This document shows positions 1 to 64,000 of a stretch of 64,000 nt of DNA, piece after piece. The notes under the pieces were generated by a model. That model made no database searches. It was not told where the DNA came from and worked only from the letters and a program-made list of their open reading frames with translations. This DNA is from Allomuricauda sp. NBRC 101325. Lineage in GTDB: Bacteria > Bacteroidota > Bacteroidia > Flavobacteriales > Flavobacteriaceae. A program made the position numbers and the translations under genes. The DNA is taken from positions 974,649 through 1,038,648 of the forward strand of contig NZ_BSQF01000001.1 of NCBI RefSeq assembly GCF_030268205.1, given 5' to 3'. Position 1 is the first letter of the stretch. Each line of letters begins with the position of its first letter.

Positions 1-1
1 C

Positions 2-3000
2 TTTAGTTCCAGTAGCTCAACACTTACAATGCCAGATTGTTCTAGGATATATTGGGCTGGACTTTATTGGTCTGCCAATTACCAGCAAGAGGTCATAAAC
101 AACACCCAGATATCTAGTCTTCCGAACAACGACACAAGTAGACTCGATTTTAGGGAAATTAAATTTAAGGTTCCAGGAGGAAGCTACATTGATGTTGTGG
201 CAGATAACAATCCAGATCCGGTAGGTGAAGAGGATGCTGTTATCTATGACAATGTTAACTTTAAAGATTCGCCTTATACCTGTTTTAAAAACGTAACCAA
301 TGAATTACAGGCGTTGGCGGATCCTTCAGGTGAATATACCGTAGCCAACGTTAGGGCAACTCGCGGAGTTAGTGTTGGTGGTGCTGGTGGATGGACTTTA
401 GTGGTGATTTACGAAAACCCTACCATGACCGGTAAATATATTTCTGTTTTTGATGGTTATGCTGGAGTTACGGGTACAGCAACTGCTGATATTTCCATCT
501 CTGGATTCAACACAATCCCAACCGGGCCAGTAAGAGCTCGTTTGGGTGCAAGTGTTGTGGAAGGTGACCGCGGACTAACTGGTGATGCATTTAGAATTGA
601 AACCCCAATGAATCCAGGGTTTACAAGCCTTTCCAATGCCGCCAACCCGGCAAATAACTTTTTCAACTCCAATATAACCATAGATGGTACAGATGTATCA
701 ACTAGGAATCCATATGCCACAAATACATTAGGCTTTGATTCTGATATTTTTGATATCAGCAACCCCTCCAACAGTGTAATCGCCAATGGTGAAACCAATG
801 CAACACTACGTTTATATACGCAAGGAGATGCCTTTGGAGCCTTTTTGGTAACCTTCGGTGTTGAGGTAATAGAACCCGATATTGTACTTGAAAAAACCGT
901 AGAGGATATAGCGGGTAACGACATTACTGGCGCGGGGGTTAATCTTGGCCAATATTTGGATTACGTACTATCCTTTCAAAATATAGGAAACGATGACGCC
1001 ACGGGTTATACCATAAGGGATGTTTTGCCTTTAAATGTAACATTGGATGAATCATCCATTTCAATGCCTTCAGGCACCACCTATACTTACAACCCAGCTA
1101 CTCGGGAGGTAACTTTTACCATCCCCGATGCCCTTGTGGAGGAAGGTGATCCAGCATCTCAAATCAGAATGCGTGTTCAGGTGGCGGAAAACTGTTTTGA
1201 TTTTATTGATGCCTGTACCGATGTTATCCAAAACTTAGCTTATTCTACCTATCAAGGTGTTATCAATAACAACCAAATAACTGATGATCCAAGTGTATAC
1301 GATTTCGATGACTGTGGATTCGGAACTCCCGGGGCTACCAACTTTTTATTGGACGATTTAAGCGCTTGTAATTTTAGTAGAACCGTTCAATTATGTGGTG
1401 ACAACGTGCTCTTGGATGCTGGAGACAATTTTGACAACTATATATGGTACCGCGATAACAATGGCAATAACCAAATTGATGTTGGAATCGATACCGTTAT
1501 TTCAGATTCTGATTCAGATAACGACCCAAGTACCATGTTGGTTAGCGAAACAGGAACTTATTTGGTTGACAAACAAGTTGCTGACCCATGTAAGGATTTC
1601 ATGGAAATCATTACGGTTGAATTATTCGGTTCCGTGCAGTCCAACCCGATTACCGCATTGATCAACGACACATCAAACACTATTGATGGAGATATCATCG
1701 TATGTCCTAATGATGGTAGCGAGACCCCTGAAATCTTTTTGTGTGGGTTAAATGATACTGAGCTGATTCAGATCAATGTTCCAGATGCCTTGAGCATTGT
1801 TTGGGAACAATTGGATGAAACAAGTTGTGCTGATGTTACTGATGGTTGTGCCAATACTGGTGGTTCATGTACTTGGAACACCGTAGACACCGGCAATGAC
1901 TTTTTGGCCTCCGATTCTGGACAATACCGAATCACGCTTAACTACCAGAATGGCTGTTTTACCAGATTTTACTTCAATATTTACAAAAACCCGCTAGACC
2001 CACAGTACACATCAAGCGATATTATTTGTGATACACCCGGAAACATTACAGTGACCAACATGCCGTTGAGCTATGAGTTCCAGTTGGTAAACCAAGCAAC
2101 TGGTGCTGTAATCGCTCCATACCAATCAAGCCCTAGTTTTGATATTGCCACCAATGGTGCTTACATGGTTGAAATGAGACAACAAGGCGTTACCGATGGT
2201 TGTATTTTTGTTTTGGACAACATTGGAATTCTTCAAAGAGATTTTCAAGTTGATATTGCCACTCAAAACACGAGCTGTACCGGATTGGGGGAAATTGCAA
2301 TTTCCGTTCTAAATGTAGAGGCGCAATATTATTATGAAATCTCTACTGGTGGAACCGTTGTGGACACACACGGCCCATCCACTGATAACAATTACACTTT
2401 TGAAGGTCTAAATGGTGGCGTTTATGATGTTGCCGTTAGCACTGATGATGGTTGTGTTTATAATGAGCAGGTAACCATTTTGGATGAAGCTGACCTTGAA
2501 TTAACAGCAAGGGTTTCACAGCACATTACCTGTAAAGAAGGTAACATTCTAATGGAATCCTCTGGGGGAAAAACACCGCACTTATATGCCATTTGGTCCT
2601 ATGTTAACGAAGATGGCGTTGCCGAGATTTCATATCCTTCCGTAACTAGTATTCCTGCTTCCGAATTTCAGACCAGTCAGATTTTTGATATCTATGATCC
2701 AGGACAATACACCTTTGTGGTTGTGGACAGATACAACTGTTTCGATATCTCCAACACTGTAACCATTGAGTTTAGACCTGCTGCAGATTTTGATGCAACA
2801 ACTGTACTGGATGTATTGTGTAATGGTGATACAACAGGGTCTATCACTTTCAACCTTGTGAACAGTAATGGTTATCAATTGACTTACTATTTATTTGATG
2901 CCACTGGTTTTGATGAGGACAATTACAATTATGCAGATGCCTTGAGCACAAATGCTTCTGGTAATTTCCCTGCTTTGGGAGATGGAGATTATGTGGTGGT

Positions 3001-6000
3001 CATCAACCAGAGAAAGGGTAGTGCATCCTGTGATTACTTTGAGTATCACACCGTTTCCGCTCCAGGCGCCACAATTGATGGTAGTGCTGTTTTAGTTCAA
3101 GACTATAGCTGTTTATCAGATGGTGTTGTGGAAGTTCAAAACGTAACTGGGGGCACCGCTCCTTATGAGTATAGTATTGATGGTGTAAACTTTGTAAGCT
3201 CTCCAACTTTTAATGGTCTTACTGATGGTACCTACTCCGCTGTGATTAGAGATGCCAATGGATGTACATTCGATACCAACCCTATCACTATTGACCCACT
3301 TGTACCTCCTACTGATATTGATTTTGCGGCAACAAATCCGTTGTGTCCTACTTTCGAATCTGACATTACGTTAACGGTAACTGGTGGTTCTCCAAGTTTA
3401 ACTTATGAAATAATTTCTCCTGCTGCTAGTGTGGTAAATAATGGAAACAATGCAACTTTCGCAGGATTGACTCCAGGAACCTATATGTTTCGGGTAACTG
3501 ATAGCGATGGGTGTTACTATGATGAAAGCTATACCATTGCTCCAGTAACTGAGATTTCAGTGATTGGTCAAGTTGTAAGTAACATCACTTGTTTTGGTAA
3601 CACTGATGGTGAAATTGCATACACTGTTTCCAACTTCAATACCGATTTTAACTACACTGTAACTGGTCCTGCTACTTTCTCTGGAACAGGGGAAACCAAT
3701 GGAACTATTTCCTTGACCGGTTTGGCCGAAGGAACGTATACCATTACGGTTACGGATAACCTTACCAATTGTACCGATACTGCAGCAGTAACCATTGCTG
3801 CTCCGCCAGCTGCCATTACTGCTCCTGTAACCTTGGCGCAACCTACTTGTGTTGCCGATGGTTCTGCTAACATTGTAGCCTCAGGTGGTTGGGGAAGTTA
3901 TAGCTATGAAATTACATCAGGGCCAGCCGGATATGTTTTGTCTGGACCTCAATCAAGCGGATTATTCAGTGGATTGACCATTGGAGGAACCTATACTTAT
4001 ACTGTAACCGATGCAAACGGTTGTGTGTTTACAAACACCTTCATTTTAAATGAAGCCGTTGCACCTGTTTTGGAAATTGTTCCCAACGATATTTGTTATG
4101 ATGATGCTACAGGTTTGACCTTAACAGCAAACATCACATCAGGTGGTGACGGAAATTACGAATATAGTCTTAATGGTGGTCCTTTCGGAACCAACAATGT
4201 ATTTACCAATCTAGGCCCTGGAACTTATACTGTGGCCGTAAGAGATGGCAACCAATGTTCTGATACGGCTTCAATTACCATTGATCCAGAACTTAGTGTT
4301 GTTGCTTCGGCCCCAAACATTACAGCCTGTGCAACAGATACCGACATTACCATTACTGCCGCTGGTGGAGATGGAAATTATGTGTACGCAGTTGTTGCCA
4401 ATGGAGCAACCCCAAATGCTGGAGATTTCTCAACCACAAATCCTATTACCGTTACTTCTGCTGGTGATTACGATGTGTATGTAAGAGATAATGGTGGTGC
4501 TTCTGGGTATTGTGAGGCTACTTACGACATTACCATCGTTCAAGATCCTGCATTAACAATAACACCTGCCGTTACCGATGTTAGCTGTAACGGAGGAACA
4601 GATGGTGGCATTGTTCTCAATGTTACTGGTGGTGAATCTCCATATTTGTATAGTATAGATAATGGTGTAACCTATCAAACATCCAACACTTTTGTAAATC
4701 TGCCTGCTGGAACTTATGATATCAGTGTAACCGACGCCAACAATTGTCCAGTTACCTCTCAGGTTACCATTGCAGAACCAGATCCTATAGTTGCAGAAGC
4801 CCAGATTACACAAGATTACACCTGTACACAATTAGGAGAAATCACAGTTGGAAGCGTAACTTCAACTACTGGAGGTTCTGGTAGTTATGAATATAGTTTA
4901 AATGGAGGTGCTTGGACAACTTCAACCGTTTTTGGTGGGTTGGACGATGGCACATATACCATTCGAGTTCGTGATGCAAATCAAATAGATTGTTTTATCA
5001 CATTGCCAAATATTATTATTGCTCCACTACCCGTTGAACCTACATTGAGCACAAGTGTTGCCTATACTTGTGATGGAACTGCGGAGGTAACCGTACTTCC
5101 TTTGGATGCTTCTTATACATATAGTATAGATGGTGGAACGCCACAAACAAGCAATATCTTTAGTAATGTTTCTGTTGGGGTTCATACCATTGAGGTGGAT
5201 TATGGTAGTGATTGTACGGTTCAAACTTCCGTTGTAATTGAAGCGGGACATGCATTAGAGGCTGCAATTACATCATACACAGACCTAACTTGTAATGGAG
5301 CCGCTGACGGAACCATTAGATTCGAAGTTGAAAACTTTGACCCAGCAACAGGTTATACCTATCAAGTAGATGGAGGAACTGTTTCTGCCGCGCAATTTGC
5401 AAGTCCTATAACTGTTACAGGATTAGCGGCTGGTACACACACAATCAATATTGTTGATTTAAGAGATCCTGCTTGTTCTGTAGTGTTGAACCAAACCTTA
5501 ACGCAACCTGATGTATTGGATGTAACCGCATCAGTTACCAATGAACTTACTTGTACCAACGGTGGAGCAACGGTAACAGCGACCACTACGGGTGGTACTC
5601 CTGTTTACCAATACCAATTGGAGGATACAGTAGGTGGTGTAATCACGGCTTTCCAATCTTCCAATGTGTTTACTGGATTGGCTGCCGGGGATTATGTGAT
5701 TCGATCAAGAGACACAAATCTTTGCGAGGACACAACTCCTATTACCATCGCTCCACCAGCAACTATTGCATTTACTTTAACGCCAACGGCATGTTACAGT
5801 GGAAACAACGATGGAACTATTCAGGTTGATGTAACTGCTGGAAACGGAAACTATCAGTTCAGCATTAATGGAAGTGCTTGGATTACCCCAACACCTACCT
5901 CAGCTACTACTTATACGTTCTCAAGCTTAACAGCAGGAACCTATACCATTGATGTTCGTGATCAATACGGATGTTCTGTTCAAGATACCGTAACCATTGT

Positions 6001-9000
6001 TGATGATTTGGTGGCGAATGTAGAAGTTGTGGATGTTTCTTCTTGTGCTGATGGAAGTATTACCGTAACAGCTTCTGGTGGAAGTCCAGTATTGGAATAT
6101 GCTTTTGTTCCAACTACGACTGACCCGACAGGATCCTTCTCAACTACCAATGTGTACACCGTAACTGCAGGTAACGAAGGTACTTTTGATGTATACGTAA
6201 GAGATAATTCGGCAACTGCTCCTTATTGCGAATATGTTGAAACTGTTACCGTAAATCCTGCTGTGCCATTAACCATGGTTGCAACACCTACTGATCCAGA
6301 CTGTCATGATGGAACTGGAAATATTTTGGTGGATATTACCTCTGGAATTGCTCCATATACCATAGAAATTGTGGATTTGGACAATGGAGGTGCTTCCAAC
6401 CAAACAGATACAAACGTATTGGCCTCTAGCCGTACGTACTACAACCTAATGCCTGGAGATTATACCATTAATGTAACCGATGCAACAGGTTGTACCATTA
6501 CAGATACACAAACTATTAATAATCCTGATGAATTAACAGGTATCGTAACCGGTGTTGTGCCTTTAAATTGTGATGCTAGTGTTGGACCAAACGATTTCGG
6601 ATTTGATTTCTCTGGATATCCTTCAACCATTGGAACCATCGAATTTAGTGATGACGGCGGTACAACTTGGCAGTCATCTGATCAGTTCCGTGGATATAAT
6701 CCTGGAGAAACTGTGTATCCTTCCTTGAGAACTGTGGATGGATCAAGCAACACGGTTTGTCAAACAGATTTGGAGCCTTTCATCATTCCTTACCCATTGG
6801 ATGATTTGGATATTACCATTTCGGCTTTGATCGTAAACTGTAATGAATTACAAGTTACCGTTCAAGGTTCTGAAGGTGTAGCTCCATACGAATATGCCTA
6901 TTCAGATGATCCAGGTAATTTTGATCCGACTACTGCAACATGGCAAGTTGGAGGCAGTGTAGATAACCTTGGAAATGCTGTAACTGCTGGTCATGGAATG
7001 TACCAATGGACTGGTTTGGTTCCTGGTAGAACCTATGTTTTCTATGTAAGGGATACCAGTGGTTGTGTGCGTCAGAGTAATGTAAACGTGAACGACTTGA
7101 TAACCGTTCCTTTGGAAATTACTTCTGTAGTAACACCAACTTGTGATGGATTAAGTACTGGTAGTATAACGTATACCATTACCGATAACCAATCCCCATT
7201 TGGAAATCAATTTAGATGGACGGTTTATGATATGTCTTCTGGCTCCCCTGTTTCGGTAGCAACAAGTGGAGGAAACGTGGCTTTCACTTCTCCTCAAGAT
7301 GTAACTGTAAACAATCTAGGAGAAGGAAACTATTTTATTGAAGTTACAGAAGTTGATGGTGGTGTTGATAGTTGTGTAGGTGCGACTGAAAATGAATACT
7401 TACCAGAATTAAACCCTCTTTCTGGTACGTTGAACGTATTACAAGATATTAGCTGTAGTGAGCCTGGATTGATTCTTGTTTCAAACCCATTGGGTGGAGG
7501 TGGAACGTACACCTACACTGTTACTGGACCAGCTGGATTCACAACTATTACTTCTACATCTGATAATCCTATTGAGATTCCAGCAAATTCCCCTGGTGGT
7601 GTTTATGATGTAACCATGGAAGATCAATACAGTTGTGCAATGCCATTGGGTACCGTAACCTTGGATTTAACTCCAAACCCAACTATTGACAGCATTGTGG
7701 TAGATAACTGTTCAACCCCCATCACAGTAACTATTGGTGCAACCACAACGGCTGCTCAAATATTCTATTCAATGGATGGAGGTTCTACCTATGTGGATAA
7801 CGGAGGTGTATTTACCAATGTGTCTCCAGGAACTTATACAGTTTCTATCATTGATAGTAATGGTTGTACAGATACTGAAATTATCGAAGTTCACCCGCCA
7901 TTGGAATTTAGAGCCTTACAAACAGTAGCTATTGATTGTGAGCCTGGAACCGATGCATATGGTGAAATTGAAATCGAAGTAATCTCTGGTTCAGGAAATT
8001 ATGAATTCGAAATCAATGGACCTATTGCACCTTTCAATGAGGCAAGAACAATACTTACTCTAGATGCATCCAATAAATTTGTTTGGACCAATGCTGGTAC
8101 GGCGGGTACTTATGAGGTTATTGTTTACGATATGGAAACCTTCCCTATCTGTTCTGAAACTATTACAATCGATGTACCAGAAGCTCCTGTACCATCATTC
8201 ACTACATCTTATACCGATGTGACTTGTAATGGTGCCGCCGATGGAACCATTACTGTTAATGCCATTGACAATGGTATTGGCCCATATGCTTTCGAAATTA
8301 TTGCCTCATCCGATGGATCTGTTAGCGTGCCAATAGCACCTACCAGTACCACGGCAACTACGGCAACTTTCACAGGATTGGAAGGTTCTACTGCGGGTAT
8401 TACCTATACCATTCAGTCAACCGCTGCAAACAGTTGTACAGCTGTAGAGACTGAAACTATTACAGAACCAAACCCAATCGCGAATGTAAACACAAGCGTA
8501 GTTGAATTTGGCTGTACTGCTGGTAACAACACCAACAACGCAACCATTACTGTGGACACAGCTTCCATTACAGGAGGTAGCGGAAACTATGTTATCTATG
8601 AATTCATTAATGATGCTGGTTCCGTAGTGGTTCAGTCAGGTAGTAACCCTGTTTACACTGAAACAAACATTGCTGGTGGAAGTTATACCATTAATGTTTA
8701 CGATAGCAATGGATGTTTGGGCACTACAACTGCTGTTATTGCACCATTCGATAGTTTGGATTCTGCAACCGTTGCTGTTGATGCTGTGGCCACTTGTGTA
8801 ACTGGAGAAGACATCACAATAACTGCATTTGGTTCTATTACCGATTCAAATAGCGACCCTGCCAACTACGAGTTTAGAGAATTGCCATCTGGTGCTTTCC
8901 AAGCGTCTGGTAGCTTTACTGGATTGTCTGTTGGTATTCACAATTTCGAAGTGAGAAACACAGTAACAGGATGTATCATTACCGTTTCGCACGAAGTCGC

Positions 9001-12000
9001 TGATCCAGAAGTTTTGGATCTAATGGTGGTGGGGACAACAGATATCACTTGTTATGGCGATACCAACGGTGCTGTTGAACTGAACTTGGTAGATGCTTCA
9101 AGCATTACCTACCCAAGTGCAATAAGCTATGTTCTATACTACGATATCAACAATACCCCAACCAATTTGGCCGACGATGTAACCTCAACAGGTTCTGACA
9201 CTGATGGTAACTTTACCATTTCAGGTCTTGCGGCAGGTACTTATTATATCGAAGTTACCGATACCAACCCTCCAGGTGCTGCTTGTGTGTACAGCGAATC
9301 ATTCAATATTGCTGGTCCTGCTGCACCGATTACAGGTTCCACTGTGGTAACTGATATCACTTGTGTGGGTAACGATGGTATTATCCAAATTACTGGCGTA
9401 GCTGGTGGATGGGGTGGATACTCCTACTATGTGGGAACTACTTCTCCAACAGGCCCTGGTGACTATGTGGCCAGTCCTAACTTTACTGGATTGTCCGTAG
9501 GCACTTATGAAGCTTGGGTAATGGACTCAAGTGGATGTCAACAATTGGTGGATACGATTACTTTGACCGATCCTCTACCAATTACAGCTTCATTGCAGGT
9601 AAATGTTGAAAATTGTACCAACCTTCAAGGAGAAATCGAAGTTTTTGGAACTACTGGAGGTCAAGGAAGCAACTACACTTATCAATTGATCAAAGATGGA
9701 GTGAATGTTGGTTCGCCTCAAACAAGTACTATTTTCTCAGGATTGGGTGCTGGTTCGTATGAGGTATTGATCGCTGATCAGTGGACATGTACCACAACTG
9801 TAGGTCCGGTTGTTCTATCTGATGCCATGACGGCCAACACAACTGTGGTTAAACCAATTGACTGTACCGTTGATCCAGGAGGTCAAATTACAGTGAATGT
9901 TTCTGGTGGTTCTTCCAACCTAACATTTGATTTGGTTTATCCTGATGGATTTACAACTGATAGTAACACTACAGGAGTGTTCACTGGACTTGTTCAACCA
10001 GGCGTTTATACCATTACCGTAACCGATAATGATACTACTACTCCATGTACCTATGTGGTAACACAAGAATTGGATGATAAAGTAGATCCAATTATCGATA
10101 ACGTAATTGAAGAAGATGTAAGCTGTAATGGTGGTTCTGATGGTAGTTTGACTGTGGTTCTTGACCCAGCAACCGTTGTTGACCCTGTTTACACGTATGA
10201 ATTATATCAAATGTCCAACTTGGTAACTCCTTACCGATTCGCACAATCAAGCCCTGTGTTCGATAATCTGCCAGCTGGTGATTACCGAGTAAGAGTAATC
10301 TCTTCTAGAGCTTGTGAGGATACATTTGATGCTACAGTTGGAGAACCTCCTGTATTGGCGGCTACTGCAACTGCTACAGATTTCGCTTGTAGCCCAAGCA
10401 ATTCAGTTAATGAAGCTACTGTAACCGTTGTGCCAACTGGTGGAACCGCTCCATACTACTACAGCTTTAATGGTAACGCATTTACCTCATCAACAACTTT
10501 TGATGTTGTGGACAATGGTAGCGTTCAAACCATCAACTACATTGTAAGGGATGCAAATGGATGTGAATACCCAGATAGTATTGATGTACAACCATTGAAC
10601 ACTTTCACTGTAGCGGCTAACCAAGATGTTGCTATATCCTGTGTGAATCCCGAAACGGTAACCCTAACGGTTACAGAATCCATTCCTGGTGACACCTATA
10701 CATTTGCCTTGTTGCCTGTTGGAAACACTTATGGAACTATGACTACTTCTACAGGTACCACTGCAACATTTGACTTGAATGCTCCAGGAACATACACCTT
10801 TAGGGCTACTAATGATGCAACAGGTTGTTACGTTGAAACTTCATACACCATTGCGCCTTACGATACCATTGATGTTGTTGCTACGGCTACTTCACCAGCT
10901 ATGTGTTTTGGTGATGCAGGTACTTTGGAAATCAATGTGACTGGATATACTGGAACTTATGATTACGAAGTGTTCAATGCGAATGGAACTACAACTGGAA
11001 TAACTGGAAGTGGAAATACTACAACAAATCCATTATCTATTACCGATCCATTATTGGTGGGTGGAAACTACTTTGTTCGTGTATCCGAAACTGGATATCC
11101 AGAATGTGTTGAAGATTCAAACACTATTACCATTGTATCTCCAAGTTCAGCATTGGATTACACACCACAAGAAGTGGCCAATGTTACCTGTACCAATGAT
11201 CTAGGTGAGATATTAATTGCTCCAACAGGAGGATATGCACCTTATGATATTGTATTGACTAATACGACTACATCAGAAGTTTACACCATGAACGATGTTC
11301 CAAGTTTTGTGTTCACTGGGTTGTCTGCTGGAAATTATACGATAAGAGTTACCGATAATGGTGGTTGTTTTGAAGATAGAACTTTGACCTTGACAGAACC
11401 AGATCCTATCACGGCAGATATTGATGCTGCTCCAATTGATCTAGCTTGTTATGGAGATGACAGTGCTGCTGTATGGGCCATCAATGTAACTGGTGGAGAA
11501 GGTTCATATGCCTATCAGTTGAACTATTATGATGCTACTGGTACCACTATTGAATTCACAACAGGTGAACAAACCAATAATACCTTTACCGGATTGAGCG
11601 CTGGTATCTATAGCATTACCGTTACTGATGGTTGGAACTGTGGTGTGGAAACTCCACAAGTAACCATCAACGAGCCTACTGAAGTATTTGCTTCTTTGGT
11701 TCAGGTTACCGAAATGACTTGTACCAATGATGCAGAAATCCGATTGACTGCTTCAGGTGGAAACGGTTCTTACTTGTACAGCACCGATAACATCAACTTT
11801 ACCCCAATGGCAGGTAATACGATTACCCTTGCAGTTGATGAAGGAGCTTACCAATTCTATGTACGTGATACCAATGGTTGTGAGGCTGAAATTTCAAACC
11901 TAGTGACCATAGATCCAATACCAGAATTAACATTGACCATTGACGATTCTGCAGCATTCATCAACTGTATGGGTGAAGCATCTGCTACGATCATTGCTCA

Positions 12001-13396
12001 AGCAACCGGTGGATTGGGCAATTACTACTACGAATTGTTCGGTGATGCGGCTTTGACCAATCTATTGGCTGGACCACAAACCAGTGGAACATTCAATACT
12101 TTGCCAGCAGGTAGCTACTACGTAAGGGTTATCAGTGAGGATTGTGTTGAGGTATCTCCTGAAATCATCATTGTTGATCCAGCTCCATTGGTAATTGAAA
12201 GAGAAGAGTCTACAGATATTACTTGTTCTGGAATGGACGACGGTACCATCACAGTGGAAGTATCTGGCGGAACAGGAGAAATTCTTTATGCAATTTCTCC
12301 AAACCTAGATCAGTTCGATACCGAAAATACCTTTACCGATTTGGCACCTGGTATTTACGATGTGATAGCTCAAGATGTGAACGGTTGTTTCTTGACCTTC
12401 CAATTTGAAATCGTTCAACCAGAACCAATCGCCGCTGAAGCCATCAACATTATGCACGAAGTTTGTTTTGATAGTGCAGATGGTGAGTTCGAAATCCAAG
12501 TAACTGGAGGTACAGCACCCTACATGACCAGCTTAAACTCTAGTCAGGATGCCAACTTTGTACAGGATCAGTTCTTGTTCCAAGGTCTTCCAGCAGGTAC
12601 TCATGTGGTATTCATAAGAGATGCCCAAGGTTGTGATACCAATGTGATCGTGGAAATTGAACCAGGGGTTAACCTTTCAGCTACAGTAACTCCAATGTAT
12701 GAGTGTACCGGTAATATTCCGAACAACTACTTGGATATTGTTTTTGAGGATGATTCCATCATCGACGATGTAATGTATGCTGTAGATTCAACAGATCCTG
12801 CAGATATGCAATTGACTGCAGATTTTGCCAACCTTACACCTGGTGATCACTTCCTGACCATTGCCCATGCAAACGGTTGTATGACCACTTATGACTTTAC
12901 CATCGAAGGTTACGAACCATTGACCTTGGTATTGGAGAACAACAGCTTTAACCAAATCACGGCTATTGCTGAAGGTGGTGTAGAGGATTATACCTTCTAT
13001 TTCAACGATATCAACAATGGATCAGACAACATTTTCTATATCAATTATACAGACACCTATACGGTTACTGTGATCGATCAGAATGGTTGTGAGGCCACTG
13101 CCGAAATCTTTGTGGAGTTCATGGATGTGGATTTCCCAGACTTCTTTACCCCAGATGGTGACGGTCTTAACGATTTTTGGCTACCTGACAACGTTGAGGG
13201 CTTCCCAGACGTACTAATTAAAATTTATGATCGTTATGGTAGAGTAGTGGAAGAAATGACCCGCGAAATCAAAGGATGGGATGGTAATTACGATGGTAAA
13301 CCATTGCCAACCGGAGATTACTGGTATGTAGTTCGCCTTAATGGTGATCGTGATGACAGAGAGTTTGTGGGCCACTTTACACTGTACCGCAATTAA
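2..13396 (+). CDS. Giant SprB-like T9SS adhesin, 5' partial
   Basis: A cell-surface adhesin of the SprB type, which in gliding Flavobacteriia moves along the cell surface and is exported by the type IX secretion system. The frame is open to the left edge, so the start and signal peptide lie outside; over 4,450 residues are visible. Counting from the Met at base 29, residues about 1-280 form a beta-rich head, about 280-400 a DUF11-like domain (opening around IVLEKTVED), and from about 850 to 4330 there is a long series of SprB-type repeats of roughly 80-90 residues, each with a Cys-Asn-Gly / Asp-Gly start, a Gly-Gly-Pro/Ser-Tyr-Tyr core and an Asp-Asn-Gly-Cys end. I estimate about forty from spacing. 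The last ~85 residues (from FFTPDGDGLNDFW near 4370) match the gliding-motility C-terminal (type B sorting) domain. The sprF-like gene follows 21 bp later. Confidence 0.9.
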   Translation, partial: FSSSSSTLTMPDCSRIYWAGLYWSANYQQEVINNTQISSLPNNDTSRLDFREIKFKVPGGSYIDVVADNNPDPVGEEDAVIYDNVNFKDSPYTCFKNVTNELQALADPSGEYTVANVRATRGVSVGGAGGWTLVVIYENPTMTGKYISVFDGYAGVTGTATADISISGFNTIPTGPVRARLGASVVEGDRGLTGDAFRIETPMNPGFTSLSNAANPANNFFNSNITIDGTDVSTRNPYATNTLGFDSDIFDISNPSNSVIANGETNATLRLYTQGDAFGAFLVTFGVEVIEPDIVLEKTVEDIAGNDITGAGVNLGQYLDYVLSFQNIGNDDATGYTIRDVLPLNVTLDESSISMPSGTTYTYNPATREVTFTIPDALVEEGDPASQIRMRVQVAENCFDFIDACTDVIQNLAYSTYQGVINNNQITDDPSVYDFDDCGFGTPGATNFLLDDLSACNFSRTVQLCGDNVLLDAGDNFDNYIWYRDNNGNNQIDVGIDTVISDSDSDNDPSTMLVSETGTYLVDKQVADPCKDFMEIITVELFGSVQSNPITALINDTSNTIDGDIIVCPNDGSETPEIFLCGLNDTELIQINVPDALSIVWEQLDETSCADVTDGCANTGGSCTWNTVDTGNDFLASDSGQYRITLNYQNGCFTRFYFNIYKNPLDPQYTSSDIICDTPGNITVTNMPLSYEFQLVNQATGAVIAPYQSSPSFDIATNGAYMVEMRQQGVTDGCIFVLDNIGILQRDFQVDIATQNTSCTGLGEIAISVLNVEAQYYYEISTGGTVVDTHGPSTDNNYTFEGLNGGVYDVAVSTDDGCVYNEQVTILDEADLELTARVSQHITCKEGNILMESSGGKTPHLYAIWSYVNEDGVAEISYPSVTSIPASEFQTSQIFDIYDPGQYTFVVVDRYNCFDISNTVTIEFRPAADFDATTVLDVLCNGDTTGSITFNLVNSNGYQLTYYLFDATGFDEDNYNYADALSTNASGNFPALGDGDYVVVINQRKGSASCDYFEYHTVSAPGATIDGSAVLVQDYSCLSDGVVEVQNVTGGTAPYEYSIDGVNFVSSPTFNGLTDGTYSAVIRDANGCTFDTNPITIDPLVPPTDIDFAATNPLCPTFESDITLTVTGGSPSLTYEIISPAASVVNNGNNATFAGLTPGTYMFRVTDSDGCYYDESYTIAPVTEISVIGQVVSNITCFGNTDGEIAYTVSNFNTDFNYTVTGPATFSGTGETNGTISLTGLAEGTYTITVTDNLTNCTDTAAVTIAAPPAAITAPVTLAQPTCVADGSANIVASGGWGSYSYEITSGPAGYVLSGPQSSGLFSGLTIGGTYTYTVTDANGCVFTNTFILNEAVAPVLEIVPNDICYDDATGLTLTANITSGGDGNYEYSLNGGPFGTNNVFTNLGPGTYTVAVRDGNQCSDTASITIDPELSVVASAPNITACATDTDITITAAGGDGNYVYAVVANGATPNAGDFSTTNPITVTSAGDYDVYVRDNGGASGYCEATYDITIVQDPALTITPAVTDVSCNGGTDGGIVLNVTGGESPYLYSIDNGVTYQTSNTFVNLPAGTYDISVTDANNCPVTSQVTIAEPDPIVAEAQITQDYTCTQLGEITVGSVTSTTGGSGSYEYSLNGGAWTTSTVFGGLDDGTYTIRVRDANQIDCFITLPNIIIAPLPVEPTLSTSVAYTCDGTAEVTVLPLDASYTYSIDGGTPQTSNIFSNVSVGVHTIEVDYGSDCTVQTSVVIEAGHALEAAITSYTDLTCNGAADGTIRFEVENFDPATGYTYQVDGGTVSAAQFASPITVTGLAAGTHTINIVDLRDPACSVVLNQTLTQPDVLDVTASVTNELTCTNGGATVTATTTGGTPVYQYQLEDTVGGVITAFQSSNVFTGLAAGDYVIRSRDTNLCEDTTPITIAPPATIAFTLTPTACYSGNNDGTIQVDVTAGNGNYQFSINGSAWITPTPTSATTYTFSSLTAGTYTIDVRDQYGCSVQDTVTIVDDLVANVEVVDVSSCADGSITVTASGGSPVLEYAFVPTTTDPTGSFSTTNVYTVTAGNEGTFDVYVRDNSATAPYCEYVETVTVNPAVPLTMVATPTDPDCHDGTGNILVDITSGIAPYTIEIVDLDNGGASNQTDTNVLASSRTYYNLMPGDYTINVTDATGCTITDTQTINNPDELTGIVTGVVPLNCDASVGPNDFGFDFSGYPSTIGTIEFSDDGGTTWQSSDQFRGYNPGETVYPSLRTVDGSSNTVCQTDLEPFIIPYPLDDLDITISALIVNCNELQVTVQGSEGVAPYEYAYSDDPGNFDPTTATWQVGGSVDNLGNAVTAGHGMYQWTGLVPGRTYVFYVRDTSGCVRQSNVNVNDLITVPLEITSVVTPTCDGLSTGSITYTITDNQSPFGNQFRWTVYDMSSGSPVSVATSGGNVAFTSPQDVTVNNLGEGNYFIEVTEVDGGVDSCVGATENEYLPELNPLSGTLNVLQDISCSEPGLILVSNPLGGGGTYTYTVTGPAGFTTITSTSDNPIEIPANSPGGVYDVTMEDQYSCAMPLGTVTLDLTPNPTIDSIVVDNCSTPITVTIGATTTAAQIFYSMDGGSTYVDNGGVFTNVSPGTYTVSIIDSNGCTDTEIIEVHPPLEFRALQTVAIDCEPGTDAYGEIEIEVISGSGNYEFEINGPIAPFNEARTILTLDASNKFVWTNAGTAGTYEVIVYDMETFPICSETITIDVPEAPVPSFTTSYTDVTCNGAADGTITVNAIDNGIGPYAFEIIASSDGSVSVPIAPTSTTATTATFTGLEGSTAGITYTIQSTAANSCTAVETETITEPNPIANVNTSVVEFGCTAGNNTNNATITVDTASITGGSGNYVIYEFINDAGSVVVQSGSNPVYTETNIAGGSYTINVYDSNGCLGTTTAVIAPFDSLDSATVAVDAVATCVTGEDITITAFGSITDSNSDPANYEFRELPSGAFQASGSFTGLSVGIHNFEVRNTVTGCIITVSHEVADPEVLDLMVVGTTDITCYGDTNGAVELNLVDASSITYPSAISYVLYYDINNTPTNLADDVTSTGSDTDGNFTISGLAAGTYYIEVTDTNPPGAACVYSESFNIAGPAAPITGSTVVTDITCVGNDGIIQITGVAGGWGGYSYYVGTTSPTGPGDYVASPNFTGLSVGTYEAWVMDSSGCQQLVDTITLTDPLPITASLQVNVENCTNLQGEIEVFGTTGGQGSNYTYQLIKDGVNVGSPQTSTIFSGLGAGSYEVLIADQWTCTTTVGPVVLSDAMTANTTVVKPIDCTVDPGGQITVNVSGGSSNLTFDLVYPDGFTTDSNTTGVFTGLVQPGVYTITVTDNDTTTPCTYVVTQELDDKVDPIIDNVIEEDVSCNGGSDGSLTVVLDPATVVDPVYTYELYQMSNLVTPYRFAQSSPVFDNLPAGDYRVRVISSRACEDTFDATVGEPPVLAATATATDFACSPSNSVNEATVTVVPTGGTAPYYYSFNGNAFTSSTTFDVVDNGSVQTINYIVRDANGCEYPDSIDVQPLNTFTVAANQDVAISCVNPETVTLTVTESIPGDTYTFALLPVGNTYGTMTTSTGTTATFDLNAPGTYTFRATNDATGCYVETSYTIAPYDTIDVVATATSPAMCFGDAGTLEINVTGYTGTYDYEVFNANGTTTGITGSGNTTTNPLSITDPLLVGGNYFVRVSETGYPECVEDSNTITIVSPSSALDYTPQEVANVTCTNDLGEILIAPTGGYAPYDIVLTNTTTSEVYTMNDVPSFVFTGLSAGNYTIRVTDNGGCFEDRTLTLTEPDPITADIDAAPIDLACYGDDSAAVWAINVTGGEGSYAYQLNYYDATGTTIEFTTGEQTNNTFTGLSAGIYSITVTDGWNCGVETPQVTINEPTEVFASLVQVTEMTCTNDAEIRLTASGGNGSYLYSTDNINFTPMAGNTITLAVDEGAYQFYVRDTNGCEAEISNLVTIDPIPELTLTIDDSAAFINCMGEASATIIAQATGGLGNYYYELFGDAALTNLLAGPQTSGTFNTLPAGSYYVRVISEDCVEVSPEIIIVDPAPLVIEREESTDITCSGMDDGTITVEVSGGTGEILYAISPNLDQFDTENTFTDLAPGIYDVIAQDVNGCFLTFQFEIVQPEPIAAEAINIMHEVCFDSADGEFEIQVTGGTAPYMTSLNSSQDANFVQDQFLFQGLPAGTHVVFIRDAQGCDTNVIVEIEPGVNLSATVTPMYECTGNIPNNYLDIVFEDDSIIDDVMYAVDSTDPADMQLTADFANLTPGDHFLTIAHANGCMTTYDFTIEGYEPLTLVLENNSFNQITAIAEGGVEDYTFYFNDINNGSDNIFYINYTDTYTVTVIDQNGCEATAEIFVEFMDVDFPDFFTPDGDGLNDFWLPDNVEGFPDVLIKIYDRYGRVVEEMTREIKGWDGNYDGKPLPTGDYWYVVRLNGDRDDREFVGHFTLYRN

Positions 13397-13417
13397 CGAT
13401 TAACCTACTTTGACCTC

Positions 13418-14377
13418 ATGTTAAAAAAAGTATACTCAACTATCCTCCTTGTTTCCTTGGCACTTTGTGCCAGGGGACAAGAGTTGACATTACCCCAATT
13501 ATCGCAATACATAGCCGATAATCCATTTTTAATGTCTCCGACCTATGCAGGTATCGGTGATCACATAAAAGTGCGTTTAAATGGCTTAACGCAATGGGTG
13601 GGGATAGAAGATGCGCCAGATACACAGACTTTGGCCGCAGATGCCAGGATTGGGAACCGATCTGGATTGGGTATGCTTTTGTACAATGATAGTAACGGAT
13701 ATACCAGACAAAGAGGTGCCCGTGTCTCTTTTGCACACCATTTAACCTTGGATTATTATGACGATATATTCCTTTCATTTGGGTTATCATACAATTTTAA
13801 CCAGTTTAGGGTAGATGTAGAGGAGTTTGAAGCCAATAATGGTCAATTGCCCACGGACGACAAAGCAACAACCAATCACAATTTTGATTTGGGAGTGTTG
13901 TACCGAAACAAAAAGTTCTACTTTAGTTTGAATGCGGCCAATATCTTGAACAAGGATTTGTCCAAATTCAATACCGACATTGTTCAAATAGAACCCAACA
14001 AGCTAAGAAACTACTACGTTTATACTGGTTATAGTTTTTCTAAGAACAAGAACAGTAAATTGGAAGTAGAACCCTCCGTTTTCTTCCAATGGTTTGAAAG
14101 TGATGGCCGTTCCGTAACAGATTTGAACACAAAATTCCGTTTTCACGATTTTGAGGATTACTATTACGTAGGATTGACCTATCGTTTTTTAAATGACCAA
14201 TTTGGATCACCATTGTACATTGCCCCCATCGCTGGTTTCAAAAAAAGTAACTTCTATTTTGGTTACTCCTATCAGATAATTACCAATGAAATTTTGGGAT
14301 ACAGTACAGGTACACATGTTCTTACTGTGGGAATGGACTTGTTCCAAGGCTTGAGCAATTGTAGGTGTATGTATTAA
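13418..14377 (+). CDS. sprF: PorP/SprF family type IX secretion membrane protein
   Basis: Outer-membrane beta-barrel protein of the PorP/SprF family. In Flavobacterium johnsoniae SprF is needed for export of SprB, and type B T9SS adhesins are usually followed by such a gene. The 319 residues begin with a signal peptide (Lys-Lys, then a hydrophobic stretch, cleavage near CARGQ). The typical family opening follows (QLSQYIADNPFLMSPTYAG), and then alternating beta-strand segments. It lies 21 bp after the adhesin on the same strand and is almost certainly its dedicated partner and in the same operon. PorP/SprF paralogues are numerous, so the symbol rests on position next to the adhesin. Confidence 0.88.
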   Translation: MLKKVYSTILLVSLALCARGQELTLPQLSQYIADNPFLMSPTYAGIGDHIKVRLNGLTQWVGIEDAPDTQTLAADARIGNRSGLGMLLYNDSNGYTRQRGARVSFAHHLTLDYYDDIFLSFGLSYNFNQFRVDVEEFEANNGQLPTDDKATTNHNFDLGVLYRNKKFYFSLNAANILNKDLSKFNTDIVQIEPNKLRNYYVYTGYSFSKNKNSKLEVEPSVFFQWFESDGRSVTDLNTKFRFHDFEDYYYVGLTYRFLNDQFGSPLYIAPIAGFKKSNFYFGYSYQIITNEILGYSTGTHVLTVGMDLFQGLSNCRCMY

Positions 14378-14422
14378 TTGTTCTGGTTTTATCCTATTTT
14401 AGCCCTTTCAATCAAAGAAATT

Positions 14423-14779
14423 GTGGGTAAAATAAGGCTTAAAAACGTAAGAATACATTCCAACCATGGGTGTTTAAAGGAAGAAATGCTCATTGGAAGT
14501 GATTATAGGGTAGACCTTGAAATTTCTACCGACCTCTCCCAACCTTCAATTTCTGATGATTTGAGTGAAACTGTTGATTATGTTCATCTGAACAATATCA
14601 TAAAAGAAGAAATGGGCGTTCGTTCCAATCTTTTGGAACACGTGGCCAAAAGAATAAGCGATCGTATTTTTAAGGAAATTCCGCAAGTAATGGAAGTGGA
14701 AGTAGAAGTAGCAAAAATAAATCCACCCATTGGTGGGGACGTTGAAAGTGTTGCGGTTATACTAAAGAATCAAAGGTGA
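14423..14779 (+). CDS. folB: Dihydroneopterin aldolase
   Basis: Converts 7,8-dihydroneopterin to 6-hydroxymethyl-7,8-dihydropterin and glycolaldehyde in folate synthesis. I place the start at the GTG at 14423, giving 118 residues beginning MGKIRLKNVRIHSNHGCL, the normal FolB length; the frame is open back to 14378 but that extension (MFWFYPIL...) is not family-like. Visible family features are the N-terminal HSNHGCLKEE segment, SETVDYVHL in the middle (the Glu-Thr-Val-Asp-Tyr motif), a helix with LLEHVAKRI, and the final strand VEVEVAKINPPIGG with the Lys and Pro residues typical of the family. It directly follows sprF and precedes tRNA-Cys. Confidence 0.88.
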   Translation: MGKIRLKNVRIHSNHGCLKEEMLIGSDYRVDLEISTDLSQPSISDDLSETVDYVHLNNIIKEEMGVRSNLLEHVAKRISDRIFKEIPQVMEVEVEVAKINPPIGGDVESVAVILKNQR

Positions 14780-14788
14780 TAATATTGC

Positions 14789-14818
14789 TTTGCCAAAGTT
14801 AAAAAAGTAGTACATTTG
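14789..14818 (+). promoter_or_regulatory. Bacteroidetes-type promoter of tRNA-Cys
   Basis: TTTG at 14789-14792, an 18-base spacer, then TACATTTG at 14811-14818. This fits the Bacteroidetes housekeeping sigma consensus (TTTG, 17-23 bases, TAnnTTTG) exactly, and the tRNA begins 11 bases further on. Confidence 0.8.
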
Positions 14819-14829
14819 CACTCCAAAAT

Positions 14830-14900
14830 GGCATCGTGGCCGAGTGGCTAGGCAGAGCTCTGCAAAAGCTTGTACAGCGGTTCGAATCCGCTCGATGCCT
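14830..14900 (+). tRNA. tRNA-Cys (GCA)
   Basis: A 71-base cloverleaf. The acceptor stem pairs GGCATCG with CGATGCC, followed by discriminator T, as expected for cysteine. The anticodon loop CTGCAAA places GCA as anticodon, and the T loop is TTCGAAT between CGG-type stem arms. The CCA end is not encoded. The gene has its own promoter and a hairpin terminator directly downstream. Confidence 0.93.
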
Positions 14901-14901
14901 C

Positions 14902-14930
14902 AAAAACCCAGTACTTAGTGCTGGGTTTTT
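14902..14930 (+). terminator. Intrinsic terminator after tRNA-Cys
   Basis: Inverted repeat AAAAACCCAGTAC / GTGCTGGGTTTTT with a TTA loop and a T run in the 3' arm. It can act in both directions and probably also ends the lysE operon, which converges from the right (stop at 14934). Confidence 0.8.
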
Positions 14931-14933
14931 AAT

Positions 14934-15596
14934 TTATAGCTTTTCAATTTTTTCAATTTCCTCCTTAATATCGAACTTATCCTTAGGTAAGAATCCTTTA
15001 CTGATCAATACGATTCCGCAAATGATCAAAACAATACCCAATCCCTTTTTTATAAGTACGATTCGTTCTTGCGTCAAGTAGCGCTTCAACTGTTTGGCCA
15101 AAATTATTTTGAGCAAATCAGTTCCAAAATAAACAGTAAGTACAGTCCCGAAGAAGACCATCATTCTGTTGGAATCGTTATCCAAACTGGGTCCAACAAC
15201 AATGATCAATCCCAACCAAAACGCCAACACCCCAATGTTGATGAAATTCAATAAGAAACCTTTAACCAACAATCCCAAATAAGTCCCTTTGGATGCCCTG
15301 ACATTAGTTGCTTTCTTTGCTTTTTTTACAAACAAAAGAATGCCGTACACCAATAATATCATTCCTCCAAAAACAAACAACCCAGGTTGATTGCTCAAAT
15401 TCTCCAACAACTGAAAACTACTGAAATAGGCTATCAACAGAAAGACAATATCAGCAAAAATGACTCCGATATCCAAGGTAACACCTGCCCTAAATCCTTT
15501 GGTTGCACTGGTTTCCAGTAAAACAAAAAATACAGGGCCAATCATAAAGCTCAATAAAAAGCCCAATGGTATTGCTGCCTGAATGTCCTCGATCAT
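14934..15596 (-). CDS. LysE family translocator
   Basis: Inner-membrane exporter of the LysE/RhtB type, a family that exports amino acids or related small molecules; the substrate cannot be told from sequence. The 220 residues contain about six hydrophobic segments and the family's N-terminal signature (PLGFLLSFMIGPVFFVLLETS), in which the Gly-Pro lies in the first membrane helix. The C-terminus is charged (KEEIEKIEK). It starts 2 bp after the stop of the upstream GIN-domain gene, so the two form one operon transcribed leftwards. Confidence 0.85.
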   Translation of the reverse strand: MIEDIQAAIPLGFLLSFMIGPVFFVLLETSATKGFRAGVTLDIGVIFADIVFLLIAYFSSFQLLENLSNQPGLFVFGGMILLVYGILLFVKKAKKATNVRASKGTYLGLLVKGFLLNFINIGVLAFWLGLIIVVGPSLDNDSNRMMVFFGTVLTVYFGTDLLKIILAKQLKRYLTQERIVLIKKGLGIVLIICGIVLISKGFLPKDKFDIKEEIEKIEKL

Positions 15597-15598
15597 TT

Positions 15599-16279
15599 TT
15601 AATTCACTCTTTTAATCTTTCCTCCGAATAAAGTCTGTTCATCCATTTTTTCGGGATCGCCGTATACCAAAACTTCACCACCTGCCTTAACATTGGCCTT
15701 TACGTATTTGGATGCATAAATTTCCGCATTTCCACCGGCATTTACGGTTATCGTGGTAAATTTTGTTTGGAAGGTTCTGCCGTTGTACTCTCCACCCGTA
15801 TTTATAATTACATCTTGCGTATTGGAAAAGCCACTTGAAAAAATCTTTCCCCCAGAAACAGCTTTGATCAACAACTGATCCACTTCGCAATTGATTTCCA
15901 ATTCCCCACCTTCTTGGGCTTTAAGTTCCAAAATATTTTGCTTGTAGATATCATCGGAAGAAATTCGGGCATCTTCATTTACATCGACCACAACCAATTC
16001 TTCGGTATGGTAAAGATCAACATAGGTTCTGTACCCGCTAAAAATCTTGGTAATTTCCATCCGTATCTTTAATACCCCATCATTATTTACAATGGCAACC
16101 TTATCTGTACTCACCCCACTTATAACCGCCTTGTTCGTATTGGATTTGATCAAATTGATGGAAATACCATCAAAACCTTTGATTTCCGTGAACTTTTGTA
16201 GGTTTAGGGTCAACGTATTCTCTTGAGCAACAATGCATTGCAAACTCAAAAACAGTATAACAATCGTAATTTTTTTCAT
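15599..16279 (-). CDS. Secreted GIN-domain (DUF2807) protein
   Basis: An exported beta-helix protein of the DUF2807 'head GIN domain' family, annotated in databases as putative auto-transporter adhesin; its function is not established. The 226 residues begin with a signal peptide (MKKITIVILFLSLQCIVAQ). The rest is an array of short beta strands with turns such as ISGVSTDKV, AVSGGKIFSSG, VNAGGNAEIYAS and KAGGEVLVYGDP, the repeated pattern of the family. First gene of a two-gene operon with the LysE-type transporter; nothing indicates a functional link between them. Confidence 0.8.
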   Translation of the reverse strand: MKKITIVILFLSLQCIVAQENTLTLNLQKFTEIKGFDGISINLIKSNTNKAVISGVSTDKVAIVNNDGVLKIRMEITKIFSGYRTYVDLYHTEELVVVDVNEDARISSDDIYKQNILELKAQEGGELEINCEVDQLLIKAVSGGKIFSSGFSNTQDVIINTGGEYNGRTFQTKFTTITVNAGGNAEIYASKYVKANVKAGGEVLVYGDPEKMDEQTLFGGKIKRVN

Positions 16280-16331
16280 GTTATAAAAATTTGGTTCTCA
16301 AGAGAATAACAAAATTTGTTCCAAAATAGTA

Positions 16332-18515
16332 TTATTCCCGTTTACCGATCAACGAAAAGTCCAAATGGCGCTTCACTAAATCAGTGTTTTTTACCATCAC
16401 ATACACTTCATCCCCCAATTGGTACATCCGTTTGGTTCGTTCCCCAATGATGGCGTATTGTCGTTCATCAAAAATGTAATAATCATCCTTAATATCCCGA
16501 ATCCGGATCATTCCCTCACATTTGTTCTCTATGATCTCTACATAGATTCCCCATTCGGTAACCCCAGAAATAACCCCAAGAAACTCTTGATCCTTGTGGT
16601 CTTCCATAAACTTGATCTGCATGTATTTTATGGAATCACGTTCTGCATTGGCCGCCAACAATTCCATATCGGACGAATGCTTGCACTTTTCTTCATAAAT
16701 AGCCGCTTTCGGCATCTTTTCATTATCCAAATAATGCTGCAACAATCGATGGACCATTACATCCGGATATCTTCGAATGGGCGATGTAAAATGAGTATAA
16801 TAATCGAACCCCAACCCATAATGCCCAATATTTTCTGTGGTATAGATCGCCTTGCTCATACTTCGAATAGCCAAGGTATCTACCAAGTTTTGTTCTTTCT
16901 TCCCTTTTACATCTTCCAATAACTGGTTTAGGGACTTGTTAATGGTCTTTCTGTCCTTAAGGTTAAGACTATGTCCAAATCTGGAAATAACCCCGTTCAA
17001 GGCCATTAATTTATCATCATCTGGCTTGTCGTGCACACGGTAGACAAAGGTTTTCTTCTGTTTTCCGATAAACTCGGCCACTTTTCGATTAGCCAACAAC
17101 ATAAATTCTTCAATCAATTTATTGGCATCCTTGGCTTCTTTAAAATAAACGCCAACGGGCTCGTTGTTTTCTGAAAGGTTGAACTTCACTTCGATCTTAT
17201 CAAAAGAAATGGCACCAGCATCCATTCGAGCGGTACGCATAATCTTGGCCAAACGATCAAAAGTAAGAATGGCATCAACTATTTCATCGGAAATGGAATA
17301 AGCCCCATCACGTATCGAAATTTCCTTTGGAATGGTATTTTGTTCGGTCTCTATAACATGCTGCGCCTCTTCATAGGCAAAACGTTCATTGGAATTGATG
17401 GCCGTTCTACCAAACCATTGGTTGACCACTTTAGCTTTATCATCGATTTCGAAAATGGCAGAAAACGTGTATTTTTCTTCATTGGGTCTTAAAGAACAAG
17501 CCAAATTCGATAATACTTCGGGAAGCATGGGAACCACACGATCTACTAAATACACAGAAGTGGCACGATCATAAGCCTCTTCCTCTAAAATAGAATCGGG
17601 TTGTACATAATGCGAAACATCGGCAATATGGATTCCAATTTCATAATTCCCATTTTCCAATTTTTGAAACGAAAGTGCATCATCAAAATCCTTGGCATCC
17701 TTGGGATCAATAGTGAAGGTCAACACGTCACGCATATCCCTTCGTTTGGCAATTTCAGATTCTTTTATACTGGTATCCAGTGTTTTGGCATACTGCTCCA
17801 CTTCATACGGAAACTCGTAGGGCAATCCATATTCAGCTAAAATCGCATGGATTTCGGTATTGTGCTCTCCTGGTTTACCCAATACTTCCACAATTTCACC
17901 ATATGGAGAATCCGCATCATCGGGCCAATCTCCCAAGTTCACAAGAACCTTATCCCCATCATTCGCTTTTTTAAGCTTTTCTGGCGGAATAAAAATATCG
18001 GTATACATTCTGGAATCGGTAGGGCGAACAAAAGCAAATCGTTTTTGCTTATCAACAATCCCCACATAAGAAGTCTTTTTTCGTTCCAAAACTTTGAAAA
18101 CTTCCCCTTCCATTTTCTTTCCTTTTCTTCTAGGTTTCAAGAATACTTCAACAGTATCTCCGTGGAAAGCTCTGTTTAAATTGTTATTGGAAACAAAAAT
18201 ATCGTCATCAAGTTCATCTACTATTATGTAGGCATTACCACTACTGGTTAAATCAACTTTTCCTGTAAAATAAGTGTGTAAGGATGGCTTCTTTTTGTAC
18301 TTGCCCCGTTCTTCCTCTACTATACGGTCCGTAGCCCTAAGTTGTCCTAAACGTTTGATTAATAGATTTCTATCTTGAGTATCTGTAATTCCTAGCTTGG
18401 CAGCTATTTGTTTATAGTTAAAGCTCTGGGTTGGTTCCTTTTCCAGAACCGTGAAAATGCCCTTGGTTATCTCATTCTTTCTTTGGCTACCAGCTCTCTT
18501 CTTTTTCTTTGACAT
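16332..18515 (-). CDS. rnr: Ribonuclease R
   Basis: Processive 3'-5' exoribonuclease that degrades structured RNA. The 727 residues are of normal length. An N-terminal basic leader (MSKKKKRAG) is followed by a winged-helix-like region (residues about 15-75), cold-shock-type RNA-binding domains (about 80-230), the catalytic RNB domain with the acidic motif TIDPKDAKDFDDAL near residue 270, and a C-terminal S1 domain (about 640-720, GVISGVTEWGIYVEI). The HFTSPIRRYPD signature of the RNB domain is present. It is transcribed away from a long AT-rich intergenic region shared with rpiB. Confidence 0.95.
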   Translation of the reverse strand: MSKKKKRAGSQRKNEITKGIFTVLEKEPTQSFNYKQIAAKLGITDTQDRNLLIKRLGQLRATDRIVEEERGKYKKKPSLHTYFTGKVDLTSSGNAYIIVDELDDDIFVSNNNLNRAFHGDTVEVFLKPRRKGKKMEGEVFKVLERKKTSYVGIVDKQKRFAFVRPTDSRMYTDIFIPPEKLKKANDGDKVLVNLGDWPDDADSPYGEIVEVLGKPGEHNTEIHAILAEYGLPYEFPYEVEQYAKTLDTSIKESEIAKRRDMRDVLTFTIDPKDAKDFDDALSFQKLENGNYEIGIHIADVSHYVQPDSILEEEAYDRATSVYLVDRVVPMLPEVLSNLACSLRPNEEKYTFSAIFEIDDKAKVVNQWFGRTAINSNERFAYEEAQHVIETEQNTIPKEISIRDGAYSISDEIVDAILTFDRLAKIMRTARMDAGAISFDKIEVKFNLSENNEPVGVYFKEAKDANKLIEEFMLLANRKVAEFIGKQKKTFVYRVHDKPDDDKLMALNGVISRFGHSLNLKDRKTINKSLNQLLEDVKGKKEQNLVDTLAIRSMSKAIYTTENIGHYGLGFDYYTHFTSPIRRYPDVMVHRLLQHYLDNEKMPKAAIYEEKCKHSSDMELLAANAERDSIKYMQIKFMEDHKDQEFLGVISGVTEWGIYVEIIENKCEGMIRIRDIKDDYYIFDERQYAIIGERTKRMYQLGDEVYVMVKNTDLVKRHLDFSLIGKRE

Positions 18516-19072
18516 TAATGTCCTCTTATTTTTTTTGAAAAGTACGAATTATAATCCTTGAGCGTTAATGTATGGGTAAGTAATGTCAGATAAAACAACA
18601 TTTATCAACAATAACATATATTATCTTTTTTCTTCTTTTTAAAAATTTATAAAAATGATGATTATTATAGATCGTTGATATGTGGAATAATTTTTTCTTC
18701 AAAAAGTTGCTTTCAACAATTGAATTACTTTATCCACGATCTGTTAGCTAAAAAATATTTTAAAAATCAATCTTTTAGATTCGTTATTCACGATTTTTAA
18801 TAACCGTTATCAACATCAATTTATTGAAAAGTAAATGTATCTTTTATGTTAATTACGGTCGATAATTATTTAATATTCGTTGATTAATTTTTGATTGAAA
18901 ATGGATCCAACATAAAGCAATTATTCTTATTGCTTTATTTCCCTGATATTTCAAAATTTCGTTACCATAACTTTTCTTAAATAAATTAACAATTGGTTGA
19001 TAATTACAATCCGCTGTAGGTAAAGGATATGTAACATTTTCTTGGTTTTTATAAACATCGCCCAATTAAAAG
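18516..19072. other. AT-rich intergenic region with DnaA-box-like motifs
   Basis: No convincing gene between rnr and rpiB. The stretch is very AT-rich and holds a cluster of 9-mers close to the DnaA box TTATCCACA: TTATCAACA at 18602-18610, TTATCCACG at 18730-18738, TTATTCACG at 18784-18792, TTATCAACA at 18807-18815, and on the minus strand TTATCAACC at 18995-19003. A 10 bp perfect hairpin lies at 18912-18938. This is the layout of a replication origin, but no dnaA or dnaN gene is visible and skew was not computed, so it is a hypothesis only. Regulatory DNA for two divergent genes is the alternative. Confidence 0.4.
18912..18938. repeat. Perfect 10 bp inverted repeat
   Basis: ATAAAGCAAT, a 7-base spacer, and ATTGCTTTAT. 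It lies inside the AT-rich rnr-rpiB gap about 200 bp before rpiB. It has no T run suited to a terminator, so it may be a protein-binding or structural site. Confidence 0.6.
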
Positions 19073-19078
19073 ATGTTG

Positions 19079-19086
19079 TACCTTTG
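19079..19086 (+). promoter_or_regulatory. Candidate -7 element of the rpiB operon
   Basis: TACCTTTG, a perfect match to the Bacteroidetes TAnnTTTG element, 25 bases before the rpiB ATG. No clean TTTG at the right upstream distance was found. Confidence 0.45.
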
Positions 19087-19111
19087 TTTCAATCCTCAAA
19101 ATACTATAACC

Positions 19112-19543
19112 ATGAAAATTGCAATTGGAAATGATCACGCGGGAACTGATTATAAACTCGCTATAATTGGTATGTTAAAATCTAAAGGTATCGACGTTGT
19201 TAATTACGGTACCGATGGCACGGACAGTGTTGATTATCCAGATTTTACACACCCAGTTGCATCCGATGTTGAAGAGGGAAAAGTTGATTTTGGTATTGTG
19301 ATATGTGGCAGTGGAAATGGTGCCACCATGACCATTAACAAACACCAAAACATAAGAGGTGCACTTTGTTGGAACAAAGAAATTACACAACTGGCCCGTG
19401 AGCACAACGATGCCAACATATTAAGTTTACCCGCCCGTTTTATTTCCCTACCACAAGCTTTGGATATGGTCGATACCTTTTTGAATACCAAGTTCGAAGG
19501 TGGTAGGCACGAGCGCAGAATAGAAAAAATTCCTTGTAGATAG
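19112..19543 (+). CDS. rpiB: Ribose 5-phosphate isomerase B
   Basis: Interconverts ribose 5-phosphate and ribulose 5-phosphate in the pentose phosphate pathway. The ATG at 19112 gives 143 residues starting MKIAIGNDHAG, the standard RpiB start; the frame extends to 19073 but that part is not conserved. Family marks are the N-terminal Asp-His pair, the CGSGNGATMTINKH phosphate-binding/catalytic loop with its Cys, ALCWN and NDANILSLPAR. LacA/RpiB relatives acting on other sugar phosphates cannot be fully excluded. First gene of a three-gene operon; the next start is 4 bp away. Confidence 0.9.
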   Translation: MKIAIGNDHAGTDYKLAIIGMLKSKGIDVVNYGTDGTDSVDYPDFTHPVASDVEEGKVDFGIVICGSGNGATMTINKHQNIRGALCWNKEITQLAREHNDANILSLPARFISLPQALDMVDTFLNTKFEGGRHERRIEKIPCR

Positions 19544-19547
19544 TTTT

Positions 19548-20477
19548 ATGGGGCACCACCACCATCATGGACACTCCCATTCCCATTCTCACTCCCATAA
19601 CGATTTAAAAGGGAGGAATCTCCTTATTTCCATTGTTCTCAACATTGCTATTACACTTTCGCAAGTGGTTGGTGGAATTATTTCAGGAAGTTTGGCTCTG
19701 CTATCCGATGCGCTTCATAATTTTAGTGATGTACTCTCTTTGGTCATTAGCTACGTGGCACAAAGAATGGGAAAGAAAAAAGCTTCGAAACACCGAACTT
19801 TTGGATATAAAAGAGCTGAAATTTTAGCAGCATTTATAAATGCTTCGACCTTGGTAATCGTAGCCATTATTTTAATAAAAGAGGCGATTGAAAGATTGAT
19901 TGAACCTCATGAAATCAAATCAAATTTGGTGATTTGGTTGGCTTTGATTGCAATTGCTGGAAATGGTTTTAGTGTGCTCTTACTGAAGAAAGATTCAGAA
20001 CACAATATGAACATGAAATCGGCCTATCTACATTTATTAACGGATATGTTGGCTTCAGTGGCGGTGTTGATTGGTGGATTGTTGATGAAGTTTTACCAAA
20101 TTTATTGGGTAGATGCGGCCTTGACCATGCTCATAGGTGTTTACTTGATTTATATGGGTTACGATTTATTGAAAGAATCTACTAAGGTGTTAATGCTTTT
20201 TACGCCAAGAACAATCGAAATTCAGGATTTAGTTGAGTCGATTTGTACGATTAAAATGGTAAAAAATGTCCATCATGTGCATATTTGGCAGCTCAATGAA
20301 GATGAAGTTCATATGGAGGCCCATATCGATTTTACAGAGGATATCAAACTCTCACAGTTCGATGAAATTTTAGAGGAAATTGAGGAACACGTTTATCACA
20401 AACATGGTATCAACCATGTGAATATTCAACCTGAGTTTGATAAGTGTGATTCCAAAAGCGTAATAGTTCAAGATTAA
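19548..20477 (+). CDS. Cation diffusion facilitator family transporter
   Basis: Membrane protein exchanging Zn2+ or similar divalent metal for protons, of the CzcD/ZitB type. The N-terminus is a striking histidine run (MGHHHHHGHSHSHSHSH), common in zinc-handling members. Six hydrophobic segments follow; segment II carries ALLSDALHNFSD, and segment V carries HLLTDMLASV, so the His/Asp metal-site pairs expected of zinc transporters are present. The cytoplasmic C-terminal domain (about 210-300) has VHHVHIWQL and ends in EFDKCD. Total 309 residues, normal for the family. It lies between rpiB and an acetyltransferase gene whose start overlaps this stop by one base. Confidence 0.9.
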   Translation: MGHHHHHGHSHSHSHSHNDLKGRNLLISIVLNIAITLSQVVGGIISGSLALLSDALHNFSDVLSLVISYVAQRMGKKKASKHRTFGYKRAEILAAFINASTLVIVAIILIKEAIERLIEPHEIKSNLVIWLALIAIAGNGFSVLLLKKDSEHNMNMKSAYLHLLTDMLASVAVLIGGLLMKFYQIYWVDAALTMLIGVYLIYMGYDLLKESTKVLMLFTPRTIEIQDLVESICTIKMVKNVHHVHIWQLNEDEVHMEAHIDFTEDIKLSQFDEILEEIEEHVYHKHGINHVNIQPEFDKCDSKSVIVQD

Positions 20478-20917
20478 TGCAAGTTGCTGTAAAAACCTTT
20501 GATGAATTAACCACTCCAGAACTATACCAAATATTGCGTTTGCGAAGCGAAGTGTTTGTTGTGGAACAAGACTGCGTATACCAAGATGTGGACAACAAGG
20601 ACCAAAAGGCCCTTCATGTTTTGGGAACAAAAAATGGAATATTGGTTGCATATACACGAATATTTAAGCCGGGTGATTATTTTGAAAATGCCAGTATTGG
20701 AAGGGTAGTGGTAGCACAAGACCAACGTAAATATGGTTTTGGAAAACTAATTATGGAAGCATCTTTAGCTACCATTGACGAAAAATTTCCAAATGAGCAG
20801 ATTGAAATATCTGCTCAGAGCTATCTCCTTAAATTTTATACTGAATTAGGTTTTAGTGCATTTGGGGAAGAATACTTGGAAGATGGTATTCCCCACAAAC
20901 GAATGTTAAAAAAGTAA
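20477..20917 (+). CDS. ElaA-like GNAT N-acetyltransferase
   Basis: An acetyl-CoA-dependent N-acetyltransferase of the ElaA subgroup; the substrate is unknown. The 146 residues include the ElaA-type N-terminal segment LRSEVFVVEQDCVYQD, the central strand ASIGRVVVAQDQR followed by KYGFGKLIMEAS (the acetyl-CoA pyrophosphate loop), and a C-terminal FYTELGFSAFGEEYLEDGIPH. The ATG shares one base with the stop of the cation transporter (TAATG), so translation is probably coupled. Confidence 0.85.
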   Translation: MQVAVKTFDELTTPELYQILRLRSEVFVVEQDCVYQDVDNKDQKALHVLGTKNGILVAYTRIFKPGDYFENASIGRVVVAQDQRKYGFGKLIMEASLATIDEKFPNEQIEISAQSYLLKFYTELGFSAFGEEYLEDGIPHKRMLKK

Positions 20918-20943
20918 TTGAATTAAATAGCAATTTATTGGGC

Positions 20944-20963
20944 CATTGAGCGTAGTCGAAGTG
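20944..20963. repeat. REP-like intergenic repeat, family 1
   Basis: CATTGAGCGTAGTCGAAGTG. From general knowledge, strings of this kind recur in intergenic DNA of many Flavobacteriaceae. Only one copy is in this window, so its repetitive nature rests on recall and not on observation. Confidence 0.45.
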
Positions 20964-20993
20964 GCAAATTGATATAAAAGGCATACGCTTTAG

Positions 20994-21013
20994 ATTCCTG
21001 CCTACGCAGAAAT
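20994..21013. repeat. REP-like hairpin repeat, family 2
   Basis: ATTCCTGC / GCAGAAAT around CTAC, an imperfect inverted repeat with one mismatch. It resembles the 'ATTCC-TGCCTACGCAGG-AAT' palindromes scattered in flavobacterial genomes. It lies between the acetyltransferase gene and the convergent cytosine methyltransferase gene and could also act as a weak terminator structure. Confidence 0.45.
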
Positions 21014-21095
21014 GATAAATGGAACTTAAACCAACCTTTTAGCTACTCCAATTCGGATTAAATACTCCTGTTTAAAAATAAGATTTACGGGTTTT

Positions 21096-22343
21096 TCAGG
21101 TTTTAACTTGCTTTTCAAATTCCGAGATTTTTCGAAACAGGGCTGAGGCCACTTTCTCCACAATCCCAACCACAAGTGCATTGCCCATAAAAAAGGCTCG
21201 TTTTGCATCCGAAATGCCATCCAATTCTGTGTGATTGTCAGGAAACATGTTCAACCGTTCCAATTCTACAGGTAAAAGCCTTCGTAGCCCCTCGGAGGTT
21301 TGGACCACGTGCTTAAACCGTGATGGGGATTTGCCCCCTTCGCCGGTTATTATTGTTCTGGAAGGTTGATCTAATGCATCGGGAAACACCATGCTTCCCT
21401 CGCTATAATGGTACTCAAAACCTGATTTGGTCTTGCGTATTTCTTTTTTGGCCCCTTTTAAATAGTTCCATTTTGGAAATTCAGATTCAGCGATAAAATA
21501 TGCAGATGGAATGTTGGATTTCTCTAAAATATCGGATAGAACTGTTTTTTTTCCTTCATATTCGGGAGCTGTTTTGAGAGTTGAAACCTTGCCATCAACA
21601 CAGATTCCTGAATTTAAGAATGGGGATAAGTTCTGTTCTTTGTTGAAATTGTTGGAAACGGAAACGAGATCATCATCCAAATCAAAAGAAACCAGCTGTT
21701 GAACATTTTGGTTTATGGGGAAGGCTTCGGAAAATGTACTTTTTTCTAAAATCCAGTCTTTTGCAGCCGTTTTTTGGAGTTTTTGATGGATTTGGGTGCT
21801 CTTAAAATACGCCAGAAAAAAAACGCGCCTTCGGCGCTGAGGCATTCCATACTCTGCCGCATTGATTACGCGCCATTCCACTGCATAACCCAAATCGGAT
21901 AAGCTGCGCAACATCACTGCAAAATCACGTCCTCGCTGGCTTGACGGCGATTGTAAAAGTCGATCTACATTTTCCAAAAATAGATATTTCGGCTTGTTTT
22001 CTTTTTCCGAAAGAATCCTGTGAATGGACCACCAAAGCACCCCTTTTTTACCTAAAAGTCCTTTGGAGTTATTTAATGTGGTGGCCACCGAATAGTCTTG
22101 GCAAGGAAATCCACCCACTAAAATATCATGGTCTGGAATCGCTGTAGTTGGAACCTCTTCAATACTGCAATTGGAATGGTTTTCAGCACCAAATCGGGCT
22201 TCATAAACCAACGAAGCATGTTGGGTTTTGGTGCTCGGCTCCCATTGGTTGCTCCAAATCACATTGTAGTGACCTGTTTTTTCCAATCCCAATCGAAAAC
22301 CGCCAACGCCGGCAAAAAGTTCACAGACCTTTAGTTTTTGCAT
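21096..22343 (-). CDS. DNA (cytosine-5) methyltransferase, orphan
   Basis: Transfers methyl groups from S-adenosylmethionine to carbon 5 of cytosine in DNA. I use the ATG at 22343 (MQKLKVCELFAG), 415 residues; the frame extends 12 codons upstream without family similarity. C5-methylase motifs appear in order: I (FAGVGGFRLGLE, residues 8-19), IV (GGFPCQDYSVA, catalytic Cys near 78), VI (LFLENVDRLL), VIII (PQRRRRVFF), and X near the C-terminus (FMGNALVVGIV). No restriction gene lies next to it, so this looks like a solitary methylase. The target sequence cannot be read from the protein. Confidence 0.92.
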   Translation of the reverse strand: MQKLKVCELFAGVGGFRLGLEKTGHYNVIWSNQWEPSTKTQHASLVYEARFGAENHSNCSIEEVPTTAIPDHDILVGGFPCQDYSVATTLNNSKGLLGKKGVLWWSIHRILSEKENKPKYLFLENVDRLLQSPSSQRGRDFAVMLRSLSDLGYAVEWRVINAAEYGMPQRRRRVFFLAYFKSTQIHQKLQKTAAKDWILEKSTFSEAFPINQNVQQLVSFDLDDDLVSVSNNFNKEQNLSPFLNSGICVDGKVSTLKTAPEYEGKKTVLSDILEKSNIPSAYFIAESEFPKWNYLKGAKKEIRKTKSGFEYHYSEGSMVFPDALDQPSRTIITGEGGKSPSRFKHVVQTSEGLRRLLPVELERLNMFPDNHTELDGISDAKRAFFMGNALVVGIVEKVASALFRKISEFEKQVKT

Positions 22344-22379
22344 GCTCAAAAATAGGATTATTCCACCTTTCTTCATCAA

Positions 22380-23348
22380 TTATGAATGATACATGGTGTT
22401 GAAGAACATGAAAAGAACCGTTAAAGAGAATATAAAAGCAGTTACCATAAACAGCAATTGCACAAATCGCCCAAAATTATGATCGTCCAAGTTTTCCGAG
22501 AGTCGAGAAATATCGGGCTTGTTGGGCAAATACATGATTTCTAGTTTTTCAATATCAGAAAGCGATCCTATCTCCAATTTCTCAATCATCTTTTTATCGT
22601 GCCCTTCAAAGACTTTCCCTTTTTCATCCTTGAAAGCATAGGTAAACGTTACAATCGGATTGTCGTTAATTAAAGCTCCTGTATCTTTATAAGACGTCAC
22701 TTTTGCCTTTGTAGCGATACCATGATACAGTAAATCCCAATTTTCTTTCTTTGTTTTTCCATTAACTAGAAGTCCAATTTTTTCAAGCAAAAAATAAAGA
22801 AAGACACAAACTCCTAAAATCAACAGGCCAAATTGCCAGAACAGGGAGTTTTTAAAAGCAAGTTCAAAACCGGTTGGATCTTCCAAAATTTTTTCAAGGG
22901 CATCCCCAATAAAAATATAACATGCGGTTATATACAAAACAATTTTTATGATACAGATAAGGACAAATGCAAACGAAAACCGGCATACGCCTTGGGATAG
23001 AAAAACTGGATCTTTGGGTTTTCGTGCCTCATTTAATCCGACCATTAAAATGTTGTCCGGTTTAAATCTTTGTAAATGGGGTTGACTGTCCCACACCCTT
23101 ATTTTTCTATGGATATGATATCCCGAGAAGTTTTGTAACAGAACCAAAAGCTCCAAAAGAGGCTTTTCTTTGTCCTTAATTGTTTTTACCGAAAGAATGG
23201 ACGCCTCTTTCTGGATGGTGTTGTTGTTTTTGCGGTTTTTTAATATACAAAACGAGCGACAAAAGCAGTTTCTCAATAGATTATGGAGCCAGAAAACAAC
23301 TATTACCCCCACAAGAGAAAGGGAAATGACAGTATAGGTCATGTGCAA
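22380..23348 (-). CDS. DUF3592-like membrane protein
   Basis: Unknown function. The 322 residues have a hydrophobic helix near the N-terminus (residues 5-25), two more around 125-150 and 170-190, and one at the C-terminus (about 298-318). Between the last two helices lies a DUF3592-like beta domain (GIATKAKVTSYKDTGALI, then NPIVTFTYAFKDEKGKVFEG, then LEIMYLPNKPDISR). The start could be either of two Met codons six bases apart. Its stop is just upstream of the methylase gene on the same strand, so co-transcription is likely, but no functional tie is evident. Confidence 0.65.
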   Translation of the reverse strand: MHMTYTVISLSLVGVIVVFWLHNLLRNCFCRSFCILKNRKNNNTIQKEASILSVKTIKDKEKPLLELLVLLQNFSGYHIHRKIRVWDSQPHLQRFKPDNILMVGLNEARKPKDPVFLSQGVCRFSFAFVLICIIKIVLYITACYIFIGDALEKILEDPTGFELAFKNSLFWQFGLLILGVCVFLYFLLEKIGLLVNGKTKKENWDLLYHGIATKAKVTSYKDTGALINDNPIVTFTYAFKDEKGKVFEGHDKKMIEKLEIGSLSDIEKLEIMYLPNKPDISRLSENLDDHNFGRFVQLLFMVTAFIFSLTVLFMFFNTMYHS

Positions 23349-23486
23349 TTTTTCCTCTGAAATTAGTCATAGACCATTGAAGTTGAGTTTGTAATTGACG
23401 GTTGCCCTATATGAATTGATGGAACACGCTTTTGGATTGGCAGAAGCTAAATCAATTCGCAATTAAATCAAGAAATGGAATTAAAG

Positions 23487-25112
23487 CTATTTTAAAATAC
23501 TCTCATATTTGGAGGTGTTCGCCAATAGTTCTTTGGCCGTTAAAATGGCATCATCGTGGCTTAGGTAGTATTTATAAAGTCCGTCCCGATAAAAGTAGCG
23601 AACGATGATTTCGTCTTCCAGGTTCTTTTGTATTTCGGGTTGAAAGGAATCCAAAGCCGCAAATTTGGAACGGTTTACCGCCAATAGCAGATCCTTGTAC
23701 TTATCCTGGACATCATTTCCTAAAAGGGACTCGTCGGCATTTATGGATTGCTCCAAAAGCGTTTCTGTTTTGGTTTGAAACGTGAAATTTTGCTCCTGTA
23801 CGTATTTTTTAAAGGCCATATAGTCGGCATTGGTAAAAGCAAATTCATCAACCGATGAAAACGTATGATCATAATAATAGTCCGTTGCAAAATCGAATAC
23901 AATTTGGTTGTTTTCCAAAGCATCGATCAGTGTATTGGTCTGGAGCGTATTGATTTCGATATCGGGCATTACACCTCCGCCGTCCCAAACCTTGCGACCA
24001 TTTTTGGTTTTAAATTCCGTAAAATTCGTATTTCTAACGGCATTTCCTTCAGCATCCCTGTTCCAGTAGTCCAACGATTGGATACAGCGGCCAGAAGGAG
24101 TGTAATAGCGCGAAATGGTCACTTTTAGTTGTGTTCCGTACGTTAATTTGAGCGGACGCTGTACCAAACCTTTACCAAAGCTTCGAGCCCCTACCACAAC
24201 AGCACGATCCAAGTCTTGCAATCCGCCGGAAACAATTTCACTTGCGGATGCACTTCGACCATTGATAAGGACTACCAAGGGAATTTCAAGGTCCTCAGCT
24301 TTATTGTTTGTTCTGTATTCTTGATTGAATTTTTTAACCTTCGATTTAGTGGTTACGATCAATTCTCCTTTATCTACAAACAAATTGGTCACGTTGATGG
24401 CTTCCGAAAGTAGACCACCTGGATTTCCACGAAGATCTAAAATCAATTTTTCCGCACCACGCCCTTTTAGATCTTGCATGGCGGATTTGGTCTGTTGCGA
24501 GGCTTTTCTATTGAAGCGTGACAAAACAATATATCCTGTTTTATCATCTACCATATCGTAATAAGGAACTGCATCAACTTCAATGGCCTCTCGGGTTATG
24601 GTGGTGGTTTTTGTTTCCCCTTGACGCACATAAGTGACCTCAACGGAGGAATTATTGGCTCCTTTGAGCAATTCGCTTGCATTGTCATCAAAATCGGCCA
24701 CCTTGGTTTCTCCTATTTTAATGATTTCATCCCCCGCCTTTAAACCTGCTTTATCCGCAGCATAACCTTTGTATGGCTCCACGATCAACAATTTACTTTC
24801 AAAAGAACGCACCAATGCCCCAATACCGGAATATTCGCCTGTATTGTTGATTTTATAGGATTCCACATCCTGTTCGTTCAAAAATTGAGTATAGGGATCA
24901 AGGTCATCCAACATGTTTTTGATGGCAGAATCCATAAGCTCCGCTGGATTTGTTTCGTCCACGTAGTTCATGTTGAGCTCCTTGAAAAGGGTGGTAAAGA
25001 TTTCTATCTGTTTGGCAATTTCAAAGAAATCGCTTTTAAAGCCACTCGCCACTACCAAAAAAGTAAGTGCCAAAATGGGGATTACAATCTGCTTTTTAAT
25101 CTTTATTTTCAT
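23487..25112 (-). CDS. S41 family C-terminal processing peptidase
   Basis: Periplasmic serine protease of the tail-specific/CtpA type, which cleaves proteins near their C-termini. The 541 residues start with an N-terminal hydrophobic anchor or signal (about 7-24). A PDZ domain covers about 85-170 (GIGALVRSFESKLLIVEPYKGYAA, split here only for description). The catalytic core has DLRGNPGGLL, the nucleophile region SASASEIVSGG (Ser near 290) and GARSFGKGLVQ with the catalytic Lys near 314. Its first 17 bases overlap the end of rnpA, a common flavobacterial arrangement. Confidence 0.9.
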   Translation of the reverse strand: MKIKIKKQIVIPILALTFLVVASGFKSDFFEIAKQIEIFTTLFKELNMNYVDETNPAELMDSAIKNMLDDLDPYTQFLNEQDVESYKINNTGEYSGIGALVRSFESKLLIVEPYKGYAADKAGLKAGDEIIKIGETKVADFDDNASELLKGANNSSVEVTYVRQGETKTTTITREAIEVDAVPYYDMVDDKTGYIVLSRFNRKASQQTKSAMQDLKGRGAEKLILDLRGNPGGLLSEAINVTNLFVDKGELIVTTKSKVKKFNQEYRTNNKAEDLEIPLVVLINGRSASASEIVSGGLQDLDRAVVVGARSFGKGLVQRPLKLTYGTQLKVTISRYYTPSGRCIQSLDYWNRDAEGNAVRNTNFTEFKTKNGRKVWDGGGVMPDIEINTLQTNTLIDALENNQIVFDFATDYYYDHTFSSVDEFAFTNADYMAFKKYVQEQNFTFQTKTETLLEQSINADESLLGNDVQDKYKDLLLAVNRSKFAALDSFQPEIQKNLEDEIIVRYFYRDGLYKYYLSHDDAILTAKELLANTSKYESILK

Positions 25113-25542
25113 GGAATTCCTTTTTTAGAAAGGCCTCTAAAAGTAATTTCATGGCCTTATCAACCTCATTAAAGCTCGGTGCTGTATTGCCAAGGTATAA
25201 AAATATGAACGCAAAATTTCCCTCAATGTTGTTAAAAATAAGGGGTTTGTTCAATCGATAAGCTTCCCGCAATAACCGCTTTACACGATTGCGGTCAACG
25301 GCCTTTTTAAATTTCTTTTTTGGCGCAACTACGGCAACTTTTATCTTGGAATCGTCTGAAAAATTAGTATTGAGGTAGATAAGTTTAATCGGGTTTTGTT
25401 TTATGTTTTTTCCTTCAGTGAACAAAGCCTCGATCACTTTTTTGTTTTTCAGCTTTTCCTTTTTGGGAAAAGCGAAATTGTCCCCTTGAGGGGACTTTAG
25501 GATGTTTTCTTTGGGGTTGGAGCTGGTGTTTTCTTCTACCAT
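25096..25542 (-). CDS. rnpA: Ribonuclease P protein component
   Basis: Protein subunit of RNase P, which removes 5' leaders from precursor tRNAs. The basic core is clear: FPKKEKLKNKKVIEALF, then KIKVAVVAPKKKFKKAVDRN and the signature RNRVKRLLREAYR. The frame gives 148 residues, about 25-30 more than usual, because residues about 1-27 precede the normal start region. That extension contains a palindromic repeat (25480-25495) translated as part of LKSPQGDNF. Either a repeat inserted into the 5' end and was tolerated, or translation begins further in, although no internal ATG fits. The gene overlaps the S41 peptidase gene by 17 bp. Confidence 0.85.
   Translation of the reverse strand: MVEENTSSNPKENILKSPQGDNFAFPKKEKLKNKKVIEALFTEGKNIKQNPIKLIYLNTNFSDDSKIKVAVVAPKKKFKKAVDRNRVKRLLREAYRLNKPLIFNNIEGNFAFIFLYLGNTAPSFNEVDKAMKLLLEAFLKKEFHENKD
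25480..25495. repeat. Palindromic repeat inside the rnpA 5' region
   Basis: GTCCCCT-TG-AGGGGAC, a 16-base inverted repeat with 7 bp arms. Similar palindromes (CCCCTTGAGGGG-type) occur between and inside flavobacterial genes by general knowledge. Here it is in frame in rnpA and encodes part of a non-conserved N-terminal extension. Confidence 0.6.
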
Positions 25543-25601
25543 TTTCTAAGCAAATCCATTTAGGAAGTAAATTACTTAAATAAAATTAAGCTTAAATAAA
25601 A

Positions 25602-25626
25602 AAGGGCGACACAAACGGCCGCCCTT
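25602..25626 (-). terminator. Intrinsic terminator of the M1/S8 peptidase genes
   Basis: Read on the minus strand, AAGGGCG and CGCCCTT arms enclose an 11-base loop and are followed by a T-rich run. It lies about 23 bp after the stop of the M1 peptidase gene. Confidence 0.8.
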
Positions 25627-25648
25627 CCGATTCTTTTTGAATTGGAGT

Positions 25649-27499
25649 TTACTCCTGAGCTTGATATACGTTGTTTTCGCCGATCACATCAGCCATCAAT
25701 TGCGAAGGATCTATCATTATCGCAGTAACATTTTCCAAAGGCATGTCCAAGGTAAATTCGTAGGTCTGATAAGCCCAAGGCCAATCTTCCAATACGGTTC
25801 TTTTTAAACTTGGATAGGGATTTTCTTTTTCACCGTACATCATACGCAATGGCACATAATAGGTTTCTTGTGTGCCATCGGCACCAACAACCAAAATATC
25901 CAATGGCATTGGCATTTCACCAATACGCTCTAAAGTTACTTTTGTCTTATCACCATCAGCCTCAACACTTTTAATTCCGTAATCAATAGTGTTGGTGGTT
26001 TGCGTCCAATCGGTCAAATACCAGTTCAGCTCCATTCCCGACACCTTTTCAGCCGTTCTTTTAATGTCATTCGGCGTTGGGTGTTTGAATTTAAAATCAG
26101 CGAAATACTTTTTAATGGTTTCCATCAACTTATCCTGTCCAATTACATACCCTAATTGGGACAAAAAGATGGAGCCCTTGCTATAAGCGGCAATACCGTA
26201 AGCAAAATTCGTGGTATAGCGATCTGCATGGGTACTTTGTGGCATTTCCAAACCGGAATTAACCAAAGCATAGTAACTTTTATAAGAACCTTCAAAAGGG
26301 TTTTGCTTGTCTTGTTCCATGATTTGATTCATACACAAACTGCTAATGAACGAGGTAAAACCCTCATCCATCCATTCGTGCTCCGATTCGTTCGTGGCCA
26401 ATACATGTTGAAACCAAGAGTGGGCCATTTCGTGAACCATAACACCCACCAAACTTCCATAGGGTCGATTTCCGGTTACCAAAGTACTCATGGCATATTC
26501 CATTCCACCATCACCCCCCTGTACAACGGAATATTGCTCATAAGGGTATTTGCCCACATTATTGCTGAAAAATGCCATGGCCTCAGCTGTTTTGGGCTGA
26601 AGCTTTTTCCAATTTTCATTGAATTCTGGGTTATCCTTATAAAAGAAATGAAGCGTTGGCCCATCTTCCATTTGTAGCGTATCGTGGATATATTCAGGAT
26701 CGGCCGCCCACATAAAATCGTGCACATTTGGCGCTTTAAAATGCCAAGTAAGGGTTTTGCCCTTGGTCTTTACTTTGGTTCCGGGAGTTTCGTAGCCATG
26801 TCCAATTTCGTTGGGGTTTTGAAGGTAACCGGAACCGCCGATCGTATAATCTTTGTCCAAAGTGATTTTCACGTCAAAATCGCCCCATACCCCGTGAAAT
26901 TCACGAGCAATATATGGATTTGGATGCCATCCCTCAAAATCGTATTCTGAAAGTTTTGGGTACCACTGGCTCATGCTCAAGGCAACACCTTCGTTACTGT
27001 TTCTTCCTGAACGTCTAATTTGAAGGGGAACCTGACCTTTAAAGGTCATTTCTAAAGTGGTTTTTCCTCCCGATGGTATTGGTTTGGCCAAATCTACCAC
27101 CAAAATGGTCCCATTTTCCTCAAAAGAAACGGCTGCGCCGTCCTGGGTCAAAGTTTCTGCATGCAAGTAACCTTTTTCACTTTCAGACAATGAAGCGATT
27201 CTACTTTTATCGCCATCCATCATTCTTTTATCCGGATCTTTAATGTTTTGCAATCTAATGTCCATTTCGCTCCCAGGTTGAAAGGCATTAAAGTACAAGT
27301 GGTAAAAAACCCTGCTCAATTCATCGGGCGAATTATTGGTATAAACCAATTTTTGGGTTCCGGTGTACTGGAAGGTTTTCACATCCATGTCCACTTCCAT
27401 AGTGTAATCTACGTGCTGTTGCCAGTAGGTTGGGTTTTGTGCATTTAGTAAGGACGAGGCCAATAAGGCCACTAGTAATAGGGGCATTAATCTTTTCAT
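25649..27499 (-). CDS. Secreted M1 family zinc aminopeptidase
   Basis: Zinc metallopeptidase of the gluzincin M1 family, which removes N-terminal residues from peptides. The 616 residues begin with a signal peptide (MKRLMPLLLVALLASSLLNAQ). The zinc site is intact: HEMAH at 356-360 with the third ligand Glu at 379 (HEWMDEG), 18 residues after the second His. The substrate-recognition GGMEYA motif is present upstream (QGGDGGMEYAMST). The N-terminal part (about 30-230) is the beta-sandwich domain. The gene sits 3 bp after an S8 peptidase gene on the same strand, which suggests joint expression for extracellular protein breakdown. Confidence 0.92.
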   Translation of the reverse strand: MKRLMPLLLVALLASSLLNAQNPTYWQQHVDYTMEVDMDVKTFQYTGTQKLVYTNNSPDELSRVFYHLYFNAFQPGSEMDIRLQNIKDPDKRMMDGDKSRIASLSESEKGYLHAETLTQDGAAVSFEENGTILVVDLAKPIPSGGKTTLEMTFKGQVPLQIRRSGRNSNEGVALSMSQWYPKLSEYDFEGWHPNPYIAREFHGVWGDFDVKITLDKDYTIGGSGYLQNPNEIGHGYETPGTKVKTKGKTLTWHFKAPNVHDFMWAADPEYIHDTLQMEDGPTLHFFYKDNPEFNENWKKLQPKTAEAMAFFSNNVGKYPYEQYSVVQGGDGGMEYAMSTLVTGNRPYGSLVGVMVHEMAHSWFQHVLATNESEHEWMDEGFTSFISSLCMNQIMEQDKQNPFEGSYKSYYALVNSGLEMPQSTHADRYTTNFAYGIAAYSKGSIFLSQLGYVIGQDKLMETIKKYFADFKFKHPTPNDIKRTAEKVSGMELNWYLTDWTQTTNTIDYGIKSVEADGDKTKVTLERIGEMPMPLDILVVGADGTQETYYVPLRMMYGEKENPYPSLKRTVLEDWPWAYQTYEFTLDMPLENVTAIMIDPSQLMADVIGENNVYQAQE

Positions 27500-27502
27500 A
27501 TA

Positions 27503-29149
27503 TTATTTTGAGTTGCTTTCAAGGGTGGTTTTGCCATTTGCAATTTGGTCTGCTAAAATTAACGCATTATAGGCGTTTACCATTTTGCCTGACTTGGAAA
27601 TTTTATCGAATGCAAAGGATTTGGACGCATCGCCATCCACAATTACGTTGCTTTTTGATTTTAAACCGGACTGCATAATGATGTTTTTAACATCGGAAGC
27701 GGTTAAATCGGGATAAAATGAACGAATAAGTGCAGCTACCCCTGATACAGCTGGTGCGGCCATTGATGTTCCTCCCTGAAATTCGTATTCACTTTCTGGC
27801 ATGGTCGAGTAGATTTCATCGCCAGGGGCAAACACATCTACATTTTTACCGCCATAATTTGAAAAAGAGGCCACCATTTCAGATCCGTATTTGCTGGATA
27901 GGGCACCAACCGTGATCATGTTGTCCACAAATTCGATTTTACCAAGTTTATGGTCGTTTGGAAAGTTTGTGTTTTCTGGATCTTCAAGGTCTTCCCCATC
28001 GTTTCCGGCGGCATGTACGATCAAAACATCTTTGGATGCGGCGTATGCAATGGCATCGTACACCCAATCCGCTTTTGGCGAAAATGCTTTCCCAAAGCTA
28101 CAATTGATGATAGAGGCTCCGTTATCTACCGCATACCGGATTCCCAAAGCAATATCTTTATCATATTCGTCGCCATTTGGCACAGCTCTAATGCTCATGA
28201 TTTCAACATTTTGTGCCACCCCGTCCATTCCTTTTCCATTGTTGCGTTCAGCCGCAATAATTCCCGCTACGTGGGTGCCATGGCTTTCAGTGTCCACCAT
28301 GTTTTTTGGGTTCCCATTGCCATAGGGCACATCTGTTATATCGTAAGGATCATCCCCAACAGGGGCTCTTCCATTAAAATCTTTGTTGAGGTTGTAATTG
28401 ACCTGCTCAGAGAAATAGTTGATGCCTTCCTTAAGCTCTTCCAACACCTCAGGAATACTTTCGCCATAATTGAACATTTGGTTCAATACGGCAACACTTT
28501 GCTCCATAATCGGGGTGGATGCATTTAAGGCTTTTAAGTCCTCTTGGGTATAGGTTTCTTTTCCCAATTCTTTTTTAACGGCCATATCGGCGCCCTGCAC
28601 CACTTGGTAAATTTGTTCGTATTGTTGTTTGTTCTGAAGCGCTTCAGGATATTCTTTATCCAACAACAATCGTGCTTCGGCCCTGTCGGAAGCATCTCCA
28701 ATGTTTAAACGGAGCATGCGCACATATTCCAATTGTTCATTATAGGAATCGCCTAAAAAGTTGTAACCATGAACATCGTCGATATATCCGTTTCCGTCAT
28801 CGTCCTTTCCATTATTTGGAATTTCATCTTTGTTGGTCCAAAGCACATTTTTTAAATCTTCGTGCTCCAAATCCATCCCAGAATCCAATACGGCCACCAC
28901 AACGGTTTTACCTTTTTTGTTTTTGATGATTTCAGTATAGGCCTTATCAACGCTCATCCCGGGAATTGTGTCCTTAATTAGGTCCAAATGGCCCCAATGT
29001 TTTTTCTCGGCATCTGTGAGTTCAGCTATTTTAAGGGGAACGGTATCAATGTTTTCAACGGGGGTTGAAACCAGTACAGTAGATCCACAACCAGCCAATA
29101 AAAGAGTCGTAGAAATGGATAAAATAGTTTGTTTGTATGTGCAGTTCAT
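27503..29149 (-). CDS. S8 subtilisin-like serine peptidase, lipoprotein
   Basis: Subtilase with an intact catalytic triad: Asp in VAVLDSGMDLEHED (about residue 75), His in ESHGTHVAGIIAA (about 290) and Ser in GGTSMAAPAVSG (about 460). The signal sequence ends in LLLAGCGS, a lipobox, so the protein is probably a lipoprotein. About 200 residues separate Asp from His, far more than in plain subtilisin; this insertion is largely helical and charged and is typical of a Bacteroidetes S8 subgroup. 548 residues in total. The M1 peptidase gene follows 3 bp after the stop. Confidence 0.9.
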   Translation of the reverse strand: MNCTYKQTILSISTTLLLAGCGSTVLVSTPVENIDTVPLKIAELTDAEKKHWGHLDLIKDTIPGMSVDKAYTEIIKNKKGKTVVVAVLDSGMDLEHEDLKNVLWTNKDEIPNNGKDDDGNGYIDDVHGYNFLGDSYNEQLEYVRMLRLNIGDASDRAEARLLLDKEYPEALQNKQQYEQIYQVVQGADMAVKKELGKETYTQEDLKALNASTPIMEQSVAVLNQMFNYGESIPEVLEELKEGINYFSEQVNYNLNKDFNGRAPVGDDPYDITDVPYGNGNPKNMVDTESHGTHVAGIIAAERNNGKGMDGVAQNVEIMSIRAVPNGDEYDKDIALGIRYAVDNGASIINCSFGKAFSPKADWVYDAIAYAASKDVLIVHAAGNDGEDLEDPENTNFPNDHKLGKIEFVDNMITVGALSSKYGSEMVASFSNYGGKNVDVFAPGDEIYSTMPESEYEFQGGTSMAAPAVSGVAALIRSFYPDLTASDVKNIIMQSGLKSKSNVIVDGDASKSFAFDKISKSGKMVNAYNALILADQIANGKTTLESNSK

Positions 29150-29172
29150 AAAATGTGTTTGTCTAACTAAAA

Positions 29173-30039
29173 TTATTGTGTTTTGAATAGTTCATCGAAG
29201 GAATAGAGTTCATCCAATCGAACCCCTCTTTCGGTTTGTTTAAGGGAACATAATTGATTGTGGGCATCATGCTCAAAAAGTAATAACCAATTGTTTTCAA
29301 CGGCAGCAGTAAGAAATGCGGCCTTTTCTTCCATGGTCAATAATGGTCGGGTGTCGTATCCCATCACATAGGGCAACGGAATATGGCCTACTGTTGGAAT
29401 TAAATCGGCCACAAAGACTATGGTCTGTCCTTTATAATTTAAATGAGGCAACATTTGCTTGTCGGTATGTCCATCCATAAAATGAATGCCAAATCCCAGT
29501 TCTAAGGTTTCAAGAAATGTCACACCTTTTCTATCTATAAAATGCAGTTGCCCACTTTCTTGCATGGGCAATAAATTTTCCTTTAAAAAAGAGGCTTTTT
29601 CTCGTGGATTGGGTTGGGTCGCCCATTCCCAATGGTCTTGATTGGTCCAAAACTTGGCATTTTTAAATGCGGGTTCGTAACCGGTTCGGTCCGAATTCCA
29701 TTGAATGCTTCCCCCGCAATGGTCAAAATGTAGGTGCGTTAAAAAAACATCGGTAATATCATCTCGATGAAAACCCGCTTTTTGAAGCGAACCGTCCAAC
29801 GTATGATCGCCCCATAAGAAGTAATAATTAAAAAACTTTTCGGATTGTTTGTTCCCAAGACCGTTGTCCACCAAAACAAGTCTGTCCCCATCCTCAATTA
29901 AAAGACAACGGGCAGCAATATCGATCATATTGTTGCTGTCGGCGGGATTGGTTTTGTTCCAAATAGATTTTGGAACCACACCGAACATGGCCCCTCCGTC
30001 CAACTTAAAATTACCAGTTTCAATGGGATAAATCGTCAT
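29173..30039 (-). CDS. MBL-fold metallo-hydrolase
   Basis: Metallo-beta-lactamase fold hydrolase, possibly related to N-acyl homoserine lactonases and other quorum-quenching-type enzymes, but the substrate cannot be assigned. The 288 residues have the metal-binding motif THLHFDHCGG (H-x-H-x-D-H), a later His in GIHFMDGHTDK and an Asp in VFVADLIPT, so the two-metal site looks complete. No signal peptide is seen. It is separated by 23 bp from the S8 peptidase gene and may share its promoter. Confidence 0.85.
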   Translation of the reverse strand: MTIYPIETGNFKLDGGAMFGVVPKSIWNKTNPADSNNMIDIAARCLLIEDGDRLVLVDNGLGNKQSEKFFNYYFLWGDHTLDGSLQKAGFHRDDITDVFLTHLHFDHCGGSIQWNSDRTGYEPAFKNAKFWTNQDHWEWATQPNPREKASFLKENLLPMQESGQLHFIDRKGVTFLETLELGFGIHFMDGHTDKQMLPHLNYKGQTIVFVADLIPTVGHIPLPYVMGYDTRPLLTMEEKAAFLTAAVENNWLLLFEHDAHNQLCSLKQTERGVRLDELYSFDELFKTQ

Positions 30040-30223
30040 GTAGAAAGCAAAAGGCCTGCAAAATAAGAAAAGAGCAATCCAAATACGTGAAAAGTAAGGA
30101 TATATTAGTCGTATTTTAACAAAAAGAGGTCAAGCTGAACCAATTAAACCTAAAAAGTCCCCCCTATCAATGCCCCGAGTGATTATCTAAAAGAAAAGCA
30201 GTAAATTTCCAAAAACTAAAAAA

Positions 30224-32056
30224 ATGCTTGAACTTGCTGGAATTATCATTCTTGGCATCATTGCTCAATGGGTGGCATGGCGATTTAAATTGCCGGCAAT
30301 TTTACCCTTAATATTGATTGGATTATTGGTCGGACCAATTGCCACTTTGTACACTGAAGATGGCTCTAAATTAATTGAACCCATTTGGAACGACAGTAAG
30401 GGACTTTTTCCCGGCGAAGGCCTGTATAATTTTGTGTCTTTGGCCATTAGTGTTATCCTTTTTGAAGGCGGATTGACCTTAAAACGTGCCGAAATTTCCA
30501 ATGTTGGTCCGGTAATCACAAAGTTGATTACCATAGGAACTGTGGTTACCTTTTTTGGGGCCGGGGTCTCTGCACATTATTTGTTCGGATTAACGTGGCA
30601 AATCTCTTTTTTGTTCTCTGCATTGATCATTGTTACTGGACCTACAGTGATTACCCCAATTTTGAGAAACATTCCATTGAAAAAGGATGTATCGGCAGTG
30701 TTAAAATGGGAAGGTATTTTAATTGACCCCATCGGTGCCTTGGTTGCGGTTTTGGTGTTTGAGTTCATAAGTGTGGGTGAAGGTCACGAATTTACCCAAA
30801 CGGCATTGGTTGAATTTGGAAAAATCGTCTTATTCGGTACTACCTTTGGGTTTACGTTTGCCCACGCGTTGGGATTTGCTATTAAAAAAGACTTTATTCC
30901 CCATTATTTATTGAATGTGGTTTCACTTTCTACAGTGTTGTTGGTGTATGTGGAATCGGACGTTTTTGCACATGAATCTGGGCTTTTGGCCGTGGTTGTG
31001 ATGGGAATGGTACTAGGAAATATGAATTTGCCCAACATCAAGGAACTACTCTACTTTAAGGAATCGCTGAGCGTTTTGTTGATTTCCATTCTTTTTATCC
31101 TTTTATCGGCCAACATCAACATTAGTGATATGGAACTGATTTTCAATTGGAACACCGTAGCACTTTTTGCCATCATTGTTTTTATAATTCGGCCATTAGG
31201 CGTGTTTATAAGTGCCCAAGGCTCAAATTTAAAGCTCAACGAAAAATTGTTCATCGGATGGGTTGGCCCACGAGGTATTGTTGCTGCAGGTATCGCCTCC
31301 CTTTTTGGCTCCAAACTTATGGCCAAAGGAGAACCAGGAGCAGAATACATTACGCCCCTGGTGTTTATGATCGTATTGGGAACGGTGTTGTTGAATGCCA
31401 CCACTGCTCGATTCTTTGCTAAAACAGTTGGTGTATTCTTGAAGAAATCAGAAGGTATTTTAATTATTGGTGCCTCCAAGCTATCCCGCTTGATTGCCAA
31501 TTATTTGAAAAAGAACAACAGGCACGTGGTATTAATCGATAACAACCAGACCAATGTGGACAAGGCAAAGAAATTGGGGTTGGAAGCCATAACCGCCAAT
31601 ATTTTCTCAGATTCGCTTACTGATAATATCGAATTGAACGACATGGGTTATTTAATGGCCTTAACGGGCAACTCCGATATTAACAAGTTTGCCATTAAAA
31701 AGTTTCAAAGGCAGTTTGGTGAAAACGGTGCGTTTAGATTGGTGAATACCGAAGAGGTCAATGACCCGGACAACAATCCAAAGGAAGGTCTGTTCTCCCA
31801 TTCCGACGATTTTATTCAATTAATGGATACGGTACGCACACACCCCACCATACACGAAATAGATCTTAGGGACAAGGAGCATTACGATAACCTCATCGAT
31901 TTAACTCAAAAGAATGTTGATATAGTACCACTATTTACGAAAGCACCTAGCGGAAGTATTGATATTATTCCAGCCAACAGTAAAGACTTTGTTCCGAAAG
32001 GGGACGGCTACAAACTGGTGTATTTGGGAAGAATGATTGATGAAGACCAGGAATAA
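30224..32056 (+). CDS. Cation:proton antiporter with TrkA-N-like domain
   Basis: CPA-type antiporter exchanging Na+ or K+ for protons across the inner membrane. The first 400 residues form about twelve hydrophobic segments, including LITIGTVVTFFGAGVSA and LIVTGPTVITPILR, the latter with the Thr-Gly-Pro-Thr motif of the family. Residues about 415-560 form a Rossmann-like TrkA-N domain (GILIIGASKLSRLIANYLKK, then VVLIDNNQTNVDKAK) that would bind a nucleotide and gate transport. The end (LFTKAPSGSIDIIP) is a TrkA-C-like tail. 610 residues. The N-terminal transporter resembles NhaP-type proteins; ion specificity is not readable. Confidence 0.88.
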   Translation: MLELAGIIILGIIAQWVAWRFKLPAILPLILIGLLVGPIATLYTEDGSKLIEPIWNDSKGLFPGEGLYNFVSLAISVILFEGGLTLKRAEISNVGPVITKLITIGTVVTFFGAGVSAHYLFGLTWQISFLFSALIIVTGPTVITPILRNIPLKKDVSAVLKWEGILIDPIGALVAVLVFEFISVGEGHEFTQTALVEFGKIVLFGTTFGFTFAHALGFAIKKDFIPHYLLNVVSLSTVLLVYVESDVFAHESGLLAVVVMGMVLGNMNLPNIKELLYFKESLSVLLISILFILLSANINISDMELIFNWNTVALFAIIVFIIRPLGVFISAQGSNLKLNEKLFIGWVGPRGIVAAGIASLFGSKLMAKGEPGAEYITPLVFMIVLGTVLLNATTARFFAKTVGVFLKKSEGILIIGASKLSRLIANYLKKNNRHVVLIDNNQTNVDKAKKLGLEAITANIFSDSLTDNIELNDMGYLMALTGNSDINKFAIKKFQRQFGENGAFRLVNTEEVNDPDNNPKEGLFSHSDDFIQLMDTVRTHPTIHEIDLRDKEHYDNLIDLTQKNVDIVPLFTKAPSGSIDIIPANSKDFVPKGDGYKLVYLGRMIDEDQE

Positions 32057-32106
32057 GCCACTCCGAATTTACATTAAACAGAAAATTTACCGATCCGTCA
32101 ACCCAA

Positions 32107-32133
32107 AAGGGGCATTCATCAATTGTGCCCCTT
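32107..32133. terminator. Hairpin after the antiporter gene
   Basis: AAGGGGCA and TGCCCCTT arms around an 11-base loop, 50 bp after the antiporter stop. The T run is weak (GAGGTTTATT), so termination efficiency is uncertain. The sequence resembles the CCCCTTGAGG-type repeats. Confidence 0.5.
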
Positions 32134-32188
32134 GAGGTTTATTCTACACAAGTACATTTAGCTCATTCAAAACCAAAAATCTTTACAA

Positions 32189-32440
32189 ATGAGAAAAATT
32201 GTACTTGCCTTTATGGCGCTTGGACTAATTACAGTAAGCTGTTCAAAGGATGATAAAGATCTTACATGTGAATCGTGTACCACAACGCTCAACACCAAAA
32301 TCGAACTCTGCGATAAAGGTGATGGAACTTATGCATACAAGGTAGATGGTAAAGAGACTGGAATTATTGAAAAATCGCTTTTAAAAGAAGCGGGTTATGA
32401 CTCACCTAAAGAGTATGTGGATAAAATTTGTCAGAGTTAA
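32189..32440 (+). CDS. Small lipoprotein, unknown function
   Basis: An 83-residue protein with a lipoprotein signal (MRKIVLAFMALGLITVSC). The lipidated Cys is followed by Ser-Lys-Asp-Asp, the acidic type of surface-export signal described for Bacteroidetes lipoproteins. The mature part is short and has further Cys residues (LTCESCTTT, ELCDKGDG, KICQS), so two disulphides are possible. I do not recognise a named family. It stands alone between the antiporter and the convergent lepA gene. Confidence 0.65.
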   Translation: MRKIVLAFMALGLITVSCSKDDKDLTCESCTTTLNTKIELCDKGDGTYAYKVDGKETGIIEKSLLKEAGYDSPKEYVDKICQS

Positions 32441-32459
32441 ACTGCTGGTTTGTAAAACA

Positions 32460-34256
32460 TTAATCATTCAACTTTAAAACGGCCATAAAAGCTTGCTGTG
32501 GAATTTCCACATTTCCTACTTGGCGCATTCGTTTTTTACCCTTTTTCTGTTTTTCAAGCAGTTTACGCTTACGGGAAATATCCCCACCATAACATTTGGC
32601 GGTCACATCTTTTCGCAACGCTTTTATGGTCTCCCTAGAAATGATCTTGGAACCAATAGCTGCTTGAATTGGAATATCGAATTGCTGTCTTGGGATGAGC
32701 TCTTTTAACTTTTCGCACATCTTTTTACCAATGGTGTGCGCATTATCAAAATGTACCAATGCAGATAAAGCGTCGACAGGTTGCGCGTTCAAAAGGATAT
32801 CCACTCGGACCAGTTTGGATACTCGCATACCTATGGGTGAATAATCGAAAGAGGCATAACCTTTTGAAACGGTTTTCAATCGGTCGTAAAAGTCAAACAC
32901 GATTTCGGCCAAAGGCATATCAAAAATAAGCTCCACCCGTTCCGTGGTCAGATAAGTTTGGTTTACGATTTGCCCTCGTTTTTCAATACAAAGTGACATC
33001 ACATTTCCGACAAAATCGGATTTGGTAATAATGGTCGCTTTAATATAAGGTTCCTCAACACGATCAACCGTACTCGGATCTGGCAAATCGGAGGGGTTGT
33101 TTACGATCAAGGGAGTTTCCTTGTCTTTTGTGGTAAAGGCATGGTAGCTTACGTTGGGCACCGTGGTAATTACGGTCATGTCGAACTCACGCTCCAGACG
33201 CTCTTGAATAATCTCCATGTGCAACATGCCCAAGAATCCGCAACGGAATCCAAATCCAAGTGCGGCACTACTTTCTGGGGTAAACACCAAAGAAGCATCA
33301 TTCAACTGCAACTTTTCCATGGAAGAACGCAATTCTTCAAAATCCTCAGTGTCCACAGGATAAATCCCAGCAAAAACCATAGGTTTTACATCCTCAAAAC
33401 CTGAAATGGCATTCTTGGTAGGGTTGGCGGCATCGGTAATGGTATCCCCAACTTTAACCTCTCGGGCATCTTTTATACCCGTGATCAAATACCCCACATC
33501 TCCAGCGGAGATTTTTTGTTTGGGCATTTGCTTCAATTTTAAGGTGCCGATTTCATCAGCTTCATATGCTTTACCTGTAGCAACAAATTTGATTTTTTGT
33601 CCTTTCTTGATTTCCCCGTTCACAACCCTAAAATAGGTTTCAACACCTCTAAATGGATTATAAACAGAATCAAAAACCAAGGCTTGTAATGGTTCATCAA
33701 CATTGCCTTTTGGTGCTGGAATACGCTCGATAATAGCGGTTAGAATCTCTTGAATACCAATTCCTGTTTTTGCACTGGCAGGGATTACCTCTTCGGGCCT
33801 ACAACCCAAAAGGTCTACAATATCATCGGTAACTTCCTCTGGATTCGCACTTGGCAAATCCACTTTATTTAGGACAGGGATAATTTCCAAATCGTTTTCC
33901 AAGGCCAAATAAAGGTTGGAAATAGTCTGTGCCTGAATACTTTGTGCAGCATCGACCACCAATAGCGCACCTTCACAAGCCGCAATGGAACGGGACACCT
34001 CATAAGAGAAATCCACGTGACCGGGAGTGTCGATAAGATTCAGGACATAAGTTTCACCTTCGTGCACATACTCCATTTGAATGGCATGGCTCTTAATGGT
34101 GATGCCACGCTCACGTTCCAAGTCCATATTGTCCAACAACTGGTCTTGTTTTTCGCGCTCGGTCACGGAACCGGTAAAGTCCAACAAACGGTCTGCCAAG
34201 GTACTTTTACCATGGTCTATATGTGCAATAATGCAAAAATTTCGAATCTTTTTCAT
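32460..34256 (-). CDS. lepA: Elongation factor 4 (LepA)
   Basis: Ribosome-associated GTPase that influences translation under stress and initiation. The ATG at 34256 gives 598 residues starting [18 protein letters not shown], the usual LepA start; the frame runs 7 codons further. The GTPase motifs are [15 protein letters not shown] (P-loop), [10 protein letters not shown] (switch I), DTPGHVDF (G3) and NKVDLP (G4). The C-terminal LepA-specific domain is present ([17 protein letters not shown], then [13 protein letters not shown]). Confidence 0.96.
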
Positions 34257-34407
34257 ATCAACATTAACACCTCCCAAAAGGGCACATGATCAACTGCAAA
34301 TATAGTTGTTTTCGTGGCCCGTGGATGTATTTTTCAAAATAAGAAAAGAGAAGGTCTATATCGCTCAAAAATAATTTATTAGATTTGAGGTTCAACCCTA
34401 ACTCTAC

Positions 34408-36828
34408 ATGAAGCTAACCATCTCTAACGTTGTACTGGTTTTATTTGTGATGCATGGACTTTGTGCGCAAAAATACACCATAACGGGCAAGGTGGTAGAT
34501 GAGCAAAACGAGACCATTCCCTACGCCAATATTCTTCTTTTACAAGCGATGGATTCAACCTTTGTAAAGGGCACCTCTTCGGACGATAATGGGTTTTTTG
34601 AGCTAACGGGAATCGAACCCGACCTCTATTTATTACAAGCGAGTTATGTGGGGAGGGGTTCTGAGCCTAGGGCCTTGGACATCTCTAGCGATATCTCTTT
34701 AGGCGCCCTGATAATCGCGATGGGAAGCAATGAATTGGATGAAGTGGTAGTGGTTGCGCAACGTCCAAAACTCCAAAAACTACCAGACAGACTGGTTTTT
34801 TCGGTTGAAAACACGGTGGTATCCCAAGGAAGTTCATGGGATATTTTAAAAAGCACCCCCGGAGTTATTGTAAACCAAAACGAATTGATGATTCGCGGCC
34901 AAAATGCCACGGTTTATCTTAACGATAGAAAAGTTCAGCTTTCTGGACAAGAAGTGCAAGACCTATTGCAGGGGCTTTCAGGCGCGAATATTAAATCGGT
35001 TGAGGTCATTGCCAATCCCCCCGCAAGTTATGATGCAGAGCGTGGACCCGTTTTAAATATTGTGACCAGCAAAAACATTGTGCCAGGGTACAAGGGAAGT
35101 ATAAACGGCAATTATACACAGGCTGTTTTTTCTAAATATAGTTTGGGAACAAGTCATTATTACAAAACGGATAAGCTGAACTTGTTTGCCAATTATTCCA
35201 TCAACCCCAAAAAGGACTTGGAGAAAACCAAAAAGGGCATCCATTTTATGGATAACACCAATTCTGTATTCTCACAATGGGATACGGATTACAATCAGGT
35301 GGAAAGTTCGCAGTCGCATAACGGAAGTTTTGTGCTGGATTTTGACATTGATGACCGAAACAGTCTGAATTTTACCTCAAATGTGCTTTTTAACCTCAAC
35401 CAAGAGCAGCAAACCAATCTGGAAACCTTAATGAGCAACAATCTGGGCCAATTGGATTCCACGTTTACGACCCAGAACAACGCCGATATGGACAACACCA
35501 ATTTGGCATTTGATTTAAGCTATGTGTACAAACTAAAAAAGGAAGGGGCCCAAATTAGCGCCAATGGTCACTACACCTATTTTACTGGTGATTATTTTCA
35601 AAATTTGAACACAAATTATTTCGATGCAGGCGGTGCGTTTTTAAGGGATTTTGGGTTTGATTCCGATTCCAAACAAGACATTCAAATTTATACGGGACAA
35701 CTTGATTATTCCACCCCGATTGGAAACACTTCGTTTGAAACAGGGGCTAAAATTTCGGTTATCGATTCAGAAAGCAGTGTTCGTTTTTTCAATTTTTCGG
35801 GAAACGATGATAATGTGGATGCTTCCCAGTCAGACCAATTTTTATATGATGAAAAGGTGTATGCGGCCTATTTCAGTTTCGTAAAAAACTGGGAAAAATG
35901 GTCCATGAAATTAGGCGTTCGAGGAGAACTGACGGAGGCCGAAGGGACTTCATTAACCTTGAACCAAGTGAACTCCCAAGACTTTTTTGAGCCATTTCCA
36001 TCTTTATATGTATTGTATTCGCCATCGGACAAGCATAGCTTTTCTTTTGACTTTGGACGAAACGTGAACAGGCCAAAATATGATGACCTCAACCCTTTTC
36101 GATTCTTTTACAATGAAAACGATTATGAGCAAGGCAATCCTACATTAAGACCAAGCTTCAGCAACAACTTCAATTTTAATTATACCCTTAACAGCGAGTA
36201 CTTTTTTGATGTATACTACAAAGATAACGGCAGTAATATTGCGTATTTGGTTTTTCAGGACAATGACAACCAAACCTTGGTGGAGTTAAAACAAAATGTG
36301 CTTGACAGTAAATCGTATGGGTTGGATTTTACCCTGAGCAAAGGCATAATTCCCGCATGGTTTCTTTTAGCTTACACTTCAATTTTTCATGAGGAGGAAA
36401 CCTTTTTGGCCGAACAGAGCGGCAATGTGGCCTTTACCAATGAAGTGAATGGGGTCTATGCTTATTTAAGCAATTATTTAACCCTGTCCCAAGATGGAAC
36501 TTTCACGGGCGAAGTTACCGCCACCTATATTTCTAAATTCTTGTTCGGGTCGTATGTGTCGGATGAGCAGTTTAACCTCACTGTTGGGCTTCGCAAAACA
36601 CTTTTCGATAACAAAATTACCCTTTCCCTTGCCGCAGAGGATATTTTAGAAAAGTATGTGCCCACCTACCGTTCGCAGTATTTAAACCAGGATAATTTTT
36701 ACCGCAGACGGCCAGAAACCCAATTTATTCGTTTTGGATTTACCTACAATTTTGGGAATTTTAGGCTGGAAGACAATCAACGAGCCATCGACAAAAAAGA
36801 GCGTGAAAGACTTCAATCCCAAGATTAG
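34408..36828 (+). CDS. TonB-dependent receptor-like outer membrane beta-barrel protein
   Basis: Outer-membrane protein with a signal peptide (ending GLCAQ), an N-terminal carboxypeptidase-regulatory-like beta-sandwich (about 20-105, YTITGKVVDEQNETIPYANI), a plug-like domain (about 115-225, with GVIVNQNELMIRGQNATVYLNDR) and a long beta-barrel (about 230-790). It belongs to the CarboxypepD_reg/OMP-beta-barrel group of receptors, in which the transported ligand is often unknown. No SusD gene is adjacent, so it is not a standard SusCD glycan pair. 806 residues, single gene. Confidence 0.85.
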   Translation: MKLTISNVVLVLFVMHGLCAQKYTITGKVVDEQNETIPYANILLLQAMDSTFVKGTSSDDNGFFELTGIEPDLYLLQASYVGRGSEPRALDISSDISLGALIIAMGSNELDEVVVVAQRPKLQKLPDRLVFSVENTVVSQGSSWDILKSTPGVIVNQNELMIRGQNATVYLNDRKVQLSGQEVQDLLQGLSGANIKSVEVIANPPASYDAERGPVLNIVTSKNIVPGYKGSINGNYTQAVFSKYSLGTSHYYKTDKLNLFANYSINPKKDLEKTKKGIHFMDNTNSVFSQWDTDYNQVESSQSHNGSFVLDFDIDDRNSLNFTSNVLFNLNQEQQTNLETLMSNNLGQLDSTFTTQNNADMDNTNLAFDLSYVYKLKKEGAQISANGHYTYFTGDYFQNLNTNYFDAGGAFLRDFGFDSDSKQDIQIYTGQLDYSTPIGNTSFETGAKISVIDSESSVRFFNFSGNDDNVDASQSDQFLYDEKVYAAYFSFVKNWEKWSMKLGVRGELTEAEGTSLTLNQVNSQDFFEPFPSLYVLYSPSDKHSFSFDFGRNVNRPKYDDLNPFRFFYNENDYEQGNPTLRPSFSNNFNFNYTLNSEYFFDVYYKDNGSNIAYLVFQDNDNQTLVELKQNVLDSKSYGLDFTLSKGIIPAWFLLAYTSIFHEEETFLAEQSGNVAFTNEVNGVYAYLSNYLTLSQDGTFTGEVTATYISKFLFGSYVSDEQFNLTVGLRKTLFDNKITLSLAAEDILEKYVPTYRSQYLNQDNFYRRRPETQFIRFGFTYNFGNFRLEDNQRAIDKKERERLQSQD

Positions 36829-36879
36829 TACGTTCATTTTAAGTGATTTTGTACTTTTGCAGACCAAAAAGCAAAGGAT

Positions 36880-37872
36880 TTGCCAAAAATTCGAAACATA
36901 GAACTCCCTGATTTCCCGCTTCTTCTAGCTCCGATGGAAGATGTGAGCGACCCTCCTTTCCGTGCACTTTGTAAAGAACAAGGCGCAGACGTGGTCTATA
37001 CCGAGTTTATTTCTTCGGAAGGTCTGATTCGTGATGCCGCTAAAAGTGTCATTAAACTCGATATTTATGAAAAGGAGCGCCCAGTGGGCATTCAGATTTT
37101 TGGCGCAGAGCTGGATTCGATGTTGCAAGCTGTGGATATCGTAGAGCAATCCAACCCTGATATTATTGACATCAACTTTGGGTGCCCGGTAAAAAAAGTG
37201 GTCTGCAAAAACGCAGGCGCAGGTATTCTTCGTGATATACCTTTAATGGTAAAATTGACGGAGGAAATTGTGAAGCGCACCAAACTTCCCGTTACGGTAA
37301 AAACAAGATTGGGTTGGGATGCGAATTCCATTAAAATTGTTGAGGTCGCCGAACGGTTGCAAGATGTCGGGATTGAAGCTATTTCCATTCACGGAAGAAC
37401 CAGAGTGCAGATGTACAAGGGAGAAGCCGATTGGACTCCCATTGCTGAGGTTAAAAACAACCAACGCATGCATATTCCGGTTTTTGGCAATGGCGATGTG
37501 GACACTCCCGAAGCGGCAGTTAAAATGCGTGACGAATTTGGATTGGATGGTGCGATGATTGGTAGGGCCAGCATCGGTTACCCATGGTTTTTTAAAGAGG
37601 TGAAGCACTTTTTTAAAACGGGAGAACATTTACCTCCTCCATCAATGGTTGAACGAGTAGATGCAGCCAGAAGGCATTTGCAAATGTCGATTGATTGGAA
37701 AGGCGAAAAATTAGGAGTTTTTGAAACCCGAAGACACTACACCAACTACTTTAAGGGGATTCCCCATTTTAAAGAATACCGCATGAAAATGGTAACCAGC
37801 GACGATGCCGCCGATGTTTTTGCCGCTTTTGATGAGGTATTGGAAAAGTTTGGGGATTATCAGTTTGCCTAA
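36880..37872 (+). CDS. dusB: tRNA-dihydrouridine synthase (DusB-like)
   Basis: FMN enzyme that reduces uridine to dihydrouridine in the D loop of tRNAs. The start is a TTG at 36880 preceded by AAAGGA, giving 330 residues that begin PKIRNIELPDFPLLLAPMED, as DusB-type proteins do; the first ATG is inside the conserved PMEDVSD motif and so too late. Other marks are DINFGCPVKKV with the catalytic Cys near residue 108, TVKTRLGWD, ISIHGRTR and GNGDV. A TACTTTTG -7-like element lies at 36852-36859. The stop overlaps the stop of the convergent permease gene. Confidence 0.93.
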   Translation: MPKIRNIELPDFPLLLAPMEDVSDPPFRALCKEQGADVVYTEFISSEGLIRDAAKSVIKLDIYEKERPVGIQIFGAELDSMLQAVDIVEQSNPDIIDINFGCPVKKVVCKNAGAGILRDIPLMVKLTEEIVKRTKLPVTVKTRLGWDANSIKIVEVAERLQDVGIEAISIHGRTRVQMYKGEADWTPIAEVKNNQRMHIPVFGNGDVDTPEAAVKMRDEFGLDGAMIGRASIGYPWFFKEVKHFFKTGEHLPPPSMVERVDAARRHLQMSIDWKGEKLGVFETRRHYTNYFKGIPHFKEYRMKMVTSDDAADVFAAFDEVLEKFGDYQFA

Positions 37873-39077
37873 ATAGCAATCAACTTTTGGTTGATTCGAC
37901 TACTGGCAATTTTGGATGAAATAAAACCTAAAACCACAATGGTGCCCATCACAATCAAAACATTTATGGGATTGTATTCCACGGGATAGGCCAAAGTGGG
38001 GGTAATTTTTACCCAACCAAACAACAATTGCGAAGTAATCAACAGGGATCCAAGTAGCACTCCGATAAGTCCACCAAAAGAAGTGACCAACAACCCTTGA
38101 ATAAAATATATTCTGCGCAATTCCTTAATCGTCGTCCCAAGACTGAACAAGGTTTTGGAGTTTTGTTGCTTGTCCAAAATCATCATAATAATGGCGCCCA
38201 CCACATTAAAGAGCGCTATGATCAACACCAAGGTAAAAATCAAATAAGTGGCTAGATTTTCGGTGTTCAACATGCGATAAAGCGTGCTGTTTTGTTCCCT
38301 GCGGGTTAAAATGGACACTTTATCCCCCAAAACTTGATTGATTCCGGTTCTAACTTCTTCAGCCGAAGCACCATCTTTCAATTTAAAATTGATTCCAGAA
38401 ATTTCAGTGCTGTCTTTTTGTAATAGTGCCTGCACCAAAGGAAGGTATGTGAAAACATATTTCTTATCGAGGTTTTCTTCTACCGCATACATACCGCTCA
38501 CCACTAAAGGAAGTTCATTGTAGGGTTTAGAACTCATTAAACCTTGTTGCGAGAAGGAACCTTTTCCTGGTTTAGGCACCAAAACCTCCATAGGTGTTCT
38601 GTTGTTCATAGGTACCCCCAGCAAATTGAAAATGCCCATGCCAATTACCGCACTCTTATCTATTTTACTCCAACTACCAGCATATAAATTGGTATCAAGC
38701 CCCGTTACGGATCTATAATTATCATCGATTCCTTTAATGTAGGCAATAGTGCTTTTTTCCTTATAAGTTAGATAGGCCCGTTCTTCCAATTCTTTGGCGT
38801 ATTTAGCCAGTCCAGGAATCTTTTGAAGCGCTTCCTCTTCCTCAGGGGAAAGGATAAAATGTTTTCCTATAGTTGGCGAACCCTTTAAATCGGGATCAAA
38901 TGTATTGGAAAAAGAAAGACTGAAGGTTTTTAGCCCAGCGAAGGCCGATAACACCACAAAAAGTGCGGCAGAGCCAATCACAATGACCAAAAACGTAATA
39001 AAATTGATAATGTTCACCGCATTTTGGCTGCTCTTGGACCGTAAGTAACGCTTTGCGATGTAGAGAGGAAAATTCAA
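37869..39077 (-). CDS. LolC/LolE-type ABC transporter permease
   Basis: Membrane subunit of a MacB/LolC-E type ABC system; LolCDE extracts lipoproteins from the inner membrane. The 402 residues have an N-terminal membrane helix (about 18-45) after the basic segment AKRYLRSKSS, a long periplasmic domain (about 60-270), and three more helices in the FtsX-like C-terminal domain (about 275-400, with LFSLGTTIKELRRIYFIQG). No ATPase gene is adjacent, so the partner is encoded elsewhere. It is translated from 1 bp after the rbfA stop. Flavobacteria commonly have this pair. Confidence 0.85.
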   Translation of the reverse strand: MNFPLYIAKRYLRSKSSQNAVNIINFITFLVIVIGSAALFVVLSAFAGLKTFSLSFSNTFDPDLKGSPTIGKHFILSPEEEEALQKIPGLAKYAKELEERAYLTYKEKSTIAYIKGIDDNYRSVTGLDTNLYAGSWSKIDKSAVIGMGIFNLLGVPMNNRTPMEVLVPKPGKGSFSQQGLMSSKPYNELPLVVSGMYAVEENLDKKYVFTYLPLVQALLQKDSTEISGINFKLKDGASAEEVRTGINQVLGDKVSILTRREQNSTLYRMLNTENLATYLIFTLVLIIALFNVVGAIIMMILDKQQNSKTLFSLGTTIKELRRIYFIQGLLVTSFGGLIGVLLGSLLITSQLLFGWVKITPTLAYPVEYNPINVLIVMGTIVVLGFISSKIASSRINQKLIAI

Positions 39078-39078
39078 A

Positions 39079-39474
39079 TCAGGATTTCTTTCTTTTGTCC
39101 AGTAAATCTCTGTTTATAATGGGGTTTTCTTCTCCTTTTAAGGATTTTTCAATGTTGTCGATGTATTCTAAGGAATCGTCCAAATAAAAGTTGAGTTCAG
39201 GAACACGACGCAATTGATTTTTGGTGCGCTGTGCCAGCTCATAACGAATGGCCACTTGGTTTTCTTTGATTCCGGCCAACAATCCTTTAGCATCTTTATT
39301 CGGAAAAATGCTCACATATACTTTGGCCAAAGACAAATCCACGGTAACGGAAACCTTGGAAACAGAGATTAAAGTGCCCTTGAGCCCACCATCGGTAGCG
39401 GCTCGTTGCAAAATATCTGCAAGGTCTTTTTGGATGATTCCCCCTATTTTTTTCTGTCTTTGTGTTTCTTCCAT
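39079..39474 (-). CDS. rbfA: Ribosome-binding factor A
   Basis: Small KH-like protein that binds the 30S subunit and helps 16S rRNA maturation. The 131 residues begin METQRQKKIGGIIQKDLADIL after a short leader, and contain VSVTVDLSLAKVYVSIFP, the IRYELAQRTKNQLRRVPELNFYLDDS segment (described in pieces: AQRTKNQLRRVP, then ELNFYLDDS), all typical RbfA. Upstream partner of the LolC/E-type permease gene in a two-gene operon. Confidence 0.93.
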   Translation of the reverse strand: MEETQRQKKIGGIIQKDLADILQRAATDGGLKGTLISVSKVSVTVDLSLAKVYVSIFPNKDAKGLLAGIKENQVAIRYELAQRTKNQLRRVPELNFYLDDSLEYIDNIEKSLKGEENPIINRDLLDKRKKS

Positions 39475-39578
39475 AGTGCAAAAATAAGCGAATTACTGAC
39501 TCTCCTCACTTTCTGAACCAATTACAGTGCGTAATTTTGGAAAAAGGACCATTAATTTGAATTAAATATCGCAAATCC

Positions 39579-39986
39579 ATGGATAAAATAGAACACATTG
39601 GCATCGCAGTGAAAAATTTGGAAGCATCAAATTTGTTGTTTGCCAAATTATTGGGTGTGCCGCATTATAAAATTGAAGAAGTAGCCTCGGAAGGAGTAAA
39701 GACTTCTTTCTTTCAATCGGGCCCCAACAAGATTGAACTTCTGGAAGCGACCAACCCAGCAAGTCCGATTGCTAAATTTTTGGAGAAGAAAGGAGAGGGC
39801 ATCCATCATGTGGCATTTGCAGTGGAGGATATTGTGTCCGAAATATCAAGATTAAAAGGCGAAGGCTTTGTAGTTTTGAACGAAACACCTAAGAAAGGTG
39901 CTGATAATAAACTGGTTACGTTTTTGCATCCGAAGGGCACAAACGGGGTTTTGGTAGAGCTTTGCCAAGAAATAAAAGCGGAGTAG
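39579..39986 (+). CDS. mce: Methylmalonyl-CoA epimerase
   Basis: Glyoxalase-fold enzyme that converts (2S)- to (2R)-methylmalonyl-CoA in propionate and odd-chain metabolism. The 135 residues begin MDKIEHIGIAVKNLEAS, with the first metal His, and carry IELLEATNPASPIAKFLEKKGEGIHHVAF (read in parts: IELLEAT, then EGIHHVAF with two His) and the final ligand Glu in GVLVELCQE. The candidate -7 element TAATTTTG is at 39532-39539. Last core gene before the tRNA that hosts the element. Confidence 0.92.
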   Translation: MDKIEHIGIAVKNLEASNLLFAKLLGVPHYKIEEVASEGVKTSFFQSGPNKIELLEATNPASPIAKFLEKKGEGIHHVAFAVEDIVSEISRLKGEGFVVLNETPKKGADNKLVTFLHPKGTNGVLVELCQEIKAE

Positions 39987-39998
39987 CAGCGTTAAAAC

Positions 39999-40030
39999 CT
40001 TGCGGTGGTAAAAAATAAACACTAATATTG
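39999..40030 (+). promoter_or_regulatory. Promoter of the CAT-anticodon tRNA
   Basis: CTTG at 39999-40002, a 20-base spacer, and TAATATTG at 40023-40030, each one mismatch from the TTTG / TAnnTTTG consensus. The tRNA starts 15 bases later. Confidence 0.6.
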
Positions 40031-40045
40031 CATCCGCAAAAATGC

Positions 40046-40119
40046 GGTCCTATAGCTCAGTTGGTTAGAGCACCTGACTCATAATCAGGTGGTCCCTGGT
40101 TCGAGCCCAGGTGGGACCA
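40046..40119 (+). tRNA. tRNA with CAT anticodon (Met or lysidine-Ile)
   Basis: A 74-base cloverleaf. Acceptor GGTCCTA pairs with TGGGACC (one G-T pair), discriminator A. The anticodon stem-loop is CCTGA-CTCATAA-TCAGG, giving CAT. The T arm is CCTGG-TTCGAGC-CCAGG. CCA is not encoded. It is not an initiator type, since the acceptor 1-72 pair is G-C; elongator Met and the Ile tRNA modified with lysidine cannot be separated with certainty. The 3' 42 bases of this gene form the core of the element's left attachment site. Confidence 0.93.
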
Positions 40120-40122
40120 CTT
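40078..40122. repeat. attL: 45 bp direct repeat in the tRNA 3' end
   Basis: Bases from the anticodon loop to two bases past the tRNA (starting CTCATAATCAGG, ending GGGACCACTT). An identical copy is at 63539-63583. Flanking bases differ, which sets the repeat borders exactly. The tRNA stays intact because the element carries the replacing 3' part. Confidence 0.93.
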
Positions 40123-40171
40123 CAACAAAGATAAGCCTTTCAAGCAATTGGGAGGTTTTTCTTTTTTATGC

Positions 40172-40192
40172 GGGTACAACATAGGTACAACA
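40172..40192 (+). repeat. Left integrase arm-site-like repeat
   Basis: GGGTACAACATAGGTACAAC plus A: two GGTACAAC units in direct order. The same 21 bases recur in the same orientation at 63403-63423, near the other end and just before the integrase gene. This position is typical of arm-type binding sites of tyrosine integrases. Confidence 0.7.
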
Positions 40193-40268
40193 TTTCAAAA
40201 ACACCAATAACCATTCATAAGCTGTTATTGTTTGTCAAGTAATAGTTTACAAAAAAAATGGGTGTTGT

Positions 40269-40559
40269 TTATTTGGACTTTAGTTTCTCAACTAGTCCAT
40301 CGATTATTATATGAAAATCGCAAATACTATCAAAATCATTAAACTCTGCTTGGTGCTGAGGAGTAGTTCCACCAAAGATCAAATCTTGAATTAAGTTATT
40401 ATGCTGAATATAATTGGAGCATGAGTACCTAATCCCTTCCATTTCTACTTTCATATTTTTACTCGATTTACTTTTGGTATTGTAGGCTTTTCTGAGAATC
40501 TCATGACGTTCTTTATATCCAATTAATTTATTAGTATGGTCTTGTATTTTTTCATTCAT
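40269..40559 (-). CDS. Hypothetical protein at the element's left end
   Basis: A 96-residue soluble, charged protein that I do not recognise. The N-terminal half is basic and helical (HTNKLIGYKERHEILRKAY), and the C-terminal half has aromatic and acidic residues (EFNDFDSICDFHIIIDGL). No signal peptide or membrane segment. It lies alone 97 bp to the left of the ImmA/IrrE peptidase gene and points to the element end. Ribosome-binding evidence upstream is weak. Confidence 0.45.
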   Translation of the reverse strand: MNEKIQDHTNKLIGYKERHEILRKAYNTKSKSSKNMKVEMEGIRYSCSNYIQHNNLIQDLIFGGTTPQHQAEFNDFDSICDFHIIIDGLVEKLKSK

Positions 40560-40656
40560 ATCTTAGGACAATTGTTTTTTTGAACTTCAATAAAGTTAAT
40601 GATCTTGGAGGGTCAATAATTGAAGAACGACTGGGCTACCAAATCTCATAAGTCAT

Positions 40657-41448
40657 TTATTCTTCCCAAATAATGCTAATTACACCATCAGGGCCGTATA
40701 TACATTTTTCATAGAATGCCCTGCCATTGTCTTGAGGCCTATAAATCTTGAACCAATCTTGCGCCTCGATTTCAACTATTTCATCATAACGTTTGCCATC
40801 TTTGAAAAAGTCCGACATCAAGGTATTGATAGGGATGGAATCCTTTCCGTCCAGTAAGCTTTTAAAAGGAAAATCATTGCTCGGAAAGTACCATTCTATC
40901 CCAAATCCTTTTGAGTAGATAACAATGATGGGATGCGTCCCTATTAGAGCAAATCTCAAAGCAGCTGCTGTAAGACTCACTTGGAAGGTATCCGAGATGT
41001 GCTTTGTTAGGTCGAAGTTAAAGGGTTTACCTAGGCATTCTTTAAGAAATCTAAACTCTGGCATTAATAGGCAAGAAGCAAAAAAGTCGGCTTCCCTTTC
41101 CAATCGGTAGTGAAAAGATTGATTGGTCTTTGAGGGATGTGGTTTTAACTTACCTGAAATAATTCCCTTTCGATGGTTTTCTATGATACAATGTGCCAGT
41201 TCATGGGCCATAGTGAACCGACCCCGGGGAGTATCAATATGGTTTCCCCGAGAGGTATTGAGATGAATAAAAAAACTATTGTCGTAGACCGTCATGCCAT
41301 CGAATGCATTTCCATAGTCGTCCTCGGCATATGGGATTTCCTCATCCTCCAATATCTGCTTCAAGGGGGTCACGGTGGTTTCATAGGTCATGGCAATAGA
41401 CTCGGCCAAATTACCTATACTTCTTGGTGGAAGGAACTTATTCTCCAT
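40657..41448 (-). CDS. ImmA/IrrE family zinc metallopeptidase
   Basis: Zinc protease of the family that inactivates repressors after DNA damage (ImmA for ICEBs1, IrrE in Deinococcus, CapP in some CBASS loci). The 263 residues have the zinc motif MAHELAHCII (HExxH, about residues 83-87) and a downstream EREADFFASCLLMP that supplies the third ligand Glu. The N-terminal part contains LAESIAMTYETTVTP. Its ATG overlaps the stop of the upstream small gene by 11 bp, so it is translationally coupled as the last gene of a three-gene operon divergent from the CBASS operon. Its target is not identified; the neighbouring sigma-like or small protein is a reasonable guess. Confidence 0.85.
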   Translation of the reverse strand: MENKFLPPRSIGNLAESIAMTYETTVTPLKQILEDEEIPYAEDDYGNAFDGMTVYDNSFFIHLNTSRGNHIDTPRGRFTMAHELAHCIIENHRKGIISGKLKPHPSKTNQSFHYRLEREADFFASCLLMPEFRFLKECLGKPFNFDLTKHISDTFQVSLTAAALRFALIGTHPIIVIYSKGFGIEWYFPSNDFPFKSLLDGKDSIPINTLMSDFFKDGKRYDEIVEIEAQDWFKIYRPQDNGRAFYEKCIYGPDGVISIIWEE

Positions 41449-41770
41449 TCCTCTTCTTTTCCTGGTTTCGTTTCATTTTTTTAAGTATATCCTCGGGTAC
41501 AGTTTCCCCCTTTCTTGCGGCCATCCTAAGTTGTTGAATTGAATTCTCCTCATCTTTAAGCAAGGGAATCTGCCCTATGGATTTTGATTGAACCCTACCT
41601 TCGATGATTGCATCAACATTAACAGACTTATCAATGAGTTTGTAATCGTAGCCATCATGAAGTATTTCAAATTGTCTCAACTCCCATGAATTTTTGGGAA
41701 AGAGATACCCTAAAGGGGCTAACCATTCATTGAGGTTTTCGGCTTTCATTTCAATACTATTTTTTCCCAT
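41438..41770 (-). CDS. Small protein between sigma-like and ImmA/IrrE genes
   Basis: Unknown function; 110 residues with the ATG at 41770, preferred because it overlaps the preceding gene by 14 bp and gives a compact protein. The frame extends 15 codons further upstream. The sequence has a beta-like segment (LRQFEILHDGYDYKL), a middle IEGRVQSKSIGQIPLL and a basic helical tail (PEDILKKMKRNQEKKRNGE). No helix-turn-helix is evident. Overlaps on both sides show tight co-expression with the sigma-like protein and the protease; an anti-sigma or adaptor role is conceivable. Confidence 0.6.
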   Translation of the reverse strand: MGKNSIEMKAENLNEWLAPLGYLFPKNSWELRQFEILHDGYDYKLIDKSVNVDAIIEGRVQSKSIGQIPLLKDEENSIQQLRMAARKGETVPEDILKKMKRNQEKKRNGE

Positions 41771-42431
41771 GGATATTATTGAGATATTGATCAACGTATT
41801 CGCATGCTTCACCATAATATTTACGGATTGATGCCTGGGCGAGGTTCAGACGCTCTCTTAAATTTTTAGTGGCAGATCTAGGAGGATATTCACCACCTAA
41901 GTGCTCATAAGTCTTATATGTGAGATAAATTATTCTTTTTTTCTCGTTTAAACCATTTAGAACGGGCTCCAAAATCTCCAATCGTTTTCGGAGGCTACGC
42001 CGCGTCTCTAAATTTTCACCGGCAGCAAAGGCCACCATTTCGGGAATGGAGGTTATTACAGCCAATTCTTCCTTTTCAGGTTCATGGCAAGTGCTTTTTT
42101 GATGATAATTGGCAAGTTGGGAACCTGCGATTCGATAAAGCCATAGCTTAATGCCTTCCTCGACGTTTGTGGCATTGACCTTCTTTAAGTCAAATGAATT
42201 GGCATATTTCCAGACCCTTGAAAACGTACAATCCCGTATTTCAAGTGCAACCGTTGGGGAATAGTTCCATTTATCACATATAATCTCACATTTTTTGAGA
42301 AGATCATCATCAAAGTGTTGACAAAACTCCCTAAATGCATTTTTCGCATCATCAGGCATATCATCCTTCCACGAAATAATCGTCAAAAGTTCTTCGAGAT
42401 TGGATTCCTCCGTTTGGCCAGTGGTTTTCAA
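41757..42431 (-). CDS. Sigma-70-like regulator
   Basis: A 224-residue protein resembling an ECF-type sigma factor. Residues about 60-110 look like region 2 (EIRDCTFSRVWKYANSF, then IKLWLYRIAGSQLANYHQK, matching the AWLYRIA-N-x-x-x-D-xx pattern). Residues about 155-215 look like region 4 (LNEKKRIIYLTYKTYEHLGG, then RERLNLAQASIRKYY, a helix-turn-helix end). Confidence in sigma activity is moderate because region 2 is shortened. First gene of the coupled operon with a small protein and an ImmA/IrrE protease. The 22 bp palindrome at 42462-42483 lies 31 bp upstream. Confidence 0.7.
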   Translation of the reverse strand: MKTTGQTEESNLEELLTIISWKDDMPDDAKNAFREFCQHFDDDLLKKCEIICDKWNYSPTVALEIRDCTFSRVWKYANSFDLKKVNATNVEEGIKLWLYRIAGSQLANYHQKSTCHEPEKEELAVITSIPEMVAFAAGENLETRRSLRKRLEILEPVLNGLNEKKRIIYLTYKTYEHLGGEYPPRSATKNLRERLNLAQASIRKYYGEACEYVDQYLNNIHGKK

Positions 42432-42461
42432 AAATCAAATGTGGTTGTTAACTATATACCT

Positions 42462-42483
42462 AAAACCGTGATATCACGGTTTT
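42462..42483. promoter_or_regulatory. 22 bp perfect palindrome, candidate shared operator
   Basis: AAAACCGTGAT followed directly by its reverse complement ATCACGGTTTT. It lies in the 274 bp gap between the divergent sigma-like/ImmA-IrrE operon and the CBASS operon, 31 bp from the sigma-like gene start. Length, symmetry and position suit a dimeric regulator. Confidence 0.7.
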
Positions 42484-42705
42484 TGTAGTAGGGTGAAGCC
42501 CATACTATTATTTAATGGGTTTCTACAAAAAATCAAAATTCACAATTGAGGGCTGGGGATTGTCCGAGAATAAGAATACTCCTGAGATAAAAGTAAGAAA
42601 AAAGTGGAATTTAAAAAAAAGCTATTTAATAATGTTAAAAAAATACCCTCTCCTTGGTTTTAGGGCTAAACCCCTCGGTCAAGATATGGAGGAAAAATTA
42701 AAAAT

Positions 42706-43719
42706 ATGAAATCATATACCGACTTCAAAATACTTTCCCTTGATGGTGGAGGGATAAAAGGACTCTATGCAGCAAAGCTTCTGGCACAAATAGAGAAAAA
42801 GACAGGAAAATTGATTGGGGAACATTTTGATATGATTTGTGGAACATCCACTGGTGGGTTATTGGCTTTGGGCATCACAAACTATATCTCCTGTGAAACA
42901 ATAGCACAGTTCTATATAGAGCATGGTCCATTAATTTTTCCAAGAGGAAATTGGTTCCAAAGAAAATTTCGCACCTTTTCACAGATCTGTCTGGGAACCA
43001 AATATGACAATCAGAAGTTGCAAGATGCACTAAGCGATCTTTTGGGAAAAGAAAAAACAATGGCGGATGCGAACCACCTTATATGTATCCCATCTTTCAA
43101 TATCACAAAAGGGAGACCTTCAATATTTAAAAAACCTTTTGGCCCATATCATAGGGACGGAAGATTTACCATGATGCAAGTTGCCCTTGCAACTTCTGCA
43201 GCTCCCACATTTCTGCCTGCAATAAGCATTGAGGGAGATCAATTCATTGATGGTGGAATTTACAATAACGATCCAAGTATGATAGGTTACACTGAGGCCA
43301 TGGATCATTTTATTGGTAAAAATAAACCCTTGGCTCCTCGGGGAATACATTATGGCAGGGTTTCCATGTTAAGTATAGGGCTTCCTGGACAGCCCATAAG
43401 TTAAAAACCAAAGATTACCTCCACCAGATCATTTTTAGGTTGGAGGGAGAGACTTGTTGGCACGGCAATTAGCGGTTCTGATTACATAACACAGTATCAG
43501 GTTAAAAAATTGATTGAAATAGGCAATGGAAATTACTACAGGTTAAATCCTCCACAGTTGTCACCAAATCAATTAAGGCACATAACCATGGATAATACTG
43601 CTCAAACGGCCATTCGCACCTTGAACACCTATGGTCAGGATGTTGGTGATGATTTCACTTGTACCAAATGGTCGGAAATAAACAAATTCTTTAATAATTC
43701 AAAAACATATAAATTTTAA
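42706..43719 (+). pseudogene. capV: Patatin-like phospholipase, CBASS effector CapV, with in-frame stop
   Basis: Patatin-fold phospholipase; in CBASS such effectors are switched on by a cyclic nucleotide and degrade the membrane. The first 232 codons hold all catalytic features: oxyanion loop LDGGGIKGLYA near residue 9-19, nucleophile Ser48 in GTSTG, and the Asp182 of IDGGIYNNDP. An in-frame TAA at 43402-43404 then stops translation, and the reading frame continues for 104 more codons to 43719 (including DYITQYQVKKLIEIG and LRHITMDNTAQ), family-like throughout. So one substitution appears to have split the gene, or the base is an assembly error. The CD-NTase gene follows 3 bp after the distal stop. 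Confidence 0.85.
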
Positions 43720-43722
43720 ATT

Positions 43723-44700
43723 ATGGCTAATACAAATAAGCAATTCCAAGATTTTGACGAGAATCTATCGATTCCTATGTCGAAAAGGCAAAAAATGAGT
43801 GAGTCCCGGGAAGCAACAAGGGAAAGAATCAGTCTTTGGTTCAAGAATAACCAACCAGGATACCCGATAAGCTTTTGGATTCAAGGAAGTCACAAGAACT
43901 CCCTAAATATTCGCACCGAAGGAGACGATTGTGACCAAGACGATGGAATCTATGTTGACCGAAATCCTGAAGATTCTGTTGATGGCACAACCCTTCAGGA
44001 ATGGATTTTTGAGGCCTTGGAAGGTAGTACATCCACTACCCCGGAGCATAAATCTAGGTGTATTCGAAATTTTTATAAACCCAACAATTTAGGAACATTT
44101 CATATCGACTACCCCTCATACTATAAAACAGAGGATATGCCCCACCCTATGCTAACAGTAAGAAATGGCGAATTGGAAGAAAGCGACCCTCAGGAATTTA
44201 CCAAATGGCTCAATGATATTACCGATGATGAAGGTCAATTAAGAAGATTGATTAGATATCTGAAGGGGTGGGCAGATTACAAAAGAAAGTCCATTGATAT
44301 GCCGAATGGGTTGACCCTAACTGTGTTGGCCTGCAATAGCTATATTGCTGTGGATTCTAGGGACGACGAAGCCTTATATGAAACATTGCTGGGCATTCAA
44401 TCTGTTCTGCAAACAGAATGGAAATGTATAATGCCATCTACTCCGAATGACGACCTCTTGGCCAATACGGATTACAACTTTCGTGTCAATTTTATGAATG
44501 CCCTATCAGATTTGGTTTCAGATGCCGAGGAAGCTCTTGAGGAAAGTTCTAAACATAGGGCATCCAAGCTATGGAAAAAACATATGGGGACCAGATATCC
44601 GTTGGCCCCAGAAGAAAATACGCTTGGCAATAGAGCGGCCTTGGCAGGCTTGATAGGAAACAACAAACCCTACTTTGATAATGGAGAATCAATTCATTAG
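43723..44700 (+). CDS. CBASS cyclic nucleotide synthase, DncV-like CD-NTase
   Basis: Nucleotidyltransferase that makes a cyclic nucleotide signal on phage infection. The 325 residues carry the GS motif (Gly55-Ser56, QGSHKN) and the acidic site D-C-D-Q-D-D-G at 69-75, matching the D-x-D-x-D-D-G layout of DncV; Asp71 and Asp73 should bind the catalytic metals. The helical half has KWLNDITDDEGQLRRLIRYLKGW and then NGLTLTVLACNSY (OAS1-C/DncV-type). The position between a patatin effector and an E2-like gene supports CBASS. Its product (for example a cyclic dinucleotide with G and A) cannot be read from sequence. The end overlaps the E2-like gene by 20 bp. Confidence 0.85.
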   Translation: MANTNKQFQDFDENLSIPMSKRQKMSESREATRERISLWFKNNQPGYPISFWIQGSHKNSLNIRTEGDDCDQDDGIYVDRNPEDSVDGTTLQEWIFEALEGSTSTTPEHKSRCIRNFYKPNNLGTFHIDYPSYYKTEDMPHPMLTVRNGELEESDPQEFTKWLNDITDDEGQLRRLIRYLKGWADYKRKSIDMPNGLTLTVLACNSYIAVDSRDDEALYETLLGIQSVLQTEWKCIMPSTPNDDLLANTDYNFRVNFMNALSDLVSDAEEALEESSKHRASKLWKKHMGTRYPLAPEENTLGNRAALAGLIGNNKPYFDNGESIH

Positions 44701-45298
44701 GGATTTGGATGAGGCCAAAAGGTTATTTCCTTCTTTGGAATATCACCATCTCCCAAATAAGCGATTTGTACACAAGGTGACGGGAACATTTGATATTATT
44801 GATGGAGAAGAAAATCATTGGGGCGCATTTAGTGCGTCCCTTTATTTTACCGATTCCTATCCCAAAGGATTTGCACTACTTAAGGATAACTCCAGGGCTT
44901 TTCCTTGGGACTTGAATTGGCATATTGATGAGAAAACGGGGTTATGTTGTGTGTGTGGCCCAATAGAAAGGGAGGAAAGAGCTGCAAAAGGGATTTCAAT
45001 TTTAGGTTTTATTGAAGGGTATGTTATACCATTTTATGCCAATCAAATCTATAAAAAGGAATTTGGTTTCTACAAAAACGGGGAATATGCTCATTTTATA
45101 GAGGGTATCTGGGAGGCGTTGGAAGAAGAATTTGGCACTTCCGATAGAAAACAAATCAAGCTAATGTTAAATCAAATGCGTTCCAAAAGAGGAAGGAATG
45201 AAGATTGTTTTTGTGGAAGTGGGATTAAGTTTAAGAAGTGCCATATGAATAGAATTCCTTATATCGAAGCAGCTGCCAAACAAATCTCCCTCAATTAG
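44681..45298 (+). CDS. E2-like CBASS accessory protein with SEC-C-type tail
   Basis: Ubiquitin-conjugating-fold protein of type II-short CBASS, where a lone E2-like protein is thought to attach the CD-NTase to another molecule and prime it. I take the ATG at 44681 (MENQFIRDL; 205 residues); a TTG at 44675 is also open. Candidate catalytic Cys are 89, 90 and 92 in GLCCVCGPIE, after WHIDEKTGL. The C-terminal end has a zinc-binding SEC-C-like signature: Cys176, Cys178, Cys187 and His188 in CFCGSGIKFKKCH. No E1 or JAB gene follows. The SEC-C tail is unusual to me for an E2-like protein and deserves a comparison. Overlap with the CD-NTase suggests coupled translation. Confidence 0.75.
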   Translation: MENQFIRDLDEAKRLFPSLEYHHLPNKRFVHKVTGTFDIIDGEENHWGAFSASLYFTDSYPKGFALLKDNSRAFPWDLNWHIDEKTGLCCVCGPIEREERAAKGISILGFIEGYVIPFYANQIYKKEFGFYKNGEYAHFIEGIWEALEEEFGTSDRKQIKLMLNQMRSKRGRNEDCFCGSGIKFKKCHMNRIPYIEAAAKQISLN

Positions 45299-45515
45299 TA
45301 ATCTTACTGTAAAAGCATTTAAATTCTATTTTTATAAGATTTCAACTTTCCAGAAAGCCCACTATGCCATAAAAACTTATAATAGGTAGCTTTCGAAATG
45401 TTCAACCACCTTGATATTTTTGTAACTAACAGCAAACCATTATTGAAGTACTCCTCAGAATTTACAGCTTTTCGTTGATTTTTCTTACTGAATCGTTTTA
45501 TCCTTATCTTGGGAT

Positions 45516-46196
45516 ATGGAAAAATTGGGCAACATTTTAGCTTTATGGATTCATAAGCAAAGAACGCTGTCTAGAAGAATGGAATCTAAGGCAAGACATC
45601 TGTCCCTTAATGGACTTTCTGTTTTAATTATCTTAATCAGTTTTATACCCTTAACCCTTCTTTTTTTCATTAGCGGAAAGAATTATACTTGGGTACAAAT
45701 ATCTGCTTACTATACTATTCAGTTACTTCTATTATTAATAGTCCTGTTGTTTGTAATTGCCTGGTTCAAGGCCAAAGAAATGGCAAATGCCGATGTAGAA
45801 GGTTTCTCATTTATAGAACTTTCATTTAAAAAAATAGACAAGGAATATTTTGGGTTTGATGAATCCGATATTGAAAATTTAGAGCTTTTGACAAACCTTT
45901 TGCCTTCCAAAAATAGGATAGTAATTAGAGAGGTGCCGAAGAATAAGCAATCTGGGAATCTTAGATTTCTTTTTTCATTTTTGGATCATATAATTGAAGG
46001 GGGTATTCAAGGTATGGGAAAGAAATCGAGAGACTCACTATCCAGATTGGTTCAAAAAAGATTTTCCTTCGATGGTTCCGAAATCAACGAGAACACATTC
46101 GCATCCAGTTACTCCAAATGGTCCCAGAAGACCAAAGAAGGGGACTATGATGATACTCGAAAAACTATATCCAAAGCACTGGGCCTTTCCAATTAA
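45516..46196 (+). CDS. Two-helix membrane protein of unknown function
   Basis: A 226-residue protein with two transmembrane helices (about 30-55 and 65-88), a short basic N-terminus (HKQRTLSRRMESKARH) and a soluble, probably cytoplasmic C-terminal part of about 135 residues with charged helical segments (YFGFDESDIENLELLTNLL, ESFLDHIIEGGIQG-like). No family recognised. It follows the CBASS genes after a 217 bp gap on the same strand and precedes the excisionase-like gene. It might be a further defence component, but no evidence links it to CBASS. Confidence 0.55.
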   Translation: MEKLGNILALWIHKQRTLSRRMESKARHLSLNGLSVLIILISFIPLTLLFFISGKNYTWVQISAYYTIQLLLLLIVLLFVIAWFKAKEMANADVEGFSFIELSFKKIDKEYFGFDESDIENLELLTNLLPSKNRIVIREVPKNKQSGNLRFLFSFLDHIIEGGIQGMGKKSRDSLSRLVQKRFSFDGSEINENTFASSYSKWSQKTKEGDYDDTRKTISKALGLSN

Positions 46197-46350
46197 TTAT
46201 AGATTTTTTGCCCAAATCCCGAAAACAAAAGGCAATTAAAGCGCAATCTTCATTTCTCTATTTTTCACTTGCATCAGTTGATATATGTTTGTCCCGTACA
46301 AAAAAGTAGGCGGCCGTTTACATATTCTCAAATTCCAAAAATCAGAAGTT

Positions 46351-46644
46351 ATGGAAGAGCAACAGAATGTGTTGACATTACTCAAAGAGATCAAAAACAT
46401 CCTTGGCCATCAGAAGAAGGTCATGAACGTGGAAGATCTTGCCGCATACACAGGACTTTCCAAAAGCAAGATTTACAAGCTTACCTCATTAAAACTCATT
46501 CCTATGAGCAACAATAAGCATATCCGGCAAATATTCTTTGACAAGGATACAATAGATAAATGGCTAATGGGCGACCCAAACCTATCCGATGAGTTTCTGG
46601 AAGAGAAGTTCAATCAACAGCTTCAAAGGAACAAAAACCACTGA
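46351..46644 (+). CDS. Helix-turn-helix protein, excisionase-like
   Basis: A 97-residue DNA-binding protein of the type found beside mobilisation genes in Bacteroidetes elements. The ATG at 46351 starts MEEQQNVLTLLKEI; the frame opens further upstream without conservation. The HTH motif is VEDLAAYTGLSKSKIYKLTSLKLIP (in parts: VEDLAAYTGLSKSKIYKL), followed by an IRQIFFDKDTIDKWL strand-helix, the MerR/excisionase-type layout used in Xis and in 'helix-turn-helix domain-containing protein' regulators. Likely role is in excision or control of mobilisation genes, by inference from position. Confidence 0.75.
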   Translation: MEEQQNVLTLLKEIKNILGHQKKVMNVEDLAAYTGLSKSKIYKLTSLKLIPMSNNKHIRQIFFDKDTIDKWLMGDPNLSDEFLEEKFNQQLQRNKNH

Positions 46645-46931
46645 GGTTATAAATACCCCGGAAATCAAATGAATGGTATTTCGGTTTTCACGCTTGCGTG
46701 AAAAAAGGAATAGCAAGAGGGTGATGCGCAGATTGCGCCATCACGGTTGTTTTCGGGTCTTCAACAAGTTGAAAACCAGTTGATTGAATGGATTTCGGAT
46801 TACTGTACAGAATCAGGGGCTACAGTAAGATTTTCCGAAATCTACAGTAAACCCTTAGGGAAGCCCTATAAACACTGGAAATTTTTGACGAAAAAATTGA
46901 CGCAATTTCACTAAAAAGCAAAATCGCACCT
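46645..46931. other. Candidate oriT region upstream of mobilisation genes
   Basis: A 287 bp gap with no gene and several structures. A 9 bp perfect hairpin (TTTTCACGC / GCGTGAAAA, loop TT) spans 46685-46704. A second imperfect hairpin (GTGATGCGCA / TGCGCCATCAC, one bulge) spans 46721-46744. Two direct CTACAGTAA copies are at 46819-46827 and 46842-46850. It lies directly before the BfmA/BtgA-like and relaxase genes, where oriT often is. Confidence 0.5.
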
Positions 46932-47516
46932 ATGGAAAAGCAAATAATCAATGACAGAACAAAGAAAGGGACAGGGGGTTATTCCAATATCACGGTAAAG
47001 AAAGAAACGGCCATACGTTTTCGCAGCTATTCCAAAAAGTTCAACAAATCCCATAGTGAGGTTTTGGATGGAATGATACAATACTTCAAGGAGAACAGCC
47101 TTGACCCTTTTGGAGAGGGAACAAAGATTATCCTTGAAAGCATCAAAAAACTGGAGCGTCAGATGATGAAAAAATTTGATAGGCTCATCGCCATTATCAA
47201 GAACATGGAAAAGACCAGTATCCGGCCGACCTATGAAATGGTACTTATTCTTTACGAGGCATACGTAAAAGATGGGAGGAAACCGAGACGGGAACCCGTC
47301 AAGATACAGGAAGAACGAATGGACTTTTTGGAGCCTAAGAATACCGTTCCAAAAGTGGAGCACGACAGAATGCTAAAAGAATACAAAGTTTATAAGGAAC
47401 ACTGCAATGAAATCCTCAACAATGTTGAGAAGGTGGAGCCAATGATGGGAAAGCCATATCTAAAAATCAATATGGGCATCGGGGATTTTGAAAGCCTCAA
47501 ATACCAATTAAGATAA
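46932..47516 (+). CDS. BfmA/BtgA-like mobilisation protein
   Basis: Accessory DNA-binding protein for mobilisation, related in organisation to BtgA of Bacteroides mobilisable elements. The 194 residues begin with a basic segment (MEKQIINDRTKKGTGGY), then a ribbon-helix-helix-like part (NITVKKETAIRFRSYSKKF, NKSHSEVLDGMIQYF) that should bind oriT DNA, and a helical middle with KKLERQMMKKFDRLIAI. The C-terminal part is charged and extended. The relaxase gene starts 5 bp after its stop, so these two act together in strand nicking and transfer. Confidence 0.8.
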   Translation: MEKQIINDRTKKGTGGYSNITVKKETAIRFRSYSKKFNKSHSEVLDGMIQYFKENSLDPFGEGTKIILESIKKLERQMMKKFDRLIAIIKNMEKTSIRPTYEMVLILYEAYVKDGRKPRREPVKIQEERMDFLEPKNTVPKVEHDRMLKEYKVYKEHCNEILNNVEKVEPMMGKPYLKINMGIGDFESLKYQLR

Positions 47517-47521
47517 CGCCC

Positions 47522-48544
47522 ATGTACCTTACCATCTCAGCACAGAAAATGGGCAGTACCTACAACTCCAGTGTAGGGAACTATGTGGACTATCTGGAAA
47601 AGGAAAACGAGGATAGGTCGCCCGAACTTAGGGAAGAATTCTTTGATCAAGAAAATGACAGCGTTAGCCCACAAACGGTCGTCGATGAAATAGATGCCAA
47701 TACGGCCAAACTTAGGCAGAAAGACCCAAAATTCTATTCCATAGTGGTCAGTCCCAACCAAAGGGAGCTTAAGGCAATTGGAAATGACCCAAATATGCTA
47801 AGAGAATACACTAGGAAGCTCATGGAGGACTATGCAAAGAGTTTCCATCGCAACCAAGAGGTCAAGGCCGAGAACCTAAAGTATTATGCCAAGATCGAGC
47901 ATGAACGTACCTATCGGGGATTTGACAAGCAGGTACAAGAAAATGCCCCATACCGTGGGGAGATAGCTAGGCTCAGGAACGAGATACGGAAAGTGGAACG
48001 GGGCGAATCCATCGGGAATGTAAAGGAGCTTGAAAAGAGTATTGTAGAACAGACAAGATTGGCACCCCATAAACAGAACGGGCAATTGGTGGCCGCTGGA
48101 ACGCAAAAAGAAGGGCCACAGACCCATATCCATATCATAGTGAGCAGAAGGGACGTGACGAACACCTATACGCTTTCCCCGATGGCCAAGCACAAGGCCT
48201 CAGAAGTGGAATTGAACGGAAAGACGGTCAAGAGAGGTTTTGATAGGGACAGTTTTTACCAAGCAGCAGAGAAGACTTTCGATAAAACAACGGGATTCAA
48301 AAGGAACTATGTGGAATCCTATGTTGGGAGAAAGGCCCATGCCAAGGAACCGGGGAAGTTCTTTGCCAAGGTCATGGGACTGCCTACCAAGGAAAAGGAC
48401 ATGGCCTTTAAACTGCTAAGGACCATGGGAGTCAAAGCACCCAGCATCCCGACAAATAAAGTACAAATTGCCGCCAAGATCATCAAAGCCCTTGGAAGGG
48501 GTATCGATAAGGCTAGGGGCACGGGTGAGGACATGGGCTACTGA
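47522..48544 (+). CDS. Relaxase-like mobilisation protein (DUF5712-like)
   Basis: Predicted nicking enzyme for mobilisation. The 340 residues start MYLTISAQKMGSTYNSSVG and include a HUH-type metal motif, His202-x-His204 in THIHIIVSRRD, followed by LSPMAKHKASE. An N-terminal tyrosine (Tyr25 in GNYVDYLEK or a nearby one) could be the nucleophile, but this is not certain. The C-terminal ~100 residues are basic (RKAHAKEPGKFFAKVMG), as expected for DNA binding. No helicase domain is seen. Last gene of the mobilisation pair; the adjacent structured DNA downstream is listed separately. Confidence 0.8.
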   Translation: MYLTISAQKMGSTYNSSVGNYVDYLEKENEDRSPELREEFFDQENDSVSPQTVVDEIDANTAKLRQKDPKFYSIVVSPNQRELKAIGNDPNMLREYTRKLMEDYAKSFHRNQEVKAENLKYYAKIEHERTYRGFDKQVQENAPYRGEIARLRNEIRKVERGESIGNVKELEKSIVEQTRLAPHKQNGQLVAAGTQKEGPQTHIHIIVSRRDVTNTYTLSPMAKHKASEVELNGKTVKRGFDRDSFYQAAEKTFDKTTGFKRNYVESYVGRKAHAKEPGKFFAKVMGLPTKEKDMAFKLLRTMGVKAPSIPTNKVQIAAKIIKALGRGIDKARGTGEDMGY

Positions 48545-48565
48545 ATGCCAAAAAGTAGGTTGCGC

Positions 48566-48621
48566 CCTATCGTGTTTTTGCTTCACGCTTATCTACCGGA
48601 ACGCTACAAAAACCCGATAGG
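48566..48621. repeat. 15 bp near-perfect inverted repeat after the relaxase gene
   Basis: CCTATCGTGTTTTTG at 48566-48580 and its complement with one mismatch at 48607-48621, loop of 26 bases. The stem could extend with TGCGC at 48561-48565 and GCGCA at 48628-48632. No T run follows, so it is not a plain terminator. Confidence 0.65.
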
Positions 48622-48713
48622 ATCCATGCGCAAAAGTTGGGGGTAAGATTTGGGGTGCTTGTTCACGAATTAGAGTCATGTGAATGTTAAAAATTTTGAA
48701 AAGCTAAATAAAT

Positions 48714-48728
48714 TGACCAAATTGGTCA
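48714..48728. promoter_or_regulatory. Operator-like palindrome before the XRE/R-M operon
   Basis: TGACCAA-A-TTGGTCA, a 15-base palindrome with a central A, 31 bp before the XRE gene. A similar half-site pair follows at 48746-48755. Confidence 0.6.
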
Positions 48729-48745
48729 TGTTATAAAAGTACATG

Positions 48746-48755
48746 CCAATATTGG
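48746..48755. promoter_or_regulatory. Second CCAA/TTGG site at the XRE gene start
   Basis: CCAATATTGG, a perfect 10 bp palindrome ending 4 bases before the ATG. Together with the upstream TGACCAA-A-TTGGTCA it fits an autoregulatory operator pair of the XRE protein. Confidence 0.55.
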
Positions 48756-48759
48756 TAAA

Positions 48760-49077
48760 ATGGAAATTGCTAAGACAGTCGGACAAAAAATAAGGGAACT
48801 TAGAAAAAGCAAAGGGCTATTGATAAGAGAGGTTGCCGCTAGATTGGAAATTGACTCCTCATTATTGAGTAAAATAGAGACTGGGGACAAACAACCAACT
48901 CGTAATCAAGTTAAATCATTAGAAAATATACTTAGTGTCAAAAATAATGAACTAATGTTAATTTATCTAAGTGATAAATTAGTCTATGAGATTCGAGATG
49001 AAGATTTGGCAATGGAGGCCATTAAGGTTGCGGAACAGAAAATAGAGTATTTAAAAAAATCTAACATAGTATTATAA
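48760..49077 (+). CDS. XRE-family regulator of the R-M operon
   Basis: A 105-residue helix-turn-helix protein with the XRE core at residues 8-62 (KIRELRKSKGLLIREVAARLE, then SSLLSKIETGDKQPT). The remainder is a short helical tail (VKVAEQKIEYLKKS-like). Its stop is 3 bp before the methylase-nuclease start. Proteins of this kind before restriction genes often act as controllers (C proteins) that delay nuclease expression. Two CCAA/TTGG palindromes upstream of its start are the likely targets. Confidence 0.8.
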   Translation: MEIAKTVGQKIRELRKSKGLLIREVAARLEIDSSLLSKIETGDKQPTRNQVKSLENILSVKNNELMLIYLSDKLVYEIRDEDLAMEAIKVAEQKIEYLKKSNIVL

Positions 49078-49080
49078 CCA

Positions 49081-52000
49081 ATGGCATTCAACGTTGCGAA
49101 ATCAAAAGAAGAAGGTTTAGCTCAGATAAAGGAGTTGGTTGAATCTTTCAAGAAAGACTACAAGACATTTAAAGATTCAAAATACAATGAAACACAGTTA
49201 AGAAATGACTTTGTTGATGCATTATTGATGTCTTTTGGTTGGGATGTAGATAATAATGCCAGAAAAAATCAATTCTTACGTGACGTTATACAGGAAGAGT
49301 CGATTGATGTTGAAGATGAAAAATCAAAGAAGAACCCTGATTATACGTTAAGAGTTCAGGGTTTGAGAAAACTCTTTGTTGAAGCAAAAAAACCTCACGT
49401 AGATATTACTAAATCTGCAAAAGGAGCTTTTCAAACCAGACGTTACGGTTGGAACGCAAATCTCGGCATTTCAATCCTCACCAATTTTGAACATCTAATT
49501 ATATACGATTGCAGGCATAAACCATCTACCAAAGAAGATGAAAGAGTTGCACGTATTCAGGTATTTGAATTTACAGATTATCTCAAAGTGTTTGATGAAC
49601 TTTATGACCTTATCTCGTTTGAGACAGCGTCAACAGGGCGGCTTGATGATTTGTTTTCAGTGTATGAAAGAGTAGGAGAAACCTTTGATGATTATTTTCT
49701 TGCTCAAATAGAGAGCTGGAGGGAACGATTAGCTACATCCGCTGTACAACTAAATGAGCAACTCGGAAGTGAGGATATTAACTTTCTTATCCAACGATTA
49801 CTTAACCGAATCGTATTCCTAAGAATTTGCGAAGACAGAACCATTGAAAAATATGAAACTTTAAAGGGCATCCAGAATTACGGAGAGCTAAAAGCCCTTT
49901 TTCAGCAATCAGATAAAAAGTATAATTCCGGTCTTTTTGACTTCATCGAAGATAATCTTTCATTGAATATCGAAATAGATGCTGACGTACTTATTGGCAT
50001 TTTCAATGAATTGTATTATCCACTAAGTCCTTATGATTTTTCGGTTGTTGATCCGACAATACTTAGCCAGATTTATGAGAAATTCCTGGGAAGTCATGTT
50101 GTTATTGACGAAGGACGACAACTTTCTATAGTTTCCGAACCGGAAGTTGTTGCTTCCAATGGAGTGGTTCCTACTCCAAAAATTATCGTGGAGAAAATAG
50201 TTAAGGAGACACTAGCTCCTTTAGTTGAAGGCAAAAATTCGACTCAATTAGCTGATCTGAAAATTGCTGATATATGCTGTGGTTCCGGAACATTCCTAAT
50301 TACGGTGTATGATTTTCTTTTAAAGTCAACAATTGAACAGTTTATTGAAGAAGGAATTGCAGATCAGGAATTAATTTATGAGTTACCAAATAATGCTTTT
50401 GGATTAACCTTAAAGGCAAAACGCAATGTTATAGAGCAAAGCATTTATGGAGTTGATATTAACCCTTATGCTACTGAAGTAACTGAATTCAGCTTGTTAT
50501 TAAAACTATTGGAAGGTGAAAGTGGTGCTTCAATAGATCACTTCATTGGGCAGTATGCCACCAAAGTATTACCAACTTTACTAGACAATATTAAATGTGG
50601 GAATTCCCTTGTCGATGAGAAGTTCTATGAATTTATGCCAGAAGCAATGGAAGACGATTATCTATTGTTTAGGGTTAAACCATTTGAATGGAATACAGAA
50701 TTCCCTTTCCTAAATGAAACCAATGGATTTGATGCCATTATTGGTAATCCACCTTACGTGAGAATTCAGAATTTAGTGAAATTTTCTCCTGAAGAAGTCA
50801 AGTACTATCAGGATGATGTTTCTGGATTTGGTGTTGCCAAAAAGGATACAATAGATAAGTACTATGTTTTTATACAGCAAGCTATTGCCTTATTAAACCC
50901 GACAGGATTCCTTGGATATATTGTGCCTAATAAATTCTTCATTATAAAAGGAGGGAGGGCATTAAGAAAATTCATCTCAGAATCATGTAGCTTATCAAAG
51001 ATCATTCATTTTGGAGTAACCCAGGTTTTCCCGGATCGATCTACCTATACTGCGATTTTAATTCTTCAAAAAGAAGATAGAGAAACATTCCAGTTTAAAA
51101 GAATTAAAAAAATTACACCTGACATACTGGGAATGGGAGATGGTTATTTGGAGTACGCAAAGAATGATTTCACAACTGACCCTTGGGTTTTTCTAACACC
51201 TGAAACAAAAGCCGTTTTCGATAAGCTGAGTTCAGATCAAACCCAACCGCTAAAAAGTCTGGCTGATATATGCGTAGGTCTGCAAACTAGTAAAGACCCT
51301 GTCTATATTTTCATACCTGAGGATGAAACAGAAAACACTTTCATTTTCAACTCCAATGGAGAGAAAAAAGAAGTGGAAAAAGGAGTTTGTCTGCCCTGTA
51401 TTTATGATTTGTCTTTTGGCTTGTTCGATTCTATAAGCCCGAATGCGCAAATGATCTTTCCTTATGTGATAGAAGAGGGTAAAGCAGAAACAATCAGCGA
51501 AGAACATTTTAATGAGAATTATCCGCTTTGTTGGGCTTATTTGAATGAGCATAAAGAGCAACTGGAAAAGAGAAGTATCAACGGCAAAGATCCAAAATGG
51601 TATCAGTTTGGTCGTTCTCAAAGTTTAACCCGTTTTCATGATTCGTCAAAACTGATTTGGCATGTGCTTTCAACTAAACCAAGTTATATTCTGGATGTAC
51701 AAAATGTTCAATTCACCGGAGGTGGAAATGGACCTTATTACTCGTTGGTGAATGATTCTGAATACGACATTTTGTATTTCATGGGGATTTTATCACACCC
51801 ACTATTTGAAAGTATGGTAAAAGCTGGTGCAAGTGAGTTTAGAGGAGCTTATTATTCTCACGGAAAGCAGTTCATTGAAAATATCCCTGTACGAATAATA
51901 GATCAAGCTAATCCTGATGAAGTGAGGCTATACAAGGCAATCGTAAAATCAGTAAAAGATTTGATCAAAACCAAAGGGCAATATAATGAGGCTTATGGGG

Positions 52001-52152
52001 CAAGAAGGGTAATTTTTCAACGAAAATTAGACATGTTGAGTAATACCCTTATAGAATCAATCAATACGCTATACGGAATTTCGGCAGAAGAATTTAAAAC
52101 CGTATTGCATGATGAAATCTTTGCCAACGAATTAATGACAGAAGAGGAATAA
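49081..52152 (+). CDS. Type IIG-like restriction-modification protein (Eco57I family)
   Basis: A 1,023-residue fusion of nuclease, N6-adenine methylase and target-recognition regions. The nuclease-like N-terminal part has a PD-(D/E)xK-type site: NPDYTL near residue 85-90 and FVEAKKP near 98-104. Methylase motif I is ADICCGSGTFLI (about 396-407) and motif IV is IIGNPPYVRI (about 553-562). The C-terminal part (about 700-1000) resembles the TaqI-like specificity domain (GGNGPYYSLVN, EFRGAYYSHGKQFIENIPV). Such proteins both cut and methylate the same site. The second methylase gene starts 2 bp after its stop, so the pair is co-translated. Confidence 0.82.
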   Translation: MAFNVAKSKEEGLAQIKELVESFKKDYKTFKDSKYNETQLRNDFVDALLMSFGWDVDNNARKNQFLRDVIQEESIDVEDEKSKKNPDYTLRVQGLRKLFVEAKKPHVDITKSAKGAFQTRRYGWNANLGISILTNFEHLIIYDCRHKPSTKEDERVARIQVFEFTDYLKVFDELYDLISFETASTGRLDDLFSVYERVGETFDDYFLAQIESWRERLATSAVQLNEQLGSEDINFLIQRLLNRIVFLRICEDRTIEKYETLKGIQNYGELKALFQQSDKKYNSGLFDFIEDNLSLNIEIDADVLIGIFNELYYPLSPYDFSVVDPTILSQIYEKFLGSHVVIDEGRQLSIVSEPEVVASNGVVPTPKIIVEKIVKETLAPLVEGKNSTQLADLKIADICCGSGTFLITVYDFLLKSTIEQFIEEGIADQELIYELPNNAFGLTLKAKRNVIEQSIYGVDINPYATEVTEFSLLLKLLEGESGASIDHFIGQYATKVLPTLLDNIKCGNSLVDEKFYEFMPEAMEDDYLLFRVKPFEWNTEFPFLNETNGFDAIIGNPPYVRIQNLVKFSPEEVKYYQDDVSGFGVAKKDTIDKYYVFIQQAIALLNPTGFLGYIVPNKFFIIKGGRALRKFISESCSLSKIIHFGVTQVFPDRSTYTAILILQKEDRETFQFKRIKKITPDILGMGDGYLEYAKNDFTTDPWVFLTPETKAVFDKLSSDQTQPLKSLADICVGLQTSKDPVYIFIPEDETENTFIFNSNGEKKEVEKGVCLPCIYDLSFGLFDSISPNAQMIFPYVIEEGKAETISEEHFNENYPLCWAYLNEHKEQLEKRSINGKDPKWYQFGRSQSLTRFHDSSKLIWHVLSTKPSYILDVQNVQFTGGGNGPYYSLVNDSEYDILYFMGILSHPLFESMVKAGASEFRGAYYSHGKQFIENIPVRIIDQANPDEVRLYKAIVKSVKDLIKTKGQYNEAYGARRVIFQRKLDMLSNTLIESINTLYGISAEEFKTVLHDEIFANELMTEEE

Positions 52153-52154
52153 TT

Positions 52155-53798
52155 ATGGGACTTGTAAAAGAAAAATTAGACGCTCAAAAACTCAGAGGTG
52201 GGTACTATACACCTAAAGAAATAGCTCAATTTTTATGTCGATGGGCAATTGATGAAAAAACAGGTAAGGTTCTGGAACCAAGCTGTGGTGATGGAAATTT
52301 TGTAGAAGAAGCCATTTTGCGGTTTAAGGAATTAGGCATTGATGACAATGGACTTAAAAACCGAATTAAAGGGATTGAGCTAATAGAAGAAGAATCACTA
52401 AAAGCAAAGCTGAGAGCGAAAGAACTGGGTGTAAACTCAACTACAATTGTCAATTCCGATTTCTTCCATTATCTCAATTCAAATGGAGTTGATAAATACG
52501 ATGTTGTTTTAGGCAATCCTCCTTTTATTCGCTATCAAAGCTTCCCGGAGGAGCACAGGGAACTTGCAATTTCCATGATGCAGGATTTAGGATTAAATCC
52601 CAATAAATTGACCAATATTTGGGTTCCCTTCCTGGTTGTTTCAGCTTCTCTTTTAACCCCAAAAGGTAAGCTGGCAATGGTAATTCCGGCCGAACTCTTT
52701 CAAGTTAAATATGCAGCAGAAACTCGCGTGTTTCTATCTAATTTCTTTGACAGAATAACAATCGTTACTTTCAAAAAGCTTGTTTTTAAGAATATCCAGC
52801 AAGAAGTGGTGCTGTTGCTTTGTGAGAAGAAAACAAGCAAAAATAAAGGGATTAGGACGATCGAATGCGAAAACCTTGAAGACTTAAATACAATTGATTT
52901 TAAAGCGATTAATGGCTCAAATGTGAAGCCCATAGATCATTCAACTGAAAAGTGGACAAAGTATTTTTTATCGGAAGAAGAAATCAATTTATTGAAACGA
53001 TTAAAGAACGATAAAAGAATTGTTCCATGCAGTAAAATCCTTGATGTAGATGTTGGTTTGGTAACCGGAAGAAATGAATTCTTCATGTTGGATGAAACAC
53101 AAGTAAAAGAATGGGAATTGGAAAAATATACCATTCCGGTTGTAAGTAAATCGAACCAGATTAAAGGCGTAACTTTTTCTGAAAAGGATTTTAAAGAGAA
53201 TTCGAAAGCTGGCCAATCGATACATTTGTTTATACCGCCTAACGTAGACTTTGATGAACTACCAAAAGAGTGTCAGAAGTATATTAAATATGGAGAATCC
53301 AAAGGATTTCACACTGGTTATAAATGTAGAATAAGAAAACGCTGGTATATAACACCTTCTTTATGGTCACCTGATGGTTTTGCTTTAAGGCAGGTGGGTG
53401 ATTATCCTAAACTAGCAGTGAATGAAACCGGGGCATCTTCAACTGATACTGTACACAGAGCGAGATTTAAAGAGAATGTCGATAGTCAATTGGCTGCGAT
53501 TTCATTTCTGAATTCTCTCACTTTTGCTTTTTCTGAAATTACAGGACGAAGTTATGGTGGAGGTGTAATGACTTTTGAACCAACAGAAATAGAGGAAATC
53601 CGAATTCCTGTTTTAAAAGACCTTAAGATTGATTTCAAAAAAATAGACCAATTGATTCGAAAGAGGGAAATTGAAAAGGTACTTGATATCGTTGACCAAG
53701 AGCTACTTATTAGTAAGCACGGATTTACTAAAGAAGAAGTACAAAAGCTAAGAGCTATTTGGAGAAAATTATCTCAAAGAAGGATTAATCGGAAATAA
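52155..53798 (+). CDS. N6-adenine DNA methyltransferase with TaqI-like specificity region
   Basis: A 547-residue DNA methylase with motif I VLEPSCGDGNF (about 38-48) and motif IV LGNPPFIRY (about 118-126), followed by KGKLAMVIPAELFQ, typical of the Eco57I/TaqI group. The C-terminal half (about 290-540) is a recognition region ending in KLSQRRINRK. No nuclease motif is visible. A second methylase next to a IIG enzyme may protect the other strand of an asymmetric site, or belong to a different system. The GmrSD-like gene follows after 59 bp. Confidence 0.82.
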   Translation: MGLVKEKLDAQKLRGGYYTPKEIAQFLCRWAIDEKTGKVLEPSCGDGNFVEEAILRFKELGIDDNGLKNRIKGIELIEEESLKAKLRAKELGVNSTTIVNSDFFHYLNSNGVDKYDVVLGNPPFIRYQSFPEEHRELAISMMQDLGLNPNKLTNIWVPFLVVSASLLTPKGKLAMVIPAELFQVKYAAETRVFLSNFFDRITIVTFKKLVFKNIQQEVVLLLCEKKTSKNKGIRTIECENLEDLNTIDFKAINGSNVKPIDHSTEKWTKYFLSEEEINLLKRLKNDKRIVPCSKILDVDVGLVTGRNEFFMLDETQVKEWELEKYTIPVVSKSNQIKGVTFSEKDFKENSKAGQSIHLFIPPNVDFDELPKECQKYIKYGESKGFHTGYKCRIRKRWYITPSLWSPDGFALRQVGDYPKLAVNETGASSTDTVHRARFKENVDSQLAAISFLNSLTFAFSEITGRSYGGGVMTFEPTEIEEIRIPVLKDLKIDFKKIDQLIRKREIEKVLDIVDQELLISKHGFTKEEVQKLRAIWRKLSQRRINRK

Positions 53799-53857
53799 AT
53801 TTTTTAGAAAACAAATCATATTAATGAATTTTACCTATTAAGTATTATTAATTGAGC

Positions 53858-55942
53858 ATGGAGGCAACACAAGCACAACTATTAAGTCTATTGGATGGTA
53901 AGAAACAATTTACAATACCAATCTACCAGAGAACCTATTCTTGGCAAATAAAGCAATGTCAGCAATTGTTTGATGATATTTTAAGAGTTGGCAATGATGT
54001 CACCGAACTTTCTCATTTCATAGGTTCAATAGTTTATTTTAAACCTGGCAACTCTCCAATCACCAGTGTTCCAGAATTACTTGTGATAGATGGCCAGCAA
54101 AGACTAACTACCGTTTCTTTAATGCTTCTTGCTTTAATTCATTATTTAAAAGAACATGAAGATGTATCGTTAGAAGATGAGACTTGGGAAGAAATACAAG
54201 AGACCTACTTGGTAAATAAGCATAGAAAGGATGACTCTAAATTTAAGTTACTTTTAACCCGAAAAGACAAGAAAACATTTACAAAGCTCATTGATGAAAT
54301 TGATATTGACGGAGCGTACAGTAAAAGAGTACTCGAAAACTATCAATTCTTTAAAGGTAAGTTTCACTCTGAAAATGTTCAGGCTATATATCACGGTATT
54401 AAAAAGTTAATTATTGTTGATGTTATCCTTGAAAGAGACAAAGACAATCCACAACTAATATTTGAGAGTTTAAACTCAACAGGATTAGACTTATCACAAG
54501 CTGATTTAATACGTAATTATATCCTGATGGGCCAACCATTAGAACAGCAAAATGTACTCTATGAAAAGCATTGGTATCCAATGGAACAAAGCTTTGGAGA
54601 AAATATAGGTGCTCTTGCTTGGTTTATCCGTGATTACCTTACAATGAAGGAATCTTCGATTCCTAATATCAATCTTGTTTATGAAACCTATAAACGCTTC
54701 TTAAATTCTAAAAATGGCATTAAGTCTATTGAAGATGCAATAAAGAGTTTACATGGCTATTCAAAATTCTATGTGCGTATAGCACTATTAAAGGAGAAAG
54801 ACATAGATATAGCTAAAAAACTAAAAGAGATTACTAAGTTAAAGATTGACACTTCATATCCTTTTTTATTAGCTGTTTATGGCGATTATGAAGATGAGCA
54901 AATCAATAAGGATGAGTTTATTGAAATCATTTCTTTAGTTTCAAATTATGTGTTTAGAAGAGCTATTTGTGGTATTCCTACCAATAGCTTAAACAAAACC
55001 TTTGCAACCCTTTACAAGCGAATAAAAAGAGAAACCTACTTGGAATCTATAAAGGCTGCATTCTTATTAATGGATGGGTATAGACGATTTCCATCTGATG
55101 CGGAATTTTCCAAAGAACTTCAGGTTAAGGATGTTTATAATTTCAGGTCAAGAAATTATTTATTGGAATCTCTTGAAAACTGGAAACGTAAAGAATCGGT
55201 AAATGCTGAAAACTATACAATAGAACACATCTTACCTCAAAACCCAAATGTATCCTCACAATGGCAACAAGAACTTGGTGAGGATTGGAAAAGAGTCAAA
55301 GACAAATACCTGCACTCATTAGGCAATCTAACTTTAACAGGATATAATTCTGAATTGTCAGACAGACCTTTTATGGATAAAAAATCAATTGAGGGCGGTT
55401 TTGATACAAGTCCTTTGTTTTTAAATGCTTCTGTTCGAGAAGCTACAACTTGGACTGAAGACGCAATTCTAACAAGAGCATCAAAATTAGCTGAAAGAGC
55501 TTGTGTAGTTTGGAAAAGGCCTAATTTATCAGATGATAGAATTGACCTATACAAAGAGCCTGAAACGAACAAAGAACAAGCGGTTTACAATATTGAACAT
55601 TATGACTACTTACAAGGCGATATGTTAGAGTTATACAAGAATCTTGAAAAACGTGTTTTAAATTTGGATGCAAGTGTCAGAGTAGAGTTTAAAAAGCTTT
55701 ACATCGCATTTAAAGCCCAAACAAATTTCGTCGATGTTGTTCCCCAAAAGAAAAGATTACGTCTATCATTAAATACTGAATTTGACCGAATCAAAGACCC
55801 CAAAGGTATTTGTAAAGACGTATCAGGTTTAGGACGATGGGGCAATGGTGATGTTGAAGTGGGTTTAGAAAATCTTAGTGATTTAGACTCTATAATGGAA
55901 TTAGTTGAGCAAGCATTTGAAGAACAAGTAGAATCTATATAA
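53858..55942 (+). CDS. GmrSD-like DUF262/DUF1524 nuclease
   Basis: Type IV-like restriction enzyme; GmrSD cuts DNA with glucosylated hydroxymethylcytosine. The ATG at 53858 is chosen over the TTG at 53852, giving 694 residues. The DUF262 ParB/Srx-like domain has IPIYQRTYSWQ (about 19-29) and IDGQQRLTTVSLM (about 76-88). The DUF1524 HNH-like nuclease region has YTIEHILPQNPN (about 452-463) and SLGNLTLTGYNSEL (about 487-500). An extra C-terminal domain of about 130 residues (after 560) has KLYIAFKAQTNFVDVVPQKKRLRL, similar to DUF5655-type C-terminal regions. Substrate specificity for modified DNA is by family, not by evidence here. Confidence 0.85.
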   Translation: MEATQAQLLSLLDGKKQFTIPIYQRTYSWQIKQCQQLFDDILRVGNDVTELSHFIGSIVYFKPGNSPITSVPELLVIDGQQRLTTVSLMLLALIHYLKEHEDVSLEDETWEEIQETYLVNKHRKDDSKFKLLLTRKDKKTFTKLIDEIDIDGAYSKRVLENYQFFKGKFHSENVQAIYHGIKKLIIVDVILERDKDNPQLIFESLNSTGLDLSQADLIRNYILMGQPLEQQNVLYEKHWYPMEQSFGENIGALAWFIRDYLTMKESSIPNINLVYETYKRFLNSKNGIKSIEDAIKSLHGYSKFYVRIALLKEKDIDIAKKLKEITKLKIDTSYPFLLAVYGDYEDEQINKDEFIEIISLVSNYVFRRAICGIPTNSLNKTFATLYKRIKRETYLESIKAAFLLMDGYRRFPSDAEFSKELQVKDVYNFRSRNYLLESLENWKRKESVNAENYTIEHILPQNPNVSSQWQQELGEDWKRVKDKYLHSLGNLTLTGYNSELSDRPFMDKKSIEGGFDTSPLFLNASVREATTWTEDAILTRASKLAERACVVWKRPNLSDDRIDLYKEPETNKEQAVYNIEHYDYLQGDMLELYKNLEKRVLNLDASVRVEFKKLYIAFKAQTNFVDVVPQKKRLRLSLNTEFDRIKDPKGICKDVSGLGRWGNGDVEVGLENLSDLDSIMELVEQAFEEQVESI

Positions 55943-56083
55943 CCTTGTAAAATGTGCTTCTTGTTAAGTATTTGGTTAAGCACACAAAGAGTACTTTTAT
56001 TCGAGTGAATTTTATTGAGAAAAAATTATTTGATAGAAGTATTCAAAAAAGAAAATATTCGATGGCCCTAATTAGTTTAAAAT

Positions 56084-56488
56084 CTATTTCTTACCTAACA
56101 ATTTTTCCATATAAGTTACCTTATCCTTTTCAGCCTGCAATAAGCGTTCGTAAAGTTTTTTATTCTCCTCGTAGGCTTCTATAAGTTTGTCCAAAGGATT
56201 AAATGTACAGTTGTAGTTTAATGATGATGAATTATCGTTATACGTATTGCCAATAATAGTAAAAACAACCTCTTCTGAAAAGTTTTCAATACCTTCTTTA
56301 GTAACTCCCAATGCTTTGGCAATCTCTTCCAATTTTACATCATCCACCTTCTCACTGTTCTCTATGTTGGAAACTGCCTGTTGGCTGATGCCCAATTCCT
56401 CGGCAAGCGCTTCCTGTTTCATCCCACGGAGTTCCCTGATCCTACTGATTTTTCTGCCTATATGGTTGTTCTTGGTCTTTGTCTGCAT
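56084..56488 (-). CDS. XRE-family regulator with coiled-coil tail
   Basis: A 134-residue protein with an XRE helix-turn-helix at residues 10-65 (KISRIRELRGMKQEALAEELG, in parts: IRELRGMKQEALAEELGISQ, QQAVSNIENS). The middle is FSEEVVFTIIGNTYND; the C-terminal part (about 100-134) is a coiled coil (EENKKLYERLLQAEKD). This domain set is common in Bacteroidetes regulators. It is divergent from the HEPN gene, and the intervening region has TACAAT/ATTGTA repeats that may be its binding sites. Confidence 0.8.
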   Translation of the reverse strand: MQTKTKNNHIGRKISRIRELRGMKQEALAEELGISQQAVSNIENSEKVDDVKLEEIAKALGVTKEGIENFSEEVVFTIIGNTYNDNSSSLNYNCTFNPLDKLIEAYEENKKLYERLLQAEKDKVTYMEKLLGKK

Positions 56489-56510
56489 ATCTCAAATATA
56501 GGGTGTTTCG

Positions 56511-56536
56511 TACAATATTCCGATTGTAAAATACAA
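56511..56536. promoter_or_regulatory. Overlapping TTGTA/TACAA inverted repeats
   Basis: TACAAT (56511-56516) pairs with ATTGTA (56523-56528) over 6 bases, and TTGTA (56524-56528) pairs with TACAA (56532-56536) over 3 bases. They lie 23 bp upstream of the XRE gene and upstream of the divergent HEPN gene, a good location for an operator controlling both. Confidence 0.55.
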
Positions 56537-56632
56537 AACACTTTTAATAAAATACAAGTGTCCATAGTGGGGTACTTGGGAATGTGGGCTTAATATAGTC
56601 AATGATTCTCGAACCCTTTAAACCACAATCCT

Positions 56633-57844
56633 ATGACACATGGCACAAACATACCGGAAAACTTTGAAAGAGCGGAAGAGCTGTCCGAATTGCTCCACAG
56701 CATTCTTAACATCATAACCATCGACAGGGCCTTTCTATCTAAGAAACAAATCGAAGGAAACACCGAATATTATTTCCTAACCCTTTTTGTTGATGTCAAC
56801 AATGACCCTCTTCCAAATGAGATCCGTTCCCTTGTTGCAAAGAAAGGAAAGAAACACCCCGATTTCAGGATAAGGGTCTACACGGAGAACCAATCCGAAA
56901 TAGGCCTTGAAAGAGGCGCACTCTATTTCTTGGAACATTGCTGCCTCGGGAAGACCGTCTTTGCCCATCCCGAGGGGGAGAACATTATGGATTATTCAAC
57001 AATGGCGCACCAGACCCTCATGAAGAGGGCTGCTTGCTATCACAAATCTGAACTTGGAAAAGTAAATGCCTTTGCCAATACTGCGGACATCTTGATCAAG
57101 GAAGGGGATTATGCCATCGCCACCTTCAACATGCACCAGGCTTTTGAGCTTTCATTCAGGTTCATTGAACAGATGTGCATTGGAAGGAGCATGGTAACCC
57201 ACAGTATCATCAGCCATATCAACTATTGCAAACACTTCTTTCCCACCCTCCAACCTTTAATGGAACCTTCTGAACCGACCCATAATGAACTGCTGCTCCT
57301 ATTGGAACATGCTTATAGTGTTTCCCGATATGGCAATGAATTTGAAATCTCTAAAGTACAGGTCAAGGCCATCCAAACACAAATGAAGGATTTCATCCAA
57401 GAAGTGGAATTCATTTTCCAAAGGCATCTTGATCAGTGTAAAGACCGGATAGAGGGGCTCGGAAAGGATTTTGAGAAAGCATTCCCGAAAGTAGCCGAGA
57501 AGGTAGGGAACAATAATGAGGCATCGTTAATTGGTCAACTGAAGGAACTGGAAAAAATGTATTTCCATGCCTTGAAGCCCTATCTCCCTGAAAAGGAATT
57601 GTACAGTGTCGAACTCATAACCGAGGGATATTGTGAAACCTCTTTTATGATCTCCAACCTGATCAAGGTCTGCATCGTTGCATTGGAAAATGAATATATC
57701 CCTACGCGCATTGTTCCCCAACCCCACCACAATGTAAGTGAGGTATTGGGATACATACTGGATTTGATACCCCATGATGAAATGGAATTCTTGGACAAGA
57801 CAAGAAAACTGCTTTCGGAACAAAAGACAACCACCACCCAATAA
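56633..57844 (+). CDS. HEPN-domain protein with RxxxxH motif
   Basis: A 403-residue protein with a HEPN domain, a fold that in defence and toxin systems often cleaves RNA. The helical HEPN segment begins at GDYAIATFNMHQAFELSFRF (about 158-177) and has an R-x4-H motif, Arg185-SMVT-His190, the signature of HEPN ribonucleases. The N-terminal part (about 20-130) is an alpha-beta region that could be a degenerate nucleotidyltransferase, but the GS and DxD marks are absent. The C-terminal 90 residues form another helical domain similar to the next gene. Toxic activity is an inference. Confidence 0.72.
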   Translation: MTHGTNIPENFERAEELSELLHSILNIITIDRAFLSKKQIEGNTEYYFLTLFVDVNNDPLPNEIRSLVAKKGKKHPDFRIRVYTENQSEIGLERGALYFLEHCCLGKTVFAHPEGENIMDYSTMAHQTLMKRAACYHKSELGKVNAFANTADILIKEGDYAIATFNMHQAFELSFRFIEQMCIGRSMVTHSIISHINYCKHFFPTLQPLMEPSEPTHNELLLLLEHAYSVSRYGNEFEISKVQVKAIQTQMKDFIQEVEFIFQRHLDQCKDRIEGLGKDFEKAFPKVAEKVGNNNEASLIGQLKELEKMYFHALKPYLPEKELYSVELITEGYCETSFMISNLIKVCIVALENEYIPTRIVPQPHHNVSEVLGYILDLIPHDEMEFLDKTRKLLSEQKTTTTQ

Positions 57845-57854
57845 ATCCATTTAC

Positions 57855-58205
57855 ATGAAATCAAAGAAGAAACGGTTAAAGACCTTGGAAGAGATACAAC
57901 AGCTCAGGAACAATCTTTCGGGACTGTTGGGAAACAAAAAATCCATCGATCCCAATAGAAATTATGTAACCTTTGAGGTTAGGGACAACAATCATCTTTT
58001 GACACAGATCATCAGTCTTTTGGAAGTTTGCGTGTTTGCCCTTGATGGAGAGGGAATGATGTTATCACCTGCCAACCAAAATACATCAAAAGAGGATAGT
58101 GTGATCCAAGTATTGGAATTGGTATTGAGCATCCTTCCGGATAGCCAATTGTACTTTATGGATAAACTGGACGAAAAACTATCGGGACTTGAAAACAAAA
58201 AATAA
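57855..58205 (+). CDS. Small protein paralogous to the HEPN protein C-terminal domain
   Basis: A 116-residue protein. The ATG at 57855 starts MKSKKKRLKTLEEI, 10 bp after the HEPN gene stop; the longer frame from 57774 only overlaps that gene. Residues about 40-110 (LLEVCVFALDGEGMM, then VIQVLELVLSILPDSQLYFMDKLDE) align with the HEPN protein's end (LIKVCIVALENEY, then VSEVLGYILDLIPHDEMEFLDKTR). A duplication of one domain into a separate gene could make a partner or an antitoxin-like binder. No known function. Confidence 0.65.
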   Translation: MKSKKKRLKTLEEIQQLRNNLSGLLGNKKSIDPNRNYVTFEVRDNNHLLTQIISLLEVCVFALDGEGMMLSPANQNTSKEDSVIQVLELVLSILPDSQLYFMDKLDEKLSGLENKK

Positions 58206-58266
58206 ATCCAGGGACCCGAACGAAGAAAAGATTTTTAAAGACCTAAAGCAAGTATAAAGAATCGGT

Positions 58267-60945
58267 TTAGCTAGCTGTTTTCGGATTCCAAATGTCATTG
58301 TATTCTTTTCGGGTTAAAGCAACATATCCTTTCTCAATATATTTCTCCAAAGTTTTTATTGTCTTTTTTAGGTTGTTCTTATTGCCTTTAAAATTCGACA
58401 ATTTTCTTTTAAGAAACTCCAAGAGATTTAAGACACCATTGTTTTTAAATTTTTCGAATGTATTTGAGTTGTCGGTATCAGAAATTAAATTTTCATAAAA
58501 GTCTCTTGAACCGAAAATTTGGGATAGAAAATCATTTGGTTTATATCCCACAAATTCACCTTCTGTGTGATTTGCATTTTCAGAAATCATTATAAACAGG
58601 TTGGACAAATAATAATCTTCTAAATTATCCTCAACTTCTTTTTTTAGAATCTCATTGAATTCATATGGTCGGATAATTTGTTTGTCTCCCACAATCTTTT
58701 CAGTTAATAAATGGTAGCCTTCAATAACATCACTAACAGTAAAATTCCTATCAATTAAACTTTTTAGTTTGGACAACAGAATTTGCTTAATTTCTTCGTT
58801 CGTGAAAAAGTTGTTTTTATAGTTTAATATTCCTGTTGGATATTTCTCTTTTACCGCTATTCGTTTTTGATTTATATTAATATCGCTTAATAAGTGGTCA
58901 ATATATCCTATAGAGCAAACACTCAAAATCTCTGTTATTACTTTAATAAAGGCGGCCCTATTTTCCATATAGAAGGCGTCTAGCCCTTCTTTAAGAATTT
59001 GCAATACCCTTTCATCATCATTGTGTATCCCAAATGTCATAAAAATATTAAGTGCGGTGATTAGGTCTACAAATTCATCTTTATTCTTTGGGACGACTTT
59101 AAAAGCAAAATATTTAAGCTCATTTTGTATAATGAATTGGTCGATTTTGGGATCCACACCAATTTCATGAACCAATTTGTGAAATTGATTTTGGTCAAAT
59201 GCTTTTTGCATTTGTGATATATTAATATTTCCTGCGGCAATGTTATTTCTAACATACAGATCTATATAATATAGCTTCGCAATACTATTCTGATTTACTT
59301 TATAGAAATCAACATTTTTCTCAAAAAACAATTCGCACAATACGGCATTAATTATCTCGAAGTCCTTTTCGAATCCTGCCGAAGTCAGAAGTTCAAGGAC
59401 TTTCTTTTTAGAGGAATCATCATAAATTAAAATATCATGTCTAAATGCATTCCCGATTTTTACCTCATGATTTTCGTAGTCAACTCTCGCTTTAGTGAGA
59501 ATGTTTTCTATTTTATTTAAAATTAATTCTTGTACATGTCTGAATTTATAGGATAATAATTTCAACAGAATATATTCAGAATGAATAATATCTAATTGGG
59601 ATTCAAGAAAACTAACATTGAATTTAAACTCATTAACAAATCTTTTTACATCTCTGAATGTATATAAGAAGTCTAAATAGGATAAATTATAATCCGTACA
59701 TGGGGTTTTACCAAGTATCCCAGAAATATTTAGTTCAAAAGGAAATTCCATTTCGCTTTTTTCAAAAAGGGCCCTGAAACTACTGTTAAAGGATAGATCT
59801 TCATTATCTAGTTTTTGAGGGAAAGCTTTTTCAATTTCTATGAACAAACTCTGCATTATCAAATTCTTGTCAAAAGGGAGAAAGTTTATTTCGACATTGA
59901 AAATTTTATCTAAATAGTTTTCTTTTGGTTTGGAAATTGTTTCAACCACATATTTTCTATCGTAACCAACAATGAAAATAATATTGTTGAAGTCAGAAAG
60001 TGTTCTCATTAGTTTAAGAGAACCAAGTATCTCATCACTTTCAAGTCTATCCAGGTCATCAAACAAAATTATGATTTGTCTATCGACCCTTTTAATTATT
60101 GTATTTATAGAATTGTAATGAGTTTCCAAAGTTTCCTTCCCTAACAGTGCATTCTTTCCAATCGATGCGATTTGGCTTATTTCAGAAGGAGGAAGTTTCA
60201 GTATTGTGTCAACATATCCTTGAAATTCGGAACTAAGCTCTCCGGTATATGGTTTTAGAGCTAGATTGAGTTCTTCGAAAAAATTTTCGATAACCGCGTG
60301 GACACCTTTGTTTTTCCATACTCTATACCAAAACACAATTGATTTTGAATTCTGTTTCTGGTATTCCGATTTGAACTTATTTAAAAAACTGCTTTTACCA
60401 TATCCCCAAACGCCATTAATACCCACTGAAAATGAAGTGTCGGGCTTGAAATCCTTTAAACAAAGCATAAGCTTTTGAAGAATTTGCTCATTTGCCAATT
60501 GCTGGCCAGAATATATATTGTCTTCAATGAAAAATGAATCCCCTGAGACATTTTTAGGTTTATAGAAAATTGAACGCAGAAATAAGATAAGATATAAAAC
60601 ACTACCCAGTGTAATTGAATCTGCGTATCTAAACTGTCCAAAGGCTTTCACGAAATATATTTCAAATGAATTTATATATCTCAAAAACCAAAAAAGAGAT
60701 GAAATAATAAAAAAGAAAAATGTGGTTGTCCTGTGGGGAATGTACCTCAAGAAAATTGCTCTGCAAAGAAGCAATAGAGCGGAGAGCAATAATAGATAAA
60801 ACCCAATTTTAAAAGCAACAGATTGGTAATTTATTGTATTTCCAATTTGTAAAAGGAATATTGATATTGGTTCTAGAATAAGAAGCAATGCTCCAAAAGT
60901 TACAATTGAAATAATGATATGTCTCAGAGTATTGTTGAAGACCAT
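58267..60945 (-). CDS. KAP-family P-loop NTPase, membrane-anchored
   Basis: A STAND-like NTPase of the KAP group; some members take part in phage exclusion. The 892 residues start with about four membrane helices (8-32, 44-66, 72-92, 108-128). The P-loop is GVWGYGKSSFL (about 178-188) and the Walker B motif is IIILFDDLDRLE (about 288-299), followed by sensor-like VGYDRKYVV. The C-terminal ~550 residues are long, helical and poorly conserved, probably a recognition domain. In many KAP proteins the helices lie inside the NTPase domain; here they are all before it. Very AT-rich coding. Transcribed leftwards, alone. Confidence 0.8.
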   Translation of the reverse strand: MVFNNTLRHIIISIVTFGALLLILEPISIFLLQIGNTINYQSVAFKIGFYLLLLSALLLLCRAIFLRYIPHRTTTFFFFIISSLFWFLRYINSFEIYFVKAFGQFRYADSITLGSVLYLILFLRSIFYKPKNVSGDSFFIEDNIYSGQQLANEQILQKLMLCLKDFKPDTSFSVGINGVWGYGKSSFLNKFKSEYQKQNSKSIVFWYRVWKNKGVHAVIENFFEELNLALKPYTGELSSEFQGYVDTILKLPPSEISQIASIGKNALLGKETLETHYNSINTIIKRVDRQIIILFDDLDRLESDEILGSLKLMRTLSDFNNIIFIVGYDRKYVVETISKPKENYLDKIFNVEINFLPFDKNLIMQSLFIEIEKAFPQKLDNEDLSFNSSFRALFEKSEMEFPFELNISGILGKTPCTDYNLSYLDFLYTFRDVKRFVNEFKFNVSFLESQLDIIHSEYILLKLLSYKFRHVQELILNKIENILTKARVDYENHEVKIGNAFRHDILIYDDSSKKKVLELLTSAGFEKDFEIINAVLCELFFEKNVDFYKVNQNSIAKLYYIDLYVRNNIAAGNINISQMQKAFDQNQFHKLVHEIGVDPKIDQFIIQNELKYFAFKVVPKNKDEFVDLITALNIFMTFGIHNDDERVLQILKEGLDAFYMENRAAFIKVITEILSVCSIGYIDHLLSDININQKRIAVKEKYPTGILNYKNNFFTNEEIKQILLSKLKSLIDRNFTVSDVIEGYHLLTEKIVGDKQIIRPYEFNEILKKEVEDNLEDYYLSNLFIMISENANHTEGEFVGYKPNDFLSQIFGSRDFYENLISDTDNSNTFEKFKNNGVLNLLEFLKRKLSNFKGNKNNLKKTIKTLEKYIEKGYVALTRKEYNDIWNPKTAS

Positions 60946-61143
60946 TAAGTTTCAGTAATGATAAAAATTTTGAAAAGCAAAAGCGTAAGAATAAATTTTG
61001 AAAACTAGGGGTGCTGTAAATATAATAATGAAAGGATATTCTTCTAACAAAACCAAGAGTTTTCTTTAAGTGTTATTCTAAAAATTGAAGGATTAAAAAA
61101 TAGAGTTTAACCATTTTAATTGCATGTAAATTAATTAAATAGT

Positions 61144-62181
61144 ATGAAAAAAATAAGTTTGTCAAGGAAAGAACTATATAATCAAATTTGGAGCCAGGGT
61201 CTACAAAAAACGGCCGCGTGTTTAATTGTTAATCCATCTAGCCTCAAAAAATGTTGCACTGAGTTTAATATCCCCACACCTCCTAGTGGATATTTTTCAA
61301 AGCTGAGGCATAATAAATTTGAGCCCAAACCTGTGTTAATGGGTGACTTTCAAAAGCAAATAACACTTTCGATTTACAGAAAGAAATCGTCCAAAAAAAA
61401 TCAAGAAACCGCAAAATTGATCAAACCACATCTGTTAGTCCTTGAAGCAAAAAAAGCACTTAAAGATGTAAAGGAAAAGTCTATTAACATGGGTGCCCCG
61501 AGAATGTTGAATATCGGAGGAGAAAAATTGAGTATTAGTGTTAGTAAGCATATGACAGAACCAGCTCTTATCTTCTACAACTTATTAATTAAAGAGTTGG
61601 AAAGCAGAAAACATTTAATGGTTACAAAAGAATACTATGGTTTGGTTATTAAAATTGATGAAAGCTATTTTGAGTTTTCACTAAGGGAGAAGACTCGACG
61701 CCAGAAAAACGATGAGGAAAAATGGATCACATATGACTACATACCCAATGGAGAACTAGTCTTTAAAATTCTCAGCTACCCTCGGAAAGAATGGACATCA
61801 TCAAAATCCATTTCATTATTGCAAAAGATACCTGCAATAATTACTTATTTGGAAAAGGAAGCGGAAGAAGAAAGACAATGGGAAATTGAAAATGAACAGA
61901 GAAAACAACGTGAAGAAGAGGCAAAGCTTGAAAAGGAACGTATTGAAAGAATTATGTCCGATGAAATGGAGAAGTTTAAAAGACTTTGTGTTGCATCAGA
62001 TAGATATCACCAAGCAAAAAACCTTGGAGAATTTTTAAAAGCCTTAGGGGATAAAAAAGGAATGATGATAGATAAGAACTACATGCAATGGGCTCTGGCT
62101 AAAGTAGATTGGGTAGACCCATTGAAAGATAATCATGACCCAATCCTTGGTAAACATGAAGATTATTTAGATACTTTATAA
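61144..62181 (+). CDS. Unknown protein with HTH-like N-terminus and coiled coil
   Basis: A 345-residue protein with an N-terminal segment common in plasmid and island proteins (LSRKELYNQIWSQ, then SLKKCCTEFNIPTPPSGYFSKL) that looks like a helix-turn-helix recognition unit, a middle beta-rich part (YYGLVIKIDESYFEFSLRE) and a long coiled coil (about 235-285, EEERQWEIENEQRKQREEE). The function is not known. It converges on the integrase gene with a 6 bp overlap of the ends. Its place next to the integrase may point to a role in element maintenance or to defence. Confidence 0.6.
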   Translation: MKKISLSRKELYNQIWSQGLQKTAACLIVNPSSLKKCCTEFNIPTPPSGYFSKLRHNKFEPKPVLMGDFQKQITLSIYRKKSSKKNQETAKLIKPHLLVLEAKKALKDVKEKSINMGAPRMLNIGGEKLSISVSKHMTEPALIFYNLLIKELESRKHLMVTKEYYGLVIKIDESYFEFSLREKTRRQKNDEEKWITYDYIPNGELVFKILSYPRKEWTSSKSISLLQKIPAIITYLEKEAEEERQWEIENEQRKQREEEAKLEKERIERIMSDEMEKFKRLCVASDRYHQAKNLGEFLKALGDKKGMMIDKNYMQWALAKVDWVDPLKDNHDPILGKHEDYLDTL

Positions 62182-63387
62182 TAGAACTTCTATTGCACTA
62201 TCAATTTCAGATGTATCTAATTCTTTCAAATAAGCCTGAGTAATAGCCATGTTTTGATGGCCCAATGATTCGCTTATTACATCGGTTGCAACCCCTTTTT
62301 GCTTAAGACAATTGGCAAAGCTATGACGTGCCACATAACTTGTCACAGATTTTTCGATTTCAGCCAAATCGGCGATGGCTCTCAAATCCTTGTTATATTT
62401 TTTAAGCACTTTGGTCTTACGGTTTTCAATCTGGCTTGGGGTTAGCTTGTCATGGAGCAAAATCGGAAACACATATTTTGTTTCTAATGAATTTTTACGA
62501 TAATAATCCAAGATTTCCTGAACCGGAGCCAAAATCTTAATAGTAAAGTTCCCCTTGGTCTTGGAGCGTGTGTAATATATGTTCCCCCCTTTGATGTCTT
62601 TCCATTTTAATTTCATCATATCGGCAAAGTTCATCCCGCGGGTATAGAAGCTAAAAACAAAATAGTTTTTGCTGTTTAAAAGCTCTTGATTTTCAGAAAT
62701 GTCAACATTGATTATTTGTTTTACTTCTTCAAAGGTAAGTGCCCTTTTGGCTCCCCTTCCTTTTAATCGCGATACTTTGTATGTTCGAAAAGGATATAAA
62801 GATTCCTTTACAATGTTCCTTCTGATGGCTTGGTTGTATAGAGCCCTTATGGATCGCATCCTTACGCCAATTCCGCCATCTGTGCCACCACGTGAACGTA
62901 GATATGCCTCATATTTTTCAAGAAATGCTGGGGTAATGTCGGTAAAGGAAAGATCTTTATCAAACTTTAAATATCTCTGGATAGATGTACTGGTATCATT
63001 ATGGAAACGGGCATTTCCCATTCTGCCTGCTAGTTTCAACTCCTCTATTATTTCATCCCAAAAGTCAAAAACGTTTCTTCTTATAGGATTGAATGACAAC
63101 CTAAAGTTATGTTCGAATTCCCTTAAAGAGAAATCGTTTTTCTCCATTTCCAAATCTGCTATCACCCTTAACGCCCTGTCCCGAAATTTCAGCAACAACC
63201 GATTGTCTTGAATAAAATTGCTGTGGTTCTTATTGAAGGAGCCAGTACGTTCATCCCATTCTTTTGGAAAGGCATTATAAATAGTTTTAAAGTATTTAGA
63301 TCGCCTATCTTTGGTCACACGAAGGCATACCGGATAACTTCCATCGGAAAGCTGTTTTTTTCTTAAAACAGTGCGTACATTAATCAT
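62176..63387 (-). CDS. int: Tyrosine recombinase (integrase)
   Basis: Site-specific recombinase that should insert the element into the tRNA gene and, with a helper, excise it. The ATG at 63387 (MINVRTVLRKKQLSDG) gives 403 residues; the frame opens 15 codons upstream without conservation. The N-terminal arm-binding domain (about 1-90) includes YFKTIYNAFPKEWDE, then a SAM-like core-binding region (about 100-190). The catalytic domain has YTRGMNFADMMKLKW (Arg), YVARHSFANCLKQ (His and Arg), LGHQNMAITQAYL (His and the nucleophile Tyr). It ends 107 bp after the coiled-coil gene's convergent end and its start lies about 150 bp from attR. Confidence 0.93.
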   Translation of the reverse strand: MINVRTVLRKKQLSDGSYPVCLRVTKDRRSKYFKTIYNAFPKEWDERTGSFNKNHSNFIQDNRLLLKFRDRALRVIADLEMEKNDFSLREFEHNFRLSFNPIRRNVFDFWDEIIEELKLAGRMGNARFHNDTSTSIQRYLKFDKDLSFTDITPAFLEKYEAYLRSRGGTDGGIGVRMRSIRALYNQAIRRNIVKESLYPFRTYKVSRLKGRGAKRALTFEEVKQIINVDISENQELLNSKNYFVFSFYTRGMNFADMMKLKWKDIKGGNIYYTRSKTKGNFTIKILAPVQEILDYYRKNSLETKYVFPILLHDKLTPSQIENRKTKVLKKYNKDLRAIADLAEIEKSVTSYVARHSFANCLKQKGVATDVISESLGHQNMAITQAYLKELDTSEIDSAIEVLL

Positions 63388-63402
63388 TTTCAGCGGTGTT
63401 TT

Positions 63403-63423
63403 GGGTACAACATAGGTACAACA
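63403..63423 (+). repeat. Right integrase arm-site-like repeat
   Basis: The same 21 bases as 40172-40192 (two GGTACAAC units in direct order), in the same orientation. It lies 15 bp upstream of the integrase ATG, so it may also let the integrase control its own gene. Confidence 0.7.
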
Positions 63424-63538
63424 AATGGTCAATTAAAGGTAGTATTGATACTTCTAAATGAAAAGAAAAAATTTGTAAAACATTGAAAATCAATATACAA
63501 GAAACCAAATGAAAATTTATGATAGCTATAAAATGCTG

Positions 63539-63583
63539 CTCATAATCAGGTGGTCCCTGGTTCGAGCCCAGGTGGGACCACTT
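63539..63583. repeat. attR: 45 bp direct repeat of the tRNA 3' end
   Basis: Identical to 40078-40122 base for base (starting CTCATAATCAGG, ending GGGACCACTT). The bases before it (GCTG instead of CTGA) differ from the tRNA, so this copy has no 5' half and is not a working tRNA. The original tRNA terminator follows at 63584. Confidence 0.93.
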
Positions 63584-63620
63584 AAAACCCTTTCAAGTCA
63601 CTGATTTGAAAGGGTTTTTG
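63584..63620 (+). terminator. Chromosomal tRNA terminator, now next to attR
   Basis: AAAACCCTTTCAA and TTGAAAGGGTTTT arms with a 9-base loop and a T-rich tail. If the element were excised, this hairpin would follow the intact tRNA directly. Confidence 0.75.
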
Positions 63621-63818
63621 TTTTTTATGACAACTTCATAGCCTCGACGTACTCAAAACCACCATTTTATATTATCTCATTTTGAGACATTAGAAAAAAA
63701 CACCTTATCTTGGTAATTACATCCATTGTGATCAAGGCATGTTCTTCTGCAGTATTAAAAGCTTACTTTAAAAAAGGACTGCCGGCACCACATAAATAAA
63801 AACTAAACAGAATTAAAA

Positions 63819-64000
63819 ATGAAAAAACTATCAAACAAACTAGGTCTGTGCCGTTTGCAATTATTGCTAATGGTTTTATGCCTGCCCTTAATGGCAATCG
63901 GTCAGGAAGTGGGATCCATGGAGCGATTGGTCTCCCCCGAAATTGCCGATGACAATTCCGTAACATTTAGAATTAAGGCACCAAAAGCCGAAAAGGTTGT
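63819..64000 (+). CDS. Secreted esterase-like protein, 3' partial
   Basis: The first 60 residues of a gene cut by the window end. A signal peptide (MKKLSNKLGLCRLQLLLMVL... ending MAIGQ) is followed by VGSMERLVSPEIADDNSVTF and RIKAPKAEKV. This matches the N-terminal beta domain (E-set/CBM48-like) of secreted esterases such as feruloyl or acetyl-xylan esterases of Bacteroidetes. The catalytic part is outside the window, so the enzyme class is a guess. The ATG at 63819 is preceded by an A-rich leader. Confidence 0.6.
   Translation, partial: MKKLSNKLGLCRLQLLLMVLCLPLMAIGQEVGSMERLVSPEIADDNSVTFRIKAPKAEKV

Follow-up and report, generated by a model that had tools for sequence, protein, structure and literature searches.

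A CapP operon with a sigma-like gene as a candidate damage switch for CBASS and other immune operons

The original account of the CapH-CapP pair, with its ssDNA-activated control of CBASS and of other immune operons, is reportedly that of Lau et al. in 2022. The known mode of control for suicidal immune operons is the removal of a repressor, be it CapH, CapW, or CapS. In the portions of three papers covered here, CapP is activated by ssDNA and cleaves CapH, relieving repression, and the named partners of CapP and of the ImmA/IrrE proteases are all repressors (PMC13373217, PMC10904395, PMC10233336). In sigma/anti-sigma systems, again as covered in part, a sigma gene followed by an overlapping small gene is the usual layout (PMC8103513). 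The sigma-factor content of the portion of PMC13373217 considered here concerns anti-sigma kinases and their antagonists, and we recognized no description of a sigma factor working with CapP in open-license full texts, a scope that does not extend to the original CapH-CapP paper.

A putative regulatory trio and the divergent CBASS operon

The locus described here lies in the window, by which we mean the whole 64,000-nucleotide stretch of Allomuricauda DNA that was analyzed. It comprises three minus-strand genes (40657-42431), referred to below as the trio, each of which overlaps its neighbor: a sigma-like gene (41757..42431, TTG start, 224 aa), a small-protein gene (41438..41770, 110 aa), and a protease gene (40657..41448, 263 aa). 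The small-protein ORF as listed starts at 41815; its homologs start at the position corresponding to the 41770 ATG. Analysis of the window bore out the three overlapping frames of a first-pass annotation, along with its claim that they diverge from CBASS genes across a perfect 22-bp palindrome.

The protease is, by sequence, CapP. It matches the PADLOC capP profile at 3.3e-56, Pfam Peptidase_M78 at 3.2e-12, and the CapP entry 7t5t of the PDB at 2.1e-7, and as an ImmA/IrrE-type metalloprotease it carries a HELAH motif at residues 82-86. The first-pass annotation had envisaged a different kind of control switch for CBASS, and this was right insofar as the XRE repressor is replaced by the sigma-like and small proteins but wrong insofar as the protease is CapP itself and not something apart. 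Given this protease, and a small protein that matches the CapH profile, the trio is best described as a variant of CapP-based control.

The operon on the far side of the palindrome is, by its gene content, type II CBASS, all of it on the plus strand. Its possible first gene, a 64-aa ORF (42515..42709) starting 31 nt past the palindrome, had no family match. The CBASS patatin-like effector frame (42706..43719) contains an in-frame TAA at 43402-43404, so that the effector gene is broken as sequenced; its N-terminal piece matches NCBIfam CBASS_lipase at 1.3e-71 and its C-terminal piece at 0.017. The remaining genes encode a CD-NTase, the CBASS cyclase (43723..44700; PADLOC Cyclase, 3.6e-101; NCBIfam cGAS, 1.2e-50), and an E2-like protein with a SEC-C motif (44675..45298; PADLOC E1-E2, 1.3e-47, and E2, 1.7e-40; SEC-C, 3.8e-8). 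The regulator and cyclase frames are open, and the stop in the patatin frame could reflect decay, phase-like variation, or a sequencing error. The 3' end of tRNA-Met is directly repeated over 45 bp (40078-40122 and 63539-63583); together with a tyrosine recombinase (62176-63432), this repeat marks an integrative island of ~23.5 kb that holds the whole module.

A divergent sigma-like protein and its small partner

We describe the product of the first trio gene as ECF-sigma-like, a divergent two-domain homolog. Taken singly, it was assigned no Pfam family, and its matches to NCBIfam sigma models were weak and below cutoff (E of 0.005-0.05; 17.1 bits against a cutoff of 126.4 for the best, and 15.9 against 42.9). 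The profile of the 70-member family to which it belongs matches the ECF factors SigW (9.9e-6) and RpoE (4e-5), mostly over region 2, and an AlphaFold model (pLDDT 87.7, pTM 0.54) has two helical domains containing the sigma2 and sigma4 helices. In a Foldseek search with this model, ECF sigma factors ranked first, albeit weakly (best E of 4.5e-3), with no match at an E of ≤0.001 and TM scores of 0.22-0.34 for the top matches. Pfam regions are sparse within the family (Sigma70_r2 in just 2 of 70 members, Sigma70_r4 in 1 of 70), and sigma character is plainer in the more distant trio members than in the window subfamily: all four that were tested have Sigma70_r2 above cutoff (1e-11, 2e-11, 6e-9, and 5.5e-9), with Sigma70_r4 at 1.8e-8 in one and below cutoff in another.

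Region 2.2 of ECF sigma factors bears a conserved acidic/Gln signature which, judged by eye, is absent from the window subfamily and present in three distant members (L123-L125). The erosion of sigma signatures in the window subfamily, as seen with Pfam, would suit a different role, that of a DNA-binding repressor or co-repressor of sigma descent which, with the small protein, holds the palindrome and shuts both promoters until ssDNA-activated CapP cuts the small protein and relieves both operons, as in canonical CapH-CapP. The repressor partners named for CapP and the ImmA/IrrE proteases, in the portions of the papers covered, are also in keeping with such a role (PMC13373217, PMC10904395, PMC10233336). 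It leaves unexplained, however, why the sigma2 domain is conserved. The two sigma domains are conserved almost equally in the family (2.19 and 2.32 bits, against 1.81 for the linker), which is more than a DNA-binding remnant would need. On balance, we regard a repressor as unlikely, though well worth keeping in view.

A second class of sigma-like proteins (class 2, profile A8) matches PDB sigma-H at 4.6e-6, and two of six tested have Pfam sigma matches (L219, below cutoff, and L222, as against none in L213, L225, L226, and L154). A link between this class and that of the window (A6) was discarded because only the last helix-turn-helix aligned, at a probability of 6-10. In two other loci (L004, 1420-2764; L005, 1420-3105), related sigma-like genes overlap a gene for a 240-aa protein rather than a small protein and CapP, and a multiubiquitin gene follows the pair in L005 (Pfam, 1.8e-6). 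The idea that this partner is Panacea-like was dropped, Pfam having given the L005 protein no family.

The small protein had been called an unknown protein of 110 residues; the size is correct, but the protein is not wholly unknown, since it matches the PADLOC capH profile at 1.4e-7 over nearly the full profile length, as does that of a relative, L002, at 9e-13. These scores invite the view that it is a true if highly diverged CapH, itself dimerizing on the palindrome, with the sigma-like protein as an accessory. The profile is a loose XRE-type one, however: it fires in all 14 control genomes as well as in 183 of 296 genomes from the order, so that the match is weak ground, and we rejected an ordinary CapH. 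No Pfam domain, and hence no Pfam HTH, was detected in the small protein, whereas a canonical CapH has HTH_3 at 1e-11; its AlphaFold model is helical and of low confidence (pLDDT 72), with no credible fold match and none that is HTH-like; and the best match in a PDB profile search was MecI, at an E of 0.2. The small proteins of L111, L113, and L123 had no capH match, and no XRE-type HTH CapH lies directly upstream of capP at the window trio. An attempt to tie the small proteins to XRE CapH through a common tail was abandoned at profile-comparison probabilities of 4.9 for A9 and 0.2 for A7, and a comparison of A7 with A9 was likewise poor, at 13. A likeness of C-terminal motifs, noted by eye alone, links RMAARKG..LP of the window type to ARAAREG..P and FRNLENL of distant types. 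Taken together, these results make a diverged CapH improbable.

The alternative that we propose for the small protein is an anti-sigma factor that is also the CapP substrate. Pfam, PDB profile, and fold searches found no known anti-sigma domain in it. Its gene overlaps the sigma-like gene in 67 of 70 trios, which is the layout expected of an anti-sigma factor, and overlaps capP in 69 of 70 (both counts by longest-ORF starts).

Distribution of the trio and its neighbors

A CapP-alignment scan of 84,980 species genomes, from which the best 80 of 130 relatives were kept (a set biased toward the query), recovered the full trio in 70 of the 80 loci, with 67 distinct sigma proteins. Of the other 10 loci, five lie at a contig end or have a broken CapP gene (L065, L081, L088, L107, and L109), three do have a sigma-like gene, to which the profile gave a weak score or none (L098, seen by eye; L111 and L113, recognized with Pfam), and two, from Roseicella and Phenylobacterium (L112 and L114), have an XRE CapH. 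Going by record titles, the 70 trios come from Bacteroidota, except for two Fodinibius and one MAG labeled Erysipelothrix.

Less biased samples of whole genomes were also searched with PADLOC capP at an E of ≤1e-20, at which none of 14 controls fires. The gene was found in 24 of 246 Planctomycetota-group, 44 of 299 Pseudomonadota-group, and 35 of 345 Bacteroidota genomes (the first two groups being named after the title of L113 and the lineage of Roseicella), and 67 loci with a long capP match were classified, short matches and full-length places without a returned locus being left aside. The gene upstream of capP was of XRE type in 24 of 26 Pseudomonadota loci; no locus had a sigma gene, and two had neither. 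In Bacteroidota (n = 28), 22 loci had a sigma gene, 3 an XRE gene, and 3 neither, and in Planctomycetota (n = 13) the corresponding counts were 8, 2, and 3. Profile A8, itself made from the proteins concerned, underlies 10 of the 22 sigma calls in Bacteroidota and 1 of the 8 in Planctomycetota; the kinship of these proteins with sigma factors depends in turn on the PDB sigma-H match and on Pfam in L219 (below cutoff) and L222. Two of the Planctomycetota loci counted as having neither carry a Sigma70_r2 gene (L155, below cutoff; L159, above). Among the 67 loci, a sigma-like gene and an XRE CapH never occur together upstream of CapP; each replaces the other.

The divergent partners of the 70 trios, with representative neighbors identified by PADLOC and Pfam, are CBASS (41), multiubiquitin of the Bub type (8), other E1/E2/MBL operons (6), and Pycsar (4); 11 trios have no partner call, three of them for want of flank. 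Where at least 3 kb of flank was available, defense families (CBASS, Pycsar, multiubiquitin, and E1/E2) occupied the divergent side in 57 of 65 cases, compared with 1 of 62 for the downstream side, a control that is not fully independent, because the families counted had been chosen from clusters that are common on the divergent side. For the window's own subfamily, then, the first-pass annotation's refuting outcome of a trio mostly apart from defense genes did not arise. On a Chryseobacterium plasmid, the public annotation lists a sigma-70 family factor, a hypothetical protein, and an ImmA/IrrE protease, with Pycsar genes divergent from them.

Farther afield, recognized defense families lie on the divergent side in 6 of 20 class-2 or distant trio regions (L240, L243, L244, L245, L257, and L258), on which account we gave up the notion that all trios serve defense; one more region, L239, has what looks by eye like a ubiquitin-like operon. 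Four class-2 trios are divergent from look-alike proteins of 227-229 aa with a GKxSGxFGD motif (L242, 3594-4283; L247, 6672-7358; L248, 2747-3430; L249, 3845-4528), possibly an unrecognized partner or effector family. Three distant trios with clear sigma factors (L250, L251, and L252) have ordinary chromosomal genes around them and no recognized defense genes; the trio may therefore have a part in other responses too.

The intergenic motif and promoter boxes

The palindrome, AAAACCGTGATATCACGGTTTT, is exact at 42462..42483 and is contained in a longer putative operator/promoter motif of 31 bp, TAC...GTA (42457..42487), which in a form of 28-31 bp occurs in 41 distinct loci. A GTGA box follows on the plus strand at 42493..42496, on the defense side. 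The exact palindrome occurs once in its own 3.69-Mb genome; two mismatches admit two more places, against 11 per strand for a backward-read control pattern, and three or fewer give 2 matches in the window against 0.54 expected.

In the spacers of relatives, related inverted repeats stand 10-60 nt ahead of the sigma start. By patterns composed after inspection of the 66 distinct spacers, 24 of them have type I, the window's kind, where shuffles would yield 0.07; another 26 have one of three further types, and 16 have no motif. The palindrome thus recurs in varied form within the window's own subfamily, contrary to the other refuting outcome named in the first-pass annotation, a palindrome that is not conserved. 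Palindrome strength was rejected as a sole test, with P ≤ 0.05 in 23 of 66 spacers and 0.01 reached in 13, and so few strong palindromes mean that the case leans on the recurring motif. Because type I precedes CBASS, Pycsar, multiubiquitin, and E1/E2 operons alike, the motif tracks the regulator rather than one effector type.

Conserved tiny proteins often open the divergent immune operon right past the motif, before different immune types. One kind has 57-58 aa and starts MATNPPKD (L041, L042, L044, L048, L057, and others), and a second has 41 aa and starts MAKDSSGKKFNRIPEH (L047, L050, L062, L066, L076, and others). The 64-aa ORF of the window, at the same place, looks unrelated to either.

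A terminator or RNA hairpin would also be palindromic, and arms that contain G+C, with T residues after them on the plus strand, fit one; the trio would then regulate something else and owe its neighbors to joint transfer, on an island such as the one delimited here by 45-bp repeats. Yet the motif closely precedes start codons rather than standing at gene ends and recurs in varied sequence, and a one-sided defense link (57/65 against 1/62) is not expected from joint transfer alone. We consider this reading very improbable.

The consensus of the Bacteroidota housekeeping -7 box is TAnnTTTG. In 58 distinct spacers, ended at hand-chosen divergent start codons and leaving out 10 loci without a clear start and the duplicate L056, this box occurs on the trio strand in 34 and on the defense strand in 3, compared with 17 of 58 control starts of other divergent genes from these loci. 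Over whole intergenic regions, the counts are 36 of 60 and 6 of 60, where shuffles lead one to expect 15.3 and 8.1. The P value for the strand difference, 3e-10, is overstated because the loci are related by descent. The window spacer has the box on neither strand. GTGA within 24 nt of the TAC...GTA motif is one-sided as well (defense side in 16 of 41 distinct loci, trio side in 0 of 41); a looser form is less so, at 26 and 17 of 41.

These patterns bear on the choice between a sigma factor and a sigma-derived repressor. ECF promoters are not usually palindromes, and palindromes suit dimeric repressors. Of 10 motifs with the long spacing of type II, 3 have the trio's housekeeping box between their arms, as would be seen for an autorepressor, and several multiubiquitin loci show, by eye, a half-motif next to that box. 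The type III motif stops 3 nt ahead of the sigma start codon, so close that it cannot be an ordinary trio promoter. A repressor acting on both promoters, on the other hand, would leave the defense operon without a recognizable housekeeping promoter (3/58).

A proposed switch and its relation to known systems

With a defense operon lacking the housekeeping promoter signature and a sigma gene overlapped by a small gene, a sigma/anti-sigma pair is the simplest reading, and we put at about even the chance that the trio is a CapP-based damage switch with a sigma factor as its output. In the uninduced cell, the small protein, an anti-sigma factor with a CapH-like tail, would be made alongside the sigma-like protein from the next, overlapping gene and would hold it. 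Phage infection or DNA damage would produce ssDNA and activate CapP, as published for canonical CapP; the activated protease would cut the small protein and free the sigma factor, which would bring RNA polymerase to a defense promoter at or beside the palindrome and switch the immune operon on. The event at that promoter would be activation rather than relief of repression.

We count in favor of this sigma model the sigma homology, the conservation of both domains, the gene order with its overlapping small gene, the occurrence of the unit in 70 of 80 loci, the one-sided defense link, the substitution for XRE CapH, the biases in housekeeping box and strict GTGA, and the published activation by ssDNA. 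Against it we count the palindrome itself, the window protein's failure to pass any curated sigma cutoff, the few Pfam sigma matches in its family, the lack of a fold match at an E of ≤0.001, the missing region 2.2 signature (by eye) in the window subfamily, the small protein's unlikeness to anti-sigma families, the box between type II arms, the position of the type III motif, the looser GTGA counts, and the window's lack of a box on either strand.

A broader claim, which we find possible if a shade harder to credit, is that CapP-controlled immunity outside Pseudomonadota is mainly sigma-run: two or more sigma subfamilies, whose small partners differ, would have taken the place of the XRE repressor, and derepression would have given way to a sigma/anti-sigma switch, released by proteolysis, through which CBASS, Pycsar, and ubiquitin-like operons are transcribed upon phage or DNA damage. 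If true, a sigma factor for immune operons would embody a different logic, the activation of a private promoter instead of the relief of a housekeeping one, and CapP would be one damage sensor wired to two transcription outputs. This would explain how Bacteroidota silence CBASS, Pycsar, and ubiquitin-like systems, and the combination of a sigma-like protein, a small protein, and CapP would be a simple marker for new immune operons.

The comparisons that follow hold for the portions of the cited sources that were covered. The trio resembles CapH plus CapP in its CapP-family protease at the edge of an immune operon, its small gene overlapping capP, and its CBASS and Bub partners (PMC13373217, PMC10904395, PMC10233336); it differs in having an ECF-sigma-like gene ahead of the small gene and no XRE HTH repressor, as well as a conserved palindrome and a defense strand without the housekeeping box. 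ImmR/ImmA and DdrO/IrrE(PprI) have in common with it the protease family and damage-linked cleavage of a regulator, but their regulators are HTH repressors, with no sigma factor named in those portions (PMC10233336, PMC10904395). CapW/BrxR and CapK plus CapS are likewise damage-responsive regulators beside immune operons, the former a WYL regulator and the latter a kinase with a STAS repressor, and neither involves a protease or a sigma factor (PMC13373217). ECF sigma/anti-sigma pairs that proteolysis releases, such as RpoE/RseA, share with the trio a two-domain sigma homolog whose gene is overlapped by a small one downstream, along with a protease (PMC8103513). Unlike those pairs, the trio has a soluble ImmA/IrrE-type protease, no membrane anchor, and no known anti-sigma domain, and the target adjoining it is an immune operon.
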